Below are positions 1 through 64,000 of a stretch of DNA of 64,000 nucleotides, piece by piece. Origin of the DNA: Litorivivens lipolytica (GTDB taxonomy: Bacteria > Pseudomonadota > Gammaproteobacteria > Pseudomonadales > Spongiibacteraceae); NCBI RefSeq assembly GCF_014191715.1, contig NZ_JACHWY010000002.1, forward strand, positions 62,001-126,000. The letters are read 5' to 3'. The position numbers and the translations under genes were made by a program. Every line of letters starts with the position of its first letter. Within the stretch, counting starts at the first letter, position 1. The notes beneath the pieces were generated by a model, which saw only the letters and a program-made list of their open reading frames with translations, made no database searches and was not told the origin of the DNA.

Positions 1-164
1 GGCGGGAAGAAAAATCCGGCCGTTCTGCTGCCGGTGCCATGCGTGAAGCCTCGCGGCGCGCGATGCGCGATGCCGCTGCCGCCATCGTATTGAACTTTAT
101 GAAGCAGCCCGCCGCGAAAAAACTCTTTTCCGTCGCGCCTGCCGCGAAAGCTGAGCGCACGTGA
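1..164 (+). CDS. C-terminal fragment of an unknown protein (runs in from left edge)
   Basis: An open frame enters from the left edge (first full codon at base 3) and ends at TGA 162-164, giving 53 residues of an alanine- and arginine-rich tail with a helical look (MREASRRAMRDAAA). The stop overlaps the ATG of the next gene by one base (TGATG), so the two are probably translationally coupled. The start and most of the protein lie outside the window, so I cannot name a family. A lipoprotein or envelope partner of the next gene is possible but unproven. Confidence 0.55.
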   Translation, partial: REEKSGRSAAGAMREASRRAMRDAAAAIVLNFMKQPAAKKLFSVAPAAKAERT

Positions 165-823
165 TGAGGTGCTGGCCTGCCGCATTTGCGCTGCTACTGA
201 CCGCCATTCTCGGAGGCTGTGTCAGTTCGTCAGTGGAGCAGTTGCGACAGGCGCCGGTGGGCGTGCTGAAAGAGGGTGAAACCATTGTCGTGTTGGGGCG
301 GCGTCAAAACTTTCGGCACCAGACCGAGGCGGACTTTACTCGCTGTGTGCAGAATACCCTCACCCGCAAAAAACTGCCGGTCAAAGCCGAGCAGGACTTT
401 ATGGACGAGATGTTTCCCTGGTTCCAGCCGCGTATGGCGCCTACTACCGCCGAGGCTCTGGCCAAGCGCCTGCAGGAGCCGGCTATTGCTGATCGTCTGA
501 AGCAGACCGGCACCCGCTATATAGTGTGGCTCGACGGAATCACTCGCCGCGGCGAAGACGGCGGCAGTCTGTCCTGTAGTGTTGGTGCCGGCGGCGGCGC
601 CTGTCTCGGCCTGTTGTGGTGGGAAGACGACGCCGAATACGAAGCCGTCATCTGGGACATGCAAACCCTGAAGTCCATGGGTAAGATCGCCGTTGAAGCC
701 AGTGGAACCTCTTATGTGCCGGCGGTGATCATTCCCATCCCGCTGGTGGCGCCCACCCAGTCCGCTGCTTGTCGTGGCGTGGCCAATCAGATCGGCGAAT
801 TCCTGACCAAGGCAATCCAGTAG
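164..823 (+). CDS. Lipoprotein of unknown function
   Basis: 219 residues from ATG 164; GTG 161 would add one residue. The N-terminus is a lipoprotein signal: hydrophobic core followed by the lipobox ILGGC with Cys19 as the lipidated residue. There is no Asp after the cysteine, which by the usual rule favours the outer membrane. The mature protein has a glycine- and cysteine-rich stretch near residues 140-150 followed by WWEDDAEYEAVIWD. I do not recognise the family. The one-base stop/start overlap with the upstream gene suggests an operon. Nothing ties it to the pilus genes that follow after about 140 bases. Confidence 0.75.
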   Translation: MRCWPAAFALLLTAILGGCVSSSVEQLRQAPVGVLKEGETIVVLGRRQNFRHQTEADFTRCVQNTLTRKKLPVKAEQDFMDEMFPWFQPRMAPTTAEALAKRLQEPAIADRLKQTGTRYIVWLDGITRRGEDGGSLSCSVGAGGGACLGLLWWEDDAEYEAVIWDMQTLKSMGKIAVEASGTSYVPAVIIPIPLVAPTQSAACRGVANQIGEFLTKAIQ

Positions 824-863
824 CCTTTAAGCCGCTTATGTGACCGGTTTCGCGCACCTTTTA

Positions 864-892
864 CCGTCTGTCAGAAAAAACGACCGTTCGTC
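864..892 (+). promoter_or_regulatory. Two AlgR-box-like sites upstream of the minor pilin operon
   Basis: The nonamer CCGTTCGTC at 884-892 matches the AlgR recognition core known from Pseudomonas aeruginosa. A second related nonamer, CCGTCTGTC, lies at 864-872 with two differences. The spacing is 20 bases, about two helical turns, so both would face the same side of the DNA. They lie 70-100 bases before the first pilin start at 962, and an AlgZ/AlgR pair is encoded at the end of the same gene run. A weak -10-like CATACT is at 932-937. Binding is inferred. Confidence 0.55.
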
Positions 893-961
893 GCATAGTC
901 GGTGACCCTCGCATTTCTCGCTTCCATACTGCCCAATGACAAATTTCTTTGGCTGAAGACT

Positions 962-1369
962 ATGCACGGTTTGCGCACGGAAAAAGGTTTCACATTAATT
1001 GAAGTGATGGTGGTCGTCGCGATGATCGCCATTATCGCGACCATCGCTATGGGCAGTTATCGCGACAGCACCGTGCGCGCCAATCGCACTGCTGCGGCCA
1101 GTTATTTGCTGGAAGTTGCGAACATGCAGGAGCGGTATTTGCTCGACAATCGAAGTTACGCGGCGGATATGGCGACACTGGGGGCCTCAGTGCCGCCAGA
1201 AGTCTCAGCTAATTATACGGTAACGACTGTAGGTGCGGCGGCAACCTATCAGGTCACCGCAACGCCCACGGGTGCGCAGGCTTCGGACGACACCGACTGC
1301 GGTTGGCTGCGGATAAATAACACTGGCGCAAAATCAACTCAGCACGGTGGCACGCGATGCTGGCGCTAA
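962..1369 (+). CDS. pilE: Type IV pilin-like minor pilin, PilE family
   Basis: 135 residues from ATG 962. A GTG 60 bases upstream in frame would put 20 residues before the pilin leader, which is not expected. The class III leader MHGLRTEKG is cut after Gly9 to give FTLIE, with Glu5 of the mature protein at Glu14, then a hydrophobic helix. A C-terminal cysteine pair (Cys113, Cys133) would close the D-loop typical of PilE. It is the first gene of the minor pilin run and overlaps the next gene by 13 bases. In Pseudomonas pilE usually ends this operon; here a PilE-type gene leads it. Role: initiation or priming of the pilus, by family. Confidence 0.88.
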   Translation: MHGLRTEKGFTLIEVMVVVAMIAIIATIAMGSYRDSTVRANRTAAASYLLEVANMQERYLLDNRSYAADMATLGASVPPEVSANYTVTTVGAAATYQVTATPTGAQASDDTDCGWLRINNTGAKSTQHGGTRCWR

Positions 1370-1824
1370 ATCGTAAGCAGGGTGGTTACACCCTGTTGGA
1401 GATACTGATTACGCTGGCAGTGGTGGCGATTGTGGCCTCGCTGGCGGTTCCATCCTTTCAGAACATGATTGCGACCCAACGTGTGCGAAGCGCTGCGAAT
1501 GATTTGGTTGCCACGTTAAATTTTGCACGCAGTGAAGCTGTTAAGAGAAATGCAACGGTCACTATTACGCCTGCTGCGGGCGGTTGGACAGATGGTTGGA
1601 CAACCGCCAGCGGCGGCACAACATTGCGGGTGCAGGATGGCTACGAGGGCATCACGCTGACCGGAGATCCGGCATCTACTCCTCTGAGCTATGGTGGTGA
1701 TGGTCGACGTAATGGCTCGGATGTGGAAATCGAGATCGAACCGCCTTCGGGTTCCGGTGCGCCTAGCTATTGCATTGAGATGTCGGCCACGGGCAAACCT
1801 TCGTCTAAGTCTGGGAGTTGCTGA
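1357..1824 (+). CDS. fimU: Minor pseudopilin, GspH/FimT/FimU family
   Basis: 155 residues. The leader ends at Gly10 and is followed by YTLLEILITLAVVAIVASLA, a canonical pilin N-helix with Glu at mature position 5. The body has the GspH-type beta domain (conserved stretch LNFARSEAVKRNA near residue 50) and the C-terminal pattern CIEMSATGKP. In this position it acts as FimU/FimT, a minor pilin that joins PilV, PilW, PilX and PilE in the tip complex. It overlaps the upstream pilin by 13 bases and shares one base with the next start (TGATG). The choice between the names fimU and fimT is not decidable by eye. Confidence 0.85.
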   Translation: MLALNRKQGGYTLLEILITLAVVAIVASLAVPSFQNMIATQRVRSAANDLVATLNFARSEAVKRNATVTITPAAGGWTDGWTTASGGTTLRVQDGYEGITLTGDPASTPLSYGGDGRRNGSDVEIEIEPPSGSGAPSYCIEMSATGKPSSKSGSC

Positions 1825-2396
1825 TGAATATGCGGAAAGAGCAGCTTGGCATAGGCATGATCGAATTGCTGATCGCCTTGTTGGTGTCTTTGGTTGCATT
1901 GATGGGGGCTGCAGGCTTGGTGGTGAGGACGGTGCAGCAGGAAGCTGAGTCCTATCAGCGGTTGCAGGCCTTGACCCTCGTTCAGGATATGGTGGACCGC
2001 ATCAATGTAAATCGGCAGGTCGTGACTTGTTATAGCAATGGTGCGAACGGTGAAACTTTGGGAACCGGCGTTACATTCGCTACCGATGTGCAGGATTGCG
2101 GTGGCAGTGATCAGCAAAATCGTGCGGATGCGGATATGTTGGCCTGGCACAACGCCTTGTTGGGTGCATCTGAGAAGGATGCCGATGACGACACTATAAA
2201 CCTCGGCAGTATGATTGGGGCCAGAGGATGTATTGAGCAGGTTGATGCCGCCAACAGATTATACCGCGTGACGGTCGCCTGGCAGGGGCTTAGTGAAACC
2301 GTTACACCCACTAGTGATTGTGGGCAGGGGCAATACGGTGCTGAGCCTAAACGCCGCGCTGTAAGCATACTTATCAGACTGGCGAACCTATCATGA
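1824..2396 (+). CDS. pilV: Type IV pilus minor pilin PilV
   Basis: 190 residues from ATG 1824, chosen because it overlaps the preceding TGA by one base; TTG 1818 is also in frame. The leader MNMRKEQLG is cut before IGMIELLIALLVSLVAL, keeping Glu at mature position 5. The rest matches PilV in length and in having scattered cysteines. It is the third gene of the pilin operon and overlaps pilW by four bases (ATGA). By family it is part of the priming complex for pilus assembly. Confidence 0.85.
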   Translation: MNMRKEQLGIGMIELLIALLVSLVALMGAAGLVVRTVQQEAESYQRLQALTLVQDMVDRINVNRQVVTCYSNGANGETLGTGVTFATDVQDCGGSDQQNRADADMLAWHNALLGASEKDADDDTINLGSMIGARGCIEQVDAANRLYRVTVAWQGLSETVTPTSDCGQGQYGAEPKRRAVSILIRLANLS

Positions 2397-3457
2397 GTAA
2401 ACACAAGCTTGTTGCTAAACAACGCGGTCTGACGCTTCTGGAAATCATGATCGCATTGACCTTGGGTGCTTTCATGCTGGTGGGGATAATCAGCTTGATG
2501 GCCTCAGTCAGTGCGACGCGAACCGAGCTGAACAGAAGCTCAGAATTATCAGAAAATGGCCGCTATGCTATTCAGATTCTCACAGATGAAATCTCCCTGG
2601 CCGGTTATTTCGGTCCCTACTTTAATGCCAGTGTCGATAGGACATCTCCAGATCCGTGTGAAGATGGTACGACGCTGGCCAATTTAGGTATCAGTCTGCT
2701 GGATTCTGACGGTGATACCCTCGCTCCGGAATTGCCCACGGCGGTTGAAGGATTTGGCTATTCGGCATCAGCAGCAACGCCTTCCTGTTTTTCAACAACC
2801 GATGCGAACATTGTTACTAATGGCGAAGTTCTGGTGGTCCGGCGGGTAAATGCCAATTCTGTAGCGCAAGCGTCTGCGGTCGATGGTGATCCCTATCTGC
2901 AGATTTCATCCTGTGATACTGATGCCGATGCCTTCCGCTTTGGCACAGTCAAAGCCAACTTTACGTTGAATGACGATGACTGTAATACCGCCCAGGTTTG
3001 GCCCTATCGCGTCAGTTCCTTTTTTGTATCCAATTGCGACGAATGCGATCCCAGTGACAATATCCCTACACTCAAAGTGGCGGAATATGTAGATGGCGAA
3101 TTCGAGATCAGTTCATTAGTCGAGGGAATACAAGATATACATTTTGAGTACGGTATCGATTTAGACAACAACGGAGCTCCCGACTGCTACGTTCCTGACC
3201 CTCGGGTGGATAATTTGACTACGGTCGGTTGCCCTGCAGCAGGTTCCGCGAGTGACACTGAAAACTTTTCCAATGTTGTATCGGTTGCGGTTTCAGTTCT
3301 GGTGCGCAGCGTAACAAGCTTCCCGGGCTGGAATGACGATAAAACCTATGATCTCGGTGAAGCAGCGCGAGTTGGCCCGTTCAATGATGCCTTCAAAAGG
3401 CGGGTATTTCGGTCGGTAGTGCTTATACAAAATGTGTCGGGGGTGCGCGAGTCATGA
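2393..3457 (+). CDS. pilW: Type IV pilus assembly protein PilW
   Basis: 354 residues. The leader MSKHKLVAKQRG precedes LTLLEIMIALTLGAFMLVGI, a pilin helix with Glu5. It is long for a minor pilin, as PilW usually is, and ends in a conserved block (VVSVAVSVLVRS, then RRVFRSVVLIQN) seen in PilW proteins. Several aspartate-rich stretches follow the helix. The start overlaps pilV by four bases and the end overlaps pilX by four bases, so translation is probably coupled throughout the run. Confidence 0.87.
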   Translation: MSKHKLVAKQRGLTLLEIMIALTLGAFMLVGIISLMASVSATRTELNRSSELSENGRYAIQILTDEISLAGYFGPYFNASVDRTSPDPCEDGTTLANLGISLLDSDGDTLAPELPTAVEGFGYSASAATPSCFSTTDANIVTNGEVLVVRRVNANSVAQASAVDGDPYLQISSCDTDADAFRFGTVKANFTLNDDDCNTAQVWPYRVSSFFVSNCDECDPSDNIPTLKVAEYVDGEFEISSLVEGIQDIHFEYGIDLDNNGAPDCYVPDPRVDNLTTVGCPAAGSASDTENFSNVVSVAVSVLVRSVTSFPGWNDDKTYDLGEAARVGPFNDAFKRRVFRSVVLIQNVSGVRES

Positions 3458-4002
3458 TATCCCGCAATCAGCAACAGGGCGCGATACTGGTAATCGTCTT
3501 AGTTATGGTCGGTATCTTTATGATTATCGTGACCAGCCTGGTGTCGTCCAGCAATATCAATTTTCGAATAGCGGGTAATCAGCAGTATCGGATGGAGGCT
3601 AAGCTCGCGGCCAGAAACGGTATGGAAGCGTACATTAGCAACCCTGCCAACTTCACATTGCCTTTGCCGATAAATGCAGAAGAGATAGGAACAGACTTTG
3701 ACGGCGACGGAACGGATGATCTTATAGCTTCTGTCGCGCCTCCGAATTGCACGCGTTCGACAATTATTACAATTCCGGAATTGGATGTAAGTAATCCTAG
3801 TGAAGCGCAGTGCCTTGGCAGTGGTTCGCTGGCGACCACAGGTATTTTTGGGGGTAGCGGCGGTGTCACATCGGGTAACTCCTGGTGTTCGCGTATGAAT
3901 TGGGATGTTGCATCTACGGTAAATAACGCCAATACAGGGGCGGGGATCGAAATGCATCAAGGTGTTTACATGCTGGCCGTGGTTGGCACCAGTTGCCCAT
4001 AA
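3454..4002 (+). CDS. pilX: Type IV pilus assembly protein PilX
   Basis: 182 residues. The leader MISRNQQQG is followed by AILVIVLVMVGIFMIIVTSL. As usual for PilX, the mature helix lacks Phe1 and Glu5. The segment NFRIAGNQQYRMEAKLAARNG is the conserved PilX region, although an amphipathic Ala-Arg pattern is all I can confirm by eye. It precedes pilY1 by 19 bases, as in other minor pilin operons, and overlaps pilW by four bases. By family it helps prime the pilus and presents PilY1 at its tip. Confidence 0.85.
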   Translation: MISRNQQQGAILVIVLVMVGIFMIIVTSLVSSSNINFRIAGNQQYRMEAKLAARNGMEAYISNPANFTLPLPINAEEIGTDFDGDGTDDLIASVAPPNCTRSTIITIPELDVSNPSEAQCLGSGSLATTGIFGGSGGVTSGNSWCSRMNWDVASTVNNANTGAGIEMHQGVYMLAVVGTSCP

Positions 4003-4021
4003 CACTGGCGGAGAATAGACA

Positions 4022-7000
4022 ATGAAGAAATGGATATGGGTTCTGGTCGCTTTCAGTGGATGGGTTTCCGCGGAAGATATTGATCTTTTTACTGGTAACA
4101 ACCCTGCGGGCGGTAACGAACCAACAGTGCTTGTTGCGTGGCACACCTCTGCAAATGCGAATGCCAATGTTGTACATGGATGCACTTATAGTGATGGCAG
4201 TGGCGCTCCCAGTATGGGCAACACCGTTGCGGGGATGGAGCAGTGTGCACTTGTTAATACGGTGCTCGAGCTGAAGAATCTTCCCGACCTGCTGGGTAAG
4301 GTCAAGATTGGGCTGATGGTCTTCAACAAGAATGGTATTGAAAGCAATTACCCCAACGGGATAACAAAAGGTGGCGACGACTGTGGTTACCTCGTTCTTC
4401 CACCAAAGTTGATGCATGATGGCTTGACTGACCCCGATACCGGCGACGTTACGGAGTCCAGTGCGATCGATGCTTTTGTGACTACGGTTAAGTCGTTTCA
4501 AGACAGTACAAGTGCCAGCATCCTGGCCAACCAGTCTCAAACTGGTGACATGGTCGCGGAAACATGGGCTGCACTGAATGGTCTTAGCACCTCCTGTTCC
4601 GGAACGGATTACTCCACGGTCACCACGGTGTCTACGGAGTGTCGTGATGCTGTAGTTGTCTACCTTGGCAATGCGACAAAGGAAACCGCATCGGTAAAAG
4701 ACGGTACGGGTAGCCCGGAAGATGTGCTGAGTGCACAGTTGAAGAACGCCTTTGGTTACGCTGAAGGTTCGGACGATTATGTCGATTTCATGACGCCGAT
4801 ACCGGTCACCAACCTTACCAACTCAGACAGTGTTAATGGTGGTTATTGGGCGGATGAGTGGACTCGTTTTATGAAGCGAGTGAACGTCAGCGATAGCGCT
4901 CAAGCTGATCGCAATATTGCTACCTATACCATCGCCGTGTATGACCCCGACCCAAATCTCGCCAGCAAGATTGACGAGGAAATTTTCTTTTATGGGAAAA
5001 TGGCCAGTATGGGCGGCGGCGATGCTTATCAAGTAGAGTACGACGACCCCGGTAAGTTGAAGGAAGTTTTTATCCAGATATTTAACGAAGTCCAGGCCGT
5101 AAACAGCGTTTTCTCTTCGGCAACCTTGCCGGTTAGTGCCAATACACAGGGCACCTTCCTCAATCAGATCTATATCGCGATGTTTCGTCCAGATGGGGCG
5201 GCGGGTCCTCGCTGGCTTGGTAACCTCAAACAGTACCAGCTAGGTTTTGATGCCAGTGGTACGATTGTGCTTACCGATGCAACCCAAGATCCGAGTGCTG
5301 GACCGGTTACGTCGGCGACCAATATTAACACCGGTACGATAAAGGAGACGGCATCGAGTTTCTGGACAACAAATACACCGTCTAACTCTCCGGATTGGCC
5401 CACTGCAGCGGATGAAGGCTTTGGGTTCTGGGTTAACAGTCGCAGCGGAAGTGGCGGCACTTATGATATGCCTGATGGCGATCTGGTCGAAAAAGGCGGC
5501 GCTGGTCAGGTCACAAGAATTCAATACTTGACCAGCCAAGATGCACGTAAGATCTATACCTGCAATAGCGAGACCAGCTGTCCGATAGGGTCGGATTTGC
5601 CAGAGTTTTCGACCTCGAATACTACCTTAGCAAGTAATGCGGATACGCTGTTTGCGCTCTCATCAAGTGGGGCGGGCTCAGCGAGTATTCGGGCGGGCTC
5701 GAGCGCAAAGATGAACGTCACCTATTCATGTCAGTCTGAGAAAGTTAAAGGGTCGACGTCTATTTACTGTTATTTCTATGAGACCGTAGCCGGTACGTTG
5801 GAGGACGTACGTGCTGAGTCTGGTACAGGACAGAATAAAGTTGCGGCAGATCATGTCGATATTATTCCAACGGACGCTACTTTCCTCTCGCAAACCGATT
5901 GCAATAACGTGTCGTCCGATGCTGCCACCTGTGAGGTTCTGGAAACCGGTACAAACGCCGGACTCAAATACATCAAGGTGAAGATGCCTTCCATGACTGC
6001 AGGTGCAAATAATGGTGGGAATCCTCTCGAAGTTACCGTGTATCGCTATTCGACTACCGCGGTAGTGACCCAGAATAGCCATGGTTTCAGTACCGGCGAG
6101 CAAATCACGTTGAGCTCATGTGCCATTTCCACGAGTGAAACAGTTAATAGTGGGTCCGGTGTTGGACTTAGCCAAATGACGGGTGGCTCCTTTGTTACGG
6201 AAGCCAAAACGATACTTACAGCAAACTCCTATTCCATTGAATTAAACAGTGTTGCTCTGGGCAGCCACGATGTTACCTGTCGGGGTGAGACGCTGCTTAC
6301 CGGCAGTAACTTGATCGATTGGGTGCGAGGGGAAGATATTGCGGGCAATGAAGCCTTGGAAGGACCCTGTCCCCTGAATAATGATGGGTCGCGCAATTAT
6401 CCCGATGGGACCACTGCCTGTTCCATCTCTATTCGGCCCTCGGTTCACGGGGATGTTCTGCACTCACGCCCTGCGGTTATCAACTTTGGTGATATCAATA
6501 ATGACAACCCTGAGGGTGAGACCGACGTCATCGTCTTCTACGGTGCAAACGATGGCTTATATCGTGCGGTAAATGGCAACCAAACGCGCTCTATTACACT
6601 CGATGGCGGTCGCGTTGTACCTCCGGGCGGGGAGCTCTGGGCCTTTATTGCACCGGAATTTTTTACCAAGTTACCGCGTCTGTTCAATGATGATCCGAAA
6701 ATTAACTACACGGGGGTAGTGGATGATGAAGCCGAACCGCGTGATTACTTCTTTGATGGGATAACGGCGATTCTTCAGGATAAGCGAACAACAGGCGCAA
6801 CGGCTGGAAAGTCATATATCTATTTGACCGCGCGACGGGGTGGTCCGATTCTCTATGCGCTGGATGTTACTGACCCGAAACTTCCACCGAAGATACTTTG
6901 GAAAGTTAACAAAACCCAGATTCCGGAACTGGCACAAACCTGGTCGCACCCAAAAGTTGTGGAGATCAAAGGGCATGCTAATCCTGTGTTGATATTTGCT

Positions 7001-8152
7001 GCGGGTTACGACGCTGATGTTGAAGACTGTGAGCCGGCTGGCCAGTGCGAAGATAGCAATGGTAATCCTGTGACAGTAACAACGGATGAAGGCCGCGGAA
7101 TTATTATCCTGGATGCGACAGATGGCAGTCTCGTGTGGGCCGCACTCGCAGATTGTACTGGTGTAGCCGGTGCTACCAGCAGCAATTGCTTTGATAACAG
7201 CGACTTTACTACGGATTTTGACAAGTCCTTCGCTGCGGATGTGACCGTAGTGGATAGAAATTTTGATGGAGTCGCTGACCGCTTGTACGCGGCAGATGTT
7301 GGAGGCGGTATATGGCGAGTCGATCTCGAACCGAATGGCTATAGTACAACGCCGTCGCCGTCAGATTTTCAAGTAATGAAAATTGCTGATATCAGCGGTT
7401 CTGGAAACGATGCACGTAAATTTCTGTTTCCACCGGATGTTGTGCCTACCAACAACTTTGATGCGGTGGTCGCGGTTTCCGGGGATCGTGAGCACCCGTT
7501 GTATCCTAGCCCTGATGACGTCAATACGGCGGGTATTGCCTACAACGTCACCAACCGCTTTTATATGATCAAGGATACTGTGTCCTATAACGGTGATCCT
7601 AGTCGTACGGTAGCGAATGAACAGGCGCGCACAGTACTCACAGAAAGCGACCTATTTAATCGCACGGATGGCCGCTGTCTAGATGCTACGAACTCTCCGG
7701 TTGCCTGTACCTATGATTCATCGACAGGGACGTATAAAGATTCGAGCGGTACCGAAGTTACGCTGGTCGATTTTGACGGGAATGGTGACCTCTTCGACGG
7801 TTACTATTTCAGTTTCGGGAATCCGGGAGAAAAGGGTATCAATGCGCCGGTCGTGGTGGCGGGCAGCGTATTCTTCGCCACCAATCAGCCTGATGCGGTG
7901 CCCGAGGATTCCTGTACTGCTAATCTCGGTGTTGCTCGCGGTTATAAAGTAAACTTTTTAACAGGCGAAAAGACCATAAATGTATTTGTGGGGGGTGGTA
8001 TGCCGCCTTCACCCATCGCGGGTTTGGTTACGATCGGAGACGAGACGGTACCCTTTATTATCGGTGGTGAAGGGCCTTCAGCGTTTGACCCGAGTACTCC
8101 GACATTGAATCTGGATCCAGGGCGCAAGCGCACCTATTGGTATTACAAGTAA
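4022..8152 (+). CDS. pilY1: Type IV pilus tip adhesin/biogenesis factor PilY1
   Basis: 1376 residues with a signal peptide (cut near WVSA, residue 17). The C-terminal half is the PilY1 beta-propeller: VHGDVLHSRPAVINFGD, then VIVFYGANDGLYRAVNG, and a calcium-type loop DRNFDGVAD at residues 1078-1086 followed by YAADVGGGIWRVDL, equivalent to the site that controls retraction in Pseudomonas. The N-terminal part corresponds to the von Willebrand-like domain, but where family members read DTSGSM this one reads WHTSANANA, so the metal-ion site seems degenerate. GGCGGAG precedes the ATG. By family it sits at the pilus tip and acts in adhesion, surface sensing and extension/retraction. Confidence 0.93.
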   Translation: MKKWIWVLVAFSGWVSAEDIDLFTGNNPAGGNEPTVLVAWHTSANANANVVHGCTYSDGSGAPSMGNTVAGMEQCALVNTVLELKNLPDLLGKVKIGLMVFNKNGIESNYPNGITKGGDDCGYLVLPPKLMHDGLTDPDTGDVTESSAIDAFVTTVKSFQDSTSASILANQSQTGDMVAETWAALNGLSTSCSGTDYSTVTTVSTECRDAVVVYLGNATKETASVKDGTGSPEDVLSAQLKNAFGYAEGSDDYVDFMTPIPVTNLTNSDSVNGGYWADEWTRFMKRVNVSDSAQADRNIATYTIAVYDPDPNLASKIDEEIFFYGKMASMGGGDAYQVEYDDPGKLKEVFIQIFNEVQAVNSVFSSATLPVSANTQGTFLNQIYIAMFRPDGAAGPRWLGNLKQYQLGFDASGTIVLTDATQDPSAGPVTSATNINTGTIKETASSFWTTNTPSNSPDWPTAADEGFGFWVNSRSGSGGTYDMPDGDLVEKGGAGQVTRIQYLTSQDARKIYTCNSETSCPIGSDLPEFSTSNTTLASNADTLFALSSSGAGSASIRAGSSAKMNVTYSCQSEKVKGSTSIYCYFYETVAGTLEDVRAESGTGQNKVAADHVDIIPTDATFLSQTDCNNVSSDAATCEVLETGTNAGLKYIKVKMPSMTAGANNGGNPLEVTVYRYSTTAVVTQNSHGFSTGEQITLSSCAISTSETVNSGSGVGLSQMTGGSFVTEAKTILTANSYSIELNSVALGSHDVTCRGETLLTGSNLIDWVRGEDIAGNEALEGPCPLNNDGSRNYPDGTTACSISIRPSVHGDVLHSRPAVINFGDINNDNPEGETDVIVFYGANDGLYRAVNGNQTRSITLDGGRVVPPGGELWAFIAPEFFTKLPRLFNDDPKINYTGVVDDEAEPRDYFFDGITAILQDKRTTGATAGKSYIYLTARRGGPILYALDVTDPKLPPKILWKVNKTQIPELAQTWSHPKVVEIKGHANPVLIFAAGYDADVEDCEPAGQCEDSNGNPVTVTTDEGRGIIILDATDGSLVWAALADCTGVAGATSSNCFDNSDFTTDFDKSFAADVTVVDRNFDGVADRLYAADVGGGIWRVDLEPNGYSTTPSPSDFQVMKIADISGSGNDARKFLFPPDVVPTNNFDAVVAVSGDREHPLYPSPDDVNTAGIAYNVTNRFYMIKDTVSYNGDPSRTVANEQARTVLTESDLFNRTDGRCLDATNSPVACTYDSSTGTYKDSSGTEVTLVDFDGNGDLFDGYYFSFGNPGEKGINAPVVVAGSVFFATNQPDAVPEDSCTANLGVARGYKVNFLTGEKTINVFVGGGMPPSPIAGLVTIGDETVPFIIGGEGPSAFDPSTPTLNLDPGRKRTYWYYK

Positions 8153-8217
8153 CACGGAGACGTTGATAAAGGCTGCTATACTGCCTGACACGAGCTTACG
8201 GTGAGAGTTTATCGGTC

Positions 8218-9282
8218 GTGTCAGTGCAAGTAAGGCAGTCTGAGCAGGAGAACGCATCTGATGATGCGTTTTTTCTACCGGATTTGTGCAATGCCCAAGC
8301 CCTGCTGGTGCTGGTGATTCTTGCCGAATTGCTGGCACTGGTGATAACCGGCCTGCAGCGGGGCTTGTTTCCTGTCGACTGGCAGCACTTCTCGCTGGTT
8401 TCCCTGTTCTGCCTCTTGGTCTTCCTTTCTTCGTCTGTGGTGCTGTGCGCATTGCGACACCGTCTAGCGCGTCTGCCGCTGGTCTGGTCGGCATCGCTCA
8501 GCTACGGCTTGGTGCTGACTGTACTGCTGCTATATGCCTTGGGCGCCCAATGGTTGCTGGCAACTACGGCGTTTCGCTCAGAAGGTATGCCGGGCGAGTC
8601 TCTATGGGTAACGCTGTTTGTCGGTGCAGTGATTGCGGGCATTGGTTTACGTTATCTATTTTTAAGTTGGCAGTTGCGCCGTCGAGAGCAGAGCGAAATG
8701 CAGGCTCGTATTCAGGCCCTGCAATCACGTATCCAGCCCCATTTTTTATTTAATAGCCTCAATACGATTGCCAGTCTGATTGCCGAGAACCCTGATCAGG
8801 CCGAGCGCGCGGTTGAGGATCTGTCGGCGCTGTTTCGCGCAAATCTTCAAGATAGCCGCGTTATGAGTACCTGGGGTCGCGAGCGTGAGTTGTGCGAGCG
8901 CTACTTACGTATTGAGTCGATCAGGCTGGGGAATCGATTGCGCGTCGACTGGCAGGTCGATGCGCTTGACGATAGTCAGGAGGTGCTGAGCCTGAGTCTG
9001 CAGCCCTTGCTGGAAAATGCGATTGTGCATGGGGTTCAACACTTGAGCGATGGTGGCACGATTCATATCCAGGCGGTTCGGGCCGGCGATGATTTTACGC
9101 TGTCCGTTGAAAATCCTTTGGCGTACGGGCGGGAGCGACCTATTGGCAACCATCTGGCGTGCGATAATCTTCACCACAGGCTGCAGAGCGTTTTTGGGGA
9201 TCGCGGTAGTTTGACTTTGGAAGAACGAGACGCAAAATTTCGTGTTGAAATGCGTTTCCCGGCAAGCGTTCTTCCGCGGTAG
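8218..9282 (+). CDS. algZ: LytS-family sensor histidine kinase, AlgZ/FimS-like
   Basis: 354 residues from GTG 8218. The N-terminus carries the FFLPDLC motif seen at the start of AlgZ-type kinases, then about four membrane segments. The His_kinase family motif QPHFLFNSLNTIASL has the phospho-accepting His at 175; a short HATPase part follows (LQPLLENAIVHGV). The stop overlaps the region of the algR start. In Pseudomonas AlgZ controls AlgR and thereby the fimU-pilVWXY1Y2E operon; here the kinase lies 65 bases behind pilY1 on the same strand, which makes that link physical. AlgZ versus a generic LytS name rests on the partner and the location. Confidence 0.88.
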   Translation: MSVQVRQSEQENASDDAFFLPDLCNAQALLVLVILAELLALVITGLQRGLFPVDWQHFSLVSLFCLLVFLSSSVVLCALRHRLARLPLVWSASLSYGLVLTVLLLYALGAQWLLATTAFRSEGMPGESLWVTLFVGAVIAGIGLRYLFLSWQLRRREQSEMQARIQALQSRIQPHFLFNSLNTIASLIAENPDQAERAVEDLSALFRANLQDSRVMSTWGRERELCERYLRIESIRLGNRLRVDWQVDALDDSQEVLSLSLQPLLENAIVHGVQHLSDGGTIHIQAVRAGDDFTLSVENPLAYGRERPIGNHLACDNLHHRLQSVFGDRGSLTLEERDAKFRVEMRFPASVLPR

Positions 9283-9290
9283 TGCACGTT

Positions 9291-10019
9291 ATGAAAGTGC
9301 TTATTGTTGATGATGAAAAACCGGCTCGCCAACGTTTGCGGCGACTGCTGCAGGATTTGACCGACGTAAGTATTGTCGCTGAAGCGGAAAACGGTGAGCA
9401 GGCGATTGCACAGGCTGAATTACAGAAGCCGGACCTGGTGCTGATGGATATTCAGATGCCGGGGATGGATGGCCTGACCGCCGCGCGAAAGCTGGCGGAA
9501 TGGAAGGCGCCACCAGCCGTCGTATTCTGTACCGCCTATGATGAATACGCTCTGGCTGCCTTTGAGGCGGCGGCGGTGGATTATCTGCTGAAACCCGTAG
9601 AAAAAGCCAAGCTGCACAAGGCGCTGGAGCGCGCCCAGCGTTTCAGTTCGACGCTGTTGGATGATATTGCGGCTGCCAGCTCGCCGGGCCTATTGCTCAC
9701 GACCGCACAAGGTTCTGAAAAACTGAGTTTGACTGAGGTTCTCTGTCTGCGTGCCGAACAGAAATATGTCGTTGCGGTGCATGCGGGCGGAGAGGGCTTA
9801 TTGCGCGAAAGCTTGTCGCAGCTGGAGCAGGATTGGCCCGATTACTTTATCCGTATTCATAGAAACACCCTTGTGGCGCGCTCTCGCTTGCGGGGCATTG
9901 TCCGTGTCGGTACCGCCCAATGCGCTCTCATCGAAGGCTTGGCGGAAAAGCCCAAGATCAGCCGTCGCCACCTGCCGGATGTGAAGAACGCGCTGCAGGG
10001 TGAAGGCTCAGCGCGCTAG
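9291..10019 (+). CDS. algR: LytTR response regulator, AlgR-like
   Basis: 242 residues from ATG 9291; a GTG nine bases upstream overlaps the algZ stop and is less likely because MKVLIVDDEKPARQRL is the usual start. The receiver domain has phospho-acceptor Asp53 in LVLMDIQMPG and the Lys of LLKPVEKAK. The C-terminal LytTR DNA-binding domain includes LSQLEQDWPDYFIRIHRNTL. By family it binds CCGTTCGTC-type boxes; matching sites lie upstream of the pilin run at 864-892. Expected role: activation of minor pilin genes and other surface traits. Confidence 0.88.
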   Translation: MKVLIVDDEKPARQRLRRLLQDLTDVSIVAEAENGEQAIAQAELQKPDLVLMDIQMPGMDGLTAARKLAEWKAPPAVVFCTAYDEYALAAFEAAAVDYLLKPVEKAKLHKALERAQRFSSTLLDDIAAASSPGLLLTTAQGSEKLSLTEVLCLRAEQKYVVAVHAGGEGLLRESLSQLEQDWPDYFIRIHRNTLVARSRLRGIVRVGTAQCALIEGLAEKPKISRRHLPDVKNALQGEGSAR

Positions 10020-10025
10020 CCTTGA

Positions 10026-10451
10026 TTAGTGGCGCCAACAGTCGGCTATCGTGACGCCGCTTGCAGCGCCATTCAGGCTCTTACCGCCGGCAGAACTCAA
10101 CTCAAAATTCCCACATTTGTCACCAGCCATGCTGCCGGAGCGGGTCGCTCGCAGAGTAAAACTGTTGGCGGTTGAGGCTGTTGCCGCAATGGTATACAGC
10201 GTGACGCTGCCCGCATTCACTGCCGTTGGATATACGGCAGCGAGATTGTTGTTGGTGTCAAGGTATGATCCGTTGACGGAGTAGTGGCGTTCCAGTGCCT
10301 GGGCGCCCTCCAGCAAGACGGCAATCGCGTCGGCGCGTTTAGCCTTTGCCACATGCTCCACGTAGCTGGGGTAGGCAATACTCGCGAGTATGCCGATGAT
10401 GGCTACGACTACGATCAGTTCTATTAGTGAAAATCCGCTTTTCGTGCTCAT
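10026..10451 (-). CDS. pilE: Type IV pilin, PilE/PilA family
   Basis: 141 residues. The short leader MSTKSG is cut before FSLIELIVVVAIIGILASIA, an excellent type IV pilin helix. The C-terminal cysteine pair (in KCGNFELSS and ADCWRH) forms the D-loop. AAGGA lies eight bases before the ATG, and a promoter is visible upstream. It is convergent with algR, with six bases between the stops. It is the second PilE-like gene in the window. It could be a minor pilin or a structural subunit; the sequence alone does not decide. Confidence 0.87.
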   Translation of the reverse strand: MSTKSGFSLIELIVVVAIIGILASIAYPSYVEHVAKAKRADAIAVLLEGAQALERHYSVNGSYLDTNNNLAAVYPTAVNAGSVTLYTIAATASTANSFTLRATRSGSMAGDKCGNFELSSAGGKSLNGAASGVTIADCWRH

Positions 10452-10502
10452 TGGTTTTCCTTAACCATAAGAAACAGGGGGTCTAGTACCTCGGCATAGT
10501 TT

Positions 10503-10530
10503 GTTATACCGGATGGTCGGCGTTTTACAA
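10503..10530 (-). promoter_or_regulatory. Sigma-70-type promoter for the convergent pilE
   Basis: Reading the minus strand, TTGTAA (10525-10530) and TATAAC (10503-10508) are separated by 16 bases. They lie about 50 bases upstream of the pilE start at 10451. Both hexamers match the consensus at four or more positions, and no sigma-54 signature is visible, unlike the pilA promoter of Pseudomonas. Confidence 0.5.
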
Positions 10531-10641
10531 GTGATATGTCTGTAAAGCTGGAATTGCGGCGGTCTGGAGCAGTTGTTATACAAAAAGTTTCTATTGCGGT
10601 CGCAGCAGAACTTTGCCGGTCAATTTGAATGAATATCTAGA

Positions 10642-10669
10642 CTTGAGGTCGGAGAGTTAGGCCCCATAT
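10642..10669 (+). promoter_or_regulatory. Sigma-32 (heat-shock) type promoter for the Lon-family gene
   Basis: CTTGAGG at 10642-10648 and CCCCATAT at 10662-10669 are separated by 13 bases. This matches the RpoH consensus CTTGAAA, spacing 13-15, CCCCATNT with only two differences in the -35 part. It lies 33 bases before the protease start codon, which fits a short leader. Heat-shock control is well known for lon genes. Confidence 0.65.
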
Positions 10670-10702
10670 AGTCCTTTATACCCCCGTGAACTAGGTTGGC
10701 TC

Positions 10703-13096
10703 ATGAGTGATAACGCAAACAATGACAATGTACTGAATGGGGAAATGATTGATGGCGAGCACAGTCTGGTCATACCGGATTCCGTGCTGCCCTCGGTTCT
10801 GTACCTACTCCCCGTGCCGAAGCGCCCGTTCTTCCCGGCGCAGGTGCAACCGATCTTGCTGGAAATGAAGCTCTGGCAGGAAACTCTAGAGAAGGTGGGC
10901 AACAAGCAGAATCACGTGATGGGGCTGCTCTACTGTGGTGATGATACCCCGGCCAGTCTGGATACCGAGGCTGCGCCGAGTATTGGCACCGCCGTTCGAG
11001 TACATCACGCCCATCAGGAAGGTGATACCGCGCAGATCGTGGTGCAGGGCCTGAAGCGTTTTCGGATCCGACGCTGGATTAGTCGCAAGCCGCCCTACGC
11101 GGTTGAGGTGGATTATCCGGACAATATCGGCGAGCGCGACAGCGACGAGGTAAAAGCCTATGCGATGGCGATTATCCGCGCGATCAAAGAGTTGCTGGCG
11201 ATCAACCCGCTCTACAGCGAGGAGTTGAAGCAATATCTATCGCGCTTTAGCCCCAATGAACCCTCCTTGCTGGTAGATTTCGCGGCGGCTATTACCAGCA
11301 GTGCTAAAGGCGACGAGCTGCAGGATATTATTGATACCCTGCCGCTGCTGCGGCGTATGGAAAAAGTTCTGCTGCTACTCAAGCATGAACGCGAGGTCGC
11401 CGAGCTGCAGGGTAAAATCAGCGAGCAGGTGAATGAAAAAATCAGCGCTAATCAACGCGAATTTTTCCTGAAAGAACAGCTGAAAGTTATTCAAAAAGAG
11501 CTGGGGATTTCCAAGGACGATCACACCGCAGACGCCGAAGAGTTTCAGGAGCGTCTCAAGGGTAAGACCCTACCCGACGCTGCGCGCAAAAAGATTGACG
11601 ACGAATTGCACAAGCTGCAGGTGCTGGAGACTGGCTCACCCGAGTACGGGGTGACGCGGAATTATCTGGAGTGGGCGACGTCACTGCCCTGGGGCGTATT
11701 CTCCGAAGATCAGCTGGACCTTAAGCGTGCGCGCAAGGTGCTCAACGAACACCATCAGGGCCTGGAGGACGTCAAAGAGCGCATTGTCGAGTTTCTGGCG
11801 GTGGGTAAATTCAAAGGCACCGTCGCCGGCTCTATCATTCTGCTGGTGGGGCCGCCGGGTGTAGGCAAAACCTCTATTGGCCGCTCCATAGCCGATGCCT
11901 TGGGGCGCAAGTTCTATCGCTTTAGTCTGGGTGGTATGCGCGACGAGGCTGAGATTAAGGGCCATCGCCGAACCTACATCGGCGCCATGCCCGGCAAGCT
12001 GGTGCAGGCGCTCAAGGATGTAGAAACTGCCAACCCGGTGATAATGCTCGATGAGATCGACAAGGTTGGCGCGTCCTATCAGGGTGACCCGGCCTCAGCG
12101 CTGCTGGAAGTGCTTGATCCCGAGCAAAACGTCGAGTTGCTCGATCACTATCTGGATATGCGGCTGGACTTGTCCAAGGTGCTGTTTGTGTGCACGGCCA
12201 ACCAGCTCGATACCATTCCCGGCCCCTTGCTCGATCGTATGGAAACCATTCGGCTGGCGGGCTATCTGGCGGAAGAAAAACTGGCCATTGCTCGCAAGCA
12301 TTTATGGCCGCGCTTGCTGGAGCGCAGTGGTATTGCCAAGAAGCGTCTGAGTATCAACGCGGCAGCCCTGCGCCATGTAATCGATGGCTATGCCCGTGAG
12401 GCGGGTGTGAGAAATCTGGAAAAGCAGCTCGGTCGCATTGTTCGTAAAGCCGCGGTGAAATTGCTTGAAGATGATGATTTGATCCTGAAGCTCGGCGTGG
12501 ACGATGTTGAAGATTTTCTCGGCAAGCCCGTCTTTAAAAAGGAAAAGCCCCAGCAGGGCGTGGGTGTGGTAAACGGTCTGGCCTGGACCGCCATGGGCGG
12601 TGCAACGCTGGGTGTTGAGTGCTCCCGCATTCATGGCCTCAATCGCACCTTCAAACTGTCGGGACAGCTGGGTGATGTTATGAAAGAGTCGGCGGATATT
12701 GCCTACAGCTATGTTATGTCGAACCTGGAAGCCTTTGGCGGTGATCCGAAGTATTTTGACGAGGCGACAGTCCATCTCCATGTGCCGGAAGGCGCTACTC
12801 CCAAAGACGGGCCCAGTGCCGGCGTCACCATGGCGAGCGCTTTGCTGTCGCTGGCTTTGAACAAGGCGCCCAAAACCGGTTTCGCGATGACCGGCGAGTT
12901 AACCTTAACCGGACAGGTCTTGCCGGTGGGAGGGATTCGCGAGAAAGTCATCGCGGCAAAACGGATCGGTATCAAAAAAGTGATTTTGCCGGAAGATAAC
13001 CGCCGTGATTTTGACGAGTTGCCCGACTACGTGAAAAAAGGTGTAACGGCCTTCTTTGCCGAGCGTTTTGATCAGGTGCGTGAGCTGATGTTTTAA
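10703..13096 (+). CDS. lon: ATP-dependent Lon-family protease (endopeptidase La)
   Basis: 797 residues, the length of bacterial LonA. An N-terminal substrate domain starts near residue 30 (LPVPKRPFFPAQVQPILL). The AAA+ module has Walker A GPPGVGKT with Lys389, and Walker B VIMLDEID. The C-terminal protease domain has the Ser-Lys dyad: Ser705 in PKDGPSAGVTM and Lys748 in GGIREKVIAA, 43 residues apart as in E. coli Lon. It degrades misfolded and regulatory proteins in the cytosol. The N-terminus resembles the second Lon-like protease of pseudomonads (AsrA type) more than the canonical clpX-linked Lon, and no clpX or hupB is beside it. A heat-shock promoter lies just upstream. Confidence 0.92.
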   Translation: MSDNANNDNVLNGEMIDGEHSLVIPDSVLPSVLYLLPVPKRPFFPAQVQPILLEMKLWQETLEKVGNKQNHVMGLLYCGDDTPASLDTEAAPSIGTAVRVHHAHQEGDTAQIVVQGLKRFRIRRWISRKPPYAVEVDYPDNIGERDSDEVKAYAMAIIRAIKELLAINPLYSEELKQYLSRFSPNEPSLLVDFAAAITSSAKGDELQDIIDTLPLLRRMEKVLLLLKHEREVAELQGKISEQVNEKISANQREFFLKEQLKVIQKELGISKDDHTADAEEFQERLKGKTLPDAARKKIDDELHKLQVLETGSPEYGVTRNYLEWATSLPWGVFSEDQLDLKRARKVLNEHHQGLEDVKERIVEFLAVGKFKGTVAGSIILLVGPPGVGKTSIGRSIADALGRKFYRFSLGGMRDEAEIKGHRRTYIGAMPGKLVQALKDVETANPVIMLDEIDKVGASYQGDPASALLEVLDPEQNVELLDHYLDMRLDLSKVLFVCTANQLDTIPGPLLDRMETIRLAGYLAEEKLAIARKHLWPRLLERSGIAKKRLSINAAALRHVIDGYAREAGVRNLEKQLGRIVRKAAVKLLEDDDLILKLGVDDVEDFLGKPVFKKEKPQQGVGVVNGLAWTAMGGATLGVECSRIHGLNRTFKLSGQLGDVMKESADIAYSYVMSNLEAFGGDPKYFDEATVHLHVPEGATPKDGPSAGVTMASALLSLALNKAPKTGFAMTGELTLTGQVLPVGGIREKVIAAKRIGIKKVILPEDNRRDFDELPDYVKKGVTAFFAERFDQVRELMF

Positions 13097-13102
13097 GCGG
13101 CA

Positions 13103-13549
13103 TTAACCGCTGTGACACTTTTTATATTTTTTGCCACTGCTGCACCAGCAAGGATCATTGCGGCCAAAGGTCAGCGGTGGCAAAAATACGCCGCTGACAT
13201 ATATCCATTGATCGCCGCGCAGCTCAAAGCTTGAGCGTTCGTGTAACTGCTCAACTTCATCTTTCACCTCATAAAATGCCGAAAATTCGACGGTGTTTTC
13301 TTTTGCTTCAATGACCTTTAACGCAAGCCAGTGGGTATTGGCACAGCTTTGTTTAAGCAGCTCTCGCTCGTTGGGCGCGTGGTTTTCAGGGGCGCTGGTT
13401 TGTAACAGATAGTCGACCTTGCCCAGCACAAACGCACTGTATCGAGATCGCATCAGTGCTTCCGGTGACGGCGCTTTCTGTTTTCCCGTGACATAGGGTT
13501 CGCAGCATTCAGCAAATGGCTGGGCGCTGTTGCAGTGGCAGGGTGACAT
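13103..13549 (-). CDS. YchJ-family SEC-C motif protein
   Basis: 148 residues from ATG 13549; an upstream in-frame ATG would add eight residues that the family lacks. SEC-C metal-binding motifs flank the protein: CHCNSAQPFAECC at the start and PCWCSSGKKYKKCH at the end. The middle matches YchJ (PSPEALMRSRYSAFVLGKVDYL). The function of the family is unknown; the zinc motifs resemble those at the SecA tail. It is convergent with the Lon gene, with six bases between the two genes. Confidence 0.88.
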   Translation of the reverse strand: MSPCHCNSAQPFAECCEPYVTGKQKAPSPEALMRSRYSAFVLGKVDYLLQTSAPENHAPNERELLKQSCANTHWLALKVIEAKENTVEFSAFYEVKDEVEQLHERSSFELRGDQWIYVSGVFLPPLTFGRNDPCWCSSGKKYKKCHSG

Positions 13550-13812
13550 GAAACATTCACTTATTTTCAGCAAGAAAAATATTGTACGTGGCGGTGGTTT
13601 ATAGGCCTAGTGTGTCGCTGTATTAAATTACCCACAGCGAGAGCCAATAGAGCGTCGCCGTTCTCCCACTGTTGCTGTTGGCGGACTAAAAAGTGCCCAC
13701 ATTTCTTCAGGCAATGCAGCGCGTTAACTGGAATAGTACCAGCGCACTGAACATGCTGCGCTTAGGTGCAGTCCACAGCTCAAACCTTGATGAAAATGAT
13801 GGGAGGAACTCT

Positions 13813-14391
13813 ATGGAACAAAAGAGCAATTGGATGCGGGCATTGGCGATGTGCGCCGCGCTGCCGCTGCTAATGGCGACTCATGCAAGTGCTCAGCCAG
13901 CGCTCGGCGTATCATCTCCGGACGGTGGAGGCTTGAATGCCATTAGCGGTGCCTTGCAGGGTGGCGCAATGTCGGCAGGGATGGGCGATAGCCCTGGCGA
14001 TGCCAATACCGTGCCGCAGCCGTCATCGGACGCTGGCCCTTTTGGTGATAGCGAAGCCCCTGAATCGCCTCTACCGGGGCTGGCATCCGCCTCGGATGAC
14101 GGCGCGGAGCCAGAGCCCTACCGTTTTGACGGCGGCCTGACCGTAAGGCAGGAAACACGGGGTGAACAGTTTACGCCCGGCTCGGGTGATATGGCTGAAG
14201 CTCGCAATCCGTCTTTCTTCGAGCGCCACACCGTCGCTGAGGATCACTCCAGCGTAAGAACCTGTCTGGCGGCGGGGGAGACCTGTCGCGCGGAGTTTGA
14301 TGTGATTCTCGCTACCAGCGAGGAGAGCAATTACGACACGGCAGTATTGCTGAACGATGAGGTGGTGTTGCCGCCACCGCAGGATGAATAA
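13813..14391 (+). CDS. Secreted hypothetical protein
   Basis: 192 residues from ATG 13813, chosen because GGGAGG lies seven bases before it and a clear signal peptide follows (cut near THASA, residue 28). An upstream ATG-like start would put 40 residues ahead of the signal. The mature part is low in complexity: glycine, serine, proline and acidic residues, then a C-terminal part with two cysteines (CLAAGETC) that could form a disulfide. I recognise no family. It stands alone between ychJ and tRNA-Arg. Confidence 0.6.
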   Translation: MEQKSNWMRALAMCAALPLLMATHASAQPALGVSSPDGGGLNAISGALQGGAMSAGMGDSPGDANTVPQPSSDAGPFGDSEAPESPLPGLASASDDGAEPEPYRFDGGLTVRQETRGEQFTPGSGDMAEARNPSFFERHTVAEDHSSVRTCLAAGETCRAEFDVILATSEESNYDTAVLLNDEVVLPPPQDE

Positions 14392-14469
14392 GGAGGTAAT
14401 CGGCCGGGGCAATTGCCTCGGCTGTCTTCGTGATAAGCGAGCTCTGTGGGAGGGCGTGAATCTAAAAAA

Positions 14470-14546
14470 TGGCGCGCCCGGAGAGATTCGAACTCCCGAC
14501 CAAGTGGTTCGAAGCCACCTACTCTATCCAGCTGAGCTACGGGCGC
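14470..14546 (-). tRNA. tRNA-Arg(UCG)
   Basis: On the minus strand the cloverleaf reads: acceptor GCGCCCG paired with CGGGCGC, D-arm GCTCAGCTGGATAGAGT, anticodon stem GGTGG with loop CTTCGAA (anticodon TCG, reading CGA), T-arm with GTTCGAATC, discriminator G, and an encoded CCA at 14470-14472. It is 77 bases including CCA. No obvious terminator follows in the 80 bases before the gene at 14391. Confidence 0.93.
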
Positions 14547-14584
14547 GCAGGCTGAGCAGTGTAACGCAAAGTGACTGTTTTCGC

Positions 14585-14611
14585 TAAAGTATTTTGCGTT
14601 TCCGTCGATAT
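14585..14611 (+). promoter_or_regulatory. FliA (sigma-28) type promoter for pomA-motB
   Basis: TAAAGTAT (14585-14592), an 11-base spacer, and GTCGATAT (14604-14611) match the flagellar consensus TAAAGTTT-N11-GCCGATAA at 7 of 8 and 6 of 8 positions with the exact spacing. It lies about 180 bases upstream of the stator genes, which belong to the late flagellar class in other bacteria. The long leader would include the palindrome at 14745. Confidence 0.5.
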
Positions 14612-14744
14612 CGTTAGATCAATTCTTAGCGCGCAACTGTGGCAATCTCGTATAGAAAATTTCTCGCTGTCAGTAGAGGCTTGTACTTACTCAAGAAACC
14701 CTGAAATGTGTCGATGTCCTAAGTGCTCGGCATAGTAAAGAAAG

Positions 14745-14760
14745 CTGTTCAATTGAACAG
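14745..14760. promoter_or_regulatory. 16-base perfect palindrome (LexA-like) before pomA
   Basis: CTGTTCAATTGAACAG is a perfect palindrome whose ends fit the gammaproteobacterial SOS-box frame CTGT-N8-ACAG. It lies 30 bases upstream of the pomA GTG. It could be a LexA site or the operator of another dimeric repressor; the AT-poor centre departs from the usual TATATA core of LexA boxes. Confidence 0.4.
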
Positions 14761-14790
14761 TGGCAGGGTATATGAGCGGGGAGTACAACT

Positions 14791-15579
14791 GTGGATTTAG
14801 CGACATTACTGGGAATCTTGGGATCGCTTGGCGTCATCGTCGGTGCGATAGTCTTTGGTGGTAGTGCCAGCGGCTTTATTGACGTTCCCAGTATCATGAT
14901 CGTTATCGGCGGGACTATTTTTGCGAACCTGATTAAATTCCCGCTGGAGCAGACGCTGGGCGCCTTTAAGGTGGCTTCGCGTGCCTTTGTGCACAAGCCG
15001 GTCAGCTCTGAGGCCCTGATCTCTGAGTGTATTGAACTGTCTAGCGTGGCGCGCAAGGAAGGCCTGCTGGGGCTGGAGTCTGTAGAGATCGGCAATCAGT
15101 TCCTTGAAAAAGGCGTGCAGATGGCGATTGATGGCCATGACGCAGACTTTGTTAAGCGGCTGCTCAGCAAGGAAATTAACCTCAATATCGAGCGCCAGGA
15201 AATGGGTGAAGCCATATTCCGGGGCTTTGGTGAATCGGCTCCCGCCATGGGGATGATCGGCACACTGGTGGGGCTGGTTCAGATGATGTCGAATATGTCC
15301 GACCCGAAGGCGATCGGCCCGGCCATGGCGATTGCACTATTGACGACCTTGTACGGCGCTATTCTGGCTAACGCCGTGGCAGTTCCCATGGCGGAGAAGC
15401 TGGCCTTCCGCACCGCTGAAGAACGCCGCAACAGACACCTGATTCTGGAGGCGGTCTACGGCATTCAGGAAGGCTTGAACCCCCGTGTACTCGAATCCCT
15501 GTTGTCGACCTACCTGCCGGAAGGTCAGCGCGACACTGGTGAAAAAGAAGCAGGCCAACCTGAAGCGGAAGCGGCATAA
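14791..15579 (+). CDS. pomA: Flagellar motor stator protein PomA (MotA family)
   Basis: 262 residues from GTG 14791; GGGGAG lies seven bases upstream. Two N-terminal membrane helices (LGSLGVIVGAIVFGG, IMIVIGGTIFANLI), a cytoplasmic loop rich in charged residues, and two C-terminal helices including SAPAMGMIGTLVGLVQMM, the MotA/ExbB hallmark. The lengths fit PomA/MotC, the sodium-type or second stator of polar flagella, rather than E. coli MotA. It overlaps motB by one base. It forms the ion channel around MotB that drives flagellar rotation. Confidence 0.9.
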   Translation: MDLATLLGILGSLGVIVGAIVFGGSASGFIDVPSIMIVIGGTIFANLIKFPLEQTLGAFKVASRAFVHKPVSSEALISECIELSSVARKEGLLGLESVEIGNQFLEKGVQMAIDGHDADFVKRLLSKEINLNIERQEMGEAIFRGFGESAPAMGMIGTLVGLVQMMSNMSDPKAIGPAMAIALLTTLYGAILANAVAVPMAEKLAFRTAEERRNRHLILEAVYGIQEGLNPRVLESLLSTYLPEGQRDTGEKEAGQPEAEAA

Positions 15580-16442
15580 TGGAAGAAGCCCCTCAGAAGA
15601 AGGAAGCGCCTGGCGCACCGGCGTGGGTAATGACCTTCGCCGACTTGATGTCGCTGCTGTTGGCTTTCTTCGTTCTGCTGTTTTCATTTTCCGAGATGGA
15701 TAAGCAGAAGTTCAAGGAGCTCTCGGGCTCTATGAAAGATGCGTTTGGCGTGCAGCGCGACGTCCCGGCCTTTAACCCGCCTATTGGCAGTAGTTTTATA
15801 ACCCGGGATTTTTCTCCGGGCATGCCCGTTCCTACCGAACAGGATGAGGTGCGGCAGCAGGCGCTGGATGAGCTGCGGAAAGTAACCCCCGACGGTGAAG
15901 AAGAGGTCGAAAAGGAGCTTTCCGAAGATCTGGAAAAGGTGCGACGGTATCTCGCCGTAGAGATCGCTCAGGGCATGGTGGAAGTCGATCACGATGGTGA
16001 ACGCGTGATTACCATCCGCATCCGCGAGACTGGCTCGTTCCCGTCTGGCAGCGCCGAGCTCAGTAATGATTTCAACCCGGTGATCAAGAAGATCGCCAAG
16101 CTGACCAATGAAATAGGCGGGCGTATTGCCGTGGCCGGCCACACTGACCCCGTTCCTATCAGCACTAGCCGCTTTCGCTCTAACTGGGAGCTTTCATCGG
16201 CTCGCGCGGTGACAGTGCTGGAACAGATTGTTGCCGAGGGCAACATTGATCCCGCACGCTTTCAGGTGGCCGGCCACGGCTCGACGCGGCCGATCGACAG
16301 TAACGATACGGTTGAGGGGCGGGCGCGTAACCGTCGGGTTGAAGTTATCCTGCTGCGCGGCGGATCGCTGGACTCCAACTACTCCGGCGGCTTGAGCGGC
16401 CGCGAGGCCTCAGTGCTGGAATCACTTTTCCCCGACGGCTGA
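15579..16442 (+). CDS. motB: Flagellar motor protein MotB/PomB-like
   Basis: 287 residues. A single N-terminal membrane helix contains the ion-binding aspartate Asp22 in TFADLMSLLLAFFVLLFSF. A periplasmic linker follows, then an OmpA-like peptidoglycan-binding domain (VAGHTDPVPIS, ELSSARAVTVLEQ, GHGSTRPIDSN, RARNRRVEVILL). It anchors the stator to the cell wall. The start shares one base with the pomA stop, so the pair is coupled. No other flagellar gene is near, as is common for this stator pair. Confidence 0.9.
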   Translation: MEEAPQKKEAPGAPAWVMTFADLMSLLLAFFVLLFSFSEMDKQKFKELSGSMKDAFGVQRDVPAFNPPIGSSFITRDFSPGMPVPTEQDEVRQQALDELRKVTPDGEEEVEKELSEDLEKVRRYLAVEIAQGMVEVDHDGERVITIRIRETGSFPSGSAELSNDFNPVIKKIAKLTNEIGGRIAVAGHTDPVPISTSRFRSNWELSSARAVTVLEQIVAEGNIDPARFQVAGHGSTRPIDSNDTVEGRARNRRVEVILLRGGSLDSNYSGGLSGREASVLESLFPDG

Positions 16443-16562
16443 ACTCTCAATCTCGCCAAGACTCCCCCTAGATTTGACCCCGCGCTTTGTCAGTCGTAAT
16501 GTGTTGCTCGCATGTATTCGGTGTTAACACGACCATAATCATAATCAACTGCGAGCATTACC

Positions 16563-18032
16563 ATGACGAACCCCTCTGCTTCCGTCGAGGTGGCAATTAT
16601 AGGCAGCGGCTTTGGCGGGCTTTGCGCCGCCATCAATCTGCTCAAACGCGGTATCGACGACTTTGTCATTCTCGAACGTCGTCATTTTATGGGCGGTACC
16701 TGGTTTCAGAACCGCTATCCGGGGGCGGCGGTGGACGTGCAGTCTGCCCTGTATTCACTGGCCGATGAGCCCTACGACTGGCGCCAGCTTTTTGCCGAGG
16801 GCGATGAGCTGCGCAACTACACCCAGGCCGTTATCGACAAGTATCAGCTGGCAGCCAAAACCCGCCTGAACTGGGCGGTTGGTCAAGCGAGCTGGTGTGA
16901 AGAAAGTGAGCGCTGGCAGCTGGCTCGTGACAGCGGCGAACAACTTGACTGCCGTTTTCTGATTAATGCCACCGGGCCGCTTAGTACGCCGGTCATTCCG
17001 GAGTTTCCCGGTCGGGAAACCTTTCAGGGCGCCAGTTTTCACACCAACGATTGGGATACCGACTACGATCATCGCGGTAAACGCGTTGCGGTAATCGGCA
17101 GTGGAGCCAGTGCGGCCCAGGTAATTCCTGCCATTGCCGACGAGGTGTCCGAGCTGCATGTGTTCCAGCGTACGCCGCACTGGGTGATTCCCCGGCCGGA
17201 CTATGTCTTTAAACCCTGGCAGAGAAAGCTGCTGCAAAAACGCGGCTGTTATCAGCTGCTGCGCAAGGTGATTTACTGGGCGCTGGAGGGTCGAGTACTG
17301 GGTTTCAAATATTCCAAGACTTTTCTGAATCTGGTGGCCCGCAGTCGCGCTATGAAACTTCTCAAGCGTCAGGTGCTCGACGATACGCTGCGGGCCAAAC
17401 TGACACCCGATTACACCATCGGTTGCAAGCGCATCATTCTGTCTGACACCTTATATCCTGCACTTACCAAAGCGTCGACGCAGCTGCACGATAAAAATGA
17501 CGGGATTGCTCGAATCACCGAGCAGGGTATTGTGACCACGCAGGGGCAGGAAATACCGCTGGACTTGATCGTGTATTCCACCGGTTTTGACGCGACGGAT
17601 GGTTTGATTTCCTATCCGGTGCATGGTCGTGGTGGCGTTGCCCTGCGTGATAAATGGCAAACGTATCCGCGTGCCTATCTCGGCACTACCGTGCCAGACT
17701 TCCCCAACCTGTTTATTGTTACCGGCCCTAACACCGGCATCGGTCATACCTCGGCGCTGTTTATTATTGAATCTCAGATGAATTACATCATGAACTGCAT
17801 TGAGCGAGTGCGATCCGGTGATTGTCGAACCATTGAGGTGAAAGCCGATGCGGAGTCGCGCTATACCCAGCATATTCACAGCGAAATGGAACGCACGGTC
17901 TGGAAGTCTGGCGGCTGCAACAGCTGGTACCAAAGCAAAAGCGGGCATGTGATTGCCATGTTCCCGGGCTTCAGTTTTACCTACCGACGCTGGACACGAA
18001 ATTTTCGTGCCGCTGATCACCACCTTTCCTGA
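16563..18032 (+). CDS. Flavin-containing (Baeyer-Villiger type) monooxygenase
   Basis: 489 residues. An FAD-binding Rossmann motif IIGSGFGGLCAAINL is at the N-terminus and an NADPH-binding motif VIGSGASAAQV lies near residue 180. Between them FQGASFHTNDWD corresponds to the Baeyer-Villiger fingerprint FxGxxxHTxxW. The family inserts oxygen next to a ketone to give an ester or lactone, using NADPH and O2 in the cytosol. A dehydrogenase starts 25 bases later and a hydrolase follows, which suggests ketone supply before and ester cleavage after this step. The substrate is unknown. Confidence 0.88.
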   Translation: MTNPSASVEVAIIGSGFGGLCAAINLLKRGIDDFVILERRHFMGGTWFQNRYPGAAVDVQSALYSLADEPYDWRQLFAEGDELRNYTQAVIDKYQLAAKTRLNWAVGQASWCEESERWQLARDSGEQLDCRFLINATGPLSTPVIPEFPGRETFQGASFHTNDWDTDYDHRGKRVAVIGSGASAAQVIPAIADEVSELHVFQRTPHWVIPRPDYVFKPWQRKLLQKRGCYQLLRKVIYWALEGRVLGFKYSKTFLNLVARSRAMKLLKRQVLDDTLRAKLTPDYTIGCKRIILSDTLYPALTKASTQLHDKNDGIARITEQGIVTTQGQEIPLDLIVYSTGFDATDGLISYPVHGRGGVALRDKWQTYPRAYLGTTVPDFPNLFIVTGPNTGIGHTSALFIIESQMNYIMNCIERVRSGDCRTIEVKADAESRYTQHIHSEMERTVWKSGGCNSWYQSKSGHVIAMFPGFSFTYRRWTRNFRAADHHLS

Positions 18033-18057
18033 GGCGCGTTAGAGAGGGAGCGATTTC

Positions 18058-19866
18058 ATGTTTCTTAATCCTCAGGATATTGTGGTCATAACGGGCGCCG
18101 CTTCGGGTATGGGGCGCGCCTACGCCATTGCGTTTGCTCGTTTGAATTGTCGGTTGGCACTGTGCGATATCGATGAAAACGGCTTGGATGAAACCTGTAA
18201 TCAGGTCGCAGCTTTTTCTAAAGAGGCCTGTCTGCGTGCGGTGGTCAACATCGCTGAAGTCGATTCGGTTAATGCCTTTGCCCAGCGGGTAAACCGTGAA
18301 CTGGGGCCAGCCCGGGTTGTTATAAACAATGCCGGGATAGAAGGTAGCGCCCAGCCCTCTTGGCAAACACCGTTGGCGATGTATGAAAAGGTCATGGCGG
18401 TGAATTATTTCGGCGTGGTGCATGGTTGCCGTTCCTTCCTGCCGCAACTGCTGACATACCAGCGCGCATGGCTGGTTAATATATCGAGCGTTTTTGGATT
18501 GATCGGCACGCCCAATCATACGGACTACTGCGGCAGTAAATTTGCGGTGCGCGGTTATACTGAAGCCCTGCGAGCAGAATTAAACGGTAGCGGTGTGCAC
18601 GTCATGCTCGTGCATCCCGGGGGTGTGAATACCCGGATCGCGCGCCAGGATATAAGCCGCCCCTTTGCTGAACAATTTCTTAAATCTACGCCTGAGCAGG
18701 TCGTTAAGCAGGTGCTGCGCGCTATGGCAAACGGCAGGGCGCGAGTAGTGTGTGGTCATAACAGCTGGAAGACGGCGTTGGCTGCTCGCCTGCTACCACT
18801 TGGCTTGCTTAGCAGACTGATTTGGCGAGAACTGTCTGGCTTTATTGATAGCAAAAACTATCCCCCCCCGACAGGCGCTCTCCAACGAGATTCAAGCGGC
18901 GACGGCCCAAAGATTGAACAGGAAAAAACCATGAAAAAGATGCTAATACTCCTCGGCGGTTTGATTATTGCGGCGGTGATCTGGAGCATTGCAAGTTATC
19001 CGCGCATAGGATCGCTCGTTTATGAAGTAGGAGTAGCTACAGAGGCTGCGGTGTACGGCTTCGAGAAGAAACAGCAGCCACTGGGCGAACTCGATATGGT
19101 GTATTACGCTGGTGGTAATACGGATGGCCCAACCATCGTTATGCTCCACGGCTACAGTGCCGACAAAATGGTTTGGCTGCGTTTTGCTCGTCACCTAACC
19201 GATAGCTATCACATTTTGATCCCGGATTTGGCAGGTCATGGTGAGACCGGTTTTCAAGCTGATTGGGATTACACGATGGCGGCGCAGGCTGAGCGTGTGG
19301 TTGCACTGCTCGACGCCTTGAATATCGAGCAAGCACATATCATCGGCAACTCAATGGGCGGGTTTATCAGTGGCCAGTTTGCGTTGGATTATCCGCAGCG
19401 TACCCTCAGTATTGCTCCAGTTGACCCTGCCGGTGTCACTACTCCCGAGCCAAGCGACATGGAGAAAATGCTCGCTGAAGGCCGCAATCCCTTCCTGATC
19501 GAAAACGGTGAACAATTCGCCGAGTTTTATCAGATGACCATGGCCAAGCCGCCGTGGCTACCGGGCATGGTGCTTGATGCTATGGCCGAAGATTACCGTG
19601 TTCTTGCCCCACAACTGGAAGCCATTTTTGAGGATATTCAGCGCTCGCCACTGTTGGCGGATCGCCTAGGTGAGCTGCAGGTGCCGGCCCTTATTTTATG
19701 GGGCGATCAGGATGCGCTGATTCACGTCAGTGGTGCTGAGCGTTGGCATGCGCTTATACCCGATAGTCAGCTGACCGTGTGGGAAGGTATTGGGCATATG
19801 CCGATGCTGGAAATTCCTGAAGCGAGTGCGCAGCGCTATCGAGCGTTTTTAGCGCGCGGAGAGTAA
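18058..19866 (+). CDS. Short-chain dehydrogenase read through in frame into an alpha/beta hydrolase
   Basis: As written, one 602-codon frame covers two enzymes. Residues 1-280 are an NAD(P)-dependent short-chain dehydrogenase: TGAASGMGRAYA nucleotide motif, NNAG, NISSVFG, and YCGSK with the catalytic Tyr and Lys. The frame then passes a run of eight C (18862-18869) and a poor linker, and enters a complete hydrolase with its own membrane anchor. With seven C the dehydrogenase would instead end at TGA 18932-18934, overlapping the hydrolase ATG at 18931 as ATGA, the standard coupled arrangement. I therefore suspect a frameshift, real or from sequencing, rather than a true fusion. GAGGGAG precedes the start. 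Likely role: alcohol-ketone interconversion beside the monooxygenase. Confidence 0.8.
   Translation: MFLNPQDIVVITGAASGMGRAYAIAFARLNCRLALCDIDENGLDETCNQVAAFSKEACLRAVVNIAEVDSVNAFAQRVNRELGPARVVINNAGIEGSAQPSWQTPLAMYEKVMAVNYFGVVHGCRSFLPQLLTYQRAWLVNISSVFGLIGTPNHTDYCGSKFAVRGYTEALRAELNGSGVHVMLVHPGGVNTRIARQDISRPFAEQFLKSTPEQVVKQVLRAMANGRARVVCGHNSWKTALAARLLPLGLLSRLIWRELSGFIDSKNYPPPTGALQRDSSGDGPKIEQEKTMKKMLILLGGLIIAAVIWSIASYPRIGSLVYEVGVATEAAVYGFEKKQQPLGELDMVYYAGGNTDGPTIVMLHGYSADKMVWLRFARHLTDSYHILIPDLAGHGETGFQADWDYTMAAQAERVVALLDALNIEQAHIIGNSMGGFISGQFALDYPQRTLSIAPVDPAGVTTPEPSDMEKMLAEGRNPFLIENGEQFAEFYQMTMAKPPWLPGMVLDAMAEDYRVLAPQLEAIFEDIQRSPLLADRLGELQVPALILWGDQDALIHVSGAERWHALIPDSQLTVWEGIGHMPMLEIPEASAQRYRAFLARGE
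18862..18869 (+). repeat. C8 homopolymer at the dehydrogenase/hydrolase junction
   Basis: Eight consecutive C lie at the end of the dehydrogenase domain. Eight keeps the frame open into the hydrolase; seven ends it at the ATGA overlap 65 bases later; nine ends it at TGA near 18915. Such runs are prone to polymerase slippage and to base-calling errors. Confidence 0.9.
18931..19866 (+). CDS. Alpha/beta hydrolase with N-terminal membrane anchor (probable separate gene)
   Basis: 311 residues from ATG 18931, preceded by AGGAAAAAACC. A hydrophobic segment (MLILLGGLIIAAVIWSIA) would anchor or export the enzyme. The hydrolase core shows the oxyanion motif MLHGYS, the nucleophile elbow GNSMGG with Ser141, an acid residue in LWGDQDALI and His in GIGHMPMLE. 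It resembles lipases and esterases of the monoglyceride-lipase/LipA type. Next to the monooxygenase it would cleave the ester product; the substrate is inferred only from context. In the sequence as given it shares a frame with the dehydrogenase upstream. Confidence 0.82.
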   Translation: MKKMLILLGGLIIAAVIWSIASYPRIGSLVYEVGVATEAAVYGFEKKQQPLGELDMVYYAGGNTDGPTIVMLHGYSADKMVWLRFARHLTDSYHILIPDLAGHGETGFQADWDYTMAAQAERVVALLDALNIEQAHIIGNSMGGFISGQFALDYPQRTLSIAPVDPAGVTTPEPSDMEKMLAEGRNPFLIENGEQFAEFYQMTMAKPPWLPGMVLDAMAEDYRVLAPQLEAIFEDIQRSPLLADRLGELQVPALILWGDQDALIHVSGAERWHALIPDSQLTVWEGIGHMPMLEIPEASAQRYRAFLARGE

Positions 19867-19890
19867 GGGGCTAAGGCGTAGCGGGAGATT

Positions 19891-20346
19891 TTAGTAGGTG
19901 ACGGTAACGGAGATCGTATCCGAATAATTGCCCGCTGCAGAATTTTGACCAGCAGGAATCCGGCCGTAAACCACATGGTCGATGGGTAGAAGTAAAACAC
20001 CAATCGCACCCGGTACGGTTGCGGTGCCCCCGTTGCCATCTCCCCATACCGTGAGGTAGGTCGGATCCGTGTACAGGTTGTAGTTCAAGCTGTTTGCGCC
20101 ACTACTCATCTTTCTCGGAGCGAAATTGCCTGCTCCACCAGCGGAAAGGGCAATGCTGTAGCCCATCGAAAGTGTGCAGCTTACCGATACGGAACCAACG
20201 CTATCCACTGACAGGCCAGATAGCGGGTCGTAGTCCCCAAACGCAACGCTATTTGCACTCGCGCTGCATTGGGCCGCGGCCGGCGCGGCAGAAAAGGCGA
20301 TGCATAGACCGACCACAAGGGTGCGCCAAGATGTGACTACAGGCAC
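19891..20346 (-). CDS. Spore coat U domain pilus subunit (distal gene of chaperone-usher operon)
   Basis: 151 residues with a signal peptide (cut near APAAA). It has the SCPU fold pattern: an early Cys in QCSASANSVAFGDYDP, SVSVSCTL, VYGRIPAGQ, and the C-terminal donor-type strand SDTISVTVTY. In the Csu system of Acinetobacter the gene after the usher is the two-domain tip adhesin CsuE; here the product has only one domain. It overlaps the usher gene by ten bases. It is either the tip or a second shaft subunit. Confidence 0.82.
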   Translation of the reverse strand: MPVVTSWRTLVVGLCIAFSAAPAAAQCSASANSVAFGDYDPLSGLSVDSVGSVSVSCTLSMGYSIALSAGGAGNFAPRKMSSGANSLNYNLYTDPTYLTVWGDGNGGTATVPGAIGVLLLPIDHVVYGRIPAGQNSAAGNYSDTISVTVTY

Positions 20347-23228
20347 GTGATGTCTCCGAGGTCAGGCAGCGGCTCGGATGCTGCGGGAACATTAAGTCTA
20401 AAGCGGCAGAATGTATCTTGCCACCACGCCTGCATTTCATGATCTCCGGGCGGGCTCTCAATATAGGCTTGACCCGCTATCCCGGTTTGTGACTTCTCGC
20501 CTGTGGCGGGATTCAGAAACTGAGTTCCAGAAGGGGCGGGGTTGCCTGAGTTGTCGAGTAAGCGAAAGCCTACCCAGCGAGCCTTTTTGATCGAAAAGCG
20601 TATTTTTACGCCCTGCCTGTAAGCGGGCACAGCGATTTGCTCTAGCGAGGCGACTTGGATGTCGAGCGGTAGTTTTGTATCACCCAAACGAATTCGGTTG
20701 CGTTGGTAATCTCTCAAACCGGGCACAATGGCTTTCCCGCTGGCGTTTGTTCTGGCGAGCAGCTGATTGTCTCTGTAGATGGAAGCATCTGGCAAGTCGG
20801 GTACTTCGACTAACGCAAAGCTCTGATTAAGACGTTGTGTTAGGTAAGGGCGGCTACCGAAGAAAGCCACGCCGCCGTCCACTGCGGTTCGGTACTCGGT
20901 TTGTGTGTCGAGATGGCTGGACTGTACCTGGATATGGCTGATAGGGTTTCGCCAGTTAACGCCAGCTTCGATGCGGTCGCTGTTGCCATCTTCATGAGCC
21001 AGCTGGTATCCAAATCCATTGCCGGCTGGCAAGTTCTTGCGTAACTGTGTTCTATACCGCGAGGTAGATGCTTGCCGTCGCGCGTTGCTGGTGATTGATG
21101 TGCTTCGGCCCAGGGGTATGGATATCGACGCACTGGCACTGCGTTCCAGAACATCGTCCAGTGGCTCTAAATAGCTTAGGCTGAAATGCGCGTTGTACGG
21201 TAGGCTGAGGGAATATTGCAGGGTTGCAAATTCATTGTCCGCCTCATTGCGTTTTCGGCGCTGAATATGACTCAGCGAAAGCCCACCATATTTACCCATG
21301 CCCACAGAAGCAAAGCCTGTAGATTCAAAAGCATCTAACTCGCTCTCAGGGCTCGTGCCAAGTTGCTGAAAGTGACGTGAGCGCCAGGTGCCTCTGGCAC
21401 CGAAGCTAAATTGCCGGGCTTGGCGTCGCACGCCCACGGATGTGAGTGTCCCGGAAAGACTGTCTGCGTCTCGGCTACCCGCTAAAGCGAAATTAAACTC
21501 TGCGACAGCGGGCCACACCACCGTTGCCGCTGTACCGATCGAATTCACCTCGCTGCTGAGTTCTGCTCGGACTTCTCCTGTATACCAATGGCTAAAGCCG
21601 TAGCGGTGTGTTCCGCTGGCAAAATCGGTTGCATAGTCATTGCTTTCGCGGGTGAAGTTGTTGCGAATAACCCCGAGCTCATAGCTGTAGTCATGTAGCC
21701 CGGGTTTTAAGAGTTGGGAGCTGGCATAGAATGGTCGGGTAACGACGGACTCGCGTCCAAAAAGGTCTCGGGTGACGATGCGCATTTCACCGGCCCCTGT
21801 TACCGTGGGCACTTCATTGATCGTGAATGCTCCCGGCTCGATACTGGAGCTGGCGCGCCGCGAGTTATCAATAAAAATATCAACTGTGGATGGTACAACC
21901 GACTCGCCGGTGATTAGCTGCGTGGGGAAAGTGATAAATCCAGGCTGGGTTGAAAAGTTAGTTCCCCATCGTAGCCCGCCAAAGCGAGTTGGACGCCCCC
22001 AGGCACCCCCTTCGTTTAGCGTGTCGCCAATGATGAGTGAGCGCATTTTCTCGGGCCAGTCAACGCGCAGGTTCGTTTCAAGACGAATATTCTCGCGATC
22101 GTCATCCGTGATATTTCTGATGAGGTGTTGGCTTGAAAGAAACCCTCGGCCCCAAAATGCTCCCATTTCGAACTGGCCACTAACCTGATCTTTTTCATCG
22201 GTGTGAGAGCTGAACAAGGCGTAGTTCAATAGAGCGCCGCGTTGACTAAAGTCGGGTTCTACGAGGTAGTCCTCATTACCCGACAGTTCGCTGGGAATAA
22301 ACGCATCGGAGCGCGCATAGAGCGCTAAGGCTTGCCGTTTGGAATCAAAAACGGGGATGACGTTGTTCAAATCATCAATGGCGTATAAGTCGGGAGATGA
22401 GCTTTGGGCCTCGGGTGTTTGGAGTTTGCTCTCTGCAAACGTTGTCTCATCCAGAAGGAATTGCTGCTCATCATCCGCAAAAACTTTTACCAGGCGAGGC
22501 TGCTGTGATTCGTTTACCTGCAACTCAACCCAGGTTTCTTCAGCTTGTTCTGTGTTGGGGCGCGCACGGGTATCAATGCTGAGTAAGCTCCATTGGGGGT
22601 CTATCGCGACTTTGTACGGCCAGAGGTTGTCAATTTCCAGATAGAGTGTGCCATCAATCACGAGTGGAGCAAGCTCAGGTAAGGGCAGCTCAAGGGCGAG
22701 CAGATCGTCGCGACTGATTAACCAGCGATCAAGATGTTGCAGCAGAGTCAGTTCTCGCTCGGCGTCCTGTTGGTTGAGGATGAGTCGGAGCTTTACGCTG
22801 TCAACGTCCCGGCTGCCTAGCGGTATGGACTTGCGAGGGCCTTGAAAAGGCGCAAATTCAGGCGTTTGAGGGCTGTTGGGCTTAGTGGCTTGCGTCGAAA
22901 CGAGTGTGAGTGCTCCCTTCGACAGGCTGATGCGATAGCCGTTTATTGAGCGAAGCGGCAGGAAGGGATACCCGTCAACCTGCACTTGCCCGTCAAGGTC
23001 GATCGGTAGCCCTGCTGACAGCATATCAACCGCGCGAAGGTAGACGTCACTATCGCCGTGGAGTATTGCCCGAATATCCGTTCGGACCGTGCGGCCATCA
23101 ATGATGAGATCAATTTTTTGCGGCGACAGAGTGCTCGTTTCTACCCAGGGCAGTTCGTTCCAATCGGCTTGAGCGCTGAAACCCAATAACAGCGAAGTAA
23201 AGATTAGGAGATTAAGCGAGCGGGCCAT
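20337..23228 (-). CDS. Archaic chaperone-usher pathway outer-membrane usher with doubled N-terminal domain
   Basis: 963 residues with a signal peptide (cut near GFSAQA, residue 21). It forms the outer-membrane barrel that takes subunits from the chaperone and assembles the pilus. The barrel/plug part follows the usher pattern (GTLNEGGAWGRPTRFGG-like region; IDNSRRASSSIEPGAFTI plug; YRQGVKIRFSI C-terminal part). Two similar modules precede it: residues 39-118 and 145-225, both running from a beta strand through a DML/DLL and GLPI/LPLP turn, an IDG/VDG, a Tyr-Lys/Arg strand, to TxAxxPN. I read them as tandem usher N-terminal domains, which would account for much of the extra length over typical archaic ushers. 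Confidence 0.88.
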   Translation of the reverse strand: MARSLNLLIFTSLLLGFSAQADWNELPWVETSTLSPQKIDLIIDGRTVRTDIRAILHGDSDVYLRAVDMLSAGLPIDLDGQVQVDGYPFLPLRSINGYRISLSKGALTLVSTQATKPNSPQTPEFAPFQGPRKSIPLGSRDVDSVKLRLILNQQDAERELTLLQHLDRWLISRDDLLALELPLPELAPLVIDGTLYLEIDNLWPYKVAIDPQWSLLSIDTRARPNTEQAEETWVELQVNESQQPRLVKVFADDEQQFLLDETTFAESKLQTPEAQSSSPDLYAIDDLNNVIPVFDSKRQALALYARSDAFIPSELSGNEDYLVEPDFSQRGALLNYALFSSHTDEKDQVSGQFEMGAFWGRGFLSSQHLIRNITDDDRENIRLETNLRVDWPEKMRSLIIGDTLNEGGAWGRPTRFGGLRWGTNFSTQPGFITFPTQLITGESVVPSTVDIFIDNSRRASSSIEPGAFTINEVPTVTGAGEMRIVTRDLFGRESVVTRPFYASSQLLKPGLHDYSYELGVIRNNFTRESNDYATDFASGTHRYGFSHWYTGEVRAELSSEVNSIGTAATVVWPAVAEFNFALAGSRDADSLSGTLTSVGVRRQARQFSFGARGTWRSRHFQQLGTSPESELDAFESTGFASVGMGKYGGLSLSHIQRRKRNEADNEFATLQYSLSLPYNAHFSLSYLEPLDDVLERSASASISIPLGRSTSITSNARRQASTSRYRTQLRKNLPAGNGFGYQLAHEDGNSDRIEAGVNWRNPISHIQVQSSHLDTQTEYRTAVDGGVAFFGSRPYLTQRLNQSFALVEVPDLPDASIYRDNQLLARTNASGKAIVPGLRDYQRNRIRLGDTKLPLDIQVASLEQIAVPAYRQGVKIRFSIKKARWVGFRLLDNSGNPAPSGTQFLNPATGEKSQTGIAGQAYIESPPGDHEMQAWWQDTFCRFRLNVPAASEPLPDLGDITCL

Positions 23229-23246
23229 GCGTTGCCCCGAGCGCCA

Positions 23247-23954
23247 CTATTGGACAAGCGCACGAGTGCGCCGCTCTAGTGGACCATTTGCGACGATAAT
23301 TTCAACTTCCTTACCGACGCTCGGGGCCGTGTTTGACTCAATAAGCCAGGAGATCTGTGAGCCGGGTAGCACATACTGGAGATCGGATTCGCTGCCTATT
23401 TCCTTGGAGTTTTTTAGTAGCCGCCAAGAGGTGAGCTTATCGTGCCCGTTGCCCGTGTTTGCAACCGACAGTTTAACTTTTCCATCGCGTTGGCGCGTTA
23501 CTGACCATTTCAAATCCGCGGCAGTAGGATATTCAGGGCGGACAAATACCGGGAGGCTCATATGGAGTGCAAACTTGAGTCCGCCGCGGGGTGTAGAGAC
23601 GCCGGGAATTTCCTGTAGCAGGAGGCGATAGGCCTGCTCTTCGGGATGCGATTGATATGCGCGCAGGCCAACGCGCACGGTTTGTTCTTCGCCTGGCGCA
23701 ATGGTGAATGTCGGTGGCACCGCGATGATATCGCGCGTTTCACGCAGTTCTTCTGCGCCTTTGTTTTGCACCCATTTTTTTGTCGCCACCTGCAATGTAA
23801 CCGGGGTGGATTCTCTATTGCGCACGGTCAACGTTGTCGCGGGTGTGCTTTCCGAGAGCGCGATGGTTACGGGGCGAACTGAATACGAGCCAGAAAATGT
23901 CGTGGCTGAAACCAGCAGGGCGAAAGCAGTGACGATCCATGTCTTGCACGGCAT
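23247..23954 (-). CDS. Periplasmic pilus chaperone (archaic chaperone-usher family)
   Basis: 235 residues with a signal peptide. The immunoglobulin-like chaperone pattern is clear: YSVRPVTIALSES near the N-terminus, LTVRNRESTPVTLQV, a conserved APGEEQTVRVGLR block, and YRLLLQEIPG. It lies between the first pilin and the usher, 18 bases from the latter, in the order seen in Csu-type operons. It would hold SCPU subunits in the periplasm and hand them to the usher. Confidence 0.88.
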   Translation of the reverse strand: MPCKTWIVTAFALLVSATTFSGSYSVRPVTIALSESTPATTLTVRNRESTPVTLQVATKKWVQNKGAEELRETRDIIAVPPTFTIAPGEEQTVRVGLRAYQSHPEEQAYRLLLQEIPGVSTPRGGLKFALHMSLPVFVRPEYPTAADLKWSVTRQRDGKVKLSVANTGNGHDKLTSWRLLKNSKEIGSESDLQYVLPGSQISWLIESNTAPSVGKEVEIIVANGPLERRTRALVQ

Positions 23955-23967
23955 AGCAGAACGTAGC

Positions 23968-24468
23968 TCAATAATTTAACGTGACATTTATCGTGTCGGA
24001 ATAACTGCCGGTTTGCGTTTCCTGTTGCCCGGAAGGAATACGTCCATAGACAACAACCGGGACACCCAAACCCGTACCAATGCCGGTTACATCGTTTGTA
24101 CCTGCGGTTTCGCCCCACACAGAGGTTCGCAAAGTATCGCTATACAGTTGATAGGATAGATAGTTGGAACTGCCGTCTGTCATACGTCGTGTGCTGACGG
24201 TGCCATCGCTGCTGCTGCCGCCATCATCGAGAAGTAGTGAGTAACTGGTGCCAAGTGAACAGGTGACGGTAATGGAGCCTACGGCATCGATATTCAAGTT
24301 GTTGACGGGTTCGACATTGCCAAAAGCTAGGTTATTGGCGCTGACATCGCATGAGTCCACCACCGTTGCAGTAACATTAAAAGTGGTCGTTGCTTGCGCC
24401 AGGGCATGACTGCTGTAGAACGCAGAAAGCAGACAAATAAAGGCGGCGAGTTTTGATGAGTAGCACAT
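23968..24468 (-). CDS. Spore coat U domain protein, probable major pilin
   Basis: 166 residues, signal peptide cut near SHALA. SCPU features: DSCDVSANNLAFGNVEPV, SITVTCSLG, VYGRIPSG and a C-terminal strand SDTINVTLNY. It is the first gene of the minus-strand operon, the place of CsuA/B, so it is the likely shaft subunit. AGGAG lies eight bases before the ATG. Unlike Csu, only one pilin precedes the chaperone; equivalents of CsuA and CsuB are missing. Confidence 0.85.
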   Translation of the reverse strand: MCYSSKLAAFICLLSAFYSSHALAQATTTFNVTATVVDSCDVSANNLAFGNVEPVNNLNIDAVGSITVTCSLGTSYSLLLDDGGSSSDGTVSTRRMTDGSSNYLSYQLYSDTLRTSVWGETAGTNDVTGIGTGLGVPVVVYGRIPSGQQETQTGSYSDTINVTLNY

Positions 24469-24596
24469 GGGTGACTCTCCTAGTTTGTTCGTTGTCAGGA
24501 ACGATTACTCATTGAGGACCCGACGTAACTTAGCAATTTGAAGGTATTCACTTCGCCGCGCTATAAGAATAAGGGGATATACATATAGGTAGAGGT

Positions 24597-24735
24597 CCAG
24601 CCTCAGGGCTTGCTGCACTCGGCGCACATTGCTGTGCAATTTGTCGAACCTCGAGGTTCGAATCGGGGTGCTTTAGTAGTTGATTTGAGGCTGTTGATTC
24701 GAGGAAGGAGCTTAAAATGGCCCGCCCGAGAGGAT
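24597..24735 (-). repeat. Distal copy of a tRNA-Arg-linked tandem repeat
   Basis: About 139 bases that match 24760-24898 at an offset of exactly 163 bases, with only scattered differences. Its tRNA-proximal end, 24718-24735, repeats the last 18 bases of the mature tRNA-Arg(CCG), including the CCA. It holds the palindrome CGAACCTCGAGGTTCG and an imperfect ATTGC-GCAAT hairpin. No gene is visible in it. Confidence 0.85.
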
Positions 24736-24740
24736 GTGCT

Positions 24741-24761
24741 GGAAAAGCCTAGGGCTTTTCC
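24741..24761. terminator. Perfect 9-base hairpin between the two repeat copies
   Basis: GGAAAAGCC, loop TAG, GGCTTTTCC. It lies downstream of the first repeat unit on the tRNA (minus) strand. It could be a processing signal or a weak terminator, since the stem ends in a short U-rich arm but no long T run follows. Confidence 0.4.
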
Positions 24762-24898
24762 ACCCTGCGGGCTCGCTGCGCTCGGCGCAAATTGCTGTGC
24801 AATTTGTCGAACCTCGAGGTTCGAATCGGGGTGCTTTAGTAGTTGATTTGAGACTGTCGATTCGAGGAAGGTGCTTAAAGTGGCCCGCCCGAGAGGAT
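24760..24898 (-). repeat. tRNA-proximal copy of the tandem repeat
   Basis: This copy starts inside tRNA-Arg(CCG): bases 24881-24898 are the last 18 of the tRNA, and the rest is the spacer downstream of it. It matches 24597-24735 at a 163-base offset. The perfect hairpin CAAATTGC-TGT-GCAATTTG and the palindrome CGAACCTCGAGGTTCG are in the spacer. Confidence 0.85.
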
Positions 24899-24957
24899 TC
24901 GAACCTCTGACCTTTGCCTCCGGAGGGCAACGCTCTATCCAGCTGAGCTACGGGCGG
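24881..24957 (-). tRNA. tRNA-Arg(CCG)
   Basis: Minus-strand cloverleaf: acceptor CCGCCCG with CGGGCGG, D-arm GCTCAGCTGGATAGAGC, anticodon stem TTGCC with loop CTCCGGA (anticodon CCG, reading CGG), T-arm with GGTTCGAATCC, discriminator G, and encoded CCA at 24881-24883. The 3' end is the seed of the tandem repeat that follows. Confidence 0.95.
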
Positions 24958-25408
24958 TTTTTGGAGAGCGCGCACTATACCAGAGCCGCATTTTTGCCTC
25001 AATTCGCACTCAGAATAGCCAGCTACTTAACACTTGCGGGTGACTTTTGGAATATTCAGGAGCAAATAGTGGTTCGAGTGGTGGGTTGCGGGGCGTGGTT
25101 AGGCCGGTAAGTAGATACTTATAAATAAAGACAGTCTCGCTTCAAAATTCCAATCGCTTCGCATCTCCTTGATGTTAAATCATAGGAATGGCAAATCGCT
25201 ATTTTTGCGTCCGTGGCGAGCTAAGTCATTGTGTGGTAGGGAGAATTACGGATCCGTGTAGTTGTTTCCCCTTAATGCCTCTAAGTAACAATTCCGCGAA
25301 AATGAGAACTTCTTCGCCAGTCTTATAAAATGTCAAGCTGCATATTTCGGTAGCTGGTAAAATTACCAAAGTGTAGTTATGGTCCTAGACAGGGCTTCAG
25401 GGGCATCC
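24958..25408. other. Non-coding gap before the repeat/OmpA gene
   Basis: About 450 bases, richer in A and T than the flanks, with no convincing gene on either strand. It must hold the tRNA-Arg promoter on the minus strand and the promoter of the large repeat gene on the plus strand. A -10-like TATAAA is at 25324-25329, without a clear -35. No riboswitch or terminator is recognisable. Confidence 0.5.
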
Positions 25409-28400
25409 ATGAAAAAACGCTTTCACTCCGCACCGTATAGGCTAACCGCACTCTGCGTATCGCTTTCTTTGGCTTCTCCATTTGTGATGGCTGGCCCCCT
25501 TGGCAACGCAGCTCGCTCTACGGGCTTGCTTCAACCGGTTGGTCGGGCTGTCGGGCTTGATCCGGTGCAGGTTATAGCGCCGGTTGATAATCTTTTAGAG
25601 GCGGGAGCGGAAAGTGCGGGGCTTTCCCCTGATGCGCTCCAAATGACGCCGGAACAGCTCGACTCGCTGAATGCCTTGGATGATGGCTTTGAGCGATCTC
25701 CGGTTGAGCCAATTACTCGCCCGCTGGGTGATAGTATTGATCCGCTTGTTGAAGCGCTTGATCGCACCCTTGATCCGGTCACTGATCCGGTCGATGACGC
25801 AGTGCTTGAGCCTGTATTGCAGGCTGTCTCTCCGGTGTCTGACCCACTGCTGAATGTTGTGCGGCCGGTTACCAATCCGGTCGACGGTATTACTGCTGAC
25901 CTCACCGGTGGCAGCATCGAGGACTCACTGACAAACACCGATGATAACGACGCCGATGGCAATGGTGTGGTTAACGATCTGATTGGTGGTAATCGCAAGC
26001 AAAACAGCGGCCAGGAATCGGGAGAAGCGTCCCCGCTACCGGCAGTGTCTAACGGTGTGGGGAAAGCGCTGGGCCGTGTTACTCGCCCTCTGGATCGTGC
26101 TCTTGATCCGGTAACCGACCCCATTGACGAAACGGTAGTCGCTCCCATTCTGGACGCGCTTGCGCCAGTTACTGAACCCCTCTTGGAAGCGATTGAGCCG
26201 GCCACGGATCCGGTTGATGGCACGCTGGCAGATCTTACCGGCGGCAGCGTCGAGGACGCGTTAACTAATAGCGATGACAATACCGCTGACGGCGATGGTG
26301 CGATCAACGACCTTTTGGGTAGCAGCGAGGAGCCTGAAGGCGAAGATCCGACCGATTTGGGCCCCGTATTTGGTCCAGTCATTGAGTTGGTTGGAGATAT
26401 CGCTAATCCGGTTAGCGAACAAACGGTTTTACTGCTTGATGGCGGTGTAGAACAGTCTCCCATCGCTCCACTGTCAGAGCCTCTGGGCGATATTCTATCG
26501 CCATTAGTGAGTACGCTTGATACCGCGCTGGATCCAGTGACTGACCCAGTTGATGATGTTGTTTTGGCCCCCGTTCTTGAAACCGTTTCTCCAATTTCTG
26601 ATCCGTTGCTAGAAGTCTTTGAGCCAATTACCAACCCTGTTGATGGTCTGACTGCAGATTTGACGGGTGGCAGTGTTGAAGATGCCCTGACGAATAGCGA
26701 TGACAATACTGGTGACGGTGATGGCCTGGTAAATGATCTGCTCAGTGGTAGCGATTCTGGTAACGGTTCCGACGGCGAAACTGGCAATGAAGGCGGTTTG
26801 ATTGGCGATCTTGCTGATAGCCCCGTGTTTGGCCCCATCGTTGAGGTAGCGGATTTAACGGTCAACCCGGTACTTGAGCCGGTGATTGAAGTGGTCGATA
26901 CAACCCTCGATCCGGTCACCGACCCGATTGATGATCAGGTAATCGCGCCGGTACTGGATGCCGTGGCTCCGGTTACTGATCCTGTGCTGGACGCGGCTGA
27001 TCCGATTATCGAGCCAGTTGATGATGCACTTGCCGCTGTTGGTGCCGGTTCTCTGAGCGATGCCGTGACTAACGTGGATGAGAATCCGACTGATGGGGAT
27101 GGTCTGGTAAATGATGCGCTGGGTGGTGCTGCGCCGGGTTCCGATGGCTCAGATGGCAGCGGCGGTGATGGTACGGTCATCGACGGCGTGACTGAAAACC
27201 CGCTTGTTAGCCCTATCGTTGAGGTTGTGGATTCGACGGTGAACCCAGTACTTGAGCCGGTGATTGAAGTGGTCGATACCACCCTCGATCCGGTCACCGA
27301 CCCGATTGATGATCAGGTGATCGCGCCGGTACTGGATGCCGTGGCTCCGGTTACTGATCCTGTGCTGGACGCGGCTGATCCGATTATCGAGCCAGTTGAT
27401 GATGCACTTGCCGCTGTTGGTGCCGGTTCTCTGAGCGATGCCGTGACTAACGTGGATGAGAATCCGACTGATGGGGATGGTCTGATAAATGATGCGCTGG
27501 GTGGTGCTGCGCCGGGTTCTGATGGAGCTGATGGCGGTTCGGAGGAAGGGGGCAGCTCAACACCGGGCGGCCTGCTGGACTCTGTTGTTGAAGTCGTCGA
27601 CACCACTCTCGACCCGATTACCGATCCCATCGATGATCAATTGTTGGAGCCCATTCTCGATGTTGCCTCACCGGTTATTGAGCCGATACTGGATGCCGCT
27701 GATCCGGTTATCGAGCCTGTCGACGATGTGCTGGCTGATATTGGCGCAGGCTCGGTAGGCGATGCTCTCACCAATATTGATGAAAATACGGCTGACGGCG
27801 ATGGTTTGGTGAATGACCTACTGGGCGGAAGTCCGGGGAGTGTCGTTGACGACACGGTGGAATCACCAATCGACGCGATTACTGATCCACTGGGTGAAAT
27901 AACTCAACCGATTGTTGATGTGGTTGATAACCTGCTCGATCCCGTGACTGACATTGTGGATGAACAAGTGCTGGAGCCAGTGCTGGATGTGGTTGCGCCG
28001 GTCACTGACCCGGTTCTCGACGCGCTTGACCCGATTACTTCACCGGTCGATTCAATCGTTGGTGATGTAACCGGCGGCAGCCTGGATGATGCCTTGACCA
28101 ACCTCGATCAGAATACGACCGATGGCAATGGCCTGGTGAATGATGTGCTGGGTGGCGACAGTGGCGCAGGTAGTGGTGGTAATGGCGGTAGTTCCAACGA
28201 TGACGACATTGAGCCCGCGGATCAGCCGGCACTATTGGCACTGACCAATGCGCTGTTGGCGGGAGAGTTTGCGGACGATGATCGCGATGGTGTGGCCAAT
28301 GCCTCGGACAAGTGTCCGCGCACCAGACCCGGAGCCAAGGTGCTGCGTAATGGCTGTGAAGTGACGGGCGTCGTCGCACTGATGCTCGAGGCGGTAAACT

Positions 28401-28735
28401 TCGATCACAATGAAGCTGTTTTGCTGCCGGAAGCTCGCGAGCGTTTGCTGCGAAATGTCGAAGTGCTGCAGAATCTGCCGTTCGCCAAGGTCGAAGTGGC
28501 TGGCCATACTGATGCAACCGGTGAGTCTGACTACAATGCCCGTTTGTCCCAGGCACGAGCAGAAGTCGTGGTTAATTTTTTGATCGCGCAAGGGATTGAC
28601 GCATCGAAGCTAGTCATTCGCGGCTACGGTGAACAAAAGCCAGTTGCAGACAACGAGAGCGACAGCGGCCGCTATAAGAATCGTCGCGCGGAGCTGATCA
28701 TTCGCGATGAGGTTGCGCTAAAAGAAGAAAACTGA
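25409..28735 (+). CDS. Large acidic tandem-repeat envelope protein with TSP3-like and OmpA-like C-terminus
   Basis: 1108 residues from ATG 25409, chosen because a signal peptide starts there (MKKRFHSAP to FVMA); ATG 25379 would add ten residues. Residues about 110-920 hold seven repeats of 108-144 residues. Each has a Val/Pro/Asp-rich part (LDPVTDPIDD, APVLDAVAPVTDPVL) and ends in an acidic loop such as DENPTDGDGLVND that resembles a calcium-binding loop. A TSP3-like DDDRDGVANASDKCP lies near residue 955. From about residue 987 there is an OmpA-like peptidoglycan-binding domain (VEVAGHTDATGES, RLSQARAEVVVNFL, RGYGEQKPVADN, YKNRRAELII). It is probably anchored to the wall with the repeats as a stalk. 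A TpsB-like barrel gene follows 45 bases later. I know no named homologue. Confidence 0.85.
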   Translation: MKKRFHSAPYRLTALCVSLSLASPFVMAGPLGNAARSTGLLQPVGRAVGLDPVQVIAPVDNLLEAGAESAGLSPDALQMTPEQLDSLNALDDGFERSPVEPITRPLGDSIDPLVEALDRTLDPVTDPVDDAVLEPVLQAVSPVSDPLLNVVRPVTNPVDGITADLTGGSIEDSLTNTDDNDADGNGVVNDLIGGNRKQNSGQESGEASPLPAVSNGVGKALGRVTRPLDRALDPVTDPIDETVVAPILDALAPVTEPLLEAIEPATDPVDGTLADLTGGSVEDALTNSDDNTADGDGAINDLLGSSEEPEGEDPTDLGPVFGPVIELVGDIANPVSEQTVLLLDGGVEQSPIAPLSEPLGDILSPLVSTLDTALDPVTDPVDDVVLAPVLETVSPISDPLLEVFEPITNPVDGLTADLTGGSVEDALTNSDDNTGDGDGLVNDLLSGSDSGNGSDGETGNEGGLIGDLADSPVFGPIVEVADLTVNPVLEPVIEVVDTTLDPVTDPIDDQVIAPVLDAVAPVTDPVLDAADPIIEPVDDALAAVGAGSLSDAVTNVDENPTDGDGLVNDALGGAAPGSDGSDGSGGDGTVIDGVTENPLVSPIVEVVDSTVNPVLEPVIEVVDTTLDPVTDPIDDQVIAPVLDAVAPVTDPVLDAADPIIEPVDDALAAVGAGSLSDAVTNVDENPTDGDGLINDALGGAAPGSDGADGGSEEGGSSTPGGLLDSVVEVVDTTLDPITDPIDDQLLEPILDVASPVIEPILDAADPVIEPVDDVLADIGAGSVGDALTNIDENTADGDGLVNDLLGGSPGSVVDDTVESPIDAITDPLGEITQPIVDVVDNLLDPVTDIVDEQVLEPVLDVVAPVTDPVLDALDPITSPVDSIVGDVTGGSLDDALTNLDQNTTDGNGLVNDVLGGDSGAGSGGNGGSSNDDDIEPADQPALLALTNALLAGEFADDDRDGVANASDKCPRTRPGAKVLRNGCEVTGVVALMLEAVNFDHNEAVLLPEARERLLRNVEVLQNLPFAKVEVAGHTDATGESDYNARLSQARAEVVVNFLIAQGIDASKLVIRGYGEQKPVADNESDSGRYKNRRAELIIRDEVALKEEN
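26871..27141 (+). repeat. Near-identical internal duplication, copy 1
   Basis: About 271 bases nearly identical to 27249-27519, offset 378 bases (126 codons). The few differences seen are single bases, several silent. It covers the repeat unit ending in DGDGLVNDALGG (fourth unit). Confidence 0.85.
27249..27519 (+). repeat. Near-identical internal duplication, copy 2
   Basis: Second copy of the unit at 26871-27141, encoding the fifth protein repeat (ending DGDGLINDALGG). Other repeats in the gene have diverged far more at the DNA level, so this pair is a recent duplication or is kept alike by gene conversion. Confidence 0.85.
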
Positions 28736-28780
28736 CAGTCGCGTTAACAGCGACGTCTATTCATAGTTTGGGGGCCATTG

Positions 28781-30445
28781 ATGGCGATAGATCTACCACC
28801 CGCGCTGCCGCCACAAGCGGCGGACAGCGCATTAATACGTGAAACCAAAGCAGCTGACTCCAGTTATATTGGCGGCAAACTCGGTAATGTTGAGGTGCGG
28901 GTATTCGGCAACCGTTCGTTAGATCAGGAAACGATCCTGTCGGTAATCGCCAATGCCAGCGCGCCTTCAGAAGTCGTTAAAGACCTGACCCGTGCCTACT
29001 ACGATGCGGGTTTTTTATGGGTGAAACTCTTCTACTACCGTGTTGAAGATATTGTCGGCGTCATCGTCAGTCAGTCGGTAGTCAGTGAGGTGCGCGGTGA
29101 TGAGCGCATCACACCGCATTTCGAATCGCTGGTCGGCGATGCCGATCCCACGCTTGCAGAGTACGATACAGCGCGTGTATTGGCGGCACTGAAGTCTGAG
29201 CGCATTGGTGAGAATTACACAGTCACTTACGAAGATCTCGGCAATCAGCAGCTTGCGGTGGTCCTCGAATCGTCGGCTGATGAGGATTACGACAACACCG
29301 ACTATATCTTTGAACTGAACAACAAGGGCAGCCGTTATCTCGGTCGCTACTTTGGGCTTGCAGGCCTACAACACCGTACCGATAGCGGTACTAAATGGTC
29401 TTTCGCCTATCAGCGAGCCTTTATTGAGTGGGGCGAATCGCTCGATGGTGAGAAGCTTAATCAGTACAGCCTGAGTGTTGATCACCCATTCAGTTTCGGG
29501 CTTTATGGGATTGATCTGTCCTATGTGGAGTACGAGCGCGATCCGGAAGGCCAGCTGGTTCAGCCGGGTTCGTGCAGCCTTCTTTTCTTTTGTACCGGGC
29601 CGACCGTTAGTAGTACAAGGCTCGATGTACAGGCGGAGATACAGCGCTTCGGTGTGCGCGGTCAGCAGGTGATCTACAGCGATACTCAACAGCGACTGCG
29701 GCTCAAAGAGCGGGTCGAGTATGTCGATTCCTACATTGAAGAAAATAATTCCGACACGATTTTGATCGACGAGCGTTACCCCGTTGCGGAAGTTGGTGTG
29801 TTGTACAACTCACGCTTTCAGAATGACAGGTCGTCGTTCAATGCCGGCTTGGATGCGCGCGTCGGCCTGTCGAGTTCCGGGACGCTGGACACTTACGATG
29901 AATATCGCCGCGCATTTCTGGCGCAGAACCCCTCTGCCAGTGAGGCTCCCGACGTTGCACCCGCGGCGCGCAGCGGTGAGTTTGTCACGCTGCAGCCCTC
30001 GGTGAACTATCAGTATGCGCTGTCACCGCGCACGGTATTTTCTGCAACGCTCAAAGGGCAATATGCCAATGAGCAGGTGCCTGAGCAGGAGCAGTTTGTG
30101 CTAGGTGGTATGGATTCGCTCGGCGCCTATCTGCCGGGTATCCTTATCGGTGATGAAGGTTTTCACCTGAAGCTGGAAGTCAGTCGCTCCCTCAGCTGGA
30201 AAGGGGTTACCTTCCGCCCCGCCTTATTTATTGAGCAGGGACAGACCTGGTACAACAACACCGATGGTGATCTTGGTGATGCTCAGAAAGTCGCGGATGC
30301 AGGTTTTGCTTTGAGCATGAATTTCGGTCATGGGCTGGAAAGCCACTGGGTGGTGGCCAGAAATGTATCGGATGATGTGATTGATGAAGCCTTGCTCGAA
30401 GCCAGCGAAGCGGATTTCTTCTGGCGATTGCGTTTAACGCTATAA
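28781..30445 (+). CDS. FhaC/ShlB (TpsB)-like POTRA-barrel outer-membrane protein
   Basis: 554 residues from ATG 28781; a TTG just upstream adds one residue. The order fits a two-partner secretion transporter: a proline-rich N-terminal stretch (LPPALPPQAADS), POTRA-like regions (VEVRVFGNRSL, VIANASAPSEVVKDLTRAYYDAGF, VSEVRGDERI), then a beta-barrel with YFGLAGLQHRTDSG and a C-terminal aromatic end (FFWRLRLTL). TpsB proteins export a partner across the outer membrane. The upstream gene, 45 bases away on the same strand, is the obvious partner, yet it lacks a TPS secretion domain. No signal peptide is visible, and in-frame codons upstream reach a stop at 28745, which is odd for a barrel protein. 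Confidence 0.78.
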   Translation: MAIDLPPALPPQAADSALIRETKAADSSYIGGKLGNVEVRVFGNRSLDQETILSVIANASAPSEVVKDLTRAYYDAGFLWVKLFYYRVEDIVGVIVSQSVVSEVRGDERITPHFESLVGDADPTLAEYDTARVLAALKSERIGENYTVTYEDLGNQQLAVVLESSADEDYDNTDYIFELNNKGSRYLGRYFGLAGLQHRTDSGTKWSFAYQRAFIEWGESLDGEKLNQYSLSVDHPFSFGLYGIDLSYVEYERDPEGQLVQPGSCSLLFFCTGPTVSSTRLDVQAEIQRFGVRGQQVIYSDTQQRLRLKERVEYVDSYIEENNSDTILIDERYPVAEVGVLYNSRFQNDRSSFNAGLDARVGLSSSGTLDTYDEYRRAFLAQNPSASEAPDVAPAARSGEFVTLQPSVNYQYALSPRTVFSATLKGQYANEQVPEQEQFVLGGMDSLGAYLPGILIGDEGFHLKLEVSRSLSWKGVTFRPALFIEQGQTWYNNTDGDLGDAQKVADAGFALSMNFGHGLESHWVVARNVSDDVIDEALLEASEADFFWRLRLTL

Positions 30446-30472
30446 CGAGTAAAGCTAAGCCGGACAGCAACT

Positions 30473-30500
30473 AAAAAGCCGCCCCATAGGGCGGCTTTTT
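30473..30500. terminator. Bidirectional rho-independent terminator
   Basis: AAAAAGCCGCCC, a four-base loop, and GGGCGGCTTTTT form a perfect 12-base stem with A and T tails. It serves both the TpsB-like gene ending at 30445 (+) and the mechanosensitive channel ending at 30520 (-). Confidence 0.9.
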
Positions 30501-30519
30501 AGTTTATTAAGGAGTGAAC

Positions 30520-31449
30520 TCAGGCGGCTTTGTCCTGCATCTGGATCGGCAGAACCGGCGCGTCGCCCCCTTTGCCTTCGCCTGCGTACAGGGTCATGTG
30601 CGGGAAGGGGATTTCGATATTCGCCGCGTCGAAACGTTTCTTCAGGCGACGGTTGAATTCGCGCAATACCATCCACTGGCTGCCAGGCAGTGTCTTCATG
30701 CGGCAACGAATGATGACGGCTGAGTCCGCAAAGCTGGTGATGCCGTGAACTTCCATGTCCTCGGTGATTTCGCTGGCAAACGTTGCGTCGTTGCGAAGTT
30801 CGGCGCCGACTTCTTCTATGATGTCGAACACTTGATCCGTGTCCTCGCGGTAGGCTACGCCGACATTGGCCAGAGCGTAACCGTAATCCTTGGTCATATT
30901 CGACACAGTCGTGACATTGCCATTGGGAATGATGTGCAGGGTGCCGTCGAGAGCGCGCATGCGGACTGTACGCAGACCCAGTGAAACAACTTCGCCTGAC
31001 AGGCCGCCTGCTTCAACAATGTCGCCCACGCGAATCTGGTCTTCGGCCAGCAGGAAAAAACCCGTGATGACATCGCGTACCAGGTTTTGTGCACCGAAAC
31101 CGATGGCTAGGCCACCGAGGCCGGCAACGGCAATGATGGGGGCGATATCTACACCTACCTCTTTGAGTACCATCATGCCGGCGGCAAGAAACAGGGCGGC
31201 CCAAATCAGTGTGCCGAGAATCCCGGTCAGGGTATCGGCGCGCTTAACGCGTTCAGCGTCTTGATCCTTGCCGGCAATGCCGCGATGAACACGATTCAGC
31301 AAGCGTCGGCTCACTGTCAGCGCGATCCAGGCGCCAAAAATGATCAGTATGATTTGCAGGCCGGATGTCGCGAGCCAGGTCATAGCGTTCTCTGTCAGCG
31401 AAATAAGCACTTCGCGACTGCGGGCCGTGAAGTTGACTAGACCTTCCAT
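30520..31449 (-). CDS. MscS-family mechanosensitive channel
   Basis: 309 residues. Three N-terminal membrane helices end in the pore helix AVAGLGGLAIGFGAQNLVRD, the MscS hallmark, followed by the beta domain (IRVGDIVEAGGLSGEVVSLGLR, HIIPNGNVTTVSN) and a C-terminal alpha/beta part. It relieves turgor in osmotic downshock. It is monocistronic, with the shared terminator at 30473-30500 behind it. A second, shorter MscS homologue is at 39898. Confidence 0.9.
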   Translation of the reverse strand: MEGLVNFTARSREVLISLTENAMTWLATSGLQIILIIFGAWIALTVSRRLLNRVHRGIAGKDQDAERVKRADTLTGILGTLIWAALFLAAGMMVLKEVGVDIAPIIAVAGLGGLAIGFGAQNLVRDVITGFFLLAEDQIRVGDIVEAGGLSGEVVSLGLRTVRMRALDGTLHIIPNGNVTTVSNMTKDYGYALANVGVAYREDTDQVFDIIEEVGAELRNDATFASEITEDMEVHGITSFADSAVIIRCRMKTLPGSQWMVLREFNRRLKKRFDAANIEIPFPHMTLYAGEGKGGDAPVLPIQMQDKAA

Positions 31450-31594
31450 TATTTCCTCCAGTAATACGGTATCAGTCCATCACCCTACGTGCCTGTTTCT
31501 GCGTTCTCAGTTAAAGATTCACATTCGCCAGTCGATCACTGACAATGCCTGCACCGGTTGTGGCGGGAAATTGAGAACCCGATAAGCGAAGATC

Positions 31595-33043
31595 ATGCGA
31601 TTTATCACCCTTTTACTAACAGGTTTTTTTGCGCTGGTGTGTACGGCAGAGGCGGAAGAAAAGTCTGTTCGCTGGCAGGGCGCAGAACTTGGCGGCAACA
31701 AGATTGGTTATCGCCAGCTCAGTCGCGAGACGCAGGGCGACCGGGTTATAAGTACCGAAACGCTGGTGATCACGCTCCAGCAACCGGGTGAATCGTCCCG
31801 TACGTCTACCATCACATTGCGCTACGAAGACGACCTCAATGGGAAACCTCTCTCACTGCACAAAACGGTGCGGTCACAGGCGGTCAATCAGACGCTGACT
31901 GCCAAGGTTAGCGGTGATGTTTTACAGGTTCATCGCAGTGATGGAAGCCGTACCGAATCCTCACACATTGCCATACCGGAAAATTTTCTTCTGCCTGAGG
32001 GGGTTCGGCGGGCGCTTTCGGAAAAAAACGGGGAGCGGCGCCAGCTCACCTATAGTCTCTTCAACTTTTCAACGCTCGCTTTTGAAACGGTTCGTCTGGA
32101 AGGCGAACAAGGTGTCGGGCAATTTGCCTGGGTTTTTAGCTACCGTCAGGGTAAGGATGCGAAGCCGACGCAATGGTTTACCAATGAGGCGTTTGAGGTA
32201 GTGCGAGAAGAAAGTGTCACGGGTGGCGAAATACTGGTGCTCTACGATTGTAGCGAGGATTGCGCACTGGCACCGTTCTCGCCAACGACCCATGTTTATC
32301 GCCAATTACTGCGAGCGCCGGTGCGTATTCCTGCGGCGGCGCTGCGCGGTCATATCCGCTACCAGCTCGTCGGTGAAACCACGCTGATGCCGCCGGTGAC
32401 TGCGGAGCAGCAAGTGCAGAAAAGCGAGCGCGGCTGGCAGTTGGATGTCTGTTCGTCGTGTGGTGATGATGCGAGTCCGACTGAAGAAATACTGACACAG
32501 GCGAAACAAGCCAATTACTGGATAGCAGCGGATGACCCGGAGATAAAACGTCTGGCGGCTGAACACGGCGCGGCAGAAGATATGACTGAGGCGATGGCAC
32601 AGTTGACCCGTTTTGTGGGGCTGCATATGAAGGCGCAACCGGATTACGCGGGGTTTGCAACCGCGCGCGAGGCCTTGGCGTCGGGCACGGGCGATTGTAC
32701 TGAGCATGCGCTGTTGCTGGCTGCGCTGGCGCGCGCTGCGGGTTTTCCTGCACGCATTGCGATTGGTCTCGCCTACAATACCGAGCGCTTTCTCGGTCGC
32801 AAATATGTGTTTGTGCCCCATGCCTGGGTGCAGGTGTGGGACGGCAATGCATGGCGCAGCTACGATAGTGGCTTGGGTGAGTTCCATGCGGGTTATCTGA
32901 CGCTGGCCCTGAGCTACAGTGGCGAAGTTTCTCACTTCACCCGGGTCAACGCGCAACTGCATGCCTTGCAGATTGTGTCGGCCGCACTAGTGCAATCCAA
33001 TACCGATAGAAGCAAAGCCAGCAACGAGGCAACAGCGCCATGA
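31595..33043 (+). CDS. Exported transglutaminase-like cysteine protease/peptidase
   Basis: 482 residues with a signal peptide (cut near CTAEA). The transglutaminase core lies in the C-terminal third: GDCTEHALLLAALARAAG with Cys368, VPHAWVQVW with His409, and YDSGLGE with Asp424 give the catalytic triad. The N-terminal 300 residues are beta-rich with two cysteine pairs (LYDCSEDC, CSSC). In bacteria such exported proteins act as peptidases or in envelope remodelling; the target is unknown. It overlaps the DUF3301 gene by four bases (ATGA), so the two likely act together. Confidence 0.82.
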   Translation: MRFITLLLTGFFALVCTAEAEEKSVRWQGAELGGNKIGYRQLSRETQGDRVISTETLVITLQQPGESSRTSTITLRYEDDLNGKPLSLHKTVRSQAVNQTLTAKVSGDVLQVHRSDGSRTESSHIAIPENFLLPEGVRRALSEKNGERRQLTYSLFNFSTLAFETVRLEGEQGVGQFAWVFSYRQGKDAKPTQWFTNEAFEVVREESVTGGEILVLYDCSEDCALAPFSPTTHVYRQLLRAPVRIPAAALRGHIRYQLVGETTLMPPVTAEQQVQKSERGWQLDVCSSCGDDASPTEEILTQAKQANYWIAADDPEIKRLAAEHGAAEDMTEAMAQLTRFVGLHMKAQPDYAGFATAREALASGTGDCTEHALLLAALARAAGFPARIAIGLAYNTERFLGRKYVFVPHAWVQVWDGNAWRSYDSGLGEFHAGYLTLALSYSGEVSHFTRVNAQLHALQIVSAALVQSNTDRSKASNEATAP

Positions 33044-33378
33044 TCAGTCTGTCAGATATTGCATTGCTGCTGTTGGTTGTCCTGCTGGGGTATTACTTCT
33101 GGCAGGCGCAAGGTGTGCGCGATATTGCGTTGCGGGCAACACGGCTCTACTGCCAGCGGGAAAACCTGCAATTGCTTGACGACAGTATTGCGCTGCGTGC
33201 GCTATGGGTGAAGCGCGACCCAAAAGGGCGATTTCGATTGTGGCGTGGCTACCAGTTTGAGTTTACGGTCAGCGGCGAAGAGCGCTATGTTGGCCGAACG
33301 GTCACGCTCGGCCGGTTTATTGAGGGGATTCAGGTGTCGCCACATCGGATGCCCGACGACGACCGCACCCTGCATTAA
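33040..33378 (+). CDS. DUF3301 membrane protein
   Basis: 112 residues: one N-terminal membrane segment (IALLLLVVLLGYYFWQA), then a small soluble part with the conserved CQRENLQLLDDSIAL and WRGYQFEFTVSGEERY. This is the DUF3301 pattern, a family of unknown function in gammaproteobacteria. The start overlaps the transglutaminase-like gene as ATGA. It ends seven bases from the convergent reductase gene. Confidence 0.85.
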   Translation: MISLSDIALLLLVVLLGYYFWQAQGVRDIALRATRLYCQRENLQLLDDSIALRALWVKRDPKGRFRLWRGYQFEFTVSGEERYVGRTVTLGRFIEGIQVSPHRMPDDDRTLH

Positions 33379-33385
33379 GCCTGAC

Positions 33386-34615
33386 TCAGTTGCTCAGGCG
33401 TTCAAAGGTGAGGCCCGCGTGTTCGCGCAGGCGTTCGATCAGGGCGTTACCCATCGCTGTTGAGGGCGTCCAGAAACCGCCGGCGCGCTGATCGCGCGAC
33501 GTTTCACCGAGGCAAATCGCTGCCTGCGACAGCATTTTGGCCGTGGAACCGTAACCTGGATCACGGTCACCGGTGACTTTGACGCTGAGGCTTTCGCCGC
33601 GTTCGGTCGTGCCGCGGAAGCGCAGATCAAAAAAGCCGTTGAGCTGTTCGTCTTTGCTCGGCCCTTCGCCGGGTTTGGGTAATACAAAGCGCTCAAGCAC
33701 CCAACGGGTCGGCGCCAGTGCGCCCCCGATCATCAGGCCTCCCAAACCACCTGCCGTGGCCAGGGCCGCCAAGCGACCCTTCATGCCTTTACCGGTCAAC
33801 ATGGCCTCGTCGTAACGGAAGCCTTCACCCCAGGGTGCGCCGGCCAGCGCGTGCGAACGGTGCACCACGCGGGTATTGATGGCGGCCATCACAAAGGGGG
33901 CTGTCCAGGCATTGAAGTCCGCGTCGAACTCCGCACCGTTCACATTGTGCTGACGGGTTTTTGGTTGAAAGTGCTCGGGGCAAATGGCGTAGGGATTGGC
34001 CAGTGATTTGCGCAGCGAGGGATCTTTGCTGGCTTCGCGAATTACGTTCATCAAACTGGCGATGGTGCCACCGCTGAAACTGCCGCGCATGGCTTTGACC
34101 CGCATTGTGACCGTAGTGCAGGGACCATTGAAGTCGGCTTTGGCATTCTCTTGCAGAAAGTGTACGCCGAGATCCGAGGGAATGGAGTCGAAACCGCAGC
34201 AGTGCACAATGCGAGCGCCGGTTTGTTGGGCCTGTTTTTCATAGGCTTTTACCATGCGTGCAATCCACTGGGTCTCGCCGGTCAGATCGCAGTAGTCGGT
34301 GCCGGTCTCAACACAGGCTTTCACCATGGGCTCGCCGTACAGGGCATAGGGGCCAACGGTGGAAATCATTACGCGAGTCTGGCGGCAGAGCGCATTCAGG
34401 GCGGCGTCATCGCTGGCGTCAGCGATACGCAGCGGCATGGTGTCGTCGTTAGCGCCGAGGCGCTGCTGCAATTCGCGCAATTTACTCTCGGAACGACCTG
34501 CGGCGGCCCAGCGCAGCTTGCTGTCCTGATATTCACCGTGCAGGTACTCGCAGACGATCTGGCCGACAAAACTGGTGGCCCCAAAGACTATGACATCAAA
34601 TTCGCTATCGCTCAT
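33386..34615 (-). CDS. Saccharopine dehydrogenase family (trans-enoyl-reductase-like) protein
   Basis: 409 residues from ATG 34615 (MSDSEFD); an upstream in-frame start would add 21 residues that do not fit the family. An N-terminal Rossmann motif DVIVFGATSFVGQIVCEYL binds NAD(P). VISTVGPYALYGEPMVKAC and DYCDLTGETQWI are typical of the saccharopine-dehydrogenase-like/trans-acting enoyl reductase group. In actinobacteria such proteins reduce lipid intermediates; here the substrate is unknown. It is a short distance from a divergent periplasmic protein. Confidence 0.8.
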   Translation of the reverse strand: MSDSEFDVIVFGATSFVGQIVCEYLHGEYQDSKLRWAAAGRSESKLRELQQRLGANDDTMPLRIADASDDAALNALCRQTRVMISTVGPYALYGEPMVKACVETGTDYCDLTGETQWIARMVKAYEKQAQQTGARIVHCCGFDSIPSDLGVHFLQENAKADFNGPCTTVTMRVKAMRGSFSGGTIASLMNVIREASKDPSLRKSLANPYAICPEHFQPKTRQHNVNGAEFDADFNAWTAPFVMAAINTRVVHRSHALAGAPWGEGFRYDEAMLTGKGMKGRLAALATAGGLGGLMIGGALAPTRWVLERFVLPKPGEGPSKDEQLNGFFDLRFRGTTERGESLSVKVTGDRDPGYGSTAKMLSQAAICLGETSRDQRAGGFWTPSTAMGNALIERLREHAGLTFERLSN

Positions 34616-34700
34616 CGTGTTCCTCGCTGGTTTGGGCTCGCGCCGGTGGGTGAAAACTCGGTATGATGACGCAAACATTCTGCATAATAACTGTGAGATT

Positions 34701-35135
34701 ATGGCAATTCGACGACATTTGATGTCCTGTCACTGGCTGGCGCTAGTACTGCTGCTCAGCCCCCTGTTCGCGGCCGCCGAGCTGCGGCTTCACGTGGATC
34801 GCAACCGTATTGGCTTTGTTCAGGCCTATCTGGAAAACGCCGGCACCGAGCCGGTCACCGTGGTCACAGCCAATTTGAATTACGAACAGCAGGGTGATCG
34901 TGTCGAAATCCTGCCGGAGCAGCCGGTCTGGTCCCGCAAAAGCGGCGATGTGCTACTCAAGGGTAGTTTGCTGCCCTACGCTCCGGTGACGCTCAAGCCC
35001 GGTGAAATCACGTTTTTGCAGCAGCCCAATATCCGTGTTGTAACCAAGGAAGTGGTGTATACCCTTCCTGAAAACTGGGCTGCACTTCAGGGGACCTGGA
35101 GTGGCAGTATCAGCGTTAATCTGAAACCGCGCTGA
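34701..35135 (+). CDS. Small periplasmic protein of unknown function
   Basis: 144 residues from ATG 34701, chosen because a signal peptide begins there (cut near LFAAA). The mature part looks like one beta-sandwich domain (VQAYLENAGTEPVTVVTANL, APVTLKPGEITFLQQP) with no cysteines. It resembles no family I can name. Nine bases separate it from the next gene, so it probably begins a three-gene run with the FMN-binding protein and arfB. Confidence 0.65.
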   Translation: MAIRRHLMSCHWLALVLLLSPLFAAAELRLHVDRNRIGFVQAYLENAGTEPVTVVTANLNYEQQGDRVEILPEQPVWSRKSGDVLLKGSLLPYAPVTLKPGEITFLQQPNIRVVTKEVVYTLPENWAALQGTWSGSISVNLKPR

Positions 35136-35144
35136 GGACACCTT

Positions 35145-35615
35145 ATGACAGCGTCTACCAAACTGAAGGTCAGCGAGAAGAGTCAGCTTGATGCGGAGGC
35201 TATCACAGCCTATTTACACGAGGCGCTAGTGCCACTGCGCTTGGCGGTGGTGGGTAGCGATGGCTGCCCGCTGGTTGCCTCTCACTGGTTTGAGTTTCGC
35301 CATCAGAAAATCTATTGCGTGCTGCATGAAGACGCCTTAGTGGCCAAGCGCCTGCAAGCCACCGGCTGCTGCGGCTTTGAGGTGGCTCACGAATCCATGC
35401 CTTACCGCGGTGTGCGCGGTCAGGCAGATGTTGCCCTGCTAGACGGCGATGCGGTGGCGCAACTGCGACAGCTGTTTGCGCGCTACGGTATTCGCGAGCA
35501 GAGCAAACTGGCGCAGTGGTTGTTGGGGCGTGGCGATGAAGAGCGACTGGTCTGCCTGACTCCGCGCTGGATTACCGGTTGGGATTATAGCCAGCGGATG
35601 TCTGATGCCCGCTGA
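35145..35615 (+). CDS. Pyridoxamine 5'-phosphate oxidase-like FMN-binding protein
   Basis: 156 residues. The split-barrel pattern is visible: LRLAVVGSDGCPLVASHWFEF, KIYCVLHEDALVAKRLQ, CCGFEVAHESMPYRGVRGQ. This matches the pyridoxamine oxidase-like/heme-utilisation fold that binds FMN or F420. No activity can be assigned. It overlaps arfB by 11 bases, so the two are co-translated. Confidence 0.72.
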   Translation: MTASTKLKVSEKSQLDAEAITAYLHEALVPLRLAVVGSDGCPLVASHWFEFRHQKIYCVLHEDALVAKRLQATGCCGFEVAHESMPYRGVRGQADVALLDGDAVAQLRQLFARYGIREQSKLAQWLLGRGDEERLVCLTPRWITGWDYSQRMSDAR

Positions 35616-36036
35616 TCCCTTTGAAATTTCGCGGGCAGTCACACTGCTTGAGAGCGAAGTGGAATTGAATGCGGTGCGCTCCCAAGGGGCGGGTGGCCAG
35701 AATGTGAATAAAGTAGCGACGGCCATTCATCTGCGTTTTGATATCGCCGCGTCGAGTTTACCGGACTTTTACAAAAGCCGGCTGCTGCAACTCAAGGACA
35801 AGCGCATCAGCGGTGACGGTGTGGTAGTGATTAAAGCCCAGCGCTTTCGCACTCAGGAAAAGAATCGCGAGGACGCTATAGCGCGGCTGGTGGAGCTGAT
35901 AAAAAGTGTTGCTCAGACCCAGAAAAAACGCATCCCCACCAGAGCCACCAAATCATCCCAGAAGAAGCGCATGGACAGCAAAACCAAGCGCGGCAATACC
36001 AAGGCCCTGCGCGGCAAGGTCGACTCCAGTTACTGA
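35605..36036 (+). CDS. arfB: Alternative ribosome-rescue factor ArfB (YaeJ)
   Basis: 143 residues. The release-factor GGQ motif is in AVRSQGAGGQNVNK (Gly30, Gly31, Gln32). The C-terminal tail is strongly basic (KKRIPTRATKSSQKKRMDSK), which in ArfB enters the empty mRNA channel of stalled ribosomes. The protein hydrolyses peptidyl-tRNA on non-stop complexes. Its last seven bases overlap the convergent flavin oxidoreductase gene. Confidence 0.92.
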   Translation: MPADPFEISRAVTLLESEVELNAVRSQGAGGQNVNKVATAIHLRFDIAASSLPDFYKSRLLQLKDKRISGDGVVVIKAQRFRTQEKNREDAIARLVELIKSVAQTQKKRIPTRATKSSQKKRMDSKTKRGNTKALRGKVDSSY

Positions 36037-37274
36037 GACGCGCGGATTTCGTTCATCGCCGGGTCGAGCGGCTCATTCAACACGCAGTAGGTGCCGGCCT
36101 GATTGTAGATCTGCGGAATGCAGGCGTTGCAGCTGGTGCAGCCGGATTGGCGCACAGTGCCTTCCTGGAATTTATTCACCAGTGCGGGATCGTGTAACAG
36201 GATCCGCGCCATGGCCACTGCATCGAAGCCCTCGGCCATGGCCTTCTCCACATTATCCAGACTTTTTACGCCGCCCAGATAGGTGAGCGGCAGTTTCACC
36301 GCCGCGCGCACCTTGCGCGAGTATTCCTCGAAATACATTTCGCGGAATTTGAGATCCTTGGGGGTGCCGGCAGCGGCCGCTTTCATCAACAGGCGCTGCA
36401 GCGGCTGGTGCTTAAAGACCTTGGCAAACTCTGCCTGATTCATCGGGCTGCCAAACATAAACCAGGTGGACTCGACGTTGCGGCCGCCGGAGAGCACCAG
36501 CATGTCCGCCCCGGCTGCTTCCAGGGCCTTGGCGGTCACGACCGCATCTTCCGCCGTTGCGCCCCGTCGCACGCCGTCGGCAACGTTGATTTTGGCCAGT
36601 ACCGCCATATCCACACCAACCGCCTCTTTCACCGCGCTCAAAACCCGGGCCGGAAAGCGCACGCGATTTTCGGCGCTGCCGCCATACTCATCGGTCCGGC
36701 GGTTGCTGAGGGGCGAGATAAACTGGTTCAGCAGGTAGCCGTGGCCCATGTGTATTTCGACGGCGTCAAAACCGGCTTCACGCGCCATGCGGGCGCCGTC
36801 CGCAAACTGCTGGATCACCAGCGACATGTCGTTTTCATTCATGGGGCGCTGCAGAATATTACCGTGAAACAGGCCCGCCACATTCAACCCGCCCGAGGCA
36901 CTGATGGTGCGATGGGGTAGAAAAATGCTGGTGACGAAAGAGCCGCCGTGGGTAAGTTGAAGAGAAATTTTGCCGCCTTCTGCGTGGACTGCATCGGTGA
37001 TGGCTTTCAGATCAGGCAGTACTTCCGGGCGCAGCCACAGTTGATCCGGCAGGGTGCGACCGACCTTTGCTACCGCGGCATAGGCCATTGTGGTCAGTGC
37101 AATGCCGCCAGCGGCCAGGTCTCGGTGGTGCTTGAGCAGGGCTTTGGTCGGGAAGCCCTTGCGATACATATTCTCGTTGGCACCCGATTTAAGAAAGCGG
37201 TTACGCAGGGTAATTGGACCCAGCGTCAGCGGGCTGAAAGGGTTGGGAACGTTGTCGAGAGTGGCCTGAGACAT
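36030..37274 (-). CDS. Old-yellow-enzyme-type NADH:flavin oxidoreductase with iron-sulfur cysteines
   Basis: 414 residues. The FMN-binding TIM barrel is clear: NPFSPLTLGPITLRNRF, LQLTHGG, AREAGFDAVEIHMGHGYLLNQF, and NRRTDEYGGSAENRVRFP. After the barrel CTSCNAC and a fourth Cys in TYCVLN match the 4Fe-4S ligands of 2,4-dienoyl-CoA reductases. The FAD/NADPH domains of the long form (about 670 residues) are absent, so the electron donor must be separate. Expected substrates are enoates or dienoyl-CoA-like compounds. Its 3' end overlaps arfB. Confidence 0.85.
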   Translation of the reverse strand: MSQATLDNVPNPFSPLTLGPITLRNRFLKSGANENMYRKGFPTKALLKHHRDLAAGGIALTTMAYAAVAKVGRTLPDQLWLRPEVLPDLKAITDAVHAEGGKISLQLTHGGSFVTSIFLPHRTISASGGLNVAGLFHGNILQRPMNENDMSLVIQQFADGARMAREAGFDAVEIHMGHGYLLNQFISPLSNRRTDEYGGSAENRVRFPARVLSAVKEAVGVDMAVLAKINVADGVRRGATAEDAVVTAKALEAAGADMLVLSGGRNVESTWFMFGSPMNQAEFAKVFKHQPLQRLLMKAAAAGTPKDLKFREMYFEEYSRKVRAAVKLPLTYLGGVKSLDNVEKAMAEGFDAVAMARILLHDPALVNKFQEGTVRQSGCTSCNACIPQIYNQAGTYCVLNEPLDPAMNEIRASQ

Positions 37275-37351
37275 GGACGAACTTCCTAGTGTTTTGTCTC
37301 AGGCTAGCACGCGGTTTGAGTATCAGGCATGGGCCATTTGGATTACAGGAA

Positions 37352-38248
37352 TTAGTCGTCAGAGTCACTGGGCTGAGTCTGTGCGCGGACGCTAAAGCTG
37401 GCGAGAAAGTCCAGCAAAGTCGGCACACCGCCCACCAGCCAGCCGCCTAGAATGGCCAGAGCGGCGCTGGACGCAAGTGTTTCGGACAGCACGAGTTGGC
37501 TTGAGAGACGTTGCAGCGCAGCCACCATCAGGATCACCAACAACATGCCGCTGATATAGCGCAGGCCTAAGCCAATCAGTGTGTTTGGGTGAATGGCGTC
37601 GTGAGGGTGGGCGATGGCGGCAAGGGCGCAGCCAATAAAAAATCCGATACTGCCGGTTAACAGTGGGTCATCCAGGTAGAAACCGGCCAGCAACCAGCAC
37701 AACGTTGTGATGGCCAGTGCGACGCCTAGCTGCATCAGGGGGCCGTGTTCTACCAGAAAGGCCTCTACCGGCTGTTGATAGCGCCAGGTCAGTACCAAGG
37801 TGATCAGCCCCAGCGCCCAGCCGCCCAAGATATCGCCGGAGAAATGCAGTTTCAATAACAGCGGTGCCGCGGACGTTAGAAGCACCATGAGCAGCGCAAG
37901 CAGGCTAATCGACCAGCGGCGCCAGTGCAGGGCCAGCATCCCCCAGAACACCACGCCGAGGTGGGCATGGCTGCTGGGAAAGCCAAAGGTACCGTAGCTG
38001 TCGATCTCCATGGCCTGAGGCCGCGGCAGTTCCAGCAGATTTTTCAGCAGGCAGTTAATGACGGCGCTTAGGGCAAATACCAGTACCAGCCGTACGCCGA
38101 GCCGGCGATTCAGGGTAAATACCACCAGGGGCAGCAGGAACAGAAAACCATTGGCGCCCAGCCAGAGCAGGCCCTGCAGGACCGTATACAGAATGGGGGA
38201 GTCGGCGGCTTGTAGAGGTGGTAGTTGCGGCAACGGTAATGCGTCCAT
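37352..38248 (-). CDS. PAP2-family membrane phosphatase
   Basis: 298 residues with six or more hydrophobic segments. Motif I is KNLLELPRP, motif II is GFPSSHAHLG, and motif III keeps His and Asp in LHFSGDILGG but has Ala-Pro where SR is usual, so the phosphate-binding Arg may be lost or moved. The C-terminal half adds membrane helices beyond the core. The family removes phosphate from undecaprenyl or phosphatidate-type lipids at the inner membrane. It is monocistronic. Confidence 0.82.
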   Translation of the reverse strand: MDALPLPQLPPLQAADSPILYTVLQGLLWLGANGFLFLLPLVVFTLNRRLGVRLVLVFALSAVINCLLKNLLELPRPQAMEIDSYGTFGFPSSHAHLGVVFWGMLALHWRRWSISLLALLMVLLTSAAPLLLKLHFSGDILGGWALGLITLVLTWRYQQPVEAFLVEHGPLMQLGVALAITTLCWLLAGFYLDDPLLTGSIGFFIGCALAAIAHPHDAIHPNTLIGLGLRYISGMLLVILMVAALQRLSSQLVLSETLASSAALAILGGWLVGGVPTLLDFLASFSVRAQTQPSDSDD

Positions 38249-38353
38249 ACCCTGAGGGCTGAACCCGGTTTCACAGGCGATTGGTCTGCTATTCTACGTG
38301 CGAGAGGCGTTTTTCACCAATCGACAACAACAATAATAATTTTGGGAGTATTT

Positions 38354-39442
38354 ATGTCAGGCCCTTACCGTTCTATTACATCCCAGTCGCTGCACTACTA
38401 CGCGCGGCCACACGAGCGGGTGCCCGATCGACCGCTTAGTGGAGCCGTGGCCTGGTACGGGGGAGATCTGCAGGAGCACGATGACTGGCGTTACTGCCTG
38501 ACGGCTGCAGAGATCGAAGAAATCGAGCGCGCCCTGGTTCATGCCCGAGCCACCGGAAAACCCCGCGAACAGCTGAGCGCTGCTGATTTCCCGTTACCGA
38601 CACTGGCGGCACGGATCGCTGACTGGCGGGTAACCTTGCAGCGGGGGCGCGGTTTCGTCGTGATTCGCGGATTACCGGTAACGGACTGGAGCGAAGCCGA
38701 CAGCGAGCTGTTTTTCTGGTGTCTGGGTTGGCACCTCGGGCTGCCCGGCGCGCAAAACCGATTTGGCGAATTGCTGGGGCATGTACGTGATACCGGCGTC
38801 GATCCAGATGATCCAACGGTGCGGGAGTACCGCACCCGCCTACCGATCAGCTTTCACTGTGATGCGGCCGATGTAGTAGGGCTGCTGTGTCTGAAAACTG
38901 CGGCCAGCGGCGGTGCCAGCCGCATTGCCAGTTCGGTGACGCTGTTCAATGAGTTGCTGTCGAAGGGGGCTGATGTTGCGCGCCTGTTCCGGCCCTTTCT
39001 GCTAGATGCCAGGGCTGAGGCAGGCCTTCAGACCTTCCCGATTGAGCCCTGTCGCTATCATCGGGGTGTGCTGCGTACGTTTTATCACAGCGGGTATTTT
39101 CGCAGCGCCACGCGTTATGACGGTGTCGAGCCCCTGACGGCGGACGAATTGGCGCTGCTGGATGCCTATGATGCGCTGGCGGATGATCCGGATATTCATC
39201 TGGCCATGGAGCTGGAACCGGGGGATATCCAGCTCTGTTCCAACCACAGTATCGTGCATTCGCGGGCGGGCTATACCGATCATGAGGCACCGGATGAGCG
39301 CCGTCACCTGCTCAGGCTGTGGTTGTCGCTGCCGGAATCCATACCCTATCGAGTAGCCAAGATGCCGGTAACGGCGGGCCTTGCCGGGCGGCTGCTGCGT
39401 TGTCGTTGGCAGCAGCGAGGTCGTATCGTCAACCCGCTGTGA
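38354..39442 (+). CDS. TauD/TfdA-like Fe(II)/2-oxoglutarate-type dioxygenase
   Basis: 362 residues from ATG 38354; GGGAG lies before it, and a TTG 12 bases upstream is less likely. The metal-binding HxD is in FHCDAADVVGLL and the distal His in SNHSIVHSRAGYTD, followed by RRHLLRLWLSL with the expected Arg. GFVVIRGLPV is the family's N-terminal strand. Such enzymes hydroxylate small molecules with Fe(II), O2 and 2-oxoglutarate. The substrate is unknown, and no transporter or regulator is beside it. Confidence 0.8.
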   Translation: MSGPYRSITSQSLHYYARPHERVPDRPLSGAVAWYGGDLQEHDDWRYCLTAAEIEEIERALVHARATGKPREQLSAADFPLPTLAARIADWRVTLQRGRGFVVIRGLPVTDWSEADSELFFWCLGWHLGLPGAQNRFGELLGHVRDTGVDPDDPTVREYRTRLPISFHCDAADVVGLLCLKTAASGGASRIASSVTLFNELLSKGADVARLFRPFLLDARAEAGLQTFPIEPCRYHRGVLRTFYHSGYFRSATRYDGVEPLTADELALLDAYDALADDPDIHLAMELEPGDIQLCSNHSIVHSRAGYTDHEAPDERRHLLRLWLSLPESIPYRVAKMPVTAGLAGRLLRCRWQQRGRIVNPL

Positions 39443-39562
39443 ATCCCTTTCGCTGAGCCCGTCATGGCGTCCTGCCTATTTGCGTAAGTGTATTTCCCAA
39501 TGTAAGGAAGCCACATTCTGTCTGACTATGTAGCTGCAAAGTCAGGATGGTCGGAGGTTGAG

Positions 39563-39685
39563 ATGTCTGCTTTCAAAGCTGTTTCTCTGGCGGTATGTGT
39601 GTTGCTCCTGTTGGCAGTGGGTGCCCTGGTAGGGCTCGGTATGTCACTAGTGGGACGCAAGTCACAGGAACTGATCGAGAAGTAG
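39563..39685 (+). CDS. Tiny membrane protein (40 residues)
   Basis: ATG 39563 is preceded by CGGAGG at six bases. The product has one membrane helix (AVCVLLLLAVGALVGLGMSL) and a basic/polar C-terminal tail. The clear ribosome-binding site and helix support a real gene. No homologue is recognised. Confidence 0.55.
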   Translation: MSAFKAVSLAVCVLLLLAVGALVGLGMSLVGRKSQELIEK

Positions 39686-39764
39686 GGGTTTTCCCCGATG
39701 TGGGGATATTCAGACCGGGTTAACCTGTTATCCGGTTATAACGAGTACGTTTAGAGGTGTTGAA

Positions 39765-39869
39765 ATGGAACAGCTGTTTATGATGTCTGCTGCGACCGTT
39801 CTCAGTGGTATTGGCTATATTCTGATTTCCGGCCGACTGGCGGCCAGCCGGATCTTCTATCGATTCTAA
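39765..39869 (+). CDS. Tiny membrane protein (34 residues)
   Basis: ATG 39765 follows AGAGGTG at about eight bases. The product has one short hydrophobic segment (MMSAATVLSGIGYILISG) and a basic tail. It follows the other tiny gene by 79 bases. Support is the ribosome-binding site, the helix and the tandem arrangement only. Confidence 0.45.
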   Translation: MEQLFMMSAATVLSGIGYILISGRLAASRIFYRF

Positions 39870-39897
39870 GTTGCACCGATTCTAAGCCGCCAGGCTC

Positions 39898-40749
39898 TCA
39901 GCTCTCTTCGCTTAGCAGGCGCACTTCCCGCTGCGGGAAGGCGATCACAATGCCTGCTTCACGCAAGGCATCCAGAATCCCCTGATTTACCCTGAAACGC
40001 ACGGCGTGAAACTGCCGTGTCGGAATCCAGAATCGTACACTGAGATTGATGCTGCTGTCGGCAAAAGCGTCCAGCCCGACTTGGGCAGTGCTTTCTTCAA
40101 TTTCCGGGATGTCCGCCAGCACTTTTCGAATGACGGCAATCGCCTTGCCGATATCACTTTCATAGGCCACGCCCACAATCGTATCGGCCAGCCGGGTAGT
40201 ATCCGAGTTGTGAATAATTTCGCCGATGATATGGCGGTTGGGAATCAGAATGCGCACACCGTCTTCGTCTTCGAGCAGGGTGTATGCGAGCCGAATTTCA
40301 TCGACCACGCCGGTCACGCCTTGCACGCTGATCGTGTCGCCCACGACAAAGGGGCGGGTGATGACGATGTTCAGCCCCGCGCTGTAGTTGCTCAACAGGC
40401 CCTGTACCGCCAGACCGGCACCCAGTGAGACTGCACCCACAGCGGCCAGAAACGGCCCGACCGATATGCCGATTTTCCCTAGGCAGATAATCGCCACCAC
40501 CATAGTGACGGCAACCTTTGCGACGTTGCCGAGAAAACGACTCAGGGTGACATCGATACGGTTGCGCTCGCACAGGCGCTGCACCATACGCCCGACTCTG
40601 CTGGCAATGAACAGGCCGATGATCAGGATGATCAGTGCGCCGACGAGCTGAAAGCTGTAGTTCACGAAAAACTCAGCGACTTGATCGTAGATCTTCTGAA
40701 AATCCTTCAGCTCTTGATTCATAAGAGAGGTCCAATCTTTTTCAGCCAT
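39898..40749 (-). CDS. Small-conductance MscS-type mechanosensitive channel
   Basis: 283 residues, the size of E. coli MscS. Helices TM1 (FQLVGALIILIIGLFIAS) and TM2 are followed by the pore helix AVGAVSLGAGLAVQGLLSNY, then the beta domain (FVVGDTISVQGVTGVVDEIRL, ILIPNRHIIGEIIHN). It opens under membrane tension and releases solutes. Two tiny membrane protein genes converge on its 3' end. It is distinct from the longer MscS homologue at 30520. Confidence 0.92.
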   Translation of the reverse strand: MAEKDWTSLMNQELKDFQKIYDQVAEFFVNYSFQLVGALIILIIGLFIASRVGRMVQRLCERNRIDVTLSRFLGNVAKVAVTMVVAIICLGKIGISVGPFLAAVGAVSLGAGLAVQGLLSNYSAGLNIVITRPFVVGDTISVQGVTGVVDEIRLAYTLLEDEDGVRILIPNRHIIGEIIHNSDTTRLADTIVGVAYESDIGKAIAVIRKVLADIPEIEESTAQVGLDAFADSSINLSVRFWIPTRQFHAVRFRVNQGILDALREAGIVIAFPQREVRLLSEES

Positions 40750-40840
40750 GATGAAGGGGATCCTGTGCCGGGTAAAGTCTTAGCGCAGACTACGCCAGTC
40801 CCTGCAGCAAGGCGAGAAGGGCGCCTCGCTGAGTATGAAT

Positions 40841-42220
40841 TTACAGATCCTTGAACAGGGCGATGGCGTGTTCGCGGGCAAGCTTGTGGTCAACGATGGG
40901 GGCTGGGTAGTTCGCGGTGCCGGGGCGATTATGTATGTCGCGGGCACTGAGATCTTTCAGCTCCGGCACAAAACGGCGGATGAAATGGCCCTCGGGGTCA
41001 AAGCGCTGGCCCTGAGTTGTTGGGTTAAACACGCGGAAGTAGGGCGCGGCGTCGGTGCCGGTAGACGCGGCCCACTGCCAGCCGCCGTTGTTAGCGGCGA
41101 ACTCACCGTCAATCAGCTGGCTCATGAAGTATTCTTCGCCGCGGCGCCAGTCGATGTGCAGATCCTTCACCAGAAAAATCGCGGTAATCATGCGCAGGCG
41201 ATTGTGCATCCAGCCGGTTTCTTTCAGTTGACGCATGCCCGCATCAACGATGGGAAAGCCGGTGCGGCCCTCGCACCAGGCCTGAAAATCTTCCTCGCTG
41301 TCACGCCAGCGAATGTTGTCAGTTTCCGGTTTGAAGGCGCGGCCCATGACCACGCGCGGATAGTGAAAGGCCACATGCTGGTAAAACTCGCGCCAGATCA
41401 ATTCGCTGAGCCAGGTAAATTCGCCGCTGCCCTGCTCCTCTATTTTTGCCTGCTCGGCCAAGAGTCGAGCCAGACATTGACGCGGCGACAACAAGCCAAT
41501 CGCCAATGCCGCCGACAATTTGGAGGTGCCGGGTTCGGCGGGCAGATCGCGCTTGTCTTTGTAATCCTGCACCTTTTCCTGACAAAAGGTGCGCAGCTGC
41601 TGCAAGGCGCTGTCTTCGTCGGCAGGCCAATCTTTGATATCGGCAGGCTCACAGAAAGGCTTTAGTTTTTTCGGCTTGAGGGCCTCACCCAATGCGCGCG
41701 GGCGCTGCCGGGGTGTCGGCCGACGTTCATCGCGGAGCGCGCGCCAGGCTTTGGCAAAGGGTGAGAAAACCTTATAGGGCTGGCCGCTGCCGTTGAGCAG
41801 GGCGCCAGGCTCGATAATTAGTTTATCGTGGTGCCAGTGGCAAGGGCAGGTTAATGCCGTCTCCACCGCCTCGTCGCGCCGTATTTCATTGACCAGATAT
41901 TCGCGATTGGCAAACAGCGCCGAGGCTTTGTGTTTGTTGGCATAGGCAGAGAGTGCCTTGGGTATGTCGGCAAAGGTCTCCACTTCCAACAGATCAAAGG
42001 CAATGCCCTTTTCTGCCAAGGTTTTTTGCAGAGCATCTAGCGCTAAAAAAATCAGAAATTGCTGGCGCGCCGACATGACGTGCTGCTGCCACTGACCGGG
42101 TGTGGCAATAAACACGGCGCGTAACGGCTCGTTATTGTCGTGGGCGTGCTGCGCCGCAAAATGCAGCGCGGTGTTGTCGTGAGTGCGCAGATCAGTGCGA
42201 AACCAGATCAGGGTGGACAT
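40841..42220 (-). CDS. phrB: Deoxyribodipyrimidine photolyase
   Basis: 459 residues. The N-terminal antenna domain starts TLIWFRTDLRTHDNTAL. The FAD-binding helical domain has the conserved WLSELIWREFYQHV, GFPIVDAGMRQL, WMHNRLRMI and WQWAASTGTDAAPYFRVFNP. It repairs cyclobutane pyrimidine dimers with blue light. A YbgA-like gene lies 31 bases upstream on the same strand, as in E. coli and other gammaproteobacteria, so the two form a likely operon. Confidence 0.94.
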   Translation of the reverse strand: MSTLIWFRTDLRTHDNTALHFAAQHAHDNNEPLRAVFIATPGQWQQHVMSARQQFLIFLALDALQKTLAEKGIAFDLLEVETFADIPKALSAYANKHKASALFANREYLVNEIRRDEAVETALTCPCHWHHDKLIIEPGALLNGSGQPYKVFSPFAKAWRALRDERRPTPRQRPRALGEALKPKKLKPFCEPADIKDWPADEDSALQQLRTFCQEKVQDYKDKRDLPAEPGTSKLSAALAIGLLSPRQCLARLLAEQAKIEEQGSGEFTWLSELIWREFYQHVAFHYPRVVMGRAFKPETDNIRWRDSEEDFQAWCEGRTGFPIVDAGMRQLKETGWMHNRLRMITAIFLVKDLHIDWRRGEEYFMSQLIDGEFAANNGGWQWAASTGTDAAPYFRVFNPTTQGQRFDPEGHFIRRFVPELKDLSARDIHNRPGTANYPAPIVDHKLAREHAIALFKDL

Positions 42221-42251
42221 GCAAACTCCGGTGTTTCAATAGCGGCTTAAG

Positions 42252-43208
42252 TCAGAGCCCGTAGCGTAAACGCAGGTCTTCCGGATAAGGCTGGAAGTAA
42301 AACTGATCCAGCAGGTAGTCCACTTGATACTTCTGGGCATAGCGCTGCAGCAGGGCCAGTGGTACCAGCAGTGGCAGTAAGCCGGTGCGGTACTTCTCAA
42401 TCTGGTCACTCAGGTCCTGCCGTTCTTCGCTTTCGAGGTGCTCTTTCAAAAAGCCCTGCATGTGCATCAGGGAATTGCTGTGATTGAAGCGGTCCGCAGG
42501 TTTCGCCAGCGCGCCCATAAAGCGCGTAAAGTATTCCTCAGCTGCGGCTTCCAGATCGTCGGAGGCGTTGGCCACCAGAGGGCCAAGTTCCCGATAGATA
42601 GACTGGTTGTGGGCTAGCAGCAGAAACTTATGGCGGCGATGGAAATCCTGCAGCGCGGCGGCACTCAAACCTTCTGCGTTCAGTTCTTGCCAGCGGCGGT
42701 AGGCGATCACCCGCAGCACAAAATTTTCCCGGAGCAGTGGGTCGTTCAAACGGCCGTTTTCTTCGATAGGCAGCAAGGGTTGCAGCTTCATCAGGCGAGC
42801 GGCAAAGGCGCCGGCGCCAATCTTGCCGAGGCTGTTCCCCTTCTCATTGAATACCGGCACGCGCTCCATGCCGCAGCTGGGCGATTTTGCGCACACCACA
42901 TAGCCGCTGATATAGGGCCCGTTATTGACGGTTGCATCGGCAACGGCGATCAGCGCTTCGGTGACATCAACGGTATTGTCTTCGCTGCCTCTTACCCGCA
43001 GTTCGTCGTTGTCATCTTTCACAACGCGCAGTGTCGGGCGTGGGGTGCCGAGTCCAATCGCCATTTCCGGGCAGACCGGATAAAAATCAAAATGGCGGCT
43101 CAGCTCCTTTGAGGCGAAGGGCAGGTTTTTGTGGCCGCCATCGTACCGAACCTCTTGGCCCAGGAGGCAGCTGCTGATTCCGAGTGTGAGTTTTTCTGGC
43201 AGAGTCAT
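42252..43208 (-). CDS. DUF523-DUF1722 fusion protein (YbgA-like)
   Basis: 318 residues. The N-terminal DUF523 part has SSCLLGQEVRYDGGHK and VCAKSPSCGMERVPV with cysteines that could hold a metal centre. The C-terminal DUF1722 (YbgA) part has FHRRHKFLLLAHN and LKEHLESEERQDLSDQI. Function unknown; the steady pairing with photolyase suggests a role in light or DNA-damage response. It lies just upstream of phrB. Confidence 0.88.
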   Translation of the reverse strand: MTLPEKLTLGISSCLLGQEVRYDGGHKNLPFASKELSRHFDFYPVCPEMAIGLGTPRPTLRVVKDDNDELRVRGSEDNTVDVTEALIAVADATVNNGPYISGYVVCAKSPSCGMERVPVFNEKGNSLGKIGAGAFAARLMKLQPLLPIEENGRLNDPLLRENFVLRVIAYRRWQELNAEGLSAAALQDFHRRHKFLLLAHNQSIYRELGPLVANASDDLEAAAEEYFTRFMGALAKPADRFNHSNSLMHMQGFLKEHLESEERQDLSDQIEKYRTGLLPLLVPLALLQRYAQKYQVDYLLDQFYFQPYPEDLRLRYGL

Positions 43209-43327
43209 AGTCGTCCCTTTTTAGAGCAATGATACGGTTCGAGGTGGACATCGGATGACGTGGCCTATCGCATTCAACAGGCCTTAAATGGTACAAACTC
43301 TACAAAACACCATAACAAGAGTAGAAC

Positions 43328-44599
43328 ATGACGACCTACCGTGCTGACCGCCGCGCCTGGTATGCACTCAGTGTGCTCACTGTAGTGTACGCCTTCAACT
43401 TTATTGACCGCCAATTGTTGGCCATATTGCAGGAGTCTATTAAGGCAGACCTAGGGCTGAGTGACAGTCAGCTCGGGCTGCTGACGGGCTTCGCCTTTGC
43501 CTTGTTTTATGTGACAGCGGGGATACCCATCGCCCGTTGGGCGGATCGCAGCAACCGCCGCAATATCGTGTCGCTGGCCCTGTTTGTGTGGAGTTTTATG
43601 ACCGCCATCAGCGGGCTGGTGCAGAACTATTTCCAGTTACTGCTGGCGCGGGTCGGCGTCGGGGTAGGGGAGGCCGGCGGCAGCCCGCCATCCCACTCCA
43701 TGATCTCTGATATGTTTCCCCCGGCCCAGCGTGCCGGTGCCTTGGGTTTTTATTCCACCGGGGTCAGCATCGGTATTTTGTTTGGTTTTCTGCTGGGCGG
43801 CTGGCTCAACGAATATTTTGGTTGGCGAATGGCCTTTCTGGTGGTGGGTGCGCCCGGGGTGATCTTGGCGTTGGTTGTGCGATTTACCGTGACTGAACCA
43901 CAGCGGGGGCTGTCTGAGGCACGCACCGGTTCCGAGCAGAGCGCCAGTCTGAACGAGGTAATCAGTCTGCTCTGGCGGCAGCGTTCCTTTCGCCATCTGG
44001 CGTTTGCATCGTCCTTATATGCCTTTGTGGGGTACGCCACCGCCAACTGGACGGCTTCCTTCATGATTCGCAGTCACGGCATGAGTACCGGCGAGCTGGG
44101 CAGTTGGTTGGCGCTTATCATCGGCGTAGGCGGGGCTGTTGGGGTCTTGGGTGGTGGCATGCTGGCCGACCGGCTTGGCCGGCGGGACGATCGCTGGTAT
44201 GTGTGGCTGTCGGCGCTGGTAACCCTGGTGGCATTGCCCTTTGCCATTGCGGTCTATCAAATGCCAAGCGCCGGCGGGGCGCTGGCGATGATGGTGGTGC
44301 CTGCCATTTTGTCGAATGTCTATCTCGGTAGCGCGATCGCTACCAGCCACCGTTTGGTGGGCTTGCAGATGCGGGCGACGGCCTCGGCGATTCTGTTTTT
44401 CGTAATCAATATCATTGGGCTGGGCGGAGGTCCGTGGATTGTGGGGGTGGTGAGCGATCTACTCGCCGATCAGCACGGGGTGGAATCACTGCGTCTGGCG
44501 ATGCTCTATGTGCTGCCGCCTGTCATGGTGTGGTCGGGTTTTCACTTTCTGTGCGCGGCGCGCACCCTGCGGGAAGATATTGCAGCGGCGCCGGAGTAG
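43328..44599 (+). CDS. Major facilitator superfamily transporter (spinster-like)
   Basis: 423 residues and 12 predicted membrane helices. The start FNFIDRQLLAILQESIKADLG and the motif RWADRSNRRNIV in the first loop are typical of the MFS group near spinster/hexuronate carriers. Substrate unknown. It is divergent from the phrB operon. A 7-base GC hairpin (44584-44606) overlaps its stop but lacks a T run. Confidence 0.85.
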   Translation: MTTYRADRRAWYALSVLTVVYAFNFIDRQLLAILQESIKADLGLSDSQLGLLTGFAFALFYVTAGIPIARWADRSNRRNIVSLALFVWSFMTAISGLVQNYFQLLLARVGVGVGEAGGSPPSHSMISDMFPPAQRAGALGFYSTGVSIGILFGFLLGGWLNEYFGWRMAFLVVGAPGVILALVVRFTVTEPQRGLSEARTGSEQSASLNEVISLLWRQRSFRHLAFASSLYAFVGYATANWTASFMIRSHGMSTGELGSWLALIIGVGGAVGVLGGGMLADRLGRRDDRWYVWLSALVTLVALPFAIAVYQMPSAGGALAMMVVPAILSNVYLGSAIATSHRLVGLQMRATASAILFFVINIIGLGGGPWIVGVVSDLLADQHGVESLRLAMLYVLPPVMVWSGFHFLCAARTLREDIAAAPE

Positions 44600-44625
44600 C
44601 GCCGCTTGGGGTATGACGATAAACC

Positions 44626-44892
44626 TTACTGGGCGCTGACCATCCAGCGCATGCTTTCGCCTTGATAGCTGCCATCAACCCAGGTGGCTACATAGTCGCA
44701 GTGCAATTCCAGCGCGCCAAGATTCAATTCGGCGCCCTGAGGGTAGTGTTCGCCCCAGGCGGTGCTGCAGCCTCCGGGAGCGGCGCTGGCCTGCTGCGTA
44801 ACGGGACTGTGGTGATATCCGGGCAGGAGACTGGTGGCGCCGTCGGTTGGCAGGTAGCTGAAGGCTAGGTAGGTCGCGAGTAATGCATTCAC
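44626..44892 (-). CDS. Small hypothetical protein
   Basis: 88 residues from GTG 44892, with AGGTGA before it. It begins with a short hydrophobic stretch (LLATYLAFSYLP) and has two cysteines that could pair. No family is recognised. It lies 27 bases from the convergent MFS gene. Codon choice looks normal for the window but the support is modest. Confidence 0.4.
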   Translation of the reverse strand: MNALLATYLAFSYLPTDGATSLLPGYHHSPVTQQASAAPGGCSTAWGEHYPQGAELNLGALELHCDYVATWVDGSYQGESMRWMVSAQ

Positions 44893-45024
44893 GGTGTCAC
44901 CTGTGTCGTAGTGTCGGAGTTTGTGACTTTATACCGGAAAGGCATGACCTCCGCATTGCGGTAATTCCGGATTGCAAAATTTTTGCAAAGAAATTTTGCG
45001 GAAAACTGGAGCTAAGACAAAGCG

Positions 45025-46314
45025 TTAGGCGCCCTGCTGAAATATCGACCAGTTTTCGCTTATGTGAAGGCCATCAAATACCGCAATGTCGCCAAACTGA
45101 AGAAACACCGCTTCGCTCTGGGTTGGGCGCAGAAAGACAAAGTCATTAACTGCCAGTTGTACGCTGTCCGAGCCGTTCAGCATTTCCTGATTGGTGGAGC
45201 GTCCGTAGAGCCCGTTGGTGCTCAACCCCGGCGGAGATTCCGGGTTTGCTTTCCAATAGCCGCCGTAGGTAAAAAAGCTGCGAGAGCTGTTGGGGTTGAG
45301 CAGACCCATAACTCCAGCCAGATTTTCCAGCCCCGGCACCTCAACCGAATCCAGCGTTTTCAACACGGGCGTGGCAATAAAGGCCGCGGGTATATGGTCG
45401 TTGAGCGTGTGCACGTCAAAGTCGCTGGGTTTGACCAGCGCTGAACCGACCGCCAGTTCGTTGCAGGGGGCATCTCCCTGATACATCTGATAAGTCGAGC
45501 TGCCGCCGGCGTTGAGTGTTAATTGCTCCGGACGATACTGCTCACCGAGCACTTCCTGCGCGACCTGCAGGCAGTCCGAATAGAAGGCCATGGCTTTGCT
45601 CATGGCCTTGTCCGGCCCACCGACAATGCCCGGCATCTTGGAAATGTGAGCTTCGTAGCCCATAAAACCCGCAAATTCGAGGTTAGGGTCTTCCTTCAAA
45701 CTCATGATGGCGAGTCCAACCTCGCCCGCATCGCGAAAGCCACCCCGGTGCAGACCCACATCCAGCTCCAGATTGATTTGCAGGGTCTGGCCCAGTGCGG
45801 CGGCGAGCTGGCTGTACTCACTCAAGCGCTGGGGGGTATCGATCAGCCATTGCAATTGCGTCGACGGATCAAAGGCGGCATTGCTGTGAAAGGCATAAAA
45901 GCGTTTAGCCGCATTGGCGGGCATCGGTTTACCCAGCAGCAAGTTGCTGTCGGGCATGTTCTCGGCCAGATAGTTGAGAAAGGGCTGGTGAAAGACCATC
46001 ACCCGATCGGTGCCGGTCTGTTTGCGCACACTGTTGATCAAGGAAAGGCTGGGCAGGGATTTGCCGACAATGCGATAGGCATAGTCGCCGTTGATATGCT
46101 CGATCAAACGCTGGGTATTGTTGTACAGGCGCTCCGAATCGAGTACCAGTGTCGGCCGGTAGAGACCGGCTTCCTGTAGGGCCTGCTGCAGGCGAGCAAA
46201 GTAGGCATTGTGAGCGCCGCCCTTATCTTCCGGTCTGAGAAAAGGCGCCGCTATTACGGCGCCACCGAGTGCTGCGCCCGTCAGCAATTGGCGGCGACTG
46301 GGTTTAAACGGCAC
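45025..46314 (-). CDS. Tat-exported alanine racemase/D-threonine aldolase-fold PLP enzyme
   Basis: 429 residues. A twin-arginine signal (PSRRQLLTGAALGG) directs it to the periplasm. The rest follows the D-threonine aldolase/D-serine dehydratase fold: PTLVLDSERLYNN, YRIVGKSLPSLSLI with the likely PLP lysine, LELDVGLHRGGF, and FMGYEAHISKMPG. Family members split or dehydrate D-hydroxy amino acids. The start overlaps the upstream flavoprotein gene by 11 bases, placing it third in a three-gene exported operon. A periplasmic PLP enzyme of this type is unusual. Confidence 0.82.
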   Translation of the reverse strand: MPFKPSRRQLLTGAALGGAVIAAPFLRPEDKGGAHNAYFARLQQALQEAGLYRPTLVLDSERLYNNTQRLIEHINGDYAYRIVGKSLPSLSLINSVRKQTGTDRVMVFHQPFLNYLAENMPDSNLLLGKPMPANAAKRFYAFHSNAAFDPSTQLQWLIDTPQRLSEYSQLAAALGQTLQINLELDVGLHRGGFRDAGEVGLAIMSLKEDPNLEFAGFMGYEAHISKMPGIVGGPDKAMSKAMAFYSDCLQVAQEVLGEQYRPEQLTLNAGGSSTYQMYQGDAPCNELAVGSALVKPSDFDVHTLNDHIPAAFIATPVLKTLDSVEVPGLENLAGVMGLLNPNSSRSFFTYGGYWKANPESPPGLSTNGLYGRSTNQEMLNGSDSVQLAVNDFVFLRPTQSEAVFLQFGDIAVFDGLHISENWSIFQQGA

Positions 46315-47665
46315 TGCCGAAAATCTCCCTCAGATGCGGGTTGAGCATGATGCCTTTCGGATCGAGCTCCTGACGCAATTCATTAAAGTCTTTCCAGCGC
46401 GGGTAGCGGCTGGCCAGCGTTTTATGACTCAGGGAATGCAGTTTGCCCCAGTGCGGGCGGCCTTCCATGGGCTGATAGATCGGTTCAATGGTTTTGAAGT
46501 AGGCCTCAAACGGCTCTTCATAGTAGCGGTGCACCGCCAGCGAGGCGGAGGGACGCTTGTAGAAGGGGCTGAGCCAGGCGTCGTCTTCCTGTACGACGCG
46601 GACTTCGATAGGGAAGAATACATCCGGGTTCTGCTGTTCGACGATATCGCGCACCTTGCGCAGAGCATCGACAATGTTTTCCCGCGGCAGGTGGTATTCC
46701 ATTTCATTGAAGCGTACGGCGCGATCCGAAGGGTAGATATTCCACCACCAGTCCACGTGCTCCTCCGGTGGAATCGTATTGCTCACCCCGGTAATCACTT
46801 TCTTGCGCATCCACGGCCACCAGGAGGCGTAGTCGCGCAGCATTTTCAGCTCGCGTACCGCGTCGTTATCGCCGTCTTCACCGCGCGGTGAAATGGCTTC
46901 GTCGCTGAGGTCAGTAGTAATGATCAGCGCGTTCTCGCTGTGAGGAATGTAGTACATCTCAAAGTTGCGATGTTTTTCCGCCAGCGTATGGAATTCCTCG
47001 AAGGTTTGCTCCAGCGGCTGCATCCAGGTGCGGCGCTTGAGTTTGTAAGGCGCTGTGTTGCGCAAGGTGTATTGGGTGATCACGCCGAGACTGCCGAGCG
47101 ATACGCGGGCGGCATCGAAAATATCCGGGTTCTGCTCGCGGCTGCAATCGAGCACCTCGCCGCGCGGTGTCACCAGCCGCAGCGCATCCACATAAGCATG
47201 CATTGCGCCAAAATTGGCGCCGGTGCCGTGGGTGCCGGTAGACAGGGCGCCGGCAACGGTCTGCTCGTCGATATCCGGCATGTTTGGCAGCGCCTGCCCC
47301 ATTTTGTGCAGGGGCTCACCCAGCCGATTGAGCGGTACACCGGCACCGACATTGGCGCGATAACCTTCCAGCGGCTCTACCTGATTAAAGTGACGGGTCG
47401 AGAGGATCGTGCCTTCTGTCGGCACCAGCGGGCTGAAGGAGTGGCCGGCCCCGACGGGACGAATCGTATTTTCTGCGGCCTTCAAAAGGCTCGCCAATTC
47501 ATCTTCCGTTTTGGGGCTGATCCGGCCGGCGGGGTTGGAGCGCTGCGAGCCTGACCAGTTCTGCCAGGGGATTTTGCGTGCCGCGAGACTGTTGAGCGGT
47601 GACGCGCTGAGGGCGGCGCCGAGAGGCAGCAGCGCCAGAGATCGATTAAAGTCGCGACGCTTCAT
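46304..47665 (-). CDS. Tat-exported FAD-dependent aldonolactone oxidase-like protein
   Basis: 453 residues. A twin-arginine leader (MKRRDFNRSLALLPLGAAL) precedes a VAO-type FAD domain: ISPKTEDELASLLKAAENT, RPVGAGHSFSPLV, and GALSTGTHGTG. The C-terminal D-arabinono-1,4-lactone oxidase domain ends with HWGKLHSL and LDPKGIMLNPHLREIFG. The family oxidises sugar lactones or alditols. A cytochrome c lipoprotein gene directly upstream (two bases apart) suggests electrons go to a cytochrome rather than to oxygen. Confidence 0.86.
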   Translation of the reverse strand: MKRRDFNRSLALLPLGAALSASPLNSLAARKIPWQNWSGSQRSNPAGRISPKTEDELASLLKAAENTIRPVGAGHSFSPLVPTEGTILSTRHFNQVEPLEGYRANVGAGVPLNRLGEPLHKMGQALPNMPDIDEQTVAGALSTGTHGTGANFGAMHAYVDALRLVTPRGEVLDCSREQNPDIFDAARVSLGSLGVITQYTLRNTAPYKLKRRTWMQPLEQTFEEFHTLAEKHRNFEMYYIPHSENALIITTDLSDEAISPRGEDGDNDAVRELKMLRDYASWWPWMRKKVITGVSNTIPPEEHVDWWWNIYPSDRAVRFNEMEYHLPRENIVDALRKVRDIVEQQNPDVFFPIEVRVVQEDDAWLSPFYKRPSASLAVHRYYEEPFEAYFKTIEPIYQPMEGRPHWGKLHSLSHKTLASRYPRWKDFNELRQELDPKGIMLNPHLREIFGSAV

Positions 47666-47667
47666 GG

Positions 47668-48042
47668 TTATTGCTGGCCCGCCATAAACAGAATCAAGGC
47701 TTCAAACTCTTCCTCGCCACAGTCCATGCACATACCCAGCGGTGGCATGCCGTTGTAACCATTGATGGTGTTGTCGATCAGGGTGTCCATGCCTTTGGCC
47801 ATGCGCGAATCCCATTCGCTGGTGCCGGTGCGCGGTGCGCCGCCAGCGCCGGTGCCGTGGCAGGAGAAACAACTTTGGGTATAGAGGGATTTCAAGTCCG
47901 GGTCTTCCGGCATGCTTTTCTTGCTGGCGCTCATGCTGTCGGGAGGATTGGATGCCTGAGACTGTTCGGGGGCTTCCCCGGAACAGGCGGCAAGCGTCAG
48001 CATAAGTGTGGTGATCAGTGCGGTCGGAAGCAGTTTGTTCAT
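47668..48042 (-). CDS. Cytochrome c5-like lipoprotein
   Basis: 124 residues from ATG 48042, chosen because the lipoprotein signal starts there with Cys20 in the lipobox LAAC; an upstream start adds ten residues. The heme motif CFSCH is at residues 58-62. YNGMPPLGMCMDCGEEEFEAL carries the axial Met and the extra cysteine pair of c5-type cytochromes. It is first in the operon, ahead of the exported flavoprotein, and is its likely electron acceptor. Confidence 0.9.
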   Translation of the reverse strand: MNKLLPTALITTLMLTLAACSGEAPEQSQASNPPDSMSASKKSMPEDPDLKSLYTQSCFSCHGTGAGGAPRTGTSEWDSRMAKGMDTLIDNTINGYNGMPPLGMCMDCGEEEFEALILFMAGQQ

Positions 48043-48175
48043 GCGAGTCGTCCAATTCGATACGAGGGTCAATGTGATAGTCGACTACACTGGGTTTGAA
48101 AACTCAAGCCTCAACGCTGTGCATTGACCTCTTCAGTCGGTATATTTCGAGCCAAACGCATTTCGGGAAGAATTC

Positions 48176-50494
48176 ATGAACTATCGCAATTCACTGCTCT
48201 GGTCAGCCCTGCTGGCCGCCACCGCCATGCCCCTGCAGGCACAGCGGGTGCTGGAGGAGGTCGTGGTCACGGCCCAGAAAACCAAACAGAGCATTCAGGA
48301 CGTGCCGATTTCGGTGACGGCGGTGGACGGCGAGTTTATGAAAGAGGCGGGCATCTCCGATCTGAAAGAGTTATCGGTTTACGTACCCAACGTGCGTATC
48401 GATGCCAACGATCCCGGCTCGCCACAGATTTTCGTGCGCGGTTTCGGCACCAATACCTTTAACCCCAGTTTCGAAAGCTCGGTGGGTTTTGTACAGGACG
48501 AAATGTTCTTCGGTCGTGCCGCCTACTTCACCGAGGCCATGTTTGATATCGACCGAGTAGAAGTTCTGCGAGGCCCTCAGGGTACGTTGTTTGGCAAGAA
48601 CACCGTCTCGGGGGTATTCAGCGTGTCATCCCGTCCGGTCAGTGAAGACTTTTCTGGTGATGTCGAAATTCGCGGTGGTGAATACGGCGAGCAGCGCGTC
48701 GAGGCCGGTGTCGGCGGAATGTTTAACAGCTGGTTTGGCGCGCGGATTTCCGGCTTGTACTCGGAAAAAGACGGTCAGCTGGAAAACCAGTTTCTCAATC
48801 GCGATGAAGAAAACCCGGAGCAGGATGCCTACCGCATCAAGCTCAATATTCTGCCTACCGCGAATACGGATCTGGAGTTGATCGCGGTGGAATCGAATAC
48901 CACAATCAATTACTGGCCCAAACAGCTCTCCAATCTCGATGCCGATACCCGAGACTACCTCGACGACTTTGATCCGCAGATCGAAGACGATCCGGAAGAT
49001 TTTACCACCAGCTACAACGTCGACGGTGTGCTGGAAAAGGGTTCGCGTACCTATATCGGCAAGCTGACTCACAGCTTTGGCGAAACCGGTTCGCTCTACA
49101 ATCTGGATACGGTGCTTGTACTTGGTAAAACGGATTTGTTTGTCGAGCAGTTTCAGGATCTCGATGTTTCTCCTGCGGATATTTCCACGCTGGTAAACCG
49201 GGAAGACTATCAGCAGGACACGATCGAATGGCGCTTTACTGGCGACAGTGATGGCCTGTTTGGTCTTGGTACATCCATGCAGTTTGTGGCCGGGCTGTAC
49301 TACTTTGAATCGGACTACCAGCTTGATGCGGGCGTTGTGTTGGGCCGGGATATCGACAGCTGGCTGGGTACTGAAGACGCGCGCCAGTTGGCCGGCGATG
49401 ATGCGCCGCTATTGCCCGCCTTGCAGGTTGCCGCTCAGGGCACCACCAATGACCGCTTTGATTTCGACTATGTGCAGAACACCAGGGCGCTCTCCCTGTT
49501 TGGTCAAATGACTCTGAATTTCGGGGAGAGCTGGGTGGTGACGCCCGGTTTGCGGATCAATCGCGAAACCAAAACCATCGATACCAAGGGCACTGAAAGC
49601 TGCGAAAGTACCACGGCCTTCCCACCAGCCAGTTGTGTGTCGGGTTTTCTGTTTGGCGCCAACAACTACGACTTCCGCGATCTTGAACGCAAGGAAAGTG
49701 ATATCTCCCCCAAGCTGTCGGTTATGTATTACCTGACCGAAGACGTCAATGTCTTCGCGACCTGGAGTAAGGGTTTCAAGAGCGGCGGCTATAACTCCAT
49801 TTCCTTTACCGGTGAAGATCTGGAATTTGAAGACGAGAACGCCGTGACACTGGAGATTGGTACCAAGGGCAGCTACTTCAATCGCAGCCTGAACGTTAAC
49901 GCCACGATCTACCGTACCGAATATGACAACCTCCAGGTGCTGGCGTTTAACGGGGTATTCTTTGACGTAAGCAACGCTGCCACGGCGGTATCGCAGGGGC
50001 TGGAAGTGGACTGGCAGTGGCTGACGCCTTGGGAGCCGCTGGCGATTATAGGTTCGCTGGGCCTGCTCGATGCCTACTACGAGGAATACACGGGAGCACC
50101 GGCACCCGTCACTCAGGGCGTAAACACCCGGCAGGACCTGAGCGATGAAACCATTGCCTTCGCGCCCGAGAGCAGCCTGATGCTCAGCCCAACCTTCACC
50201 TTTAACGTCGGCGATCACTTACTCAATCTAAGTGTGGATGTGATTCATCAGGGCGAGCAGTTTACCGACACCGACCTCGACCCCGCTGCCCGCGTTCCCG
50301 CCAACACCAAACTTAACGCGCGCGCTGCGCTGCTCGACGGCGGTGAGCGCTGGACGTTAACGGTGGGTGTGAAAAACCTGACCGACAAGCTCACCCAGAA
50401 TCAGGTGGTGGACTCAGTCTTCTTCCCCGGCACCTACTACGCTCAGCAGAATCCGGGACGGCAGATATATGGTGCGCTTCGTCTCAACTTTTAA
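48176..50494 (+). CDS. TonB-dependent outer-membrane receptor
   Basis: 772 residues. The signal peptide ends near LQAQ, and the TonB box EEVVVTAQK follows at residues 27-35. A plug domain (IQDVPISVTAVDG, VEVLRGPQGTLFGKNTVSG) and a 22-strand-type barrel end in aromatic QIYGALRLNF. It resembles the large family of receptors without siderophore specificity in marine bacteria. It is divergent from the cytochrome operon with about 130 bases between, so both could share control. The ligand is unknown. Confidence 0.9.
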   Translation: MNYRNSLLWSALLAATAMPLQAQRVLEEVVVTAQKTKQSIQDVPISVTAVDGEFMKEAGISDLKELSVYVPNVRIDANDPGSPQIFVRGFGTNTFNPSFESSVGFVQDEMFFGRAAYFTEAMFDIDRVEVLRGPQGTLFGKNTVSGVFSVSSRPVSEDFSGDVEIRGGEYGEQRVEAGVGGMFNSWFGARISGLYSEKDGQLENQFLNRDEENPEQDAYRIKLNILPTANTDLELIAVESNTTINYWPKQLSNLDADTRDYLDDFDPQIEDDPEDFTTSYNVDGVLEKGSRTYIGKLTHSFGETGSLYNLDTVLVLGKTDLFVEQFQDLDVSPADISTLVNREDYQQDTIEWRFTGDSDGLFGLGTSMQFVAGLYYFESDYQLDAGVVLGRDIDSWLGTEDARQLAGDDAPLLPALQVAAQGTTNDRFDFDYVQNTRALSLFGQMTLNFGESWVVTPGLRINRETKTIDTKGTESCESTTAFPPASCVSGFLFGANNYDFRDLERKESDISPKLSVMYYLTEDVNVFATWSKGFKSGGYNSISFTGEDLEFEDENAVTLEIGTKGSYFNRSLNVNATIYRTEYDNLQVLAFNGVFFDVSNAATAVSQGLEVDWQWLTPWEPLAIIGSLGLLDAYYEEYTGAPAPVTQGVNTRQDLSDETIAFAPESSLMLSPTFTFNVGDHLLNLSVDVIHQGEQFTDTDLDPAARVPANTKLNARAALLDGGERWTLTVGVKNLTDKLTQNQVVDSVFFPGTYYAQQNPGRQIYGALRLNF

Positions 50495-50582
50495 AAGGCG
50501 AAGGGCGCTGACGGTTTAATTTTGTTCTAAAACCGAAGCTTGTCCGTCACAACCGGTATCAACCCCACGCGGAGATACCGGT

Positions 50583-52247
50583 ATGAAAAACGTATTCACT
50601 GTAACGGCGCTGGCTTTGGCCATTGCCGCCTGTTCTGTCAGTCGTGACGAGGCGGTCGACAACACCATCCTGTCCCAAGCCTCACCGCCCCAGCGGCAGG
50701 AAGTTGTAGCGGAAGAAAAGCGGGTTCTAAAGGCTGAGCGGGAACAGCAGCTTCTTACCGCTAAGCAGCAGATGGCGCCGGTGGTCGACATGGCCAGCGG
50801 CAGTTACCGGATAATGCCTCAGCCTTCTTATGTCGTTGAAACCCGCGATACTTATTCGGCAACCGTCGACAATCCGGTCAAGCGCGTGAGCGATGATCCC
50901 TTCTCGACCTTTTCGGTGGATGTGGATACGGCCTCTTTCAGTGTGGTTCTCCGCTACCTGAATGAAGGGCGTCTGCCGCCGGTGGACGCGGTGCGTACGG
51001 AAGAGCTGATCAATGCGCTAACCTACGAACCGCTGCCGGGGTTAAGTGCGAGTCAGCCACTGGCCATGGAAACGCGGCTGATGAAAACGCCCTGGAATGC
51101 GAATACGCGCCTGCTACAGGTGCGGCTTAATGCGTGGGAGCCTGAGCAGGCGGAGCTGCCGGACAGCAACTACGTGTTCCTGATAGATGCCTCCGGTTCC
51201 ATGCAGGGCGAGGATCGCATCGGTCTGCTCAAGCGCGCCTTCAGTGTGATGCTGGATCGGCTCAAGCCCAGTGATACGGTCGCGCTCGTTACCTACGCGT
51301 CCGGTTCACGCACGGTGCTTGAGCCCACTGAAGTGAAAGAAAAACACCGTATTTTGCAGGCTTTGCAGAGCCTCAGTGCCGGCGGTTCTACCAACGCCAG
51401 TGATGGTATTCAACGCGCCTATCAATTGGCGCGGCAGGCCTTTATCAAAGGCGGTAATAACCGGGTCATTCTGGCCACCGACGGTGATGTGAATGTGGGC
51501 CTGCGCGGCGAGGCCCTAGTCGAGATGATTGAGCGCCAGCGTGATGCGGGGATTTACCTGACGGTGTTAGGCGTCGGTCGTGGCAACTATATTGATGCCC
51601 AGCTGGAGCCGCTGGCAAACAATGGCGATGGCAATTACTACTACCTCGACAGTTTTCGCGAGGCCCGCCGGGTGTTGGTGAGTGGCTTGAAAGGTACCGC
51701 CTACACCTTGGCCAAAGACGTCAAACTGCAGGTGGAGTTCAATCCGGCGGTGGTCTCCGAGTATCGGCTCATCGGCTATAACAACCGCCAACTGGCGCAC
51801 GCGGATTTTAATAACGACGCCAAAGATGCGGGCGATATTGGCGCCGGGCATACCGTCACGGCCTTGTATGAAATCACTCTCGCAGACAGCGAATATCGTT
51901 TTATTGATGAGCGGCGCTACGGCGATGCTCGCACGGTAGATAAAAACCAAAATGAACTGGCGCTGATCAAACTGCGCTACAAGTCACCTGAGGGGGGAGC
52001 CAGTGTGCGCAAGGATCACGTCGTCTATCGTCGGGATTTGCAGCATAGCGACGGTGTCAGTGCTGCGGTATTGGCGGCAGGTTTTGCGGAAAAGCTGCGA
52101 CAGTCACCCTATCTGGCAGATTTCGACTGGGCACAACTACTGGCCATGACCAGTACGTTGAATTTACAGCAGGATGATCACACGGATCTGAAACGGATGG
52201 TGGAGTCGGCGGCGTTGTTGCAGCCGGTAAAGCTCGGAGGAATGTGA
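50583..52247 (+). CDS. von Willebrand factor A lipoprotein (YfbK-like)
   Basis: 554 residues. A lipobox AIAAC gives lipidated Cys17. An N-terminal domain (PFSTFSVDVDTASFSVVLRY, NALTYEP) precedes a vWA domain with an intact metal-ion site DASGSMQG (Asp202), TYASGSR and ATDGDVNVG. A C-terminal DUF3520-type part ends the protein. This arrangement is that of YfbK. The role is unknown; protein-protein contact in the envelope is likely. It follows the receptor by about 90 bases on the same strand. Confidence 0.87.
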   Translation: MKNVFTVTALALAIAACSVSRDEAVDNTILSQASPPQRQEVVAEEKRVLKAEREQQLLTAKQQMAPVVDMASGSYRIMPQPSYVVETRDTYSATVDNPVKRVSDDPFSTFSVDVDTASFSVVLRYLNEGRLPPVDAVRTEELINALTYEPLPGLSASQPLAMETRLMKTPWNANTRLLQVRLNAWEPEQAELPDSNYVFLIDASGSMQGEDRIGLLKRAFSVMLDRLKPSDTVALVTYASGSRTVLEPTEVKEKHRILQALQSLSAGGSTNASDGIQRAYQLARQAFIKGGNNRVILATDGDVNVGLRGEALVEMIERQRDAGIYLTVLGVGRGNYIDAQLEPLANNGDGNYYYLDSFREARRVLVSGLKGTAYTLAKDVKLQVEFNPAVVSEYRLIGYNNRQLAHADFNNDAKDAGDIGAGHTVTALYEITLADSEYRFIDERRYGDARTVDKNQNELALIKLRYKSPEGGASVRKDHVVYRRDLQHSDGVSAAVLAAGFAEKLRQSPYLADFDWAQLLAMTSTLNLQQDDHTDLKRMVESAALLQPVKLGGM

Positions 52248-52270
52248 GAAATAGGGGGCGTTAAAGAAAG

Positions 52271-52297
52271 AACCCCTCTCCTGAAGGGAGAGGGGTT
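52271..52297. terminator. Bidirectional rho-independent terminator
   Basis: AACCCCTCTCC and GGAGAGGGGTT form an 11-base stem with a five-base loop, followed by TTTG. It lies between the convergent vWA lipoprotein and nitronate monooxygenase genes. Confidence 0.85.
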
Positions 52298-52304
52298 TGT
52301 TGAA

Positions 52305-53429
52305 TCAGCCTTCCAGCTGAGCCGTCACTTTCTCATAGGCGTCGGCGTATTCAGACAACAGGCGCATCATCACACCGCGAGTAGATTCCACCGAGTTGAT
52401 CTGACCAACCACCTGACCTACCGGGTTAAAGGCCACTTTCTGAGTGTCAGCTACACCGGCGTACTTGGCAGTACGGCGAATGCCGTCACTGGACACCAGA
52501 CCCTGCAGCGGCATACCGAGCGGTTTCGGGTTTTCCGGTGCTTCCCAAGCCTCGGTCCAGTCGTTTTTCAGCATACGGCAGGGCTTGCCGGTCCAGGAGC
52601 GTGAACGCACGGTGTCTTCACTGCTGGCTTTCAGCAGGCTTTCTTTCTGGGCGGGCTCAGCGTGAGCTTCTTCAACGGTCAGCCACAGAGAACCAGTCCA
52701 TACCCCGGCGCAGCCCAGAGCCATCGCAGCCAGCATCTGCTGACCGGTACCGATACCACCCGCCGCCAGTACCGGCGTGCCTTCGGCAGCGGCAACTGCC
52801 TGCGGCCAGAAGACGATGGAGCCGACGTCACCAGTGTGGCCGCCGCCTTCACCACCTTGGGCGACGATAAAGTCGAGGCCGGCTTCGACGTGAGATTTCA
52901 CTTGTTTCACTTTGCCACACAGGGCGCCAACCAGACGGCCGCTGTCCTGAATCATTTTGACCTTGTCTGCGGGCGGCGTGCCCAGTGCGTTGGCGATCAT
53001 CACGCACTTGTCGCGGGTCAGGGCTTCTTCCAGCAGGGGGGTTGCGGTGGCTTCGGTCCAGCCCAGCAGACCCATTGTCTTGGTGCCATCTTCCCACTCG
53101 GGTACACCGTGATCGGCCAGCAGCTTCTGGGCGAAGTCGATGTGTTCCTGGGGCACCATCGCGGTCAGCTGCTTCTCCAGCTCTTCCGGTGACATGTCAC
53201 CCATGCCCTCGTACTTCTGGGGAATAACAATATCTACGCCGTAGGGCTTGTCGCCAATATGGGCGTCAATCCAGTCCAGTTCTTCCTTGAGCTGCTCGGG
53301 GGTAAAACCTACCGCGCCCAGCACGCCAATGCCGCCGGCCTTGCTCACCGCAACCACCACGTCGCGGCAGTGGGTGAAGGCAAAGATCGGGTGTTCAATA
53401 CCCAGTTTGTCGCAGAGTTCGGAACGCAT
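52305..53429 (-). CDS. Nitronate monooxygenase family protein
   Basis: 374 residues. FMN-dependent TIM barrel: FTHCRDVVVAVSKAGGIGVLG at the N-terminus, VAQGGEGGGHTGDVGS at the phosphate-binding part, and AAGGIGTGQQMLAAMALG. This is the 2-nitropropane dioxygenase/enoyl-reductase-II family. It detoxifies propionate-3-nitronate or acts on related compounds. It stands alone; a strong terminator follows. The exact substrate is not decided. Confidence 0.87.
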   Translation of the reverse strand: MRSELCDKLGIEHPIFAFTHCRDVVVAVSKAGGIGVLGAVGFTPEQLKEELDWIDAHIGDKPYGVDIVIPQKYEGMGDMSPEELEKQLTAMVPQEHIDFAQKLLADHGVPEWEDGTKTMGLLGWTEATATPLLEEALTRDKCVMIANALGTPPADKVKMIQDSGRLVGALCGKVKQVKSHVEAGLDFIVAQGGEGGGHTGDVGSIVFWPQAVAAAEGTPVLAAGGIGTGQQMLAAMALGCAGVWTGSLWLTVEEAHAEPAQKESLLKASSEDTVRSRSWTGKPCRMLKNDWTEAWEAPENPKPLGMPLQGLVSSDGIRRTAKYAGVADTQKVAFNPVGQVVGQINSVESTRGVMMRLLSEYADAYEKVTAQLEG

Positions 53430-53654
53430 GATGGTGTCTCCCTGTTTTGTTTCCGCTAATACGGTTTCTGGTCATTCGGATCAGGGCACAGTATTGGTCA
53501 GGGCGTCGAGTCGGACAATGGCGCCATTTGCCATAATTTGGTGATTATTTAGATCAGTGCCGCTGCCAGCCCTTTTGTCGGCATCGCATTCGATTTACTA
53601 TGGGCCGTTCAATCTTTAACCGCGCAAATAACCCGAGGCTTTTGAGTCTAGCCG

Positions 53655-53864
53655 ATGATAGAAGAACTGGACCACAAGGAGATCCGTGCCCGATTGGCGG
53701 AATTGCGTGTTATGCACCGGGAGCTGGATCTGAAGATTGAAAGCCTGTCTGAACACCCGATCCACAACCAGCTGGAAATGCGGCGCCTGAAAAAAGAAAA
53801 GCTCTATATAAAAGACTGCATTGAACGCCTGCGCGCGCGCATCATTCCCGACCTCAACGCTTGA
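53655..53864 (+). CDS. DUF465 family small protein
   Basis: 69 residues, almost all helical and charged (HKEIRARLAELRVMHRELDLKI, RLKKEKLYIKDCIERLRAR). This is the DUF465/YdcH pattern; function unknown. It is 18 bases ahead of the flavin reductase gene. A 225-base gap before it shows no gene or clear promoter. Confidence 0.8.
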   Translation: MIEELDHKEIRARLAELRVMHRELDLKIESLSEHPIHNQLEMRRLKKEKLYIKDCIERLRARIIPDLNA

Positions 53865-53882
53865 TCGAAACGCGGCTTACTC

Positions 53883-54500
53883 ATGCTGATTGACCTGCAA
53901 GACCTGTCACCCAACCGCATTTATTTCACGATGATTCAGACGCTGATCCCGCGGCCGGTGGCCTGGGTATTGTCTGACAATGGTGACGACAGCCTGAATC
54001 TGGCGCCATTTTCCTACTTCAGCGGAGTGTGTTCCAAGCCCCCGCTGGTCATGCTCTCTATCGGCAAAAAGCCGGATGGCGATATCAAGGATACGCGCTT
54101 GAATATCCTTGAGCGCAAGCACTTTGTGGTACACATCGCCCACCGCGAGATGATGGAGCAGGTCACCCAGAGCAGTATGGTCTTGCCCCACGGTGAATCC
54201 GAGCTGGCAGCCAGTGGCTTGCAGACGACTCCTTTTGGCGACTTTGCCCTGCCTCGAATCAGTGACTGCCGGGTGGCCTATGCCTGTGAGCTCTACGAAC
54301 ATCATGAGATTGGTGCCCAAGCCATCATCTATGGTCTGGTGAAACAGATTTATCTGAGTGACGACATTGCTCGCGAAACCGATGGGCGGCTGCAGGTGGA
54401 TGCCAAGGCGCTGGACCCGATCGCTCGACTGGGTGGTGACGACTACAGCCTGATTGGCGATATCCGCACGATTCCCCGCCCCAAGCCTCCAGCAAAATAA
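53883..54500 (+). CDS. Flavin reductase-like FMN-binding protein
   Basis: 205 residues. Family pattern: IQTLIPRPVAWVLSDNGD, NLAPFSYFSGVCSKPPLVMLSIG, LNILERKHFVVHIAHREM, then a C-terminal strand with LGGDDYSLIG. Such proteins bind FMN and supply reduced flavin to a monooxygenase or act as flavoredoxins. No partner is beside it; nitronate monooxygenase is nearby but convergent in sense. A regulatory RNA follows. Confidence 0.84.
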   Translation: MLIDLQDLSPNRIYFTMIQTLIPRPVAWVLSDNGDDSLNLAPFSYFSGVCSKPPLVMLSIGKKPDGDIKDTRLNILERKHFVVHIAHREMMEQVTQSSMVLPHGESELAASGLQTTPFGDFALPRISDCRVAYACELYEHHEIGAQAIIYGLVKQIYLSDDIARETDGRLQVDAKALDPIARLGGDDYSLIGDIRTIPRPKPPAK

Positions 54501-54523
54501 TGGCGGGCTGGCAACACGCTCCG

Positions 54524-54541
54524 TGTAAGAAATATCGTACA
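54524..54541 (+). promoter_or_regulatory. GacA-type upstream activating site
   Basis: TGTAAG-AAATAT-CGTACA differs at one base from the palindromic GacA site TGTAAG-N6-CTTACA. Its centre lies about 67 bases before the proposed start of the small RNA and 54 bases before the -10-like GATAAT (54586-54591), as in rsmY/rsmZ promoters. Confidence 0.7.
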
Positions 54542-54598
54542 AATCGGCGGGAATATTTCCTATATTTCCCAAAATAGCGCCAAGTGATAATCATTCTC

Positions 54599-54743
54599 GG
54601 GCTAAGGAAGGCCCTCAGACTCGCAAGCCGGATAGGGCGACTCCTCAGGGATGGGGGCGCGTTGAAGGATTCGACGCGCTAAGGGTCGGTTCGGCACGGG
54701 TCAAAGTCGACAGCTCAAAACCGGGGAGCCCCCGGTTTTTTTT
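54599..54743 (+). ncRNA. Rsm/Csr-type regulatory RNA (RsmY/RsmZ/CsrB-like)
   Basis: About 145 bases from a start near 54599 to the T run of a perfect terminator. It has GGA motifs at 54606, 54630, 54649, 54667 and 54725. Two are shown in hairpin loops: 54658-54680 with a stem GCGCGTTGA/TCGACGCGC and loop AGGAT, and 54642-54657 with loop GGGA. This is the CsrA/RsmA binding pattern. A GacA-type site and a -10 box lie upstream at the right spacing, and no reading frame is convincing. Inferred role: it sequesters CsrA/RsmA in response to GacS/GacA. Neither the regulator nor CsrA is in the window. Confidence 0.72.
54717..54743 (+). terminator. Rho-independent terminator of the small RNA
   Basis: AAAACCGGGG, loop AGC, CCCCGGTTTT, and eight T in all from 54736 to 54743. 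The stem is perfect over ten base pairs. Confidence 0.93.
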
Positions 54744-54810
54744 CGCCTGGGCTTTTTGCTTTTCGGGTATCCTGCGCCTTGTTTTACGGGAGGTCAGGGC
54801 AGAGCAGTTT

Positions 54811-55563
54811 ATGACGGGTGATCACGTCTTCAGCGGACGGGCAGAACGCTTTCGGGAGCGGATTTACGGCTCGGCCAAGGGCGAGTTGCGACTGGAACTG
54901 GTCTGGCGAGATATGCTGGAGCAGTTGCCGCTGCAACAGGGAGCGTTAGATTGCTGGGATGCCGGGGGTGGCCTCGGTCAGATCAGCCAGCGACTGGCGA
55001 AGCTCGGTCATCGCATCGTTCTTTCTGAGCCTGCCGAAGACATGTTGGCACTGGCCCGCGCTGCGCTACCCGAGGCCGTGGATTGTCGCCAGGAAACCCT
55101 GCAGCAACATCTTTCACAAGCCCGCCAATACGACCTGATTGTCTGCCACGCCGTGTTGGAATGGCTTGCCGAGCCCCTGGAGGCCGTAGCCGCGATGGCA
55201 TCGGCCCTGCAGCCGGGAGGCTATCTCTCGCTGCTGGTTTACAACGTACACGCCATCGCCATCAATAATATGATCAAGGGCAACCTGCGCAAGGTGGCTG
55301 CGGAAAAGTTTGCCGGGGAGTCAGGCAGTTTTACCCCGCCCTCGCCGCAGGAGCCAGCTCGATTGGTAACCGTCCTTGAACAGCTGGGATTGGAGGTCTG
55401 CAGTCGCCGCAGCATGCGTTTTGCACTGGATTTCATGCCCCGTGCAGTGCGCGCCGAGCGGTCGCTGGAGGATGTGATGGCGGTGGAATGGCAGTTCGGG
55501 AATCGTGAGCCCTACTGGCAACTCGGGCGCTACGTGCATCTGGTCTGCCGCTGCCCCGACTGA
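54811..55563 (+). CDS. cmoM: tRNA uridine-34 carboxymethyl methyltransferase CmoM
   Basis: 250 residues. The SAM-binding motif is WDAGGGLGQISQRLAKLGH, with FHAVLEW-like CHAVLEWLAEPLEAV and LQPGGYLSLLVYNVHA. The sequence runs parallel to E. coli CmoM: IYGSAKGELRLELVWRD at the start and YWQLGRYVHLVCR at the end. It methylates 5-carboxymethoxyuridine at tRNA position 34. It lies just after the small RNA terminator and probably uses its own promoter. Confidence 0.9.
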   Translation: MTGDHVFSGRAERFRERIYGSAKGELRLELVWRDMLEQLPLQQGALDCWDAGGGLGQISQRLAKLGHRIVLSEPAEDMLALARAALPEAVDCRQETLQQHLSQARQYDLIVCHAVLEWLAEPLEAVAAMASALQPGGYLSLLVYNVHAIAINNMIKGNLRKVAAEKFAGESGSFTPPSPQEPARLVTVLEQLGLEVCSRRSMRFALDFMPRAVRAERSLEDVMAVEWQFGNREPYWQLGRYVHLVCRCPD

Positions 55564-55574
55564 AATTTAAAGCC

Positions 55575-55961
55575 TTAACCCGCCGTGAAGACACGACTCC
55601 GAATGCGCCAGCCCGAAGCAGTTCTGACCACTTCATCGCGGTAGCGACCGAAACCCAGCAGGGTCTTTTCTTCCGCGTCCACAATACTGAGATAGGCATG
55701 GCATAGCGCCTCGCTGGCACCGCCCTCAATGTAGAGGTTGTCGATCAGGTGTCGGGCATGGGGCACCGCCGCCACCGTGTCTTTGAAAAAGTCGATAAGG
55801 GCATCCACGCCACTGATATTGACCTCGGGCTCGTCGGCCTGAAAACGGCAGTCGTCGGTCCAGATATCCCTCATGGCGGGGAGATTGTGGTAGTCGAGGG
55901 CGTGGGCATAGCGCGCCAGCAGTTCGCGAATTTCCAGTCTGTCTTCCAGCGTCAGCGCCAT
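55575..55961 (-). CDS. SnoaL-like (NTF2-fold) protein
   Basis: 128 residues. The pattern of SnoaL_4/ring-hydroxylating beta-subunit-like proteins is visible: DRLEIRELLARYAHALD, MRDIWTDDCRF, VPHARHLIDNLYIEG, FGRYRDEVVRTASGWRI. Members are small-molecule isomerases, hydratases or non-catalytic binders. No catalytic assignment is possible. It converges on cmoM with 11 bases between. Confidence 0.8.
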   Translation of the reverse strand: MALTLEDRLEIRELLARYAHALDYHNLPAMRDIWTDDCRFQADEPEVNISGVDALIDFFKDTVAAVPHARHLIDNLYIEGGASEALCHAYLSIVDAEEKTLLGFGRYRDEVVRTASGWRIRSRVFTAG

Positions 55962-56198
55962 GTGTTTTTATCCCTCCTGTGGCATCGCCGTCCAAGTTTG
56001 CCCCGCGTTTCAGGGGAATTCAACGGCCCGCTGTCGCTTGAGCTAAACGCTTGTTCGTGCTGGGCGACAAACTTAACTAATTGAAATTAATGGTTTTTCT
56101 ATGGAGTGTGAGTATTGCTGTCGGAGTTTGGTGACAGAAATGCGGGAATACATGACGGGTTGTTTCATAACTGATTGAAAAATAAGAATAAATAATTC

Positions 56199-56214
56199 TG
56201 GCACAGTCTTTGTA
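56199..56214 (+). promoter_or_regulatory. Sigma-54-like site before the EF-hand gene
   Basis: TGGCAC-N5-TTGTA resembles the -24/-12 element TGGCAC-N5-TTGCA, but the invariant C of the -12 part is T. It lies about 75 bases before the ATG at 56289. The rest of the 327-base gap 55962-56288 is AT-rich and holds no gene. Confidence 0.3.
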
Positions 56215-56288
56215 ATAAGACGCTTGGAGAGGCAGCTCGGCAGTGCGCCGGGCTATCTCGCAAGACTATGAGTGAACAGGAGACTGTT

Positions 56289-56585
56289 ATGAAAACCAAA
56301 ACGGTAATTGCAACGATAGCCCCCTTTCTGCTGGTTGGAGCCATGGGCGCCACTGCCGGACTGTTCGACAAGGGCGAGGATGCGAAGAAAGACGAGTCGC
56401 AACAGCCTGCCGGTCAAAATGCGGGCATGTTTAACGCGCTGGATGCAAACCGAGACCAGCTGATCAGCCCTCAGGAAGCGGAGTCTAGTGCAGATGTGGC
56501 GATGTCTTTCGGTGAGCTCGACAAGAACACCGACGGTCACTTGAGCGCGGATGAATTCAACGAGTTTGAAACCATCCAGCGCTAG
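56289..56585 (+). CDS. Exported EF-hand protein
   Basis: 98 residues from ATG 56289, with AGGAG nine bases before it. A signal peptide (residues 1-24) leads to a charged linker and two EF-hand loops: DANRDQLISPQE (52-63) and DKNTDGHLSADE (78-89), with calcium ligands at the expected places. Likely a small periplasmic calcium-binding protein of unknown role. The first base of the inverted-repeat element is the last base of its stop codon. Confidence 0.82.
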   Translation: MKTKTVIATIAPFLLVGAMGATAGLFDKGEDAKKDESQQPAGQNAGMFNALDANRDQLISPQEAESSADVAMSFGELDKNTDGHLSADEFNEFETIQR

Positions 56586-56851
56586 GGCACCTGTGATTAA
56601 TTCGGCGATAACTCAGGCTATGCGTTGATTCGACTGGCAAGGCGCGGTCGCGCAGGAAGGCTGGCTGCCTTTCAAGTGATCGCAACGCGGCCAGGCGGAT
56701 CAACGCAAAGCCCCGAAGGGCGGGCCTCTGGCGCAGCCTGGACGGCGTCGCAACACTCGTCAAGGAGAGCCACCCTTGACCTTCGCGCTGCTCATTGCCA
56801 GTGCGCGCCAGAGGCTCCGCTGAGCCATTGCCGAATTAATCAGAGGCGCCC
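56585..56851. mobile_element. 267-base non-coding inverted-repeat element (MITE-like)
   Basis: The ends form a 22-base inverted repeat with two mismatches: left arm 56585-56606 and right arm 56830-56851, both containing GATTAATTCGGC or its complement. Inside are two more inverted pairs: 56621-56637 with 56691-56707 (15 of 17) and an 11-base perfect pair around 56724 and 56805. The whole can fold into a branched RNA or cruciform. No convincing gene lies inside, and no target duplication is clear. It may be a transposase-less mobile repeat or a structured RNA. Confidence 0.6.
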
Positions 56852-56906
56852 TTGTGTTTCCAAGCGGTGGCGGCAAACCTCCGAGGCTATCCCCACACCT
56901 GCGCCG

Positions 56907-59642
56907 TCACCGCTTTTTTGCCTCGGAGGAGTAAACCTCAGGCTGGTTCCCTCGCCGGGGCCAGCCTTCCAAAATCAATCCCTCCTGCTCTCTGTTTAGA
57001 AAGATTGATTGAAAATACTGGCTGAGGTCTTCTGCCTGCAGGGCATTCACCGCACGTTGTACTTTGTCATTCCAGCCAGAGCCCGAGTACTCTACGGCGA
57101 TGCGCTGGCGGGTGATCTCTGACCAATAGTGTTCTGCGAGTTTCTCTCCGCGCAATGCTGCGCTATCCAACTCAGTAAGAAGCTGGGACTTTACCTGGAC
57201 AAGTTGCGCCTCAGGCAAAGTGTTTAGCCACTGGGGAAAATCCTTCAGAAACTGCTCCGTGGCCTGGTGCAGCGTATCGGGCGAGCTTGTGGCGGATTGG
57301 GCGATCAGCGCCAGGCCCTGATGCTGGTCGAGTTCAACCGGCACAACGGTGACGCCGTAGGCCAACTGTTGTTGTTCGCGCAGGCGGGCAAAGTATTGTC
57401 GTTTCAACAGTGGCAGCAGCAATTGGTAGCGAGCCTCATCACTGGCCGACTGACGCACAGCAGGGTGATAACGTAACAAGGCATTGGCGTCGCTGAATAG
57501 CTCCGTGCGTTGCAGGCCTTGGCTAGGAATAAGGCTTTCTGACGGGCTGCCGGGGCGTTCCTGTTCTATTGCCGTCGCCGCCAGCGGCAGTTCGAGACTC
57601 TGGCTTAACCGATGCGCGCTGTCGCGATCTGCGCCATAAACAAACAGTGTTGCTCGCAAGCCCGCGAGCGATTGCTGCTGCAATGTCAGCCAATCCGAGT
57701 GCACGCTGGTGTCGAGTGCTGCAATGCGATCAGTGCGACTATCGTGTTCTGGCTGCAAAGCAACGCGTAGTTGATCCACTAGCGCTTCAAACGCAAAGCG
57801 ATAATCAGGTGTTTGCCGCCAGTCATCGATGAGTCGTGTTTTCAAGGATTCAAATTCCGCTTCGGTGAGCGCGGTCTGAAGGTCTTCGCTGATGCTGGCG
57901 AGCTGCTGTTGCAGGGTTGCGATGGAGCCGCGCAATTCGACTCGCATGCCGTTTGGGTGTCGCGTCCAGCGACGACCGGGAAAGTCCCGGGTGGTTATTT
58001 TCAGCGCGCTCAGCCAGAGTTCGGCCAGCGCTCTATCATTCTGACTTAGATTAAACTCCGGGATATCCAGTGACAGGTGCAGCATGATTTGCTCGTTAGG
58101 ATGAGTAGAGGCCGCGTGCCAGATCTCCAGAGAGCCTTCGCTGAAAATTTTCTCCGGTCTGCTGACTGAAGATGAAAGTTGGGGCAGGGTGCGAGTTTCC
58201 TTCAGTTTTACCGGAGGCGTGAACGCGCTCAGCGGGAGTGGATTGGTCGTCGAAAGATCGGGCAGAGGCAGCAATTGCCACGGCACCGAAAACAAGGGGG
58301 AGCGATGAGAGCTGTCGAGTGTGGGCAGCAGTTCAATCAGTAGCCAGCGGCGTTTCTCGAGCAAGCTGAAAAATCTATCATCGGGTAGCGCCACGCTTGC
58401 TGTGCCATCGGCTTGGCTGATTTTTTGCAGCCACTGATACACGTGATCGCTTTCAATATAGTTTGGGCTTTGAGCCCCTTGTTCTTGCCGCCTAACCTTG
58501 AAGTGATCCGCAATGGCCGGGTTGCGCGCCTGCTTGGCTAGAGTGTACAGGGCTTGTAGCAGTGTATCGCGGGTAAGCTCAGGGCTGTTTAAGCCCTGAG
58601 CGCTGGGTACCCAGTGCAAACTCAGGGTGGCCTGATCGCCGGTTGCAATACCGCGGCTCAATGCCACCTGCCGGAACAGTCCGGTGTCCGCCAATTGCTG
58701 TTGCCAACTGCCGGCGCCGGTAGCCTGTGTCCAATAGCGCAGATAATCGATCAGGTTTTCCCCAGTTTTACGTGAAGCGCCCTGGAGTGGTAGCAGCAGT
58801 GTAAATTGCGGTGATGACACGGGTGCTTGAACCCGCAATCTGCGAGGTAGCGTATCGGGCGAGAAGATTTCAGGTTCCGCTGTGTTGCTGGCGGGTAGCG
58901 AGGGTAGCGAACCGAAACTCAGCGCAATGTGCTTGTTCTGGGTGGTGCGATTTTCCGGACTGACGTAGATCAGACTTAGATTGGCTGCTCGATAGTATCG
59001 GCTGAAAAATGCTTGCAGGGCGCTTTGTAGGTAGTCGAGTGAATAGGGTGAAAAACTTTCGCGATTGCCGGCGCCGTTGTGTCGAAAAGGGTGGCCGTCG
59101 ACCGTTGCGGCTTTTAGCGCATCCTGCAATAGCCAGTGCGCCTTGGTTTTGAGAAAGCCAAACTCATCGTCGACGGCGCTGATTTCGGACGCGATGATCG
59201 CGGTACTGAATTGAGGTTGGCGTATCAATCGCGCCAAGGCACGTAATAAATGCGGTGCGGCACGGTGTTGGATCTCAAAAATAAAGTAGGTGGTGTTGTG
59301 GCCTGTCTTTGCGGTGACGCGCCCTCCGTTCAAGGCCAGATAATCTCGCAACTCCAAAATTTCGCGGCCTTCGTCGCGGATGGTTTGTCGAAGAAAGACA
59401 TGCTCCGCAAGATGCGCCAGACCGGGGATGGTATTGCGAGAAGGAAGTGCGTCTTGAAAACTGCCGGCGTTGATCTGAATCCCGATCAGGGCATTGGCGC
59501 GATCCGGCCGCGACAGATTGAGACTGCGCAGACCGTTGTCGTGCTCGCGAATGTGACGATCGATATCAGCAGCGAAAGAAAAAGGCGCCAGCCCGAGTGA
59601 ACAGGCCAGCGCCACTGTGCGTAGTCGATCCGCTGAGATCAT
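56907..59642 (-). CDS. M16-family zinc metalloprotease (pitrilysin/insulinase type), exported
   Basis: 911 residues from ATG 59642, chosen because it begins a signal peptide (MISADRLRTVALACSLGLAP to FSFAA); an in-frame ATG 201 bases upstream would overlap the HlyD-like gene and bury the signal. The inverted zinc motif is HLAEH (residues 77-81), with the third ligand in SEISAVDDEF. A four-domain M16 layout fits the length. It would degrade peptides in the periplasm. It follows the HlyD-like gene by 61 bases, so it is probably part of that operon. Confidence 0.85.
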   Translation of the reverse strand: MISADRLRTVALACSLGLAPFSFAADIDRHIREHDNGLRSLNLSRPDRANALIGIQINAGSFQDALPSRNTIPGLAHLAEHVFLRQTIRDEGREILELRDYLALNGGRVTAKTGHNTTYFIFEIQHRAAPHLLRALARLIRQPQFSTAIIASEISAVDDEFGFLKTKAHWLLQDALKAATVDGHPFRHNGAGNRESFSPYSLDYLQSALQAFFSRYYRAANLSLIYVSPENRTTQNKHIALSFGSLPSLPASNTAEPEIFSPDTLPRRLRVQAPVSSPQFTLLLPLQGASRKTGENLIDYLRYWTQATGAGSWQQQLADTGLFRQVALSRGIATGDQATLSLHWVPSAQGLNSPELTRDTLLQALYTLAKQARNPAIADHFKVRRQEQGAQSPNYIESDHVYQWLQKISQADGTASVALPDDRFFSLLEKRRWLLIELLPTLDSSHRSPLFSVPWQLLPLPDLSTTNPLPLSAFTPPVKLKETRTLPQLSSSVSRPEKIFSEGSLEIWHAASTHPNEQIMLHLSLDIPEFNLSQNDRALAELWLSALKITTRDFPGRRWTRHPNGMRVELRGSIATLQQQLASISEDLQTALTEAEFESLKTRLIDDWRQTPDYRFAFEALVDQLRVALQPEHDSRTDRIAALDTSVHSDWLTLQQQSLAGLRATLFVYGADRDSAHRLSQSLELPLAATAIEQERPGSPSESLIPSQGLQRTELFSDANALLRYHPAVRQSASDEARYQLLLPLLKRQYFARLREQQQLAYGVTVVPVELDQHQGLALIAQSATSSPDTLHQATEQFLKDFPQWLNTLPEAQLVQVKSQLLTELDSAALRGEKLAEHYWSEITRQRIAVEYSGSGWNDKVQRAVNALQAEDLSQYFQSIFLNREQEGLILEGWPRRGNQPEVYSSEAKKR

Positions 59643-59703
59643 CCCGACAAGAAAGCACCGAGGTTTTGACAAGCACTCGGTGTCTGGCTTCTTGCTATAC
59701 GGC

Positions 59704-61005
59704 TCATTGAACGGCGGTAATTGCACTCGCCTGCTCGTCACCCTCCGGTGATTTTCTGGTCGACTCTCCGTTAAAGAATTCGCCGACCGCAGCGACGGCT
59801 TTCTCGATATCCTCGGCAAGAGACCAGCGCGGTACCCGGCCATAGATAGGCGTGCCCGAGTTCAGCGCATCGGGGAATTCACCGCCGTCAGCCGGCACCG
59901 CTTCGGCAACCAGAGATGCATTATCCGGCGCGTTCAACTCGCTGTAAGATTGAGCCGAGCGACTCTCCATGCGCGGATAAATTTTTTCTATCCGCAGTGG
60001 ATAATCGACGCCGGCGGAGGTGTGCGCAGGCACCACCTGGCCGACTTTCAACTTGCCCTGCGCTGAGGGCGGGAAGAATAGAAAGGCGCGGGAATCATCC
60101 TGCTCCAGCATAATGACCGCAGGTTCACCGGCCTTGAGCACATCGCCGCGTGAAACGCGAACGTTAGCGACTACGCCATCTGAAGGCGCGCGCAGTTCCA
60201 GACTGTTAAGTTGATTCTGGATGCTCTCGCGCAATTTGGTCAGGGAGGCCAGTCGGTTTTCAGGCATGGCCTGCTGGGCAGGGTCGGATTGGGATTCGGC
60301 CAGTGCCGAGCTTTGCCGGTAGGCCGCCTCCAGCTCTGCTTTCACGCGCTGGTAATCAGACCAAGTTTCCGAGTGCTGCATTTCCAGTTCCTGCAGGCTG
60401 CCCCGGGATACGGCCCCTGCCGCTACCAGTCGACGCATGGCATTGATGCGTTCGATCTCGGTGCGCGACTTACTTTCCAGCGATTCCTGCTGGGCGCGCA
60501 GCGAGGTGATACGGGCGCGGAGTTCTTCGCGGTTCGACGAAATACGCGAGGTACTTTCCACCATATCGGCCTGCATGCGGGCAATTTCTGCTTCGTTGCG
60601 CGCCAGTGCCTGCACGAGTTCCGGTGAATTCAGTTTAACCAGCGGTTGACCGGCCTTCACTTCTTCGGACGGCGATATCAGTACTTCGTCTATCGTCACC
60701 GTTTGTGACGGGGAGACATTGTACTGGCGACCACTGATGGCACCCTGCGCGTTAAACCAGAACAGTCCGGTGTAAATTTCGCGCAGTACCAGACCGACGA
60801 TGCAGCCGATAATCGCGAGGTAAATATAGCGACCCCACTGCGGTTTCTTGGGTTGCGCGACTTCCAGTGGCAGTGAGTCCGGCCCTTGAGCGCTGGAATA
60901 CCATTGACGCCAGGGGTGGCTCGGCGCTCCTCCACCGGACGCGGGCTTCGGTGCAGGTTGCGAAGTGTGGTCGTGTTTTTGCAAAGCATTGTGTCGGTTT
61001 ACCAT
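59704..61005 (-). CDS. HlyD-type membrane fusion protein (Alg44-like role)
   Basis: 433 residues: a proline-rich cytoplasmic tail, one membrane helix (residues 59-79), then a barrel-sandwich part (VTIDEVLISPSEEVKAGQPLV, then LRAPSDGVVANVRVSRGDVL) split by a coiled coil near residues 135-230. This is the HlyD/Alg44 periplasmic arrangement. No PilZ domain is present, unlike Alg44. It overlaps the GT2 gene by seven bases, so it is the likely export partner of that polysaccharide synthase. Confidence 0.85.
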   Translation of the reverse strand: MVNRHNALQKHDHTSQPAPKPASGGGAPSHPWRQWYSSAQGPDSLPLEVAQPKKPQWGRYIYLAIIGCIVGLVLREIYTGLFWFNAQGAISGRQYNVSPSQTVTIDEVLISPSEEVKAGQPLVKLNSPELVQALARNEAEIARMQADMVESTSRISSNREELRARITSLRAQQESLESKSRTEIERINAMRRLVAAGAVSRGSLQELEMQHSETWSDYQRVKAELEAAYRQSSALAESQSDPAQQAMPENRLASLTKLRESIQNQLNSLELRAPSDGVVANVRVSRGDVLKAGEPAVIMLEQDDSRAFLFFPPSAQGKLKVGQVVPAHTSAGVDYPLRIEKIYPRMESRSAQSYSELNAPDNASLVAEAVPADGGEFPDALNSGTPIYGRVPRWSLAEDIEKAVAAVGEFFNGESTRKSPEGDEQASAITAVQ

Positions 61006-62330
61006 GAGTCATACTTCCTTGATTGTTCCTGTACGTACTCGGGGACGTAGGTTTCCCAATACGAGCGTTTGAATACATACTCATCGGCGTAAGCGATCAG
61101 GCGCACGGTGCGCAAATAAACCCCGGTGAAGAATCCGTAGAGCGGCAGGTAGGGGAGCATCGGTATATCCAGGTGCGGCCGTTCGCTGACGGCTAGTGCG
61201 ATCAGGTAGTGAAAGATATTCACAAAGACATAAAGCACGGTGACCAGAAAGGTTACCTGCCAGAGCATGTCGGCGTGGTTCATCAACATCCAGGCCACAT
61301 AGATCGGCAGCGAGATGGCGAAGATGACTTCAAAAATCACTTCGTCCAACGCGCCGAGCAGGTTGCGAGTGTTGAAGGTGCGGCTAAACGGATTGAAGAT
61401 GCCGCGGTATTTTCGAATCCGGAAGCGAACCACACTGCGGTTCCAGCGCAGCTGCTGACGGAAATACGCCCACCACATATCCGGCGCATCGGTCATGCAC
61501 ATGGCCTTGGGTGCAAAGCCAATTTTGCCACCGGCGAGACAGATCTTTGTGGTCAGGTCGCCGTCTTCGCCGGGGCCTGCTTCCCAGCCGCCAATCTGTC
61601 TGACGACTGAGCTGCGCAGCGCGCCAAAGGCGCCCGATACAATCGACAGTGTCCCTGCGGCTGCTGAGGCGCGGCGGCCGACACCGATGCCAAACAGATA
61701 CTGGATCGCCTGGCAGCGCGTCAGCAGATTAGTGTTGGCGTTGCGCACGCGCAGATTACCGGCGACGGCCTGAACTTCCGGGTCATAGAATTCCACCAGC
61801 AGGTGCCACACGGAATCCCGGTCAAAGGTGGAGTCCGCATCGCAGATCACCATATATTCACCGCGGGCGGCATTGGCGGCAAAGTTTTCTGCTGACGACT
61901 TGCCACCGCGCTGGCGGTGTTCGAAGTAGCGTACCCAGCCGCGTCTCGCCAGCCGTCTGCCGATCTCGTCCATCCCGTCTGACGAACCGTCGTTTACGAC
62001 GATGATTTCCAGATTGGGGTAGGATTGTTCACGCAGTGAAAGCACGGTGGTTTCCAGCGTTTCCGCCTCGTTGTAGCCGGGCAGAAGAATCGAAACCAGC
62101 GGTTGCTTGTGGGCCAGATACTGTCGGAAACGGACTTTCTCCGGCGGCTCGGGCCTGAAGATCATCGCCAGCACGATCAGCTCTGACAGCATGTAGCGTG
62201 GCACCGACAGGAATACAAAGGGCCACATAATCAGGGCCAGCTCCCACAAGGTGAGCGATTCCACCAGTGCCCAGCAACTTTGCCAGAACTGATTGAAGGT
62301 GATGGAGAGTTCGTTAAGCATGCTCTTCAC
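60999..62330 (-). CDS. Processive family 2 glycosyltransferase (exopolysaccharide synthase)
   Basis: 443 residues. Two N-terminal membrane helices lead to the GT-A core: LLPGYNEAE, VVNDGSSDGMDE, DADS (Asp164 and Asp166), GEDGD (254-258), and QQLRW (292-296), the QxxRW signature of processive enzymes. Three or four membrane helices follow. It resembles PgaC, Alg8 and BcsA in layout but has no PilZ domain. It makes and extrudes an unknown polysaccharide across the inner membrane. It overlaps the HlyD-like gene and lies two bases after the zinc-ribbon gene. Confidence 0.9.
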   Translation of the reverse strand: MKSMLNELSITFNQFWQSCWALVESLTLWELALIMWPFVFLSVPRYMLSELIVLAMIFRPEPPEKVRFRQYLAHKQPLVSILLPGYNEAETLETTVLSLREQSYPNLEIIVVNDGSSDGMDEIGRRLARRGWVRYFEHRQRGGKSSAENFAANAARGEYMVICDADSTFDRDSVWHLLVEFYDPEVQAVAGNLRVRNANTNLLTRCQAIQYLFGIGVGRRASAAAGTLSIVSGAFGALRSSVVRQIGGWEAGPGEDGDLTTKICLAGGKIGFAPKAMCMTDAPDMWWAYFRQQLRWNRSVVRFRIRKYRGIFNPFSRTFNTRNLLGALDEVIFEVIFAISLPIYVAWMLMNHADMLWQVTFLVTVLYVFVNIFHYLIALAVSERPHLDIPMLPYLPLYGFFTGVYLRTVRLIAYADEYVFKRSYWETYVPEYVQEQSRKYDSW

Positions 62331-62332
62331 CT

Positions 62333-63754
62333 TCAGGCGTAGCGATCGGCTTGATCAGCGACGATGGGGGCATCGTTATCCTCCACTTCACTGATCGACA
62401 GATCGATACCGGCTTCGCGCAAAACTGCTTTTTCCAGCTGCCGGCAGGTAGGCGTCCGGCGCTCCGGTGAATCGTGCAGCACGATCATTAATTCATCGTT
62501 GCGGCGCTCAACGCAGAGCAGGGATTCGCTGGCCACTTGCTGGATGACCATGCGCGCGGTTTGCAGTTCTTCGTCGGCATCCTCTCCCGGCGATGACAGG
62601 CACGCGCTGTAGATGGTGGTCGGGTTGTCATTGTCGTCAGCAACCTTGAGTACCACGCGCGCAATCGCATCCATGGCTTTGGAGCGCTTGCGGCCAGCAG
62701 GTCTTGGCTTCTTTGGTTTAGCCGGTGCGCTATCTTGCAAGGCCGCCTGCTGGGGATTCCAGGTGCCGGTTCGGGCGACCGTCATGGCATTCTGCGTCAG
62801 CGAGTAGCTGCTGATATTCACAGGTCGCAGGTCCGCCGGCGAGTGGTAGGTATTGCAGGCAGCACACCAGGCCTGCAGTACCGGTTCGGTCGCCCAGAAG
62901 TTGCAGTCGCCGCAGACGACAAATTGACCGGGCCGGTTGTACTCAACGCCGATATGCTGAACATCGCCATGACATTTCGGGCAGCGAGGGCGGCCGGTCA
63001 CCATGAACTCCGCTTCCGGGGCGACATAGCCACAGCGAAAGTGGTGAATGGATTCCTGGGCTTCCAGGTTGGTGGAGTTGCATTCCGGGCACAGCTCCTT
63101 TGCGCATACCCGGTAACTACTGCAGTCAGGGCAGGTGAAAATGCGGTCTACATGTTTGACGCTGACCACCGTATGGCGTGCCATATCATCCATCAGTTCC
63201 CGCACATCACCGGCGCCACCGCCGAGGATGATTTCCGCGAGTGGGAAACTGTAGGCCTGATGCTCGTCGGGTGAGACCAGCGGCTCCAGTTTGCTACCCC
63301 GGGTGTAGAGATACTGCAGCAGCGTCAGCGGCCGGTCGTCCGCCGCCGGCTTAACCGCGCGCAACTGTCGATAGAGCATCGACAGAGTAAGGGACATTTC
63401 CTTCAGCTGCTCGCTATCGGGGCGCGGCGGTAGTATCCCGTCGGTGAGCTGCTCGAGTAAGGGATCTGACGCGTGATCCGCCAGGCCGATCACAGCAATA
63501 GGCCGCAAACAATTTTCCGGGTGGGCGCGGGTATCGCGCACCAGCTGGAGGATCTTGTGCTTGTCATAGCCGGTAATCACCAGCGGCAGTGTCCGTCGAT
63601 CAATTGCTTTATCGAGCACCGGGGCACCGAAGATCGAGCGAACAGCGGAGGCTTCGTCGGTAACCCGGTCAAATTCCTTGAGCTCAATCAACTCGTAATT
63701 GAGGGTGTGGCTTTCGGCTAACGATGTGGTGTTGTTCCGCAGTACTGAAACCAT
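62333..63754 (-). CDS. Zinc-ribbon (TackOD1-like) putative regulatory protein of the polysaccharide operon
   Basis: 473 residues from ATG 63754, chosen because AAGGAG lies six bases before it; in-frame ATGs upstream lack this. The N-terminal part (VITGYDKHKILQLVRDTRAHP, PIAVIGLADHASDPLLEQL) looks like a degenerate receiver domain. The middle carries at least four CxxC zinc-ribbon pairs (CPDCSSYRVC, CPEC, CPKCHGD, CGDC, CAAC), which I place in the TackOD1 output-domain family with moderate confidence. The C-terminal part looks like a GGDEF remnant (CLSSPGEDADEEL, CRQLEKAVLREAG) without GGDEF. It could sense or relay a signal to the GT2 synthase. Confidence 0.7.
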   Translation of the reverse strand: MVSVLRNNTTSLAESHTLNYELIELKEFDRVTDEASAVRSIFGAPVLDKAIDRRTLPLVITGYDKHKILQLVRDTRAHPENCLRPIAVIGLADHASDPLLEQLTDGILPPRPDSEQLKEMSLTLSMLYRQLRAVKPAADDRPLTLLQYLYTRGSKLEPLVSPDEHQAYSFPLAEIILGGGAGDVRELMDDMARHTVVSVKHVDRIFTCPDCSSYRVCAKELCPECNSTNLEAQESIHHFRCGYVAPEAEFMVTGRPRCPKCHGDVQHIGVEYNRPGQFVVCGDCNFWATEPVLQAWCAACNTYHSPADLRPVNISSYSLTQNAMTVARTGTWNPQQAALQDSAPAKPKKPRPAGRKRSKAMDAIARVVLKVADDNDNPTTIYSACLSSPGEDADEELQTARMVIQQVASESLLCVERRNDELMIVLHDSPERRTPTCRQLEKAVLREAGIDLSISEVEDNDAPIVADQADRYA

Positions 63755-63764
63755 GGTTTTCTCC

Positions 63765-64000
63765 TTAACATTCATACAGCGGAGCGCAAATTGCGTTCTC
63801 GCTTGCCAGATTGCTTTCGCGGAAATTGCCGGCCAGATAATCGGGCTCATTAACAGCCCAAGTCAGAACATTGGCCAGCCACTCGCCGCGTTCGCGCCAG
63901 GTATCGGCGACGCGCAGCCAGAAGCGGGCGGTTTCGACATCAATCTGCCAGGGGTGAGGTGCCCGGCCGGAGCCCGGTTGCGACGCGCGGGTTCGCATTT
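63765..64000 (-). CDS. Partial gene at right edge, unknown
   Basis: Minus-strand frame ending at TAA 63765-63767, with at least 77 residues (HPWQIDVETARFWLRVADTW, RGEWLANVLTWAVNEPDYL). An ATG at 63998 is at the window edge, so the true start may lie outside. The stop overlaps the AAGGAG of the zinc-ribbon gene (TAAGGAG), so it belongs to the polysaccharide operon. No family is recognised. Confidence 0.5.
   Translation of the reverse strand, partial: MRTRASQPGSGRAPHPWQIDVETARFWLRVADTWRERGEWLANVLTWAVNEPDYLAGNFRESNLASENAICAPLYEC

Follow-up and report, generated by a model that had tools for sequence, protein, structure and literature searches.

A co-evolving pair of a repeat/OmpA protein and a TpsB-like barrel without a signal peptide in Litorivivens lipolytica and other Spongiibacteraceae

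The repeat/OmpA gene and the adjacent POTRA-barrel gene found in the window (the whole 64,000-nucleotide stretch of the Litorivivens lipolytica genome that was analyzed) are a real, co-evolving, and vertically inherited envelope module, and the interpretation of the pair as a dedicated two-component envelope system was strongly supported. The barrel is TpsB-like in its modeled fold and apparently belongs to an undescribed clade of TPS-type transporters that lack a signal peptide. From the sequences, we put at about even chances the reading that the pair is a type Vb-like but divergent translocon that handles wall-anchored repeat proteins, with a barrel that would reach the outer membrane by a route independent of a signal peptide. 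The features of the pair are listed below by position in the window.

25409–28735, + strand: gene of the repeat/OmpA partner (1108 aa; N-terminal signal peptide; PF00691)
25409–25492, + strand: predicted signal peptide of the partner, MKKRFHSAPYRLTALCVSLSLASPFVMA (from the sequence)
25769–28150, + strand: seven D/P/V-rich repeats with a core of ~75 residues, LDPVTDPVDD...DGDGLVNDLLGG
28274–28357, + strand: one degenerate TSP3-like segment, DDDRDGVANASDKCPRTRPGAKVLRNGC (residues ~956–983)
28400–28684, + strand: OmpA-type peptidoglycan-binding domain (PF00691, residues 998–1092, E = 3.2e-21)
28781–30445, + strand: gene of the TpsB-like POTRA-barrel protein (554 aa; no signal peptide)
28781–28813, + strand: conserved barrel N-terminus MAIDLPPALPP (ATG in 49/49; most conserved 11-residue window of the family)
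28868–29278, + strand: two POTRA-like domains, residues 30–166 (AlphaFold2 secondary structure, Foldseek matches)
29297–30439, + strand: 16-stranded Omp85/TpsB-type barrel (AlphaFold2, Foldseek)
29573–29593, + strand: Cys265...Cys271, the sole two cysteines, in predicted surface loop L3 (likely disulfide)
30119–30139, + strand: LGAYLPG, in place of the Omp85 L6 motif VRG(F/Y)
30227–30241, + strand: FIEQG (FxExG), in place of (F/G)xDxG, the partner of the lost L6 arginine
30469–30504, + strand: intrinsic terminator hairpin, which closes the pair and is also usable from the convergent gene

The first-pass annotation had described an 1108-residue protein with seven repeats and an OmpA anchor, separated by 45 bases from a barrel gene, and the open reading frames and the PF00691 match (76 bits; curated cut-off, 27.2) agreed with it on every one of these points, coordinates included. 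The N-terminal MKKRFHSAPYRLTALCVSLSLASPFVMA of the partner reads as a Sec-type signal peptide, and a signal peptide was seen likewise in most orthologous partners. The repeats of the window partner start at residues 121, 232, 374, 500, 626, 734, and 843; two of the seven arose by a recent 378-bp tandem duplication, whose copies match at 96%, and repeat copy number was strongly different among orthologous partners. In the AlphaFold2 model of the window partner, the repeats had a pLDDT below 50 and the OmpA domain alone was confident. The TSP3-like segment already suggested for this protein is present as a single degenerate unit without a match to Pfam TSP_3, and the fuller form, CxDxDxDGVCDxxDxC, occurs in orthologous partners. 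The loops previously called calcium-like are present as DGDG loops, and because no EF-hand or dockerin model of Pfam matched them, calcium binding is unproven. The Pfam search found no TPS domain in the window partner, as had been claimed, and no N-terminal 8-stranded OmpA/OprF barrel. The strong terminator reported after the pair was likewise recovered, with a 16-bp stem, a 4-nt loop, and an RNAfold energy of -26.3 kcal/mol; a consensus terminator scan of the window did not list this hairpin, probably because the stem absorbs the T run.

Pairing of the two genes was the rule wherever the barrel occurred. The 3.49-Mb genome that contains the window has four barrel-OmpA pairs; its other three barrels were 33–36% identical to the window barrel, and these paralogues sit 21–82 bp downstream of an OmpA-domain gene. 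All 21 Spongiibacteraceae genomes (21/21) carried between 2 and 5 barrels. The scan of the genome collection gave 45 named loci, nearly all from Spongiibacteraceae (Zhongshania, Spongiibacter, Neomelitea), and 43 of these had an OmpA-domain ORF 16–127 bp before the barrel (OmpA-domain neighbors scored by phmmer search). The two loci without an upstream OmpA gene were L088, on a truncated contig, and L091, in which an OmpA gene is nearby on the opposite strand. Distances between OmpA domains were correlated with those between barrels (r = 0.74; 46 OmpA domains and their barrels), and when partners were shuffled within genomes the mean r was 0.14 and the maximum was 0.33, with 0 of 2000 shuffles reaching the observed value. 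Homologues were therefore not mostly apart, and the earlier proposal of a dedicated two-component system was sustained by the profile search and the co-occurrence analysis. A decayed gene was excluded, since no copy listed from the 21 genomes had internal stops, and a plasmid origin was rejected because no plasmid match was found and the neighbors of the paralogue groups are conserved. No export-helper gene common to the neighborhoods of all copies was seen.

The arrangement of the repeats and the anchor varied between loci. In the window, both are fused in one chain. L005 (same genome) and L070 encode a signal-peptide-bearing repeat protein, a short OmpA protein, and the barrel, in that order, and the order in L090, from another gammaproteobacterial family, is repeat protein, OmpA protein with a TSP3 segment, and barrel. 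In L142 (family f130), the barrel comes first, then the repeat protein, and last an OmpA protein that includes an 8-stranded barrel domain, and in L091 the repeat protein and the OmpA protein are encoded apart. Barrel and passenger were in separate genes in every locus examined. Partner length ranged from ~445 to 1500 aa among orthologues, and many partners were short (270–350 aa).

The barrel protein matched ShlB (PF03865, E = 8e-13), and its AlphaFold2 model (mean pLDDT 91, pTM 0.83) showed two POTRA-like domains and 16 strands. The best Foldseek matches of the model were CdiB (E = 1.4e-24) and FhaC, followed by BamA and TamA, so the original description as a TpsB-like POTRA-barrel stands. 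Pfam POTRA_2 had no match in the barrel despite the POTRA-like elements of the model, and a PDB search by sequence alone with the profile returned zero matches. The proline-rich start was modeled with fair confidence (pLDDT 77–87) and is followed in the model by a helix at residues 16–25.

A signal peptide was found at 0 of 49 barrel start sites, as judged by hydropathy, start-site conservation, and in-frame stops. The median best 10-residue hydropathy within the first 35 residues was 1.2, with no hydrophobic core. An in-frame stop was present 0–33 codons upstream of the ATG at all 49 sites, and in seven loci the stop codon immediately precedes the ATG. A Shine-Dalgarno core was recognized at 46 of the 49 sites, the window barrel gene being one of the three without it. 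The family start was M-(A/P)-I-D-(L/F)-P-P-x-x-P-P across the 49 sites (exceptions: one P7S and one P10Q), and residues 1–11 ranked first in conservation among 544 windows of 11 residues. Family conservation thus indicates ATG 28781 as the true start, and not the TTG 3 bases earlier. The codons of this N-terminus vary synonymously and the residues are constant, which places the N-terminus under protein-level constraint; the same synonymous variation excludes a DNA or RNA element. In the L. lipolytica genome, the coding motif was confined to the four barrels. Partner and barrel share a reading frame in the window, and the frames of the two differ in paralogous pairs; joining of partner and barrel by fusion, frameshift, or read-through was excluded by the in-frame stops, the differing frames, and the Shine-Dalgarno sequences. 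Among the other TpsB-type frames sampled from the same class, almost every complete one had a clear signal-peptide-like segment. The distant members of families f130 and f225 were also without a signal peptide, and their N-termini differ from the MAIDLPP type (MPVxVADVPPEAP; MFAMSALPPPSP). The net charge of barrel residues 1–30 was negative in 43 of 46 members (mean, -2). The four paralogues of this one genome have very different partners and almost identical first 11 residues, so what these residues bind would more likely be a component that all four share, or a site within the barrel itself, than the partner.

The L6 motif of the family is xxA(Y/W)LPG; its P and G are invariant, the motif arginine is absent in all 46 members, and the Glu of FxExG was likewise invariant (46/46). 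The altered L6 was common to all members without a signal peptide; relatives that have a signal peptide and an aligned L6 retain V/I-R-G/A. According to a review of two-partner secretion, the arginine of VRGY/F in L6 bridges the Asp of F/GxDxG, and the motif is reported to be essential for FhaC activity (PMC5422565). Loss of VRGY could mean lost or altered translocation. Of 46 members, 43 have two cysteines and no more, both of them in the loop that joins strands 5 and 6, and the loop was placed at the surface from the strand order and topology of the barrel. The exceptions were L088 and L090, with no cysteine, and L091, with two located elsewhere; a lone pair, never an odd count, fits a disulfide in an oxidizing compartment. 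The C-terminal residue was aromatic in 45 of 46 members (37 F, 6 Y, 2 W, 1 L), and the window barrel ends in Leu. The TpsB fold of the model, the C-terminal aromatic residue, and the two-Cys surface loop argue that the barrel is exported. The missing signal peptide, the replaced VRG(F/Y), the paralogues, and the separate repeat and OmpA genes had all been overlooked in the first-pass annotation.

Barrels without a signal peptide, sampled across 1383 genomes, formed one group (support 100/99; 38 sequences, midpoint root) on a long stem. One member, G797 (family f225; L141, 7493–9040), precedes by ~157 bp the gene of an exoprotein whose N-terminal domain is of the filamentous-haemagglutinin type (TIGR01901, above cut-off). 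PF05860 had no match in the 21 family genomes, and the control genomes gave none either. The TPS exoprotein beside G797 makes the altered L6 and the missing signal peptide compatible with a two-partner arrangement and supports translocase function. No precedent for an Omp85 barrel or TpsB without a signal peptide was found in the literature searched, whose scope excluded most subscription journals, and for this reason the clade is called undescribed only provisionally.

Compared with the TpsB proteins CdiB, FhaC, and ShlB (type Vb), the barrel is alike in its two POTRA domains, 16 strands, long L6, and ShlB Pfam match, and also in an adjacent cognate partner gene with its own signal peptide and a mostly aromatic C-terminal residue. 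It differs in the absence of a signal peptide, the MAIDLPPxxPP start, and the replacement of VRG(F/Y) by xxA(Y/W)LPG and of (F/G)xDxG by FxExG; the partner, moreover, is a repeat/OmpA protein without a TPS domain, except beside G797. With the Omp85 superfamily it shares POTRA domains and a 16-stranded barrel, but not the Arg-Asp lock of L6. The partner resembles OmpA/OprF in having an OmpA domain at its C-terminus and, ahead of it, a TSP3-like Asp/Cys segment, whereas acidic repeats take the place of the N-terminal 8-stranded barrel in the window partner; the ordinary OmpA barrel is kept in the distant three-gene version (L142). Intimin and invasin (type Ve) also combine an outer-membrane barrel, peptidoglycan binding, and a passenger, but intimin is a single polypeptide with a 12-stranded barrel and the present pair has a separate anchored passenger and an Omp85-type barrel. 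PlpD (type Vd) is similar as a TpsB-related POTRA-barrel used with a non-TPS passenger, and, unlike the pair described here, is a single chain made up of patatin passenger, POTRA, and barrel.

In the translocon model, the repeat/OmpA protein would be exported by Sec via its own signal peptide. The barrel, which lacks a classical signal peptide, would cross the inner membrane by some other means, with the conserved (M)A-I-D-L-P-P-x-x-P-P start as a candidate export recognition element. BAM would then insert the barrel through its C-terminal beta-signal, and the surface disulfide would form. The POTRA domains would engage the partner, whose N-terminal repeats would go through the barrel to the surface. 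The OmpA domain at the partner's C-terminus would meanwhile stay on peptidoglycan, so that the repeats would be displayed on a wall-anchored stalk.

The main rival to a translocon is a structural tether that spans the periplasm, in which the barrel would be an anchor or pore, the OmpA partner would pin it to peptidoglycan, the repeats would be a spacer, and nothing would be translocated. The periplasm is where OmpA domains usually work. In the barrel another sequence takes the place of VRG(F/Y), on which TPS secretion depends, the partner has no TPS domain, and the many partners of 270–350 aa have little to display, all of which suits a tether; we nevertheless consider it rather unlikely, given that repeat-region lengths, in partners of ~445–1500 aa, vary more than a fixed periplasmic width suggests, that several lineages have a free-standing repeat protein that itself carries a signal peptide, and that a clade member adjoins a TPS exoprotein. 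We favor a translocase over a periplasmic bridge, a choice that sequence alone cannot make, in view of the loci with separate genes and of the sister clade linked to a TPS exoprotein.

Other alternatives concern the export of the barrel. That the pair is an ordinary TPS pair and a normal signal peptide was overlooked (through an upstream start, a frameshift, or a partner fusion) is suggested by the common frame of the two window genes, and is scarcely credible: stops lie in frame shortly before the ATG in every locus, the paralogues are in different frames with correctly spaced Shine-Dalgarno sequences, and the conserved residues begin exactly at the ATG, so that the 49 start sites largely contradict it. 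A barrel that is never exported and has a cytoplasmic role would account for the missing signal peptide; the confident outer-membrane barrel fold, the aromatic C-terminal residue, the lone Cys pair in a predicted surface loop, and the signal peptide of the co-evolving partner make this very improbable. A less remote alternative, which is plausible but still improbable, is Sec export by information in the mature part of the barrel, with the N-terminus serving as a periplasmic linker, like the one placed on POTRA2 in FhaC, or as a pore plug; the conserved motif may reflect an intramolecular role (a linker on POTRA2 or the pore) instead of export. The net charge of residues 1–30, negative in 43 of 46 members, is taken here as favorable for export, and the N-terminus was modeled at pLDDT 77–87. 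We know of no outer-membrane protein that wild-type cells export via information in its mature part, which counts against this alternative. The linker of FhaC is required for secretion (PMC5422565), in keeping with such a role of the N-terminus. Mature-part export differs from the translocon reading in the export step alone.

An outer-membrane beta-barrel is commonly assumed to depend on a signal peptide for passage across the inner membrane, and an export route other than the known signal-peptide route may exist for this barrel clade. The broadest form of the proposal, that the whole clade reaches the periplasm and BAM without a signal peptide, by an undescribed signal or route marked by AIDLPPxxPP, and acts as the translocon of wall-anchored repeat proteins instead of TPS exoproteins, is somewhat doubtful. 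A conserved, paralogous, and co-evolving clade that lacks a signal peptide and has the other marks of outer-membrane proteins would make signal-peptide-independent export of such proteins testable in the culturable marine genera Zhongshania and Spongiibacter. The clade also shows that the VRG(F/Y) lock of Omp85 proteins is replaceable, and under the translocon reading a class of wall-anchored cargo would be added to type V-like secretion.

The repeat gene of the pair contains a recent 378-bp tandem duplication (26832-27525 of the window), the copies being 96% matching. Repeat number differed widely among orthologues of this gene; varying repeat number is common in length-variable surface proteins.

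The window genes surrounding the repeat/OmpA-barrel pair included the following.

18058-19866, plus strand: 602-aa open frame
19891-20346, minus strand: small pilin-like protein
20337-23228, minus strand: usher-like protein, 963 aa
23247-23954, minus strand: chaperone-like protein
23968-24468, minus strand: small pilin-like protein
30520-31449, convergent with the pair: MscS-like channel gene
31595-33043, plus strand: secreted protein with a transglutaminase-like segment

The compact minus-strand cluster (19891-24468), immediately upstream of the pair and on the opposite strand, reads like a Csu-type chaperone-usher pilus. The 602-aa frame reads as a short-chain dehydrogenase followed, with no intervening stop, by an alpha/beta hydrolase that has its own N-terminal membrane-like segment; it is either a fusion or two genes sharing a frame by chance. 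On the other side, the MscS-like channel gene separates the pair from the transglutaminase-like protein gene.

At distant loci of the system (L090, L091 and L142), where the repeat protein and the OmpA protein are separate genes, the following proteins were observed.

L091 237-914: protein with LuxR-type C-terminal sequence
L091 971-2782: secreted Gly/Asn-repeat protein
L091 5089-6114: protein with LuxR-type C-terminal sequence
L090 3427-4728: secreted Gly/Asn-repeat protein
L090 7589-8530: protein with LuxR-type C-terminal sequence
L142 8088-9176: secreted Gly/Asn-repeat protein

The LuxR-type proteins flanking the system at L091 and L090 are possibly its dedicated regulators. The secreted proteins of all three loci are made up of short glycine/asparagine repeats (e.g., GDNSGNGGLLGAGVLN) and had no Pfam match; in some Spongiibacteraceae partners, OmpA was fused to similar repeats. 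At L141 (7493-11687), a barrel of the clade lacking signal peptides, to which the window barrel belongs, adjoins a hemagglutinin-type (TPS) exoprotein. This arrangement may represent an intermediate form, with classical two-partner secretion on one side and the OmpA-linked system on the other.
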